DNA from: Opitutus sp. GAS368
Lineage (GTDB): Bacteria > Verrucomicrobiota > Verrucomicrobiia > Opitutales > UBA953
Length of the DNA stretch: 34,129 bases
Direction: 5' to 3'
Assembly: GCA_945882655.1 (NCBI GenBank)
Contig: CAMCWL010000006.1
Coordinates: forward strand, 1-34,129
Shown: positions 1-34,129 of the stretch, one piece after another
How positions within the stretch are numbered: the stretch's first letter is position 1
Layout: each line of letters opens with the position of its first letter
Notes under the pieces: model-generated
What the model was told of the DNA's origin: nothing
What the model saw: only the letters and a program-made list of their open reading frames with translations
The model's database searches: none
Translations under genes and position numbers: made by a program

Positions 1-2181
1 GACTCCGCCCTCACCGCCGAAGACCAGCAGGAGCTCGTCAAGCGCTTCAAGGCCCTCGTCAAGGCCCGCACCGGCAAGGTCTTCCCGAACAGCCCGTGGG
101 AGCAGCTGAACGGCGCCGCCGGTGCCGTGTTCTCTTCCTGGATGAACGACCGCGCGATCGTCTATCGCCGCAAGTACAACATCCCCGCCGAGTGGGGCAC
201 CGCCGTCAACGTGCAGGCCATGGTGTTCGGTAACACCGGCGAAAAGTCCGGCTCCGGCGTCGCCTTCACCCGTAACCCCGCCAACGGCGTGGACGAGTTC
301 TACGGCGAATTCCTCATCAACGCCCAGGGCGAAGACGTCGTCGCCGGCGTCCGCACCCCGGAGCCCGTCAGCAAGCTCAAGGCCGTGATGCCCGAGAGCT
401 TCGCCCAGCTCATGAAGGTCCGCCAGACCCTCGAGAAGCACTTCAAGGACGTCCAGGACATCGAGTTCACCGTGCAGGAAGGTAAGCTCTACATGCTCCA
501 GACGCGTAACGGCAAGCGCACCGCCGCCGCCGCGCTGAAGTTCGCCGCCGACATGGTGAAGGAAAAGCTCATCGACTGGGAAACCGCCATCATGCGCAAC
601 CCGGCCGACCAGCTCGAACAGCTGCTCGCCCCGATCTTCGACCTCGCTGAAGTCAAGAAGGCCAAGGCCATCGCCACCGGTCTCCCGGCCGGCCCTGGTG
701 CCGCCACCGGTAAGATCTACTTCAACGCCGAGCGCGCCGTCATCGCCGCCGAGAAGGGCGAGAAGGTCCTCCTCGTCCGCGTCGAAACCTCCCCGGAAGA
801 TCTCCGTGGCATGATCGCCGCCGAAGGCATCCTCACCGCTCGCGGTGGTGTATCCTCCCACGCCGCTCTCGTCGCCCGCCAGATGGGCAAGGTCTGCGTC
901 TGTGGTGCCGCCGCCGTCTCGATCGACTACGATAAGAAGACGACGACCATCGCCGGTCACACCTTCAAGGAAGGCGACTTCCTCTCCATCGACGGCACCG
1001 CTGGCACGGTCTACGCCGGTCAGATCAAGACCGCTCCTTCGGAAATCGTCTCCGGCCTGCTCAACAACGACAAGGCCGCGCAGAAGACCGAGAAGTACAA
1101 GAACTACGTCCAGCTGATGAAGTGGTGCTCGCAGGCCACCCGCCTGCAGGTCCGCACCAACGCCGATAATCCTGAGCAGACCGCCCAGGCTCTCGCGTTC
1201 GGCGCCCAGGGCATCGGCCTCACCCGAACCGAGCACATGTTCTTCGAAGGCGACCGCATCGACGCCGTCCGTGAGATGATCCTCGCTGACACCGTCGAAG
1301 GCCGCAAGAAGGCCCTCGCGAAGATCCTGCCTTACCAGCGCGCGGACTTCACCGGCATCTTCAAGGCCCTCAACGGCCTGCCCGCCACGATCCGCCTCCT
1401 CGACCCGCCCCTCCACGAGTTCGTGCCGCACGACGAAAAGTCCCAGGCCGCCCTCGCGAAGAAGCTCGGCATCAAGACCGAGAAGGTCATCGCCCGCGTC
1501 GCCGCCCTGCACGAGTTCAACCCGATGCTTGGTCACCGCGGTTGCCGCCTCGGTATCGCTTACCCGGAAATCACCGAGACCCAGGCTCGCGCCATCTTCG
1601 AAGCCGCTGCTGCGGTCCAGAAGAAGGGCATCAAGGTGAAGCCCGAAGTCATGGTGCCGCTCGTCGGCTTCAAGCGTGAGCTCGACCTCCAGGTCGAAGT
1701 CATCCACCGCGTCGCCGCCGAAGTGCAGAAGGAACAGAAGGTCAAGATCGCCTACTCCGTGGGCACGATGATCGAAGTCCCTCGCGGCGCCCTCACCGCT
1801 GACGAAATCGCGCACACCGCCGAGTTCTTCAGCTTCGGTACGAATGACCTCACCCAGACCGCTCTCGGCGTTTCCCGCGACGACATGGGTAACTTCCTCG
1901 GCGCCTACACCGAGAACGAGATCTTCAAGAAGAACCCGTTCGCCACGCTCGACCAGACCGGCGTCGGCCAGCTCGTCCAGATCGCCATCGAGAAGGGCCG
2001 CAAGACCCGTCCCGACATCAAGCTCGGCATCTGCGGCGAACACGGCGGCGAACCCGAGTCCGTCAAGTTCTGCCACCGCGTGGGACTGAACTACGTCTCC
2101 TGCTCGCCTTACCGCGTGCCGGTCGCCCGCCTCGCAGCCGCCCAGGCCGCGATCGAAGAGAAGCGCGCTGCCAAGAAGTAA
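1..2181 (+). CDS. ppdK: Pyruvate, phosphate dikinase, 5'-truncated by window edge
   Basis: Frame 1 is open from base 1 ([20 protein letters not shown]...). Contains the phosphohistidine segment [25 protein letters not shown] and the C-terminal PEP-binding segment [41 protein letters not shown]. Confidence 0.97.
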
Positions 2182-2202
2182 GCCGGCCGACACGGCCAAG
2201 CA

Positions 2203-2234
2203 AAGGGGCGCACCGCAAGGTGCGCCCCTTTTTT
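2203..2234 (+). terminator. Intrinsic terminator downstream of ppdK
   Basis: Perfect stem AAGGGGCGCACC-GCAA-GGTGCGCCCCTT followed by a T-run. Confidence 0.93.
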
Positions 2235-2264
2235 GCGCCGAGGTGAAATCGTGAGTCCGAAGGC

Positions 2265-2636
2265 TCAGCTGCCCGACGCCTTGAACATCAGGAAAAGACA
2301 ACCAAACAGCGCCGCGGCGAGAGCGACGAAGACCCAGAGGATCGTGATGCCCTTGTCACCCTTCTTGGCTCCGCGCGAAGAACGGGAGGAGCGAAGGAGA
2401 CGGCGGCCACGCGAGCTGACGCGCTGGACGGAGACATCCGGGAAATCCTGGCCGGCGATGTCCTCGGCCTTACCGTAGGCGTAGCCGAGGCGGATCAATT
2501 CGGCGAAGGCACGCGATTTGCGAGCCGGTGTGAGGCGGTCGAAACCATTGCACTCCCGGCCGACAACCAACCGCTCCAATCCGAGCATGGCGTCTTCGGA
2601 AGGACGGGCGGATGACTGGGTCTCAGAAGTGCTCAC
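2265..2636 (-). CDS. Small hypothetical protein with C-terminal transmembrane segment
   Basis: Only the C-terminal part of the 325-aa ORF is likely real (VSTSETQSSARPSEDAMLGLERLVVGRECNGFDRLTPARKSRAFAELIRLGYAYGKAEDIAGQDF...GITILWVFVALAAALFGCLFLMF). The rest is antisense to thiD. Start uncertain: GTG at 2636 or ATG at 2588. Confidence 0.65.
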   Translation of the reverse strand: MSTSETQSSARPSEDAMLGLERLVVGRECNGFDRLTPARKSRAFAELIRLGYAYGKAEDIAGQDFPDVSVQRVSSRGRRLLRSSRSSRGAKKGDKGITILWVFVALAAALFGCLFLMFKASGS

Positions 2637-2666
2637 AGGAAATTGACGAACCGAATTTATCAGTCT

Positions 2667-2702
2667 GGTAAGTCCTTGCGACAAGCGGATATTCGACTTA
2701 CC
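2667..2702. promoter_or_regulatory. Bulged 12-bp hairpin / inverted repeat in divergent intergenic region
   Basis: GGTAAGTC-CTTG-CGA-CAAG-CGGATATTC-GACTTACC: 8-bp and 4-bp complementary arms separated by a 9-nt bulge on one side. Confidence 0.5.
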
Positions 2703-2736
2703 TATCAATATAATCAGCCTGCCCCGCTGATGAAGA

Positions 2737-3525
2737 ATGAACACCTCCGCCTCTAGCCGCGAACTTCCCGTCGCCCTCAGCATCGCCGGATCCGACAGCG
2801 GAGCGGGCGCCGGCATCCAAGCCGACCTGCTTACTTTTGCCTCGCAGGGCGTGTTCGGAACGACCGCCATCACGTGCCTCACCGCGCAGAATCCGCACGG
2901 CGTCTCTGGCATCCAGGCGAGCCCCGCGGCGTTCGTCGTCGAGCAGTGCGCGCAGGTCGCGGCCCACTTCCATCCGAAGGCCCTCAAGACCGGCATGCTG
3001 CTCAACGCCGAGATCGTGATCGCCGTCGCCGGCTTCATCAAATCGTCCGGCATCCCCGCCGTCGTCGATCCCGTCATGGTCGCTTCGAGCGGCGCTACCC
3101 TGCTCACTCCGGACGCCATCGCCGCTATGCGCACGCGTCTCATTCCGCTCGCCGCCGTGGTCACCCCGAACCTCGACGAAGCCACGATCCTGCTCGGCCG
3201 GAAATCACTCGGCGGCACCGACGAAGCGCTCGAACTCGCCAAGGCCTATGGCGTACCGTTCTTGCTCAAGGGCGGCCATGCTGCGGGCGACGACCTCACG
3301 GACTGCCTCGCCTGGCCGACCGGCGAGACTAAGACCTTTGGCGCCCGCCGCGCCCCCCACGTGGACACCCATGGGAGCGGCTGCACCCTTTCGGCGGCCA
3401 TCACCGCCCAGCTTGCCAAGGGCAAGAGCCTCTCGGAAGCCGTCACCATCGCCCATGCTTACCTCCAGGGGGCGATCCATGGCCCGATCCAGGTCGCGGG
3501 GCTTAATTGTATCCGACACCTGTAA
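2737..3525 (+). CDS. thiD: Hydroxymethylpyrimidine/phosphomethylpyrimidine kinase
   Basis: ALSIAGSDSGAGAGIQADLLTFASQGVFGTTAITCLTAQN...VVDPVMVASSGATLL...KGGHAAGDDLTDCL...DTHGSGCTLSAAITAQLAKG. Confidence 0.95.
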   Translation: MNTSASSRELPVALSIAGSDSGAGAGIQADLLTFASQGVFGTTAITCLTAQNPHGVSGIQASPAAFVVEQCAQVAAHFHPKALKTGMLLNAEIVIAVAGFIKSSGIPAVVDPVMVASSGATLLTPDAIAAMRTRLIPLAAVVTPNLDEATILLGRKSLGGTDEALELAKAYGVPFLLKGGHAAGDDLTDCLAWPTGETKTFGARRAPHVDTHGSGCTLSAAITAQLAKGKSLSEAVTIAHAYLQGAIHGPIQVAGLNCIRHL

Positions 3526-3529
3526 ACTT

Positions 3530-3550
3530 GGGCTAGGGCTAGGGCCAGGG
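3530..3550 (+). repeat. GGGCTA-type G-rich array, copy A (G-quadruplex motif)
   Basis: GGGCTAGGGCTAGGGCCAGGG: four G3 tracts with 3-nt loops, 4 nt after the thiD stop. Exact reverse complement of 3611-3631. Confidence 0.9.
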
Positions 3551-3610
3551 CTAGGATGGGAACAGGGCTGCAGGGGGCTTTTTGCTTAAAATTAGGCATT
3601 AATTACCTGT

Positions 3611-3637
3611 CCCTGGCCCTAGCCCTAGCCCTGGCCC
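3611..3637 (-). repeat. GGGCTA-type G-rich array, copy B (G4 motif on minus strand)
   Basis: CCCTGGCCCTAGCCCTAGCCCTGGCCC: five C3 tracts. Bases 3611-3631 form a perfect 21-bp inverted repeat with 3530-3550. Confidence 0.9.
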
Positions 3638-3737
3638 TTTGGGGGCCTTGTTTAGCCCCACTTATTCACACTTGCCCCCGTTAGCCCGCTTCCTTTTCTA
3701 ACCCATTCCTTGCAGGCTCGACCTGCCCCCTAAGACC

Positions 3738-5543
3738 ATGCCCAAAAAGAACGCCGCTAAGAAGTCCACCGCCACCGCCCCCTCGGCCGTCTCGGCCAAG
3801 ACCGGCGTCAAAATGCGCGGCTGTGATGTCATGGTCCGCTGCCTCGAGAACCTCGGCGTCGACACGATCTTTGCTTACCCAGGCGGCGCCTCGATGGAGC
3901 TCCACCACGGCCTCGTCCGCTCCAAGAAAATCCGCACCATCCTGCCTCGCCACGAGCAGGGCGGCGCCTTCATGGCGCACGGTTACTCCCGTTCGACCGG
4001 CAAGCCCGGTGTCTGCATGGCGACCTCCGGCCCGGGCGCCACGAATCTCGTCACTGCGATCGCCGATGCGCACATGGACAGCATCCCGCTGGTCTGCATC
4101 ACTGGCCAAGTCTACCAGCAGTTCATCGGTCGCGCTGCCTTCCAGGAAACCGACTTCTACGGCATGACCCTGCCGATCGTGAAGCACTCCTTCCTCGTCC
4201 TCGATTACAACGAGTTGCCGAGCATCATGTACAAGGCCTTCAAGATCGCCACCACCGGCCGTCCGGGTCCCGTGGTCATCGACATCCCGAAGGACATCCA
4301 GCAGCACGAGTGGGTCCCGGTCTTCCCGAAGAATCCCGACGACGTTTCCATCCCCGGTCTGCCGACGCCTCCGAAGTGCGCCGACAGCGAACTCGAGCAG
4401 GTCCTGCGCCTCATCGAGAAGTCCAAGCAGCCTGCGCTCTACATCGGCGGCGGCATCCTTTCCGGCGACGCCCACAAGGAGCTCCGCGCCTTCGCTGAAG
4501 CCACCGGCATCCCCGTCGCGTCCACGCTGATGGGCCTCGGCGCCTTCCCTTGTGACCATCCGCAGTCCCTTTACTGGTACGGCATGCACGGCACCGTCGC
4601 CGGCAACTGGGCCGTCTGCAAGAGCGACCTCCTCATCACCATGGGTGCGCGTTTCGACGACCGTATCACCGGTGCCATCGAGAAGTTCGCCCCCGACGCC
4701 ACGATCGTCCACATCGACATCGACCGTTCGGAGCACCAGAAGAACAAGTTCGCGGACTACCCGATCCACTCCGACATCAAGCACGCGCTTGGCCGCATGG
4801 TCACGCTCGCCAAGAAGGGCTTCAAGAAGCCTGACCTGAAGAAGTGGTACGAGACCATCAACGGCTGGAAGAAAGAGCACCCGTATCCGTTCAGCTACGA
4901 GCGCAAGACCAAGCACATCCTCCCGCAGGAAGCCATCGAAGTCCTCTTCGAAGAAACCAAGGGTAAGGCCATCATCGCCACCGGCGTCGGCCAGCACCAG
5001 ATGTGGGCCCCGCAGTACTATCGCTTTAACGAACCGCGTCGCTTTATCAGCTCACTCGGCGCCGGCACCATGGGCTTCGGCCTCCCGGCCGCCATCGGCG
5101 CCAAGGTCGCCAACCCGGACGTCCAGGTCATCGACATCGATGGCGACGGCTCGTTCCTGATGAACATCCAGGAACTCGCGTGCATGAAGATCGAGAAGAT
5201 CAACGCCAAGATCCTCATCCTCAACAATCAGCACCTCGGCATGGTCGTGCAGTGGGAAGACCGCTTCTACTCCGGTACCCGCGGCCACACGATTCTCGGC
5301 GACGCCACCAATATCGGCTCTCCCGATAACCCGGCCGGCCTCTATCCTGATTTCGTCAAGATCGCCAACGGCTTCGGCATCAAGGCCCGCCAGGTCATGA
5401 AGCGTGAAGACCTCCGCGCCGCCATGCGCGAGATGCTTGATCACGACGGACCTTACCTCCTCGACGTCATCGTGCCGTACACCGAGCACGTTTTGCCCTT
5501 CATCCCGCAGAAGAAGTCGGCGATGGAGATTTTGACGAAATAA
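3738..5543 (+). CDS. ilvB: Acetolactate synthase large subunit
   Basis: TPP enzyme: [19 protein letters not shown]...[55 protein letters not shown]...[44 protein letters not shown]. Confidence 0.96.
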
Positions 5544-5562
5544 TCCCGAAGGGATTATTTCG
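5536..5562 (+). other. 12-bp perfect hairpin spanning the ilvB stop codon
   Basis: CGAAATAATCCC-GAA-GGGATTATTTCG; the TAA stop (5541-5543) lies in the left arm. Confidence 0.9.
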
Positions 5563-5563
5563 A

Positions 5564-5584
5564 GGGCTAGGGCTAGGGCTAGGG
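5564..5584 (+). repeat. GGGCTA array, copy C (G-quadruplex motif)
   Basis: (GGGCTA)3GGG, followed by ACAGGT as in copy B read on its own strand. Confidence 0.92.
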
Positions 5585-5600
5585 ACAGGTGAGTGAACAG

Positions 5601-5625
5601 GGGCGCGTAAGCGCCCTTTGTTTTT
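5601..5625 (+). terminator. Intrinsic terminator downstream of ilvB
   Basis: GGGCGC-GTAA-GCGCCC followed by TTTGTTTTT. Confidence 0.88.
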
Positions 5626-5630
5626 GGTAG

Positions 5631-5916
5631 GGTGACCGCCCTTGGTCAGCCGCGGCCGAGCAAGGATACTCGGCCCTACCTAACTACAACCAAGACAAAG
5701 GTGACGGGTGACGGCCACCAGGGCATCGGCCATTCGGGAGTCGGCGGATGAGATCCCGAGCATGCCCCACCCTGCGGTCTCGAACGGCGGCGATAGCAAT
5801 CGCCGCCCTACCTAAAACCGACGGATGCGATGTCATCGCATCCCTACCTCAATGCATTTTCCCAACCGCTAACCGCCAACCGCTAATACCTAGGCCTTGC
5901 GACTCCGTCGCAAGGC
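5631..5916. repeat. Cluster of short hairpin elements in the ilvB/trxB intergenic region
   Basis: Hairpins at 5631-5651 (imperfect), 5654-5675 (GGCCGAG/CTCGGCC), 5734-5759 (TCGGGA/TCCCGA), 5786-5807 (GGCGGCGAT/ATCGCCGCC), 5823-5843 (GGATGCGATG/CATCGCATCC) and 5894-5916 (GCCTTGCGAC/GTCGCAAGGC). Three are followed directly by CTACCT. Confidence 0.8.
5864..5884. repeat. Short 7-nt tandem repeat, 3 units
   Basis: AACCGCT AACCGCC AACCGCT. Confidence 0.7.
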
Positions 5917-6840
5917 TCAGAGTCCCGCCAACCAGCGTTCGGCTTCGATGGCGGCGCGGCAACCCATGCCGGCGGCGGTGATGGCCTGACGATAGACGTG
6001 GTCCGAGCAATCGCCAGCGACAAAGACCCCGGGAATATTGGTGCTAACGGTGTTGTCACCGGCGACGAAATAACCCCCGGCGTCGACCTCGAGGGCCGGC
6101 GTGAAGGCCTGGGAATTGGGCACGTGGCCGATGGCAACGAAGACGCACTTCACGGCGAGGTCACGGACGGCGCCGGACTTCTCGATCACGCGGAGGGTGT
6201 GGACTTTCTCGTCACCGAGGATTTCGGTCGGGCTGACGTTAAGGACGAGCTCGATCTTCTCATGGGCCTTCACGCGCTGCACCATGATATCAGAAGCGCG
6301 GAAGCTATCGCGGCGGTGCACGAGGTAGACCTTAGAAGCGAAGCGGGTGAGGAAGAGGGCTTCTTCGCAAGCAGAGTCACCACCGCCGACGACGGCGACC
6401 GGGACGTTGCGGTAGAAGGCACCATCGCAAGTCGCGCAGGTGGTCACGCCGTTACCTCCGTAATAATGCATCTCACCCGGGATGCCCAGGTGACGGGGCG
6501 AGGCACCGGTAGCGATGATCACGGCCTTGGCCTCATAGGTGGCTTCGCCGCCCTTGAGCTTCTTGATCGGACCAGAGAAGTCGACGGAGTCGATGCGGTC
6601 CCAGGCGAACTTCGCGCCGAAGCGTTCGGCTTGGCCCTTCATGTTCGTGATGAGCTCGTTGCCATCCACGCCGTGGATGAAGCCCGGGAAGTTCTCGACC
6701 TCGGAGGTCGTGGTCAGCTGGCCACCGGGCTGGCCGCCCTCGAGCACCAACGGAGTGAGGCCGGCACGGGCGGCGTAGATTGCGGCGGTAAGGCCGGCGC
6801 AGCCGGTACCGAGGATAAGGACGTTTTCAGCCATGGTCAT
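5917..6840 (-). CDS. trxB: Thioredoxin-disulfide reductase
   Basis: [53 protein letters not shown]; redox motif [11 protein letters not shown]-terminal [34 protein letters not shown]. Start could be 6834. Confidence 0.95.
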
Positions 6841-6957
6841 AACCCATCTTGAGGGCGGGAGCACAGCCGCAAGGCGGAAAACCCGATGTGAACAACCCGA
6901 GTCAAGGCTTGCCCCGGGGGGTGGGGTCGGGGTTTGCTACCTCTCGCTCCCGGACCC

Positions 6958-9947
<2,990 letters not shown>

Positions 9948-9951
<4 letters not shown>

Positions 9952-11561
9952 CCGACCAGCCGACGAGCAGCCCTGCTGCCGCCCGGCTTGCTTGGGTCGG
10001 CACAGCGCTGACCGCCCTGTTGCTCTTCTTTTCGTTCGGGCCCGTCGGCCATCCGTTCTGGGCGTTCGTCGCGCTGGTGCCAGCGACGATTGCCACGACG
10101 CTCCGTCCTGACTGGCGCACGTGGCGTCGCGCGAGCTTCGTGACGAGCTGGGTGCTCTGGATCGCGCTCCTGGTCTGGCTCCGCCATGTGTATCCGCCGC
10201 TCGGCTGGATTGGCCTCGTACTCCTCACCGCCTACTGCGCGCTGTACCCGTTCGTCTGGCTAATACTGGCCCGCTGGATCTTTCCCGCCTGCGCGGGCGC
10301 TTCGCTCCCGGCGCGCCTGCTCGCCATCGGTGGCCTCGCCGGCGCTTGGGGCCTGCTCGAATGGACACGGGGCACCATCCTCTCTGGCTTCGGCTGGCTG
10401 CCGCTGGCGGCTTCGCAGAACGGCAATCCCGTCATGCTCAGCCTCTGCGCCTGGGTCGGACCGATCGGCCTCTCCATCGCGCTCGTGCTTTTTAATCTCG
10501 GGCTCGCCCGCTGGATCGTCCGCCTCATCGAATCCTATCGGGAAGAAAACGAGCTGAAGCCCGCTGGTCCGATGGGCTGGCTGCGTCGCCTCACGCCCGA
10601 ACTCTATCTCGGCCTGCTCCCTGTCGCGCTCGGCTTCCTCGCCCTGCTCGCCGCCAACGCGGCCAAGGCTTCAGTGGATAAGGTCAGCTTCACCGCCGGC
10701 GTCGTGCAAACCGACTTCGACCCGAACGCGAAGTGGGACCCCAACCGCCTCCAGGATCACCTCGTGATGACGGAAGCCATGACCGCCTCAGTCGCGGCGA
10801 ATAAGGCCGTCGATTTCGTCCTCTGGCCTGAAGCCGCCCTCCCGCTCTCGCTCGAGAGCGACGCCTACCTGAGCCGCCTCACTGGCCTTTCTAAAGTGAC
10901 CGACACCCCGCTCGTCATCGGGGCCCTCGATCGTCGCGGAGCTGGCTACGGTAACGCCGTCGCGGTGATTACGGCGGATGGCGCGCAGAAACCGGTCTAC
11001 GCCAAACGCCACTTGGTGCCCTTCGGCGAATACGTCCCGTTCGCCGACTTCCTCCCTCTGCGCAAGGTCGTGCCAATCGAGACGGATTGCATCGCCGGCA
11101 CCGGGCCTTCGCTCCTGCCGCTCACCACGCGCCGCGGTCACACCTTCATGGCGGGCGCACTCGTCTGCTATGAAGATGTCTTTCCGGAGCTCGCCCGCGA
11201 ACATGCCCTCGCTGGGGCCGACGTTCTGATCGTCGTGACGAACGACGCCTGGTATGGCCGCGAAGCCGGCGCCTATCAGCACGTCGCCCATTCTGTCCTG
11301 CTAGCCGCCGCCACCGGCCTCCCGGTAGTCCGCTGCGGCAACGCTGGCTGGAGTGGCACCATCGACTCGCTCGGCCGGGCCTTCCCGTTGCTCGACCAAG
11401 GAAGCATCTACTTCCGCGGCTCGCGCGCGACCGCCGCCGTCAGCCTCCCGCGCAACCGCCAGCCGGACACCTTCTGGGTGCGCCACGGGGACTGGGCCGT
11501 CGGTCTGGGCGGCCTGCTCTTCGCCCTGACCTACGTCTGGCGTCGCCGCCGCGGGGCCTGA
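9948..11561 (+). CDS. lnt: Apolipoprotein N-acyltransferase
   Basis: N-terminal multi-TM region followed by a nitrilase-like domain (FVLWPEAALP, YAKRHLVPFGEYVPF, ALVCYEDVFPELAREHALAGADVLIVVTNDAWYG). Start overlaps the secA stop (ATGA). Confidence 0.93.
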
Positions 11562-11659
11562 GCCAAAAAACCGCAGGTCCTTGTCGACCTCCCTCGGAAA
11601 CCCTCCAAGGTGAAGTAACCCCTGGCGTGGACAAGTCCGCGCCTCACCGCCGCTCACCG

Positions 11660-12538
11660 ATGAAGCCCCTGCGCACCCTCTTCGCCTGCCTCAGCCTCTG
11701 CGTCGCCGTCACCCTGCCCGCTCAGGAACTGAAGAAGCCGAAGGCTGAATTCCCGGAAAGCGGTATGGCCACATTCCGCCTGCGCATGAAATCCATCCCG
11801 ACGCTGCGCATGCTGATCAACGGAGTACCTGTGCTCATGGGCGTCGACACCGGCTGCCAAGGCACCGCCGTCATCACGCCGCGCGCCGCCCAGCGTTGCG
11901 GCATCACCGAGGCGTTCAGCATGCCCACGATGGGCAACTCGGGACGCAACGAAACCACCTATGGACTCGTCGAAAAACTCCAAGCAGGCGAAGTCACCTG
12001 GAGCGATTTCCACGTGAGCATCATGCCACTCGACGGCATGGAAATTGATGGCTTGCTCGGTGCTGACATCCTCTTCGGCCGTCCGTTCTACATGGACCTG
12101 CGTAATAAGGTCATGATCCTCGGCAAGATTCCCGACACGTCCGGCGCCCATGAGGTCCCTTGCTATAGCCGCGGCGGTCACTGTGGCGTGAACATCGAGG
12201 TCGAAGGTGTGAAGATCCCCATGATCATCGATTCCGGTGCGTCGAAGTCCTACATGAGCTCGCTGAAGTTCCGGGGAGAGACCGAGTTTCGCGGCTACCT
12301 GCCCGTAGCCACGGTACGGAGCACCAGCCTGACCCGCGTCGAGGTCTGTAAGATCAAGTCCCTCAAGATCGGCGGAGCCCCGCTCACCGGCGTCGAATTC
12401 ATCCGCGACCAGGAGCACAACCTGCTGGGTGATGACTTCCTGCTCGCCCACCCCATCGCGGTGGACATGGCGGCACGCCGCCTTTGGCTCTTCGAGCCGC
12501 AGGTGGCCGCAAGGCCTGCCGACGAGGCGTCGAAGTAA
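11660..12538 (+). CDS. Secreted two-lobed retropepsin/pepsin-like aspartyl protease family protein
   Basis: Signal peptide MKPLRTLFACLSLCVAVTLPAQ. Lobe 1: VLMGVDTGCQGTAVI ... IDGLLGADIL. Lobe 2: PMIIDSGASKSYMSS ... NLLGDDFL. Confidence 0.8.
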   Translation: MKPLRTLFACLSLCVAVTLPAQELKKPKAEFPESGMATFRLRMKSIPTLRMLINGVPVLMGVDTGCQGTAVITPRAAQRCGITEAFSMPTMGNSGRNETTYGLVEKLQAGEVTWSDFHVSIMPLDGMEIDGLLGADILFGRPFYMDLRNKVMILGKIPDTSGAHEVPCYSRGGHCGVNIEVEGVKIPMIIDSGASKSYMSSLKFRGETEFRGYLPVATVRSTSLTRVEVCKIKSLKIGGAPLTGVEFIRDQEHNLLGDDFLLAHPIAVDMAARRLWLFEPQVAARPADEASK

Positions 12539-12544
12539 ACTGGC

Positions 12545-13309
12545 TTAGCGACGGCGACCGGACTTACCGGAAGCCTTGCCGCCGCCTTCGGACTCGCCGC
12601 CTTCTTCGCTGGCGCCTTCTTCGGCCGGCTCATCTTCGTCATCCCAGCGGAGGTTCTTCTCCATGTCCTTGTCGACTTCTTCGACGTCAGGGAGGTCGGC
12701 GATATCTTCCGCCGCACCCGTAGCACGGGCAGGCTTATCGTCATCATCGTCGTCGTTCGGGACTTCATGTCCTGCCGGGACGAATTCGAGGATGTCGGTG
12801 ATCTCTTCGAAAGGATGGATGTCGCGGCCTTCGATCATGGCCTGATTACGCAGTTCGCTGAGCTGTTCATCCACGTCTTCAACGGTGAGCTTCTGCTCGA
12901 GCTTGATCGTGTCGTTGATGAGCTTCACGCGCAGGCGCATGATGTGCTCAAGGAAATCAGCGTAAGCTCCTTTATCGCCGTCCTTAACGTTCGGTAGGGC
13001 GAAGAGCTGCTCCTCGGAATCGAGGATGTGTTCGGCGACGCGGACGAGGCGGACGGTCTGGTCCTTGTCCTTGTCGATTTCCTGAGGCTGAAACGGGACG
13101 AAGGCGGCTTCGAGGACTTCGTTGGACAGTCCGTACTCGCGGAGGGGGTCCATCATGTCGAGGATCCAGGGGAACTGGAAGGGATCGAGGATACCCAAGC
13201 CGTCCGGCTCGTAGTGCTTAGGGTCGGAGTTCTCCTTCACCCACCAGTTGCCTTCCTTCTCCTTGAAACGGATGGTGCACCAAAGGAGCTTTGAGGTAGT
13301 CGAAGCCAT
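12545..13309 (-). CDS. Hypothetical protein with acidic, low-complexity C-terminus
   Basis: MASTTSKLLWCTIRFKEKEGNWWVKENSDPKHYEPDGLGILDPFQFPWILDMMDPLREYGLSNEVLEAAFVPFQPQEID...; C-terminal DEDEPAEEGASEEGGESEGGGKASGKSGRRR. Confidence 0.8.
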   Translation of the reverse strand: MASTTSKLLWCTIRFKEKEGNWWVKENSDPKHYEPDGLGILDPFQFPWILDMMDPLREYGLSNEVLEAAFVPFQPQEIDKDKDQTVRLVRVAEHILDSEEQLFALPNVKDGDKGAYADFLEHIMRLRVKLINDTIKLEQKLTVEDVDEQLSELRNQAMIEGRDIHPFEEITDILEFVPAGHEVPNDDDDDDKPARATGAAEDIADLPDVEEVDKDMEKNLRWDDEDEPAEEGASEEGGESEGGGKASGKSGRRR

Positions 13310-13419
13310 GGGGGGGTGATGTGTCCATGTCTGGGCAGGAGTCAAGAGGGGTCGGTGGCGGGTCTAAATGGCGGGCTTCTCCGCTTTCCTTCCGCCCTTT
13401 CCTCCCTTAACTGCTGGGC

Positions 13420-14475
13420 ATGTCTTTCCTGTACGAGAAGGTGATTTCCAAGGCCCTCTACACGCTGGACCCGGAGACGGCCCACCAGGTCGGCCTCCGT
13501 GGCATGGGACTCCTGGGCGCCTGCGCCCCCCTCCGCCTCCTCATGGAGCGCTCGCTGACCCCCAAGGGCGGTCGCCCGATTGAAGCCTTCGGCCTGAAGT
13601 TCCCCAACCACATCGGCCTCGCCGCTGGATTCGACAAGGATGGTATCGGCTGGCGCGGCGCGGCGGCCCTCGGATTCGGACACGTCGAAGTCGGCACGGT
13701 CACCCCCAAGGCCCAGCCGGGTAACGAGAAGCCCCGCGTCTTCCGCTACCCTGAGCTCAATGCCGTGGTGAATGCCTACGGCTTCCCAAACAACGGCGCC
13801 CAAGCCCTGTACGATCGTCTCAGCAAGCAGCCTGGCCGCGGTCAGCGCGTCTGCCCACTCGGTATCAACATCGGCAAGAACAAGGTGACCGCTAACGAAC
13901 AGGCCCACGAAGATTATCTCACCTGCTTCAAACTCCTCGCCCCGCTCGCCGACTACGTCGCCGTCAATATCAGCAGCCCGAACACCACCGGCCTACGCGC
14001 CCTCCAGGATCGCGCTCCGTTGGTGACGTTGCTCTCCGCACTCGCGAAAGAGAACCGCTCCGTCGCCGGCGGCCCGGTGCCCCTGCTCCTCAAGATCGCC
14101 CCGGACCTCAATCCGAACCAGCTCGCCGACATCGTCAGCGTCGTCGGTGAATGCGGCTTTGCCGGCATTATCGCCACGAACACCACGACCACGCGCCCCG
14201 CGGGTACCGAAGCGTGCTCACCCGGCCGCGGTGGCCTCAGCGGCGCGCCGCTGCTCGAACGTTCTCTCCAAGTCGTACGCTTCCTCGCCAAGGAAGCCGA
14301 CGGACGCATCCCGATTGTCGGCTGCGGCGGCATCCTGTCCGCGAAGGACGCTGGTCGCTTCATGGACGAAGGCGCCTGCCTCGTGCAGGTCTACTCTGGC
14401 CTCATTTTCCGCGGACCAGAACTCGCCCGCGAAGTCGCCGAAGGCCTTGCCTGGCGCCAGCGCGCCTGGGCCTGA
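13420..14475 (+). CDS. pyrD: Dihydroorotate dehydrogenase (quinone), class 2
   Basis: NHIGLAAGFDKDG, FGHVEVGTVTPKAQPGNEKPRVFRYPELNAVVNAYGFPN, YVAVNISSPNTTGLRALQ, GLSGAPLLERSL, IPIVGCGGILSAKDA. Confidence 0.95.
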   Translation: MSFLYEKVISKALYTLDPETAHQVGLRGMGLLGACAPLRLLMERSLTPKGGRPIEAFGLKFPNHIGLAAGFDKDGIGWRGAAALGFGHVEVGTVTPKAQPGNEKPRVFRYPELNAVVNAYGFPNNGAQALYDRLSKQPGRGQRVCPLGINIGKNKVTANEQAHEDYLTCFKLLAPLADYVAVNISSPNTTGLRALQDRAPLVTLLSALAKENRSVAGGPVPLLLKIAPDLNPNQLADIVSVVGECGFAGIIATNTTTTRPAGTEACSPGRGGLSGAPLLERSLQVVRFLAKEADGRIPIVGCGGILSAKDAGRFMDEGACLVQVYSGLIFRGPELAREVAEGLAWRQRAWA

Positions 14476-15021
14476 TCACTTCGTCGGCACGACCGGGATG
14501 TGCACTTCCGACTGCTTGAGGAAGAACGGCATGAACGGGCTATTCCAGTAAACCGCGTACGGCTCACCGGCCGCTTTCACGTCGGTCTGTTTCGCCAGCC
14601 ACGCCTTCAGCTCGGTCAAGGCCTCCTCGTAATTCTCACGGCTGTATGAACCCCGGATACCGATGGCGGCCACGCGGCGCTCGGGGACAGAGGATAGCTT
14701 TACCTGCGGCGTCTCGGTGAGGTCGGCGCGCTTGGCCGAGGCGTCATCCATATAGAAGACCATCGTGCCTGGCTTAATGCCCGCTTCGACCGGCGCGGTC
14801 ATCGGGATCTTATTCGAGTCGATGTAGCGAAAGAGCTTCATGAACAGCCCGTTGTCGGCCGCGAAATAATCCGTCGACGACTCCGTGCGCATCCAGCGGG
14901 CCGCGGGCAAGGTCTTGAGCTCGAGGTCACCAGGCGAGGTGCGTGGATAGGCTTCGGACACGGCGGATAGTCTGGCCGACGCCACGGTAAGGGCGAGAGC
15001 AACCCAGAGGAACATCTTCAT
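14476..15021 (-). CDS. SOUL heme-binding family protein, secreted
   Basis: Signal-like MKMFLWVALALTVASARLSA; LKTLPAARWMRTESSTDYFAADNGLFMKLFRYIDSNKIPMTAPVEAGIKPGTMVFYMDD is SOUL-like. Confidence 0.85.
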   Translation of the reverse strand: MKMFLWVALALTVASARLSAVSEAYPRTSPGDLELKTLPAARWMRTESSTDYFAADNGLFMKLFRYIDSNKIPMTAPVEAGIKPGTMVFYMDDASAKRADLTETPQVKLSSVPERRVAAIGIRGSYSRENYEEALTELKAWLAKQTDVKAAGEPYAVYWNSPFMPFFLKQSEVHIPVVPTK

Positions 15022-15111
15022 AAGGTCATTAAAAGGCCTGCCGCCACGTTTCCAATCCCCGAATCCTGTGACCAACCTTGCCACGGCCACGGGACTTCCT
15101 TTTGTCATGAC

Positions 15112-15795
15112 ATGGGCGAAACGAACGAAAAGACCACCTTAGCCTCCCGCCTAGGTCATAACTTCCTGACGGGCCTCTTCCTGCTCATGCCGATTGGCCT
15201 GACGCTCTACGTGGTCTCGGTGTTGCTCGACCTGATGGGCAAGTTCATCCAACCGGCGGTCGAGTTCGGCTTCGCCTGGCTCTGGCTTAACGCGAAGCTC
15301 CCCGTGCCCGACTTCACGGTCGGCCTCTACCGCCAGCTCGTGGTGATATCGTCCGCCGTGGTGATGATTTTCATCCTGATCTTCGTCGGCTATCTCTCCA
15401 AGCGACTGTTCGGAAAGCTACTCCACCGCTGGTTCGGCGCCGTGCTCGAACGCATCCCTGGCCTCGGCGCCCTCTACGGCACGATCCGCCAGATGGTCGA
15501 CGCCCTCAGCGGCCGCAACAAGGACACCTTCCGCCGCGTGGTGATGGTCGAGTTTCCCCGCCCAGGCATGTGGACCATCGCTTTCGTGACCCATGAGCAA
15601 CCGACCGTCTTTAGCGAGGCCATCGGTAAACAGGTCGTGAACGTCTTCATCCCGGCCGCACCCGCGCCGACCACCGGCGTCATCCTGCACCTTTCTCCCG
15701 AAGAAGTCCGCGAGACGAAACTGACCGTCGGTGAAGCCCTCGGCCTGCTGATGAGCTTCGGCTCCGTCGTCCCCAAGCCGGAAAGCAAGGAGTAG
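15112..15795 (+). CDS. DUF502 family membrane protein
   Basis: LGHNFLTGLFLLMPIGLTLYVVSVLLDLMGKF...RIPGLGALYGTIRQMVDALSG...FPRPGMWTIAFVTHE. Confidence 0.88.
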   Translation: MGETNEKTTLASRLGHNFLTGLFLLMPIGLTLYVVSVLLDLMGKFIQPAVEFGFAWLWLNAKLPVPDFTVGLYRQLVVISSAVVMIFILIFVGYLSKRLFGKLLHRWFGAVLERIPGLGALYGTIRQMVDALSGRNKDTFRRVVMVEFPRPGMWTIAFVTHEQPTVFSEAIGKQVVNVFIPAAPAPTTGVILHLSPEEVRETKLTVGEALGLLMSFGSVVPKPESKE

Positions 15796-15800
15796 GCCGG

Positions 15801-16403
15801 ATGTCCGCGTCGAGCCTCCGCTGCCTGGTGCTGGGTCGCGATCCCTCCGGGGAATCGCATTCCCTGCTCACGCTGCTAGAGCCCGCCGAAGGCATTCTCC
15901 GCTGCTTGATCCGGACGCAACGCGGCAACGGCACCACCCTACCGGACCTCTTCGACGAAGGCGAAGTGAGCCTCGAACGCGCCAAGGACGGCGGCATCCG
16001 CTTCGCCCGCGACTATCGCCTGCTCACGCGCCGCGCTGGCCTCGCCCGCGACCACCGCACACTCGAACGCGCCTGCCGACTCGCATCGATGCTGCGCAAG
16101 AACCCGCCGCCGCCCGAATCCGCCGAGGTCTGCTATCGTATCGCGCTCGAGACGTTCGACGCCATGGCCGCACGCCCGCGCGCCGACTGCGCCTATTTCA
16201 AGAGCCTCTGGCTCATGCTTAAAGACGGTGGCTGGGGCGTGCATGAGCAGTGGTTCACGCGCCTCGGCGCCCGCCAAGCCCACGCAGCAGCGATTCTCGG
16301 CCAGCCGCTCGACGGGCAGACGACCGATGAAGAGACGGTCGCGAAGCTAGCGGTCGACCTTGAACGCTGGGCCGCCGGTGAAGCCCATTTCGTCCTGCCC
16401 TGA
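15801..16403 (+). CDS. recO: RecO-like DNA repair protein
   Basis: SSLRCLVLGRDPSGESHSLLTLLEPAEGILRCLIRTQRGNGTTLPDLFDEGEVSLERAKDGGIRFARDYRLL resembles the RecO OB-fold region; divergent C-terminus without an evident zinc motif. Confidence 0.65.
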   Translation: MSASSLRCLVLGRDPSGESHSLLTLLEPAEGILRCLIRTQRGNGTTLPDLFDEGEVSLERAKDGGIRFARDYRLLTRRAGLARDHRTLERACRLASMLRKNPPPPESAEVCYRIALETFDAMAARPRADCAYFKSLWLMLKDGGWGVHEQWFTRLGARQAHAAAILGQPLDGQTTDEETVAKLAVDLERWAAGEAHFVLP

Positions 16404-18697
16404 TGCGCATCGACATCAAGGCGAAGCGCGTCGAGCTGAGCGCGCAGGAGTTCGCGACGTTCCGACCCGGTCCGGGCGCCGGTGCCGGCGGCGCTCCTTG
16501 GCGCGCCGAAGCGGGCCGCCAATGGCACGAGACCATGCGCAAGGTCGCCGAAGCCGAAGGCCAGGGCTGGCAGTTCGAACGCACCATCGCCTGCGAAGTG
16601 GGCGCCCTTGGCTGGACGATCGCCATCACCGGCCGCGCTGACCAATGGCTCGAGACAGCCAATGAGCTCCGCATCCGTGAAATCAAAACGATCAGCCTGA
16701 AGCTCCCGCGGAAACCAGAGTTCCTCATCGGACGCTACGCCCACCACTTCCTGCAGCTCGCGGCCTACTGCCACGCCGCCCGTTTGGGCTCCGGCGCCCG
16801 CGAGGTGAAAGGGGAATTGATCTTCATCGACCCCGCGGACGGCACCCGCCAGCCCGTCGCCCTACCCCGCTCCGCCGAAGCCGACCTGCTCACGCAGGCC
16901 GAGACGCTCGCCGCGCACGCCGAGAATCGTCGGGCCAGTCATGCGCGACTGCTCAACCTCCCAGACCGACTCCCGTTCAAGGAACCACGCCCAGAGTGGC
17001 TCCAATGCTGCGCCGACCTCGACCAAGCCGGTCTCGATTCGCCCACGCGCCTCCTCGTCGCGCCGACGGGCTTCGGCAAGACCTCCGCGGCCTTGCGCCA
17101 CGGACTCGGCCTCCTCCGCGGCGGCCGCGCCGGACGCCTGCTCTACCTGACCGGCAAGGGCACGGGACAGACGCAGGTGCTCACCGAACTCCGCCGCCTC
17201 GCCCGCAGCAACGAGCTCCGCGCCGTGCTGCTCCGCCCCCGCTCTGAACACGAGGTCGACGGCATCACCGACGACCCTGAGCAAATCCGGCGCAACTGGG
17301 CCAACGCGAAGATCGACCCGCAGCATCTCCTTGAGGAAGCCGCCGACCTCCGCCGTGTCCGCGAGATCGGCCGCATCGCGGGCGTGCCACCGTGGGACAT
17401 CACCAAAGCGATGCTCGCCCACGCCGACGTCGTCATCTGCGACTACAACTACGTCTTCTCGCCGCGTAACCGGGCCGCGCTCGAGACCGTGCCGGGATGG
17501 GATATCCATGATACGGTGCTCATCGTAGACGAAGCCCACAACCTGCCTGAACGCGCCGCGGAATGCCTCTCGCTCCGTGATTACGAACAGGCAGCGGCCG
17601 ACTTCGCCTTCACGCTCACGCGTTTCCGCGCTCCCGAAGCCTGGTGTCAGACCGCCCAGATGTGGGCCGACTTCCTCCATCGCCTACCGAAGGCCGACGC
17701 GATTTCGCCGGACGACCGTATTGAAGCGATGGCCATCGCGGAACGCATGTCCGTACTCGCCGCCGAACACCCGTTCAACACCGACGACTTGCCCGACGCC
17801 GCGAAACAGGCCGTCTGGAATGCCGCAACGTGGTCCGAACGTCTCGAAGCCGCTGACCTCGGTTGGCTCCTCTGGTCGCCGAAGCCTGGCCTGCTCAGCC
17901 TCGATTGCCTTTCCGCCGCCAAAGCCACCGGCGAACGCCTGCGCACCTTCGGCCACACCTTGCTGATGACCGCCACGCCGGGCCCGCGCGGCTCGCTCGC
18001 GGCCGACTGCGGGCTCGACCCGGATAATCTCGTGATGGTCAACGCCCTCGCGCCGTGGCGCCAAGGCGCTTACACCGTCGCGATCGACGGACGCGTGGAC
18101 ACGCGCCTTAAAACCCGCGAAGGCTACATGGCTCGCACCGGCGCTGCCCTACTCCGTCTCTCGCAAGAAGGCGCGGTCGCGGCCTTCTTCCCGTCGTATA
18201 AATATGCCGAGGCCGCGGTGAAGGAAGTACGCAACCTTGATCCGAAGGCCGACGTGGCCGTGCAACCCCGCGGACTGGGCCCTGAGGGCACCGCGCGCTT
18301 CGTCGAGGATTCACTCAACCGCTACACCATCCTCTGCCTGATTCTCGGCGGCTCGCTCGGCGAAGGCGTCGACATGCTGGGCGGTCGCATCCGTTCGGCG
18401 GTGGTGATCGGTCCGGCGCTCCCGGAGGTCAACGCGCTCCAGGAAGCCCGTCGTAAAATGTTCGTCGAAGCGGGCGCCGAAGACGCCTTCTCCTTGGCGT
18501 ACGTCCGCCCCGGTATGCGCAAGGTCAACCAAGCGCTCGGCCGACTCGTCCGTGCACCCGGCCACTCGGCGCGCGTACTCCTGCACTGCCGCCGCTTCGC
18601 CGACGAAGCCTATCGCAGCCTGCTTTCGACGGAATACGGCGACCCACAGGTATTGACCGACGACGAGGAATTCGTGCGCTGGTCTGCCCGTAGCTGA
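16403..18697 (+). CDS. PD-(D/E)XK nuclease-like domain fused to XPD/DinG-type superfamily 2 helicase
   Basis: N-terminus: GRADQ...IREIKT...FLQLAAYC. Helicase: Walker A APTGFGKTSAALR, CDYNYVFSPRNRAALE, DEAH box IVDEAHNLPERAAE, LLMTATPG, motif VI NQALGRLVRAPG. Start overlaps recO stop (TGATG). Confidence 0.87.
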   Translation: MRIDIKAKRVELSAQEFATFRPGPGAGAGGAPWRAEAGRQWHETMRKVAEAEGQGWQFERTIACEVGALGWTIAITGRADQWLETANELRIREIKTISLKLPRKPEFLIGRYAHHFLQLAAYCHAARLGSGAREVKGELIFIDPADGTRQPVALPRSAEADLLTQAETLAAHAENRRASHARLLNLPDRLPFKEPRPEWLQCCADLDQAGLDSPTRLLVAPTGFGKTSAALRHGLGLLRGGRAGRLLYLTGKGTGQTQVLTELRRLARSNELRAVLLRPRSEHEVDGITDDPEQIRRNWANAKIDPQHLLEEAADLRRVREIGRIAGVPPWDITKAMLAHADVVICDYNYVFSPRNRAALETVPGWDIHDTVLIVDEAHNLPERAAECLSLRDYEQAAADFAFTLTRFRAPEAWCQTAQMWADFLHRLPKADAISPDDRIEAMAIAERMSVLAAEHPFNTDDLPDAAKQAVWNAATWSERLEAADLGWLLWSPKPGLLSLDCLSAAKATGERLRTFGHTLLMTATPGPRGSLAADCGLDPDNLVMVNALAPWRQGAYTVAIDGRVDTRLKTREGYMARTGAALLRLSQEGAVAAFFPSYKYAEAAVKEVRNLDPKADVAVQPRGLGPEGTARFVEDSLNRYTILCLILGGSLGEGVDMLGGRIRSAVVIGPALPEVNALQEARRKMFVEAGAEDAFSLAYVRPGMRKVNQALGRLVRAPGHSARVLLHCRRFADEAYRSLLSTEYGDPQVLTDDEEFVRWSARS

Positions 18698-19348
18698 TCA
18701 GACGCGTCCGATGACGCGGCTGGCCGGATAACGGATCTTCTTCATCCCGGCGTACTTGTCTTCCGTAGAGCGGTAGCCGATGGCGCAGGCGACGATGACT
18801 TCATAGCCACTGCCCTTCAGTCCGAGAATCTCCGTGTAGGCGTCCGGGTCGATGCCTTCAAGGGCGCACGTGTCGATTGCGAGGGCCGCGGCGGCACCCA
18901 TGAGCTGCCCGAGGGCGATGTAGAGCTGACGGGCCGCCCATTCCTTCTGGCCGGCGGCGTCTTTACCGTTCACCACGCCACCGAGCATCATCTGGCGGTA
19001 GGGTTCGAGTTTCGAAGCATCCGCGTTACGCTCGGAGACCATCTGGTGGAAGAAATCGTTCACGTCCTTCTCCGTGATTTCGGTGCGACGGGCGAAGACC
19101 ACGAGATGCGAGGCGTCGGTGACCTGCGTCTGGTTCCAGGAAACCGGACGGAGTTTGGCGCGGACGGCCGGGTCCGAGATGATGAAGAACTTCCAGGGCT
19201 GGAGTCCGTAGGACGAAGGCGTCAGGCGGAGGGACTCCTCGAGTGCGGCCCAGGTGGCGTCCGGAAGCTTACGGGTATCGAAAGCCTTGGTGGCGTAGCG
19301 CCATTCAAGGGAAGCGAGAAGTTGGGCGGGCGTCAGAGCGGCGTTCAT
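18698..19348 (-). CDS. NAD(P)H-dependent nitroreductase family oxidoreductase
   Basis: [66 protein letters not shown]; NfsB-like. Confidence 0.9.
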
Positions 19349-19386
19349 GTTCAACCCAGACAACACTACCCCGCCCTTTTGTCAAA

Positions 19387-20058
19387 TCAGGCAGGAGTAA
19401 GCACGCCGCCAGAGAGCACGAAGCGGCGGTGGGCGCGCTCGGCGAACTCACGGCTGTGCGTGACGAGGATCAAGGCGGCGCCGCGCTCGGCGACGACGCC
19501 CAGCAGGAGGTCCATGATCTCGGCACCCGTGCGCTCGTCGAGATTGCCGGTCGGTTCGTCGGCCAGAATCACCGAGGGACGGTTAACCAAGGCGCGGGCG
19601 ATGGCGACACGCTGGCATTCACCGCCGGAAAGCTTCGAAGGGAGATGCTCCAGACGGGCGCCCAGCCCGACCTGCGTCAGTAAAGAGCGGGCGGCCGCAG
19701 TCGCGGAAACCGAGGGCACACCGGCGATGCGTGCGGCGAGCGCGACGTTCTCAAGCGCGGTGAGCTCGGGCATCAACTGGTAGTTCTGGAAGACGAAGCC
19801 CACTCCGCGACCAAGCGATGAGCGCGGGGCGACGAGGCCAGCACCTGGCGCGAAGATAAGGACTTCACCCGAGTCCGGCTGGTCGAGGCCGCCGAGCTGC
19901 TGGAGCAACGTGGTCTTACCCGAGCCGGAGGAACCGCGGATCGAGACGGACTCACCCGCCAAGATCTCGAGCGAGACGTCGGTCAGTACCGGCAGCGGGC
20001 CGGCAGGCGAGGCGAAGGCCTTAGCGAGGCCGCGAGCTTGAAGGACGACGTCAGGCAT
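19387..20058 (-). CDS. lolD: ABC transporter ATP-binding protein, LolD/MacB-like
   Basis: Walker [26 protein letters not shown], signature [32 protein letters not shown]. Confidence 0.9.
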
Positions 20059-21271
20059 CGCGCATAGCCTCCGAGGGTTTGCGACCGGCGGCCCAGAGCG
20101 CGGGCACCAGGCCAGCGATCGCCGTAGTCAGTAAGGTAAACGCCGCGGCGATAACGAAATCCGTGGCGTCGTAATGGAGCGGCACCTTTGAGAACTGATA
20201 GATATTAGCCACCATGTCACCGCCACCGAAGAAGCGATTGATCGTGCCAAGGATGCCGTCGCGGAAGGCGAGAATCGTCCAGGTGAGTACGAAGCCGAGG
20301 AGCGTGCCGAGGGCGCCGATGAGAAGACCCTGCAGTCCGAAGAGGGAGACGACCTGCCAGCGCGCGGCACCAAGCGAGGCGAGCACGCCCACTTCGCGTG
20401 AACGGCGGATGACGGCCGAGAAGAGCGTGCTGCCGATCGAGAAAGACGCGACGAGCGTGATGATGAACATCAGGAAGAAGAGCATCGTCTTCTCGAAGCG
20501 GATGGCTGCGAGGAAGTCCTTCTTAATATCCTGCCATGGGCGGAAACGTAGTTCAGGATGGCCGACCGCGAGGCGGCCAGCGGTCGCCTCAGCGAGCGCT
20601 GGCTGCTTCAGGCGGAGCGTGAGGCCGTGGGCGCGCGGGCCGAGATTCCAGATTTCGCGGAAGCGGCGGAGCGGGATGAGCGCGGCGGCGTTGTCGACTT
20701 CGGTGAAGCCCGTGACGATGACCGCACAGACCTCGAATTCGGCAGGCAGCGGGGCCTTGCCCTTCTCGGCGCGCTCGGCCATCGCGGGCGACCAGATCTC
20801 GATGCGATCGCCGACGCGCACGCGCAGAGCGCGGGCGAGGCCGGCGCCCAAGATAATGCGGCCGTCATCGAGGTCGTCGAAGCTACCGCCATAGACGTAC
20901 TTGCGGGCTGGCTGGGCGGGGTCCGACGGATCGATACCACGCACCTGCGCGATGCCGGAGAAGTCGCCATTGCGCGCGAGCGCGGGGCCTTCGGCATAGG
21001 GGGAAGCGGAGGAGACCTCTGGGCTGGCGGCGAGTTGCTTGGCGAGCGCTTCAGGGCGCTCGATGGGTGCAGGGCCAGTGACCTGGCAGTCGCCGAAGGA
21101 TTCGCGGATGCGCAGGCGATGCTCTTCGCCGAAGCCGTTCATCACCGTCTGCACGATGAGCAACGAAGCCACGCCGAGGCCGACGCCGAGGATCGAGACC
21201 GTCGCGAACGCCGGGAAGCGCTTACCGGGAGGAAAGAGCTGACGGAGGGCGAGATGGAGGAACCAGGGCAA
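20051..21271 (-). CDS. lolC: Lipoprotein-releasing ABC transporter permease, LolC/LolE family
   Basis: PWFLHLALRQLFPPGKRFPAFATVSILGVGLGVASLLIVQTVMNGFGEEHR...RSREVGVLASLGAARWQVVSLFGLQGLLIGALGTLLGF. Initiator appears to be TTG. Confidence 0.88.
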   Translation of the reverse strand: MPWFLHLALRQLFPPGKRFPAFATVSILGVGLGVASLLIVQTVMNGFGEEHRLRIRESFGDCQVTGPAPIERPEALAKQLAASPEVSSASPYAEGPALARNGDFSGIAQVRGIDPSDPAQPARKYVYGGSFDDLDDGRIILGAGLARALRVRVGDRIEIWSPAMAERAEKGKAPLPAEFEVCAVIVTGFTEVDNAAALIPLRRFREIWNLGPRAHGLTLRLKQPALAEATAGRLAVGHPELRFRPWQDIKKDFLAAIRFEKTMLFFLMFIITLVASFSIGSTLFSAVIRRSREVGVLASLGAARWQVVSLFGLQGLLIGALGTLLGFVLTWTILAFRDGILGTINRFFGGGDMVANIYQFSKVPLHYDATDFVIAAAFTLLTTAIAGLVPALWAAGRKPSEAMRDA

Positions 21272-21281
21272 GGGAAAGGAC

Positions 21282-22766
21282 TCAGGCCTGCGCTTCGGGT
21301 GCGAGCGTCGGGAACAGGATGACGTCGCGGATATTGGCCGCGCCGGTCAGCAGGATCACCAGGCGATCGATGCCGATACCGAGGCCGCCCGCGGGGGGCA
21401 TGCCGTGCTCGAGCGCGAGGAGGAAGTCTTCGTCGATCTTCTGGGTCTCGGCACCGGCTTGGAGCTGCAACATCTGACGCTGCACGCCGGGGTCGTTCTG
21501 CTCGGAGTAGGCCGGAGCGATCTCCTGGCCGTTGATGCAGAGTTCAAAGACGTCGATGGTCGAATCGTCGCTGAGGGTAACCTTAGCGAGCGGGCAGAGT
21601 TCCTTCGGGATGTGCGTGACGAAAGTCGGCTGGATGAGGCCGGGCTCGATGAGTTTGCCGAACACTTCGTTGGTGACCTCGAAATCTTCCCAGTCGGTGC
21701 GGGGCTCATGCAGGCCGAGGGCCTTGCACGCGGCGATCTTCTCTTCCTTCGAGCGCGAGAACCACTGCGGGTCGCCCGTGCGTTCGATGATGAGGTCTTT
21801 ATACTTCGCTTCGCGCCATTCGCCGCCGAGCTCGATGGCCACACCGTCCGGACGGACGACGCTGGTCGTGCCGAGGACTTCGGCGCAGACTTTTTGGATC
21901 ATCGAGCGAACGAGTTCCATCATGCCGCGGTAATCCGTATAGGCCTGGTAGGCCTCGAGCATCGTGAATTCAGGGCTATGCTTCACCGAGACGCCTTCAT
22001 TGCGGAAGACGCGGCCGATTTCGAAGACGCGGTCCATGCCGCCGACGAGGCAGCGCTTCAGGTGGAGTTCGAGGGCGATGCGGAGATAGAAATCGCAATC
22101 GAGCGCGTTGGAGTGTGTCTCGAACGGACGAGCCGCGGCGCCGCCGGCGATGGCGTGCAGGGCCGGGGTCTCGACTTCGGTGAACTGGCGGCTCCAGAGG
22201 AAGCGGCGGATCGATTCGACGACGCGACTGCGGATGAAGAGACGGCGGCGGGACTCCTCGTTGACGACCAGGTCGAGGTAGCGCTGGCGGTAAATCTTTT
22301 CGGCGTCGGTCAGACCGGCCCACTTCTCGGGCAGCGGGCGGAGGGACTTCGCGACCATCTTGTATTCAGCGACACGCACCGTGACCTCACCGGTCTTGGT
22401 GCGGAAGAGTTTGCCGCGGACGCCCACGAAGTCGCCGGAATCGACCATCTTCTTAAAATGGGTGTCGTACGCATCGCCCAGGGCGTCGCGGGTAAAGTAG
22501 GTCTGGATGAGGCCGCCACGATCGAGGATCTTGACGAAGCTGGCCTTACCCATCACGCGCAGGGCGACGATACGGCCGGCGACGGAGACCTCGGGACCTT
22601 CTTCAACGCCTTCGGGCAGGAGGGCCGGGCATTCGTTCGAGACATGGGTCTGATTCCACTCGGCACGGAAGGGGTCTTCGCCCGCGGCGCGAAGGAGGGC
22701 GAGCTTCTCCTTACGGACCGCATGCAGGTCGTGGGAGATGGCGTTGAGGTCGGGCTTTTCGCTCAT
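21282..22766 (-). CDS. lysS: Lysyl-tRNA synthetase, class II
   Basis: EKIYRQRYLDLVVNEESRRRLFIRSRVVESIRRFL...FETHSNALDCDFYLRIALELHLKRCLVGGMDRVFEIGRVFRNEGVSVKHSPEFTMLEAYQAY...GLGIGIDRLVILLTGAANIRDVILFP. Confidence 0.96.
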   Translation of the reverse strand: MSEKPDLNAISHDLHAVRKEKLALLRAAGEDPFRAEWNQTHVSNECPALLPEGVEEGPEVSVAGRIVALRVMGKASFVKILDRGGLIQTYFTRDALGDAYDTHFKKMVDSGDFVGVRGKLFRTKTGEVTVRVAEYKMVAKSLRPLPEKWAGLTDAEKIYRQRYLDLVVNEESRRRLFIRSRVVESIRRFLWSRQFTEVETPALHAIAGGAAARPFETHSNALDCDFYLRIALELHLKRCLVGGMDRVFEIGRVFRNEGVSVKHSPEFTMLEAYQAYTDYRGMMELVRSMIQKVCAEVLGTTSVVRPDGVAIELGGEWREAKYKDLIIERTGDPQWFSRSKEEKIAACKALGLHEPRTDWEDFEVTNEVFGKLIEPGLIQPTFVTHIPKELCPLAKVTLSDDSTIDVFELCINGQEIAPAYSEQNDPGVQRQMLQLQAGAETQKIDEDFLLALEHGMPPAGGLGIGIDRLVILLTGAANIRDVILFPTLAPEAQA

Positions 22767-22870
22767 GTTGGCTACCCCAAAGGGGTGCCTCCGAGCAGGC
22801 GGGGTGGCAAGGGCGAAAGGTTCGGCTTTCCGTGTTGCGGCGAGGGCTTTCCGGCGAATAACCGAGACCC

Positions 22871-23716
22871 ATGAAGGCCTATCTCGACCTGCTTCGCCAA
22901 GTCCGGCAGCACGGAGAAATCCGGGGCGACCGTACCGGCACGGGCACGATCGGCATCTTCGGGGCGCAACTCCGCTTCGACCTCGCCGAAGGCTTCCCGC
23001 TGCTCACGACCAAGAAGGTCCACCTCAAGTCGATCACGCACGAACTGCTGTGGTTCCTCTCTGGCAGCACGCAGAACGCCTGGCTCACCGAGCGCGGCGT
23101 CAGCATCTGGAACGAATGGGCTAGCGCCGAGCAGTGCGCGAAGTTCGGCCGCCCGGAAGGTGACCTCGGCCCCGTCTACGGCCACCAGTGGCGCCGCTTC
23201 GGTGCGACGAAAAAGCCTGATGGCACTTACGAGAATGATGGCATCGACCAGATCCGCCGCGTCGTCGACGAGATCAAGCGCAACCCCTCGAGTCGCCGCC
23301 TCATCGTCACTGGCTGGAATCCACAGGAAGCCGACCAAGTCGCCCTGCCCCCTTGCCATACGCTCTTCCAGTTCTACGTCTCGACCGATGGGCGCCTCAG
23401 CTGCCAGCTCTATCAGCGTAGCGCGGACCTCTTCCTCGGCGTGCCGTTCAACATCGCGAGCTACGCCATGCTCACACACATGATTGCGCAGGTCACGGGC
23501 CTGAAACCGGGGCATTTCGTGCACACCTTCGGCGATGCGCACATCTATTCCAACCACGTGGAGCAGGTCGAACTGCAACTCTCCCGCGAAACGCGCGCCC
23601 TGCCCCGTCTGGTGCTGAACCCCGACGTGAAGGATCTCTTTGCATTCAAGTTCGAAGACATCGTGATCGAAGGCTACGACCCGCATCCGGCGATCAAGGC
23701 GCCCGTCGCCATCTGA
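22871..23716 (+). CDS. thyA: Thymidylate synthase
   Basis: [19 protein letters not shown]...[15 protein letters not shown]...[50 protein letters not shown]. Confidence 0.97.
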
Positions 23717-23720
23717 CGTC

Positions 23721-24191
23721 GTGGACCTCGGTCGCCCGCTCATCGCCATTGCAGCCGTTGCGCGCAATCGCGGCATTGGCCTGAATAATAAGCTGCCGTG
23801 GCGTATCCCGGAGGACTTCGCGTTCTTCAAGGCGACCACCATGGGCCAGGTGCTCCTCATGGGTCGTAAGACTTATGAGTCCATCGGTAGGCCGCTGCCG
23901 GGACGTACGACCGTCGTGCTGAGCCGCTCTGGCTTCACCGCGCCGGGCGTGATCGTCGCCAAGGATTGGCACGAGGCCGCGTTGGTCGAACCGACCAAGA
24001 CCCTCTTCCTTGCTGGTGGCGCTGCGCTGTATGCCGAAGCCCTGCCTTGGTGTGCCGAGCTGATCCTCACCCATGTGGACATGGAGCCCGAGGCGGACGC
24101 CTTTTTCCCCGATTGGACCGGACGGTTCGATGCCGGGGAGGTCATCGCCCAGCACCCCACCTGCGTGATGCGTCGACACCGGCCGCTTTGA
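23721..24191 (+). CDS. folA: Dihydrofolate reductase
   Basis: IAIAAVARNRGIGLNNKLPWRIPEDFAFFKATTMGQVLLMGRKTYESIGRPLPGRTTVVLSR; GTG start. Confidence 0.94.
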   Translation: MDLGRPLIAIAAVARNRGIGLNNKLPWRIPEDFAFFKATTMGQVLLMGRKTYESIGRPLPGRTTVVLSRSGFTAPGVIVAKDWHEAALVEPTKTLFLAGGAALYAEALPWCAELILTHVDMEPEADAFFPDWTGRFDAGEVIAQHPTCVMRRHRPL

Positions 24192-24196
24192 GGTAT

Positions 24197-24252
24197 TGAG
24201 CGTTTTCGCTCATATTTAAGGGGTCTCGAGCGGGAGGGGGCTACTGACCCCC
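24197..24252 (+). other. Two short hairpins downstream of folA, possible weak terminator
   Basis: TGAGCG-TTTT-CGCTCA (24197-24212) and GGGGG-CTACTGA-CCCCC (24236-24252); no strong U-run. Confidence 0.5.
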
Positions 24253-24326
24253 ATAAAGTGGCAAAAAAGGGCGTTTAGGGGCGTTTTCTCCTTTCCAATA
24301 CCTCCCCCCGCCCTACCGTCCGACCC

Positions 24327-24860
24327 ATGCCGGACGGCCTGTTTATTTTCTTCGCAGCACTGACCCTCGGGGCTGCCCTTCTCTTGGTCGTCAGCCGCAA
24401 CGCGGTGACCTCCGCCATGGGGATGATCCTGGCCTTGGTCGGGGTGGCCGCCGAGTTCTTCCTTCTGGATGCCTACTTCCTCGGTGTGCTCCAAGTCCTC
24501 GTCTACGCCGGCGCGGTGATGGTGCTCTTCCTGTTCATCATCATGCTCCTGGATACCGAGGACGCGACGGGCGCCTATCCGTGGAAGACCGCGGCGCTCG
24601 GTCTCGCGACTTTCTTCCTCCTCGCTGCCAGCGTGCTCTGGCTCTTCCACTGGTCCGGTGCCGTCTCCGCCGTGAAAGCGGGCGCCACGCCGCCCGAACT
24701 CTCCGCCAACCCCGCCGAGTTCGTTACTGCCGCCAAGGCGTTTGGCCGTCTGCTCTACACGAAGTATCTTCTGCCCCTGGAAATCGCCGGCTTCCTGCTC
24801 CTCGTCGCCCTCGTCGGCGTCGTGTCGCTGAGTAAGGATAACCCCGAAACCAAAGCCTGA
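24327..24860 (+). CDS. nuoJ: NADH-quinone oxidoreductase subunit J
   Basis: ALLLVVSRNAVTSAMGMILALVGVAAEFFLLDAYFLGVLQVLVYAGAVMVLFLFIIMLLD. Confidence 0.94.
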   Translation: MPDGLFIFFAALTLGAALLLVVSRNAVTSAMGMILALVGVAAEFFLLDAYFLGVLQVLVYAGAVMVLFLFIIMLLDTEDATGAYPWKTAALGLATFFLLAASVLWLFHWSGAVSAVKAGATPPELSANPAEFVTAAKAFGRLLYTKYLLPLEIAGFLLLVALVGVVSLSKDNPETKA

Positions 24861-24870
24861 TCTTTCCGCC

Positions 24871-25179
24871 ATGGAAAACACCTCTCTCGCTCACCACCTC
24901 ATCCTGGCGGGCCTCCTCTTCGTCCTAGGCCTGACTGGCGTTCTCTTACGCCGCAACCTGCTCGTCGTCTACATGTGCCTCGAGCTCATGCTCGCGGCCG
25001 CGACGCTCGCCCTCGTCGCCTTCTCGCGCTTCAACCGCACCATGGACGGCGCGGTCCTTGTCTTCTTCGTCATCACCGTCGCGGCCGCTGAGGTCGCCGT
25101 CGGCCTCGCGCTGATCGTGGCCCTGTTCCGCAAGCGCGGCACGGTGCAGTCCGACGCGCTCACCACCCTCCGCGACTAA
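24871..25179 (+). CDS. nuoK: NADH-quinone oxidoreductase subunit K
   Basis: LILAGLLFVLGLTGVLLRRNLLVVYMCLELMLAAATLALVAFSRF...VFFVITVAAAEVAVGLALIVALFRKR. Confidence 0.95.
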   Translation: MENTSLAHHLILAGLLFVLGLTGVLLRRNLLVVYMCLELMLAAATLALVAFSRFNRTMDGAVLVFFVITVAAAEVAVGLALIVALFRKRGTVQSDALTTLRD

Positions 25180-25188
25180 GTTTTTCCG

Positions 25189-27033
25189 ATGCCTTCCGAC
25201 CTTTCGTCCCTGGTTCACTGGATCCTGTTCCTGCCGCTGGGAGCCGCTGCGCTCTCCGCGTTATTCCTGCGCCGCGCCGGTGGACTCGCCGCCTGGCTCT
25301 CGACCGGTACCGCCTTCGCCATCGCCGGGCTCTCGCTCAACCTGCTCAGCAAGGGCGTCGACGTCACCTGGCACGTCGAGCTCGCGAAGTTCGGCGGCAT
25401 CAGCCTCGGCTTCGGCTACCTCATCGATGCCAACGCCCGCCTGATGCTCTTCGTGGTGTCGTTCGTCGCCGCGTGGATTCACCTCTTCTCTGTCGGCTAC
25501 ATGAAGGAAGACTCGGCCCGCGGGCGTTTCTTCGCTGGTCTCTCGATCTTCATGTTCTCCATCCTGGGCATCGTCGTCGCTGACAACCTGCTCATGACGT
25601 TCATCTTCTGGGAACTCGTGGGCTTCAGCTCGTACATGCTGATCGCGCACTACTTCGACAAGGATTACGCCGCCGCCGCCTCGAAGAAGGCGTTCATCGT
25701 CAACCGAATCGGCGACCTCGGTTTCATCCTCGGCATCGCGATGTGCCTCTCGCTCTACGGGACGCTCGACTTCGTCGCACTCAAGGACCACGCCGCTGCT
25801 GCCAAGACCATCCCCGTCGCCGTCGGCGCGCTGCTCATGTGCGGCTTCCTCGGTAAGTCCGCCCAGTTCCCGCTCCACGTCTGGCTCACGGATGCGATGG
25901 CCGGCCCGACGCCGGTCTCGGCGCTCATCCACGCCGCGACGATGGTGGCCGCCGGCGTCTACTTCATGGCCCGCGTGAGCTTCCTGCTCGCCCCTGATGT
26001 CCTGCAGTTCATCGCGGTCTCCGGTGCTGGCATGGCGGCGCTGGCTGGCCTCTGCGCCCTCGCGCAGACGGACATCAAAAAGTCCCTCGCCTACTCGACC
26101 CTCGCTCACCTCGGCATCATGGGATGCGCCATCGGCCTCGGTCACCCCGCACTCGCGCTCATGCATATGGCCATGCACGCGTTCTTCAAAGCCACGCTAT
26201 TCCTCGGGGCCGGCTCGGTCATCCACGGCTGCCACCACGAACAGGACATGCTCAAGATGGGCGGCCTGCTGAAGAAGATGCCGCTCACCGCCGTGACGTT
26301 CATCGCCGCGACGCTCTCAAATTGCGCCGTGCCCTTCCTTGCGGGTTGGTATTCCAAGGACGCCATCATCGAGGCGGCCTACCATGACGGCCACTTCGTG
26401 ATCTTCGCTTTCCTGGCCCTCGCTGCGCTCGCGACCTGCCTCTACAGCGGCCGCATGATTCGCTTGGTCTTCCTCGGCGAAGCGAACTCTGAAGAAGCCG
26501 CCCACGCCCATGAGTCTCCTTGGACGATGACCCTACCGCTCGTCGTGCTCGGCCTCGTCTACTCCGTCGCTGGCGGTTTCCTTGCCTCGACCCTGCTGCC
26601 GGCTGGTTCGCTGCAGCCGATCAAGCCCGCGCTCGACGCCATCGCCTTCCACCTGACCGCCCCCTCGACCATCGTCGGACTGTTCTCACTCGTCGTCGGC
26701 TTCTTCGGTGCGCTCAAGTTCTACGGCGTCGTCCGTGGCGCCGACACCCTCCAAGTCGTCTCGCCTCGCACGTACCACCTCCTCGAGCACCGCTGGATGG
26801 ACGGCTTGTATCTCTGGTACGTCAACTCCGTGCAGCGCCGCGCCTCCGAGTTCGTCGCCTTCCTCGACCTCCTCATCATCAACGGAGTCGCGGTGCGCTG
26901 GATTGGTGGCGGCGTCCCCGCCGTGCTCGGTTACCTCACCGGCCGCTCCTTCCACCGCGGCCAGACGCGCGCCTACGCGCTCTGGATTGTAGTGGGTACT
27001 CTCTTCCTGGCCTGGTTCCTCATCGCCCGCTAA
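25189..27033 (+). CDS. nuoL: NADH-quinone oxidoreductase subunit L
   Basis: FIFWELVGFSSYMLIAHYF, KAFIVNRIGDLGFILGIAMC, GKSAQFPLHVWLTDAMAGPTPVSALIHAATMVAAGVYFMAR. Confidence 0.96.
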   Translation: MPSDLSSLVHWILFLPLGAAALSALFLRRAGGLAAWLSTGTAFAIAGLSLNLLSKGVDVTWHVELAKFGGISLGFGYLIDANARLMLFVVSFVAAWIHLFSVGYMKEDSARGRFFAGLSIFMFSILGIVVADNLLMTFIFWELVGFSSYMLIAHYFDKDYAAAASKKAFIVNRIGDLGFILGIAMCLSLYGTLDFVALKDHAAAAKTIPVAVGALLMCGFLGKSAQFPLHVWLTDAMAGPTPVSALIHAATMVAAGVYFMARVSFLLAPDVLQFIAVSGAGMAALAGLCALAQTDIKKSLAYSTLAHLGIMGCAIGLGHPALALMHMAMHAFFKATLFLGAGSVIHGCHHEQDMLKMGGLLKKMPLTAVTFIAATLSNCAVPFLAGWYSKDAIIEAAYHDGHFVIFAFLALAALATCLYSGRMIRLVFLGEANSEEAAHAHESPWTMTLPLVVLGLVYSVAGGFLASTLLPAGSLQPIKPALDAIAFHLTAPSTIVGLFSLVVGFFGALKFYGVVRGADTLQVVSPRTYHLLEHRWMDGLYLWYVNSVQRRASEFVAFLDLLIINGVAVRWIGGGVPAVLGYLTGRSFHRGQTRAYALWIVVGTLFLAWFLIAR

Positions 27034-27036
27034 TTC

Positions 27037-28584
27037 ATGGACACTTTTCCCGCCACGCTCCTCGCGCTTGCCATCACGGCCCCGATTTTTGTCGGCCTGA
27101 TCCTGCTCGCCGGACGCGACCTCCCTCGCAGCTTCGCCTCGGGCTTCGCCTTCGGCGGCTTCGCCATCCCGGCCGTCCTCGGCCCTTGGCTGCTCATCCT
27201 CTGGTCCAACCCGAGCACCGCGCCGCAGCAGTTCCAGTCCGAAGGGTTCTGGGGCTTTGGCTTCGCGCTCAATGGCCTCGGTGCGCCACTCCTTGCGATG
27301 ACCTCGCTCGTTGGCCTCGCCGCGGGCATCAAGGCCCTCACCCAGGAAGTGGAAGGACGGAACACCTACCTCGGCCTCATCCTATTCATGCTTGGTGGCA
27401 CGCTCGCCGTGTTCGGCACCAATCACCTCGTCGGTTTCTACTTCTTCCACGAGTTCGCACTCATCCCCACGTTCATCCTCACGCTCTTCTGGGGTGGCGA
27501 GGGCCGTCGTCCGGCCGCCATGCAGATGGCCATCTACCTCACCGCTGGCGCCATGGCCTCCCTCGCGGGTATCCTGATTGCCATCGATGCCTCCGGCGTT
27601 GAGTACGGCGTCGCAACCTTCGAGAACGTCGCCCAAGGCCTCCAGAACGCGAAGTCCATCCCTGCCGCCACTGGTGCGTTGGTGCTCTTCGGCCTCGGCA
27701 CGCTCGCCTCGCTCTTCCCATTCCATTCCTGGGCCGCGCCTGGCTACTCCGCCGCGCCGACCCCAGTCTCGATGCTCCACGCCGGCGCCCTCAAGAAGTT
27801 CGGCCTCTACGGTATTATCCTCCTCGGCCTCAGCAGCCTCGACATCACCGGCGGCTCGCTTGGCACCTGGTTCCTCTGGTTCGCCGTCGCCAACGTCGTC
27901 CTCGTCGGCCTGATCTGCCTCGCGCAGCGCGACCTCAAGCAGCTGCTCTCTTGGAGCTCCGTCGCCCACATGGGTCCGATCTTCCTCGGCATCTGGGTCT
28001 GCGGCGTGTCCGGCAAGGCTGACGGCCTCGACGCCGCCGCTTTCCTGATGGTCGCACACGGCCTCTCTTGCGCCGCGCTCTTCCTGCTCGCCAACGCCGT
28101 CCGCGCCCGCGCCGGCACCTACCGCCTGGACGAACTCGGCGGACTCGCCACGCGCACGCCAATTCTTGCCGCGCTCTTCATCGCCGCGACGATGGCCTCC
28201 ATCGGCCTCCCGGGCTTCGGAAACTTCTGGGGCGAAGTCGGTGTCTTCCTCGCCCTCCGCGCCCAGCCGCTTTGGCTGCAGGCCCTCGTCGCCTCGACGG
28301 TCATCCTCTCCGCCGTGTACGCCCTCCGCGCCGTGGCTTCCACCTTCTTCGGTCCGGCCTCCGAGGCGCTCGAGAAGCGCTTCGCCTCCGCGCCCTTCGG
28401 CGACCTCGGTTGGGCCGAGCGCTTCGCCGCTTTCGTCCTGCTCGGCGCTTCGCTGACGATCGGCTTCGTGCCTTCGCTCATCACGAAGTCCGTCAATCCC
28501 GTCGCCGCTGGTATCACCACCTTCTCGCAGCATAACGCCAAGGCACCCGTCAAGGCTGCCCCGGCCGTTCCTACCCAGCGCTAA
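27037..28584 (+). CDS. nuoM: NADH-quinone oxidoreductase subunit M
   Basis: FYFFHEFALIPTFILTLFWGGEGRRPAAMQMAIY...LFPFHSWAAPGYSAAPTPVSMLHAGALKKFGLYGI...LSWSSVAHMGPIFLGI. Confidence 0.95.
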   Translation: MDTFPATLLALAITAPIFVGLILLAGRDLPRSFASGFAFGGFAIPAVLGPWLLILWSNPSTAPQQFQSEGFWGFGFALNGLGAPLLAMTSLVGLAAGIKALTQEVEGRNTYLGLILFMLGGTLAVFGTNHLVGFYFFHEFALIPTFILTLFWGGEGRRPAAMQMAIYLTAGAMASLAGILIAIDASGVEYGVATFENVAQGLQNAKSIPAATGALVLFGLGTLASLFPFHSWAAPGYSAAPTPVSMLHAGALKKFGLYGIILLGLSSLDITGGSLGTWFLWFAVANVVLVGLICLAQRDLKQLLSWSSVAHMGPIFLGIWVCGVSGKADGLDAAAFLMVAHGLSCAALFLLANAVRARAGTYRLDELGGLATRTPILAALFIAATMASIGLPGFGNFWGEVGVFLALRAQPLWLQALVASTVILSAVYALRAVASTFFGPASEALEKRFASAPFGDLGWAERFAAFVLLGASLTIGFVPSLITKSVNPVAAGITTFSQHNAKAPVKAAPAVPTQR

Positions 28585-28596
28585 GTTTTCCGTCCG

Positions 28597-30123
28597 ATGA
28601 TTCCTTTCCTCGCCGATATCGATCCGGTCTTCAAGGTCCTGGCCCCGCGCCCGGCTGACTGGCTATCCATCCTACCCGAGATCGCCGTCGCCGGCCTCTC
28701 GCTCATCTGCCTCCTGCAAGCGATGTTCCTCCCCAAGGCACTCCGCTCGCTCATCCCGATCACCGCTCGCGTCGGCCTCGTGCTCGTCGCCATCATGGCG
28801 TTGACCAACGGGCCCTGGGTTCAGCCGACCGACGTTGCGTCCTTCGCCGGCCTGCTCCGTCAGAACCTGCCCACCGACGGTGTGCGCATGGTTTTCCTCC
28901 TATCGGCCTTACTGACGAGCTTCCTCGCCGAAGGCTTCCTACGCGAACGCGACGCCGCGGTCGCCGACTACCACCATGTGCTCTTGGTCGTCACGGCGGC
29001 GTTCATGCTCCTCGTGCAGTCGAACCACTTCGTCACGTTCTTCCTCTCGCTCGAGACGGCCGCCGTCGGCCTCTATGTACTCGTCGGCTACCTGCGCCGC
29101 AGCGAAGCTTCGCTTGAAGCTGGCGTGAAATACCTCGTCGCGGGCGGCCTCAGTTCCGCTTTCCTCCTCATGGGCATCGTGCTCGTCTACGGCGCGCTCG
29201 GTTCCGTCGGTGTCGCCGACTCGCTCAACTTCACCCAGATTGGCAAGGCCCTCGCCGCTCAGTCCGTCGCGAACACAATCTCGCCCCTGACGCTCACCGG
29301 TATCGCCCTCATCCTCGGCGGCGTCGCCTTCAAGCTCGGTGCCTTCCCCTTCCACACCTGGATTCCGGACGTCTACCAGGGCGCCCCGACTCCGACGACC
29401 GCCTTCCTCGGCACGGCCTCCAAGGCCGCCGGCGCTTTCACCTTGGTACTGCTCGCGACCGGACCCTTCGCCCCGATTGCGGTGAAGCTCGCTCCGCTGC
29501 TCGGCGTCACCGCTGTCCTCACCCTCCTCGTCGGCAACCTGGGCGCCCTCGCCACGACCGACGTGAAGCGCACGCTCTCGCTTTCGGGCGTCTCTCACGC
29601 CGGCTTCATCCTTGCCGCCGTCACGGCCGCGCTCGTCCTCCCGGGCGCCAACGCGTTTGGTTACGATGTCGAACAGGTCATCGTCATCTACCTCCTCGCT
29701 TACGTCATCGGCACGTTCCTCACCGCCCAAGCGCTCGTCTCACTACCGGCGATTGAAGACCATCGCCGCCCGCAGCTCGCGCTCCGCGGGCTGCTCCGTC
29801 GTTCACCGCTCCTCGCCAGCGCCCTCGGTTTCGGCATCGGCTCCCTCGCTGGCGTGCCGCCTTCCGTGGGCTTCATCGCCAAGCTACTCGTACTCATACT
29901 GCTCGTATCCGCCAAGCTTTGGTGGATCCTCGGCGCCGCCCTCATCGGCGTCGCGATCAGCATCCACTACTATTTCTCGATCCTGCGCGAAGCGGTGGTC
30001 CGTCCGACCGACGCCGACGAGGAACTCGCTCCGCTCGAGATCCCGTTCGGTACCCGCTTCCTGATTGGCGCGCTCACCGCAGCCTCGATCATCGGCGGAC
30101 TCTTCGTCCTGTTCGGACGTTAA
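28597..30123 (+). CDS. nuoN: NADH-quinone oxidoreductase subunit N
   Basis: FKLGAFPFHTWIPDVYQGAPTPTTAFLGTASKAAGAFTLVLL...DVKRTLSLSGVSHAGFILAAV. Confidence 0.95.
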   Translation: MIPFLADIDPVFKVLAPRPADWLSILPEIAVAGLSLICLLQAMFLPKALRSLIPITARVGLVLVAIMALTNGPWVQPTDVASFAGLLRQNLPTDGVRMVFLLSALLTSFLAEGFLRERDAAVADYHHVLLVVTAAFMLLVQSNHFVTFFLSLETAAVGLYVLVGYLRRSEASLEAGVKYLVAGGLSSAFLLMGIVLVYGALGSVGVADSLNFTQIGKALAAQSVANTISPLTLTGIALILGGVAFKLGAFPFHTWIPDVYQGAPTPTTAFLGTASKAAGAFTLVLLATGPFAPIAVKLAPLLGVTAVLTLLVGNLGALATTDVKRTLSLSGVSHAGFILAAVTAALVLPGANAFGYDVEQVIVIYLLAYVIGTFLTAQALVSLPAIEDHRRPQLALRGLLRRSPLLASALGFGIGSLAGVPPSVGFIAKLLVLILLVSAKLWWILGAALIGVAISIHYYFSILREAVVRPTDADEELAPLEIPFGTRFLIGALTAASIIGGLFVLFGR

Positions 30124-31067
30124 CGCCCCTTGCCCCGCCCGCGAGGGTGGTGGCGACGGTGTGCATCCGACAAGGCCGTACGGTCGACCGACGTGTAGAT
30201 TTGCGTCGTGGCGATATCGGCATGGCCGAGCATCTCCTGAATCGAGCGCAGGTCCGCGCCGCCTTCGAGCAGGTGCGTCGCAAAGGCATGGCGCAGGAGG
30301 TGCGGCTTCACAGGCACCGAGACACCGGCACGCTGGGCCGCCTGTTTCACGCCTAGCCAGAAGGTCTTGCGGGAGATCGCGACGCCTCGGGCGCTCAGGA
30401 AGAGCGCGCTGCCGGTCTTCGGGCGCACGAGCTTGGGTCGGCCAGCCTTGAGATAGGCCTGTAAGGCGACCAACGCAGTCTCGCCGACGGGCACGACGCG
30501 ATCCTTGGAGCCCTTACCGGTCACACGCACGAGCGCGGAGTCGGCGTCGACGGCCTGAATTTCTAGGCTACAAAGTTCGGAGATACGCAGACCAGAACCG
30601 TACATCATCTCGAGCATCGCACGATCGCGAAGGCCCTGCGGCGTGCTGGTGTCGGGCGCGGAGACGACCTTAGCGGCTTCTTCGGCGCTGATCATGCCGG
30701 GTAACTTGCGGCGGAGTTTCGGTCCGTGGGCGAGCTCGGTGAAATCATCGCGGCGCAGGCCACTGCGGACCAGATGGGCCGAAAAGGAACGGACTGCCGA
30801 GAGCCGTCGGGCCATCGAGGCAGCGGCGTGCCCCTTGCGGTCGAGCGCACGCGTCCAGGAATCGACGTCCGCCAGTGAGACTTCCATCCAGTTCGTCCGG
30901 CCGGCCCGGCCACAGTGGGCGGCAAAGCGGACCAGGTCCGACTCGTAGGCCTCCGTCGTCAGTTTGGCGGCACCACGCTCAAGCGAGAGGTGGGCCAAGA
31001 AGGCGTCCACCGACTCCTGGAGGTCAGGAGGCACCGTCTCTCGGCGGACTCGGGGCGGCTTCGGCAT
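30120..31067 (-). CDS. Tyrosine recombinase XerC/XerD
   Basis: GLRDRAMLEMMYGSGLRISELCSLEI ... KPHLLRHAFATHLLEGGADLRSIQEMLGHADIATTQIYTSVD. Confidence 0.93.
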   Translation of the reverse strand: MPKPPRVRRETVPPDLQESVDAFLAHLSLERGAAKLTTEAYESDLVRFAAHCGRAGRTNWMEVSLADVDSWTRALDRKGHAAASMARRLSAVRSFSAHLVRSGLRRDDFTELAHGPKLRRKLPGMISAEEAAKVVSAPDTSTPQGLRDRAMLEMMYGSGLRISELCSLEIQAVDADSALVRVTGKGSKDRVVPVGETALVALQAYLKAGRPKLVRPKTGSALFLSARGVAISRKTFWLGVKQAAQRAGVSVPVKPHLLRHAFATHLLEGGADLRSIQEMLGHADIATTQIYTSVDRTALSDAHRRHHPRGRGKGR

Positions 31068-31115
31068 GCGTCATCAGTATTGCCCCGCCCGCCGAGGAGT
31101 CCATAAGGATTGAGC

Positions 31116-32441
31116 ATGTCCAGCCAGCGTGAGCGCGCCATGAAGCCGACCGACCTCCGGGGAATCCTCCGGTATGTCCCGATGTTCCGCGACCACGTGT
31201 TCGTCATCGCGGTCGACGGGTCGATCGTGTCGCACGAGAATTTTGCGAACATCGTCACCGACATCGCGGTCCTCCGCAGCCTGTCCATCAAGGTCGTCCT
31301 CGTGCACGGTATCGGCCAGCAACTTGTCGGCCTCGCCGGCGAACATAACATCGTCCTCTCCGACGTCCAAGGCGAAGGCCCCATCGACGCCACCACGATG
31401 TCGCTCGCTCGTGAAGCTTCGGCGCTCGTCTCGCAGTCGGTGCTCGAGAACCTTTCCCAGGCCGGCCTCCGCTGCGCGATCACCAACGCGGTGCGTTCCA
31501 CCAAGATTGGGCGCATCAAGGGCGTGGACCATCTTTACGCCGGCAAGGTCGAGAAGGTCGACGCCGCCATCCTCAAGTCGATGCTCTCGCAGGATATCCT
31601 GCCGCTCGTCACGCCGATCGTGTGCGACCGCGAAGGCCAGTCACTGCGCGTGAACAGCGACCACCTCGCGATGGAACTCGCGACCGCCCTCGGTGCCTCG
31701 AAGCTCATCTACCTCACCCCGTTCAGCGGCCTGCAGGTCAACGGCGTCGTGCAGCTCAACCTGCCTGAGGACGACCTCAAGCGCCTCCTTGCGGACAAGT
31801 CCGCGAAGCTCGACCCACGTATCCGCAGCAAGGCCGTCCAAGCCGCCAAGGCCCTCGACAACGACGTCCCGCGCGCGCACATCCTCGACGGCCGCGTCTT
31901 CGGCTGCCTCCTCACCGAGATTTTCGACAAGGTCGGTCTCGGCACGATGGTGCACGCCAACGACTACGACCGTATCCGCCAGGCCAAGAAGAAGGACGCT
32001 CAGGCCCTCTACAACCTCGCCAAGCACGGCGCGAAGACCGACGCCCTCGTCGCCCGCACGCGCCAGCAGATCGAGGCGTCCTTCGCGGACTTCTACGTCT
32101 ACGAAATCGATGACAGCATCATCGGCTGCGCCACCTTGCGCCCCTATCCGGGCGGCAAGTCGATGGAGCTCGGTGCGGTGTACGTGCAGCCCTTCTACCA
32201 CGGACGCGGCGTCGGCAGCAAACTGGTCGAATTCGCCAAACGTCGCGCTAAGCAGCTCGGCGCTAAGAAACTCATCGCGCTCACCACGCAGACGCAGGGC
32301 TTTTTCCAGTCCGCCTGCAATTTCGTGCCAGGCGCACTGACGGATCTGCCGGCCGAGCGGCGCAAGGCGCTCAAGGAAAGCGGCCGTAATTCGCAAGTGC
32401 TCTCGTTCTCGCTCAGCCGCCTGAGCGATTCGGTCCGCTGA
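31116..32441 (+). CDS. argA: Amino-acid N-acetyltransferase (N-acetylglutamate synthase), kinase-like + GNAT domains
   Basis: Amino-acid kinase fold (SIKVVLVHGIGQQL...VDHLYAGKVEKVDAAILKSMLSQDILPLVTPI) plus GNAT domain (GAVYVQPFYHGRGVGSKLVEFAKRRAKQLGAKKLIALTTQTQGFFQ). AAGGA precedes ATG 31116. Confidence 0.91.
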   Translation: MSSQRERAMKPTDLRGILRYVPMFRDHVFVIAVDGSIVSHENFANIVTDIAVLRSLSIKVVLVHGIGQQLVGLAGEHNIVLSDVQGEGPIDATTMSLAREASALVSQSVLENLSQAGLRCAITNAVRSTKIGRIKGVDHLYAGKVEKVDAAILKSMLSQDILPLVTPIVCDREGQSLRVNSDHLAMELATALGASKLIYLTPFSGLQVNGVVQLNLPEDDLKRLLADKSAKLDPRIRSKAVQAAKALDNDVPRAHILDGRVFGCLLTEIFDKVGLGTMVHANDYDRIRQAKKKDAQALYNLAKHGAKTDALVARTRQQIEASFADFYVYEIDDSIIGCATLRPYPGGKSMELGAVYVQPFYHGRGVGSKLVEFAKRRAKQLGAKKLIALTTQTQGFFQSACNFVPGALTDLPAERRKALKESGRNSQVLSFSLSRLSDSVR

Positions 32442-32444
32442 GGC

Positions 32445-33353
32445 TCAGTTCGTCGCGAAGAAGCCGCGTTGCTTCTCGCTGATCGGGAGGCCGAGCTTCT
32501 CCATGGCCAGCAGGAAGTCTTCCCAGACGGCCCGCTTGGCGGACGCGCTCGGATTATGCAGCAGATAATTCGGGTGATAAGTCGGCATCAACGGCACTCC
32601 AGAAAGATCAAACCACTGGCCGCGGGCCTGCGTGATGCTCGGCGTGCGACCGTGCAGGGCTTCGAACGCCTGGGCGCCGAGCGCGACCACGATGCGCGGG
32701 GCAACGACGTCGATCTGCGCGCGAAGGTACGGAAGGTTGAAAGCGATTTCACGCGCGGTGGGCGGGCGCTTGCCATACTGCGTCGGAGGCTCGGGCCGCC
32801 ACACCATCACGGGCGCGAGATAATAGTCGGCGGGGCTGATCACGGCGGCGCCGAGGATTTTCTGAAGGAGTTCGCCTGAGGCGCCGGCGAAGGCTTTACC
32901 GGCTTCCATCTCTTCAAGCGAAGGGGCTTCGCCGACGAACACGACCTTGGCATCGAGTGAACCATGGCCGAGCAGCGGACGATGCGAACCGGTCAGATGC
33001 TTCTTCGTCTCGACGCAGGCGTCGACGAGCTGACGGAGGGCCTGCATGCGCTCAGCCTTGGTACCGGCCGGCAAAGTAAAGATTGGCGCATCGGCGATGA
33101 CCGGAGTCGTCGCGACCACGGCAGGCTTGGGTGCGACTGGGAGCGGGGTGGACGGACGGGAAGCGGCGGGTGCGGTGATGGCAGCTGGCTTGGCTACTGC
33201 GGCGGGGGCAGGCGCGGCCACCGGAGCGCCGGCGAGGGCCTTCAAGGTCGCCACGGCTTCGTCCGAGACGCTGACCCGACGGAGTCCAGCGGCCTTCTGG
33301 CGTTTGAGCTCCTCTAGGAGGATGTCCAGGGCCTCAGCGGGGTCGTCAATCAC
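32445..33353 (-). CDS. Uracil-DNA glycosylase superfamily protein, family-4-like, apparently without Fe-S ligands
   Basis: KVVFVGEAPSLEEMEAGKAFAGASGELLQKILGAA...RPPTAREIAFNLPYLRAQIDVVAPRIVVALGAQAFEALHG...VPLMPTYHPNYLLHNPSASAKRAVWEDF. Ala/Pro-rich linker N-terminal. GTG start overlaps upstream stop (GTGA). Confidence 0.87.
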   Translation of the reverse strand: MIDDPAEALDILLEELKRQKAAGLRRVSVSDEAVATLKALAGAPVAAPAPAAVAKPAAITAPAASRPSTPLPVAPKPAVVATTPVIADAPIFTLPAGTKAERMQALRQLVDACVETKKHLTGSHRPLLGHGSLDAKVVFVGEAPSLEEMEAGKAFAGASGELLQKILGAAVISPADYYLAPVMVWRPEPPTQYGKRPPTAREIAFNLPYLRAQIDVVAPRIVVALGAQAFEALHGRTPSITQARGQWFDLSGVPLMPTYHPNYLLHNPSASAKRAVWEDFLLAMEKLGLPISEKQRGFFATN

Positions 33354-33640
33354 GGGAGGGAGATGGATTGGATGGCGCGGGCGAGGGTCAAATCTTTCTC
33401 TGTGATCTGACCGCCAGCATCGTGGGTACAAAGCCGAAGGGTCACCCGATTCCAACTATTATGGATTTCCGGGTGGTGATCGAGACGCTCGGCCTCGACT
33501 CCGATCAGGTTAATGAAGGCCAAGGCAGCCTTGAAATCCTTTAACTTATACACCTTCAACAACTTAGAGTGCTCAACTGCCCAGCCATCCAGTCGCGCTA
33601 GGGCCTCCTCGATCTGACTTTGGGTCAAAGCTGCGCTCAT
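33350..33640 (-). CDS. Pterin-4-alpha-carbinolamine dehydratase
   Basis: LDGWAVEHSKLLKVYKLKDFKAALAFINLIGVEAERLDHHPEIHNSWNRVTLRLCTHDAGGQITEKDLTLARAI. Confidence 0.92.
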   Translation of the reverse strand: MSAALTQSQIEEALARLDGWAVEHSKLLKVYKLKDFKAALAFINLIGVEAERLDHHPEIHNSWNRVTLRLCTHDAGGQITEKDLTLARAIQSISLP

Positions 33641-33676
33641 GAAAACAGCCTCTTTCACCCCGCTAACGGAGTCAAC

Positions 33677-33785
33677 GCAGGGCTGAGGGAACCCCCCTAT
33701 TGTGAATAAACTTGCCGAAGCCCTGCTTAACTGACTTAAAGGCGGTCAGGTTTGTCTCGGAAAATAACCAACGTAAGAGACAACC
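33677..33785 (+). promoter_or_regulatory. Putative structured 5' leader of the RRM gene
   Basis: Inverted repeats GCAGGGCT (33677-33684)/AGCCCTGC (33719-33726) and GGTTTGTCTC (33749-33758)/GAGACAACC (33777-33785). Confidence 0.45.
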
Positions 33786-33890
33786 CCGCAATAATCCGGT
33801 GAGTTGACGGTCGTTAAGACGGCAAATCGAAATCCGAAAGTCGGAAACGGGCAATGCGGTGAAGGTAAAACAAGCAAAACAAAAGATAAT

Positions 33891-34129
33891 ATGGAAAACA
33901 AACTGTTCGTGGGCAACTTGCCCTGGGCCGCAACCGAATCCGACATCCGTGCTCACTTCTCCCAAGGCGGCGAAGTGGTGTCCGTGGAAGTCATGATGGA
34001 CAAGTTCACGGGTCGCCCTCGTGGCTTCGCCTTCGTGACCATGGCCAATGCTCAGGCTGCTCAGGATGCGATCGCTAAGACTGAAAACATCGATTTCATG
34101 GGTCGTCCCCTGAAGGTCAATGTCGCTCG
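33891..34129 (+). CDS. RNA-binding protein with RRM domain, 3'-truncated by window edge
   Basis: MENKLFVGNLPWAATESDIRAHFSQGGEVVSVEVMMDKFTGRPRGFAFVTMANAQAAQDAIAKTENIDFMGRPLKVNVA; RNP2 LFVGNL and RNP1 RGFAFVTM. Absent from the ORF track because it has no stop inside the window. Confidence 0.93.
   Translation, partial: MENKLFVGNLPWAATESDIRAHFSQGGEVVSVEVMMDKFTGRPRGFAFVTMANAQAAQDAIAKTENIDFMGRPLKVNVA

What the first reader, a model, noticed from the sequence alone, without database searches (positions are those of the whole stretch)
16403..18697. XPD/DinG-like helicase with PD-(D/E)XK domain that appears to lack the Fe-S cluster cysteines
Seen: the Walker A, DEAH and motif VI segments are intact, and so are the nuclease-like GRAD...EIK...QLAAY motifs. 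The stretch between Walker A and the CDYNYVF motif (LLRPRSEHEVDGITDDPEQIRRNWANAKIDPQHLLEEAADLRRVREIGRIAGVPPWDITKAMLAHADVVIC) has no cysteine before the final one in ICDYNYVF. Established: XPD/DinG/Rad3-family helicases normally carry four cysteines here that bind a 4Fe-4S cluster. Inference: a cluster-free lineage, possibly with a different way of separating strands or coupling to the nuclease.
Basis: partly seen in the sequence, partly recalled or inferred. Interest (0 to 1): 0.66.

Follow-up and report, generated by a model that had tools for sequence, protein, structure and literature searches.

The report
Repair helicase-nuclease without its iron-sulfur cluster
This gene encodes a DNA helicase fused to a DNA-cutting domain whose close relatives carry an iron-sulfur cluster; this bacterial lineage, and at least three others in the same order, lost the cluster's cysteines but kept every catalytic part, giving a natural test of what the cluster is for.

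Summary
The 764-aa ORF at 16403-18697 is a PD-(D/E)XK nuclease fused to an XPD/DinG-type helicase (the 'EndoDinG' subgroup; nearest solved structure 9kqh, Finegoldia magna DinG). It has no cysteine between Walker A and C346. 'A cluster-free lineage' is supported and can be sharpened. The cluster is ancestral: 4 Cys in all 20 same-class outgroups and in 9kqh. All 45 genomes of the window's family in which I read the region lack it. In the 88-row tree set, cysteine counts are all-or-none (63 rows with 3 or more, 25 with 0-1). An independent SecA tree needs four separate losses (a single clade is rejected, AU p=0.005). The last ligand, Cys in 55/55 cluster-type rows of the order, is Pro in 23/25 cluster-free ones. 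All nuclease and helicase catalytic residues are retained, dN/dS is low, and MutY/Nth cysteines and SufBD are intact, so the loss is specific to this enzyme. The gene overlaps recO. Best reading: an active nuclease-helicase of recombinational repair with a protein-only 'pseudo-FeS' wedge. Cluster-free DinG relatives are known (S. aureus DinG, CasDinG), but a 2025 review describes the EndoDinG FeS as conserved: a new variant of a known kind. No activity was measured.

The parts
16403..18697 (+). Cluster-free EndoDinG: PD-(D/E)XK nuclease - XPD/DinG-type SF2 helicase fusion, 764 aa
   Evidence: profile hit to 9kqh over profile positions 7-760, E 4e-142; Foldseek E 1e-44
16403..16972 (+). N-terminal PD-(D/E)XK nuclease domain (residues 1-190): H42, E59, D80, E93-x-K95, Q118xxxY122
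   Evidence: Pfam PDDEXK_1; all seven residues invariant in both cluster-bearing and cluster-free homologs
17060..17083 (+). Walker A, APTGFGKT (residues 220-227)
17216..17422 (+). Pseudo-FeS subdomain (residues 272-340) inserted in motor domain 1; no cysteine; keeps H283, W299, R320, G323, P330
   Evidence: AF2 block pLDDT about 84-95 over 267-345
17387..17389 (+). P329, the position of cluster ligand C4 (VCP/ICP in cluster-bearing relatives)
   Evidence: Cys in 55/55 cluster-type rows of the order; Pro in 23 and Asp in 2 of 25 cluster-free rows
17528..17539 (+). DEAH box, motif II (residues 376-379)
18530..18553 (+). Motif VI, QALGRLVR (residues 710-717)
15801..16403 (+). recO-like gene (weak RecO_N match) directly upstream; its TGA stop shares one base with the helicase ATG (TGATG)
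   Evidence: the same recO-helicase order (within about 1.1 kb, same strand) in 28 of the 80 order rows, from 9 families, with and without the cluster
15112..15795 (+). DUF502 membrane protein gene upstream of recO; part of the conserved neighbourhood
   Evidence: Pfam E 4e-30; conserved with recO

Best explanation
The gene is an orthologue of the EndoDinG nuclease-helicases that has lost its [4Fe-4S] cluster by descent. Shown by sequence: the ancestral four-cysteine site was lost in the window's family and at least three more times in the same order, while the pseudo-FeS subdomain, both motor domains, the Arch and the nuclease site were kept under purifying selection. Inferred: the protein loads on single-stranded DNA, moves 5'->3' with ATP and opens the duplex at the fork with a protein-only pseudo-FeS wedge (packed by the conserved W299/H283/P329-P330 core in place of the cluster), as cluster-free S. 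aureus DinG and CasDinG do. Its PD-(D/E)XK domain cuts one of the resulting strands. It probably works with RecO in RecFOR-type gap or end repair, because the two genes overlap here and stay together across families. The cluster would then be a stability or redox feature of this enzyme rather than a requirement for unwinding.
For: Cysteine census all-or-none: 63 rows with at least 3, 25 with at most 1, none with 2 in the 88-row set. All 20 class outgroups carry C...C...C...CP, as does 9kqh. Four losses on the SecA tree, all four required by well-supported branches; AU test rejects a single clade, p=0.0047. All nuclease and helicase catalytic residues invariant in both classes. dN/dS 0.02-0.18 over the whole gene and 0-0.33 over the pseudo-FeS region where it could be computed (synonymous sites saturated in L073 and, for that region, L119). 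AF2 pLDDT 90.4, pTM 0.90, with best PDB match 9kqh over 770 columns, TM 0.73. In the same genus or family MutY keeps C-X6-C-X2-C-X5-C and Nth keeps four C-terminal Cys, and SufB/SufD are in the genome, so cluster supply was not lost. recO synteny. Cluster-free SaDinG and PaCasDinG have helicase activity (PMC12345164, PMC11981726).
Against: No activity or cofactor was measured. Disrupting the FeS motif in E. coli DinG and archaeal XPD abolishes unwinding (stated in PMC12345164), so a lineage that lost the ligands might have lost unwinding and kept only translocation or nuclease action. The gene is absent in one sister genus (g4, 8 genomes), so it is dispensable. The helicase gene tree alone does not reject a single origin of the cluster-free forms (AU p=0.10). 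The RecO link is synteny only.
Confidence: 0.7

Rival explanations
1. The cluster-free forms have lost true helicase activity. The motor only translocates on single-stranded DNA (or remodels protein-DNA complexes) and feeds the nuclease.
For: FeS disruption abolishes unwinding in E. coli DinG and archaeal XPD (PMC12345164, citing its refs 5, 23, 24). The metal-binding loop is shortened by about 7 residues (median 55 vs 62 aa).
Against: Naturally cluster-free SaDinG and PaCasDinG unwind DNA (PMC12345164). All motor motifs are invariant, and the subdomain is retained and modelled confidently rather than deleted.
Confidence: 0.22
2. The protein still binds a metal or cluster through other residues (for example H283 with other conserved Cys/His).
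For: H283 is conserved in 100% of family rows and 92% of all cluster-free rows; C123, C346, C502, C536 and C729 are mostly conserved in the family.
Against: H283 is equally conserved (89%) in cluster-bearing rows. The conserved cysteines are in separate domains, and C502, C536 and C729 are shared with cluster-bearing forms. No set of four is specific to the cluster-free class.
Confidence: 0.05
3. One loss early in the order, with the cluster regained or acquired by transfer in other families.
For: On the helicase gene tree a single cluster-free clade is not rejected (AU p=0.10); several cluster-free rows are long branches.
Against: The SecA tree rejects one clade (p=0.0047). Family f21 holds both states (L345, L346, L351 and L356 with Cys; L347, L348, L352 and L354 without). 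Regaining four ligands at the same positions is improbable.
Confidence: 0.08
4. Assembly artefact or decaying pseudogene.
For: One same-genus genome (G030/L037, contig named tig...) has several in-frame stops.
Against: Intact ORF in the window and in most of the 69 of 79 family genomes with a match; dN/dS well below 1. The G030 stops fit indel errors in a single assembly.
Confidence: 0.01

Closest known systems
EndoDinG subgroup of DinG-like proteins (Bdellovibrio bacteriovorus HD100 DinG; review PMC11981726); 9kqh, Finegoldia magna DinG with ssDNA/ADPNP
   Same: N-terminal PD-(D/E)XK nuclease with the same H/E/D/E/K residues, MD1-FeS-Arch-MD2 helicase order; whole-length profile match to 9kqh, E 4e-142, and structure match TM 0.73
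   Different: The review describes a conserved CCCC FeS motif for EndoDinG; here all four are absent and C4 is Pro
Staphylococcus aureus DinG (ExoDinG with pseudo-FeS; 8zef, 9ii8)
   Same: DinG-type helicase fused to an N-terminal nuclease, cluster-free pseudo-FeS subdomain
   Different: Its nuclease is a DnaQ-type 3'-5' exonuclease, not PD-(D/E)XK; different subgroup and a separate loss
CasDinG of type IV-A CRISPR (7xf1, 8v44)
   Same: Cluster-free pseudo-FeS DinG helicase; PADLOC typeIV_DinG model matches this protein (E 5e-52)
   Different: No nuclease domain in CasDinG; no CRISPR genes recognised in the neighbourhood here (recO, pyrD, DUF502); only weak sequence match to CasDinG chains
XPD/Rad3 family (Thermoplasma XPD 4a15, human XPD)
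   Same: Same motor domains and the insertion between motif Ia and motif II; XPD C4 sits in CPY/CPF, aligned with GVPP here
   Different: XPD has the cluster and no nuclease domain
Cas4 / AddB / RecB-family PD-(D/E)XK nucleases
   Same: Nuclease fold and catalytic residues (Cas4 model E 4e-4)
   Different: Cas4/AddB carry their own cluster cysteines in the nuclease domain (general knowledge); none are conserved here except C123 within the family

Membership tests
EndoDinG (DinG-like with N-terminal PD-(D/E)XK) | N-terminal PD-(D/E)XK domain with H (alpha2), E (beta2), D (beta3), E and K (beta4) | tested here: met
   H42, E59, D80, E93, K95 invariant; Pfam PDDEXK_1
EndoDinG (DinG-like with N-terminal PD-(D/E)XK) | XPD/DinG motor domains with Arch and FeS insertion, whole-length homology to a known member | tested here: met
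   9kqh E 4e-142 over nearly the whole profile; Foldseek TM 0.73
EndoDinG (DinG-like with N-terminal PD-(D/E)XK) | Conserved CCCC motif binding [4Fe-4S] | tested here: not met
   0 of 4 cysteines; C4 = P329. It descends from cluster-bearing members, so it is a derived, cluster-free branch rather than a standard member
EndoDinG (DinG-like with N-terminal PD-(D/E)XK) | Endonuclease activity | not testable with these tools
   The review reports it as unpublished for Bdellovibrio; needs biochemistry
XPD/Rad3/DinG FeS helicases | SF2 motifs Walker A, DEAH, motif VI QxxGRxxR | tested here: met
XPD/Rad3/DinG FeS helicases | Four cluster cysteines between motif Ia and motif II | tested here: not met
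XPD/Rad3/DinG FeS helicases | 5'->3' helicase activity | not testable with these tools
   needs purified protein
CasDinG (type IV-A CRISPR) | Encoded with csf genes and a CRISPR array; no nuclease domain | tested here: not met
   No CRISPR genes recognised among the window ORFs; nuclease domain present
ExoDinG | N-terminal DnaQ-type 3'-5' exonuclease | tested here: not met
   N-terminal domain is PDDEXK_1

The most novel reading that the evidence does not exclude
Within one bacterial order a repair helicase-nuclease shed its 4Fe-4S cluster at least four times, each time all-or-none and almost always by the same C4-to-Pro replacement, while keeping full unwinding and cutting activity. This would mean there is an easily reached protein-only solution for the XPD/DinG strand-separation wedge, and that the cluster is dispensable for mechanics and kept elsewhere for redox control or stability.
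Probability: 0.4. Interest if true: 0.62.

Novelty: new variant of a known kind. Interest (0 to 1): 0.45.

Why it matters
Why XPD, FANCJ, DinG and related helicases carry a 4Fe-4S cluster (mechanical wedge, structural pin, or redox/charge-transfer sensor) is a long-standing question, usually probed with destructive cysteine mutants. Here nature supplies orthologous pairs about 40% identical, with and without the cluster, in the same domain architecture and often in the same recO neighbourhood, and several independent losses to compare. These pairs allow the mechanical and redox roles to be separated directly. They also show that annotating this subgroup as an iron-sulfur protein by homology alone is unsafe in this order (Opitutales, judging by record titles).

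Tried and rejected
(1) Relocated cluster or alternative ligands: no cysteine/histidine set specific to the cluster-free class. (2) Loss of the cell's ability to make clusters, or a general purge of FeS from DNA repair: SufB/SufD present; MutY and Nth keep their four cysteines. A first search with the 17-residue EndIII_4Fe-2S model was too weak to decide. (3) RecB/AddA replacement: in the window's family all eight genomes of genus g4 lack this gene and have RecB-like matches (partial in G011), while most of genus g1 is the reverse. Over the order the association disappears: by my count, RecB-like in 28 of 123 genomes with this gene and 17 of 100 without. I drop it. (4) PDDEXK_1 search of the own genome: zero hits, but it also missed this very protein, so it is uninformative. 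(5) CRISPR-associated CasDinG: ruled out by context and domains. (6) Single origin of the loss: not rejected by the gene tree, rejected by SecA. (7) Pseudogene: rejected by dN/dS. (8) Papers on 9kqh: none in the library.

Full report
WHAT IS THERE. The ORF at 16403-18697 (+ strand, 764 aa) is a fusion of an N-terminal PD-(D/E)XK nuclease (PDDEXK_1, residues 29-176) and an XPD/DinG-type helicase (DEAD_2 305-391, Helicase_C_2 588-743). A profile built from its relatives matches the solved Finegoldia magna DinG (9kqh) over profile positions 7-760 with E 4e-142. The AlphaFold2 model (pLDDT 90.4, pTM 0.90) has 9kqh as its best PDB match (E 1e-44, TM 0.73, 770 columns), followed by XPDs. A 2025 review calls this architecture EndoDinG and describes its FeS motif as conserved CCCC (PMC11981726).

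THE OBSERVATION. In the XPD/DinG fold the fourth cluster ligand lies in a VCP/ICP motif; here it is GVPP, with P329 at the ligand position. In all 45 genomes of the window's family (coded f1, four of its five genera) in which I read the region, the cysteines are absent. The fifth genus, g4, lacks the gene.

THE FAMILY ONCE HAD THE CLUSTER. All 20 homologs fetched from other orders of the same class have the four cysteines, as do most of those fetched from other classes of the phylum (L342 keeps only C4). Within the 88-row tree set the counts are all-or-none: 63 rows have at least three, 25 have at most one, and none has two. Among cluster-type rows of the order, C4 is Cys in 55/55. Among cluster-free rows it is Pro in 23 and Asp in 2. 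The stretch from the conserved R-x-E-H to C4 is about 7 residues shorter in the cluster-free class (median 55 vs 62), so the metal loop is gone and the rest of the subdomain remains: H283, W299, R320, G323 and P330 are widely shared between the two classes.

HOW MANY LOSSES. The helicase gene tree, built without the FeS columns, needs 6 changes or 7 Dollo losses, but several cluster-free rows are long branches and a single clade is not rejected (AU p=0.10). An independent SecA tree of 56 of the same genomes gives four origins (f1; f21; f2+f12; f3), all four required by well-supported branches, and rejects a single clade (AU p=0.0047). Later sampling found cysteine-bearing members inside f21 (L345, L346, L351, L356), which can only raise the number. 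L342, outside the class, has lost C1-C3 but keeps C4, and may be another case. L350 (f2) has stray cysteines but Pro at C4.

STILL A WORKING ENZYME BY SEQUENCE. Nuclease H42, E59, D80, E93, K95, Q118, Y122 and helicase Walker A lysine, DEAH and the motif VI Q/G/R/R are invariant in both classes. dN/dS against same-genus relatives is 0.02-0.18 for the whole gene, with the pseudo-FeS region constrained too (0-0.33; values for L073 and part of L119 are saturated).

NOT A GENERAL LOSS OF IRON-SULFUR. The genome has SufB and SufD. In the same genus or family, MutY keeps C-X6-C-X2-C-X5-C and the Nth-like glycosylase keeps four C-terminal cysteines. The loss is specific to this helicase, as far as these controls reach.

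CONTEXT. The gene starts inside the stop codon of a recO-like gene (TGATG), downstream of DUF502. The recO-helicase order is found within about 1.1 kb on the same strand in 28 of 80 order rows from nine families, with and without the cluster; many rows had too little upstream sequence to judge. This is evidence for a shared role with RecO, by association only.

MECHANISM. Most likely an active 5'->3' helicase-nuclease in RecFOR-type recombinational repair, with a protein-only pseudo-FeS wedge. Precedents are S. aureus DinG and P. aeruginosa CasDinG, both cluster-free and both active helicases (PMC12345164; PMC11981726). The main rival is a motor that translocates without unwinding, since FeS disruption kills E. 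coli DinG and archaeal XPD helicase activity (PMC12345164). Only biochemistry can decide.

NOVELTY. Cluster-free DinG-type helicases are known in other subgroups. I found no report of cluster-free EndoDinG, or of repeated loss within one order; the literature held is partial. Hence new variant of a known kind, interest 0.45.

Noticed in passing
16401-16405: recO stop and helicase start overlap (TGATG), suggesting translational coupling; DUF502-recO-EndoDinG order recurs across families of the order.
   Followed up: partly
L201, L211, L230 (C-terminal part of the Nth-like ORFs): The Nth-like glycosylase of this family has C-X4-C-X4-C-X2-C instead of the classical C-X6-C-X2-C-X5-C spacing, which probably explains why the EndIII_4Fe-2S Pfam model misses it.
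   Followed up: no
L342 (G735, another class of the phylum): EndoDinG relative that has lost C1-C3 but keeps C4 (HVCPF): possibly an intermediate or a further independent loss.
   Followed up: no
L158, L165, L168, L169, L171, L172: Several family f14 homologs have much longer open frames (about 850-970 aa) than the window protein (764 aa); where the extra sequence lies was not examined.
   Followed up: no
L037 / G030:C15:72663-74957: Same-genus genome with several in-frame stops in this gene; contig named tig..., so probably indel errors of one assembly rather than a pseudogene.
   Followed up: no
G011-G018 (genus g4 of the window's family): These eight genomes lack EndoDinG and carry RecB-like proteins (partial match in G011), the reverse of most of genus g1; the pattern does not hold over the whole order.
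   Followed up: partly
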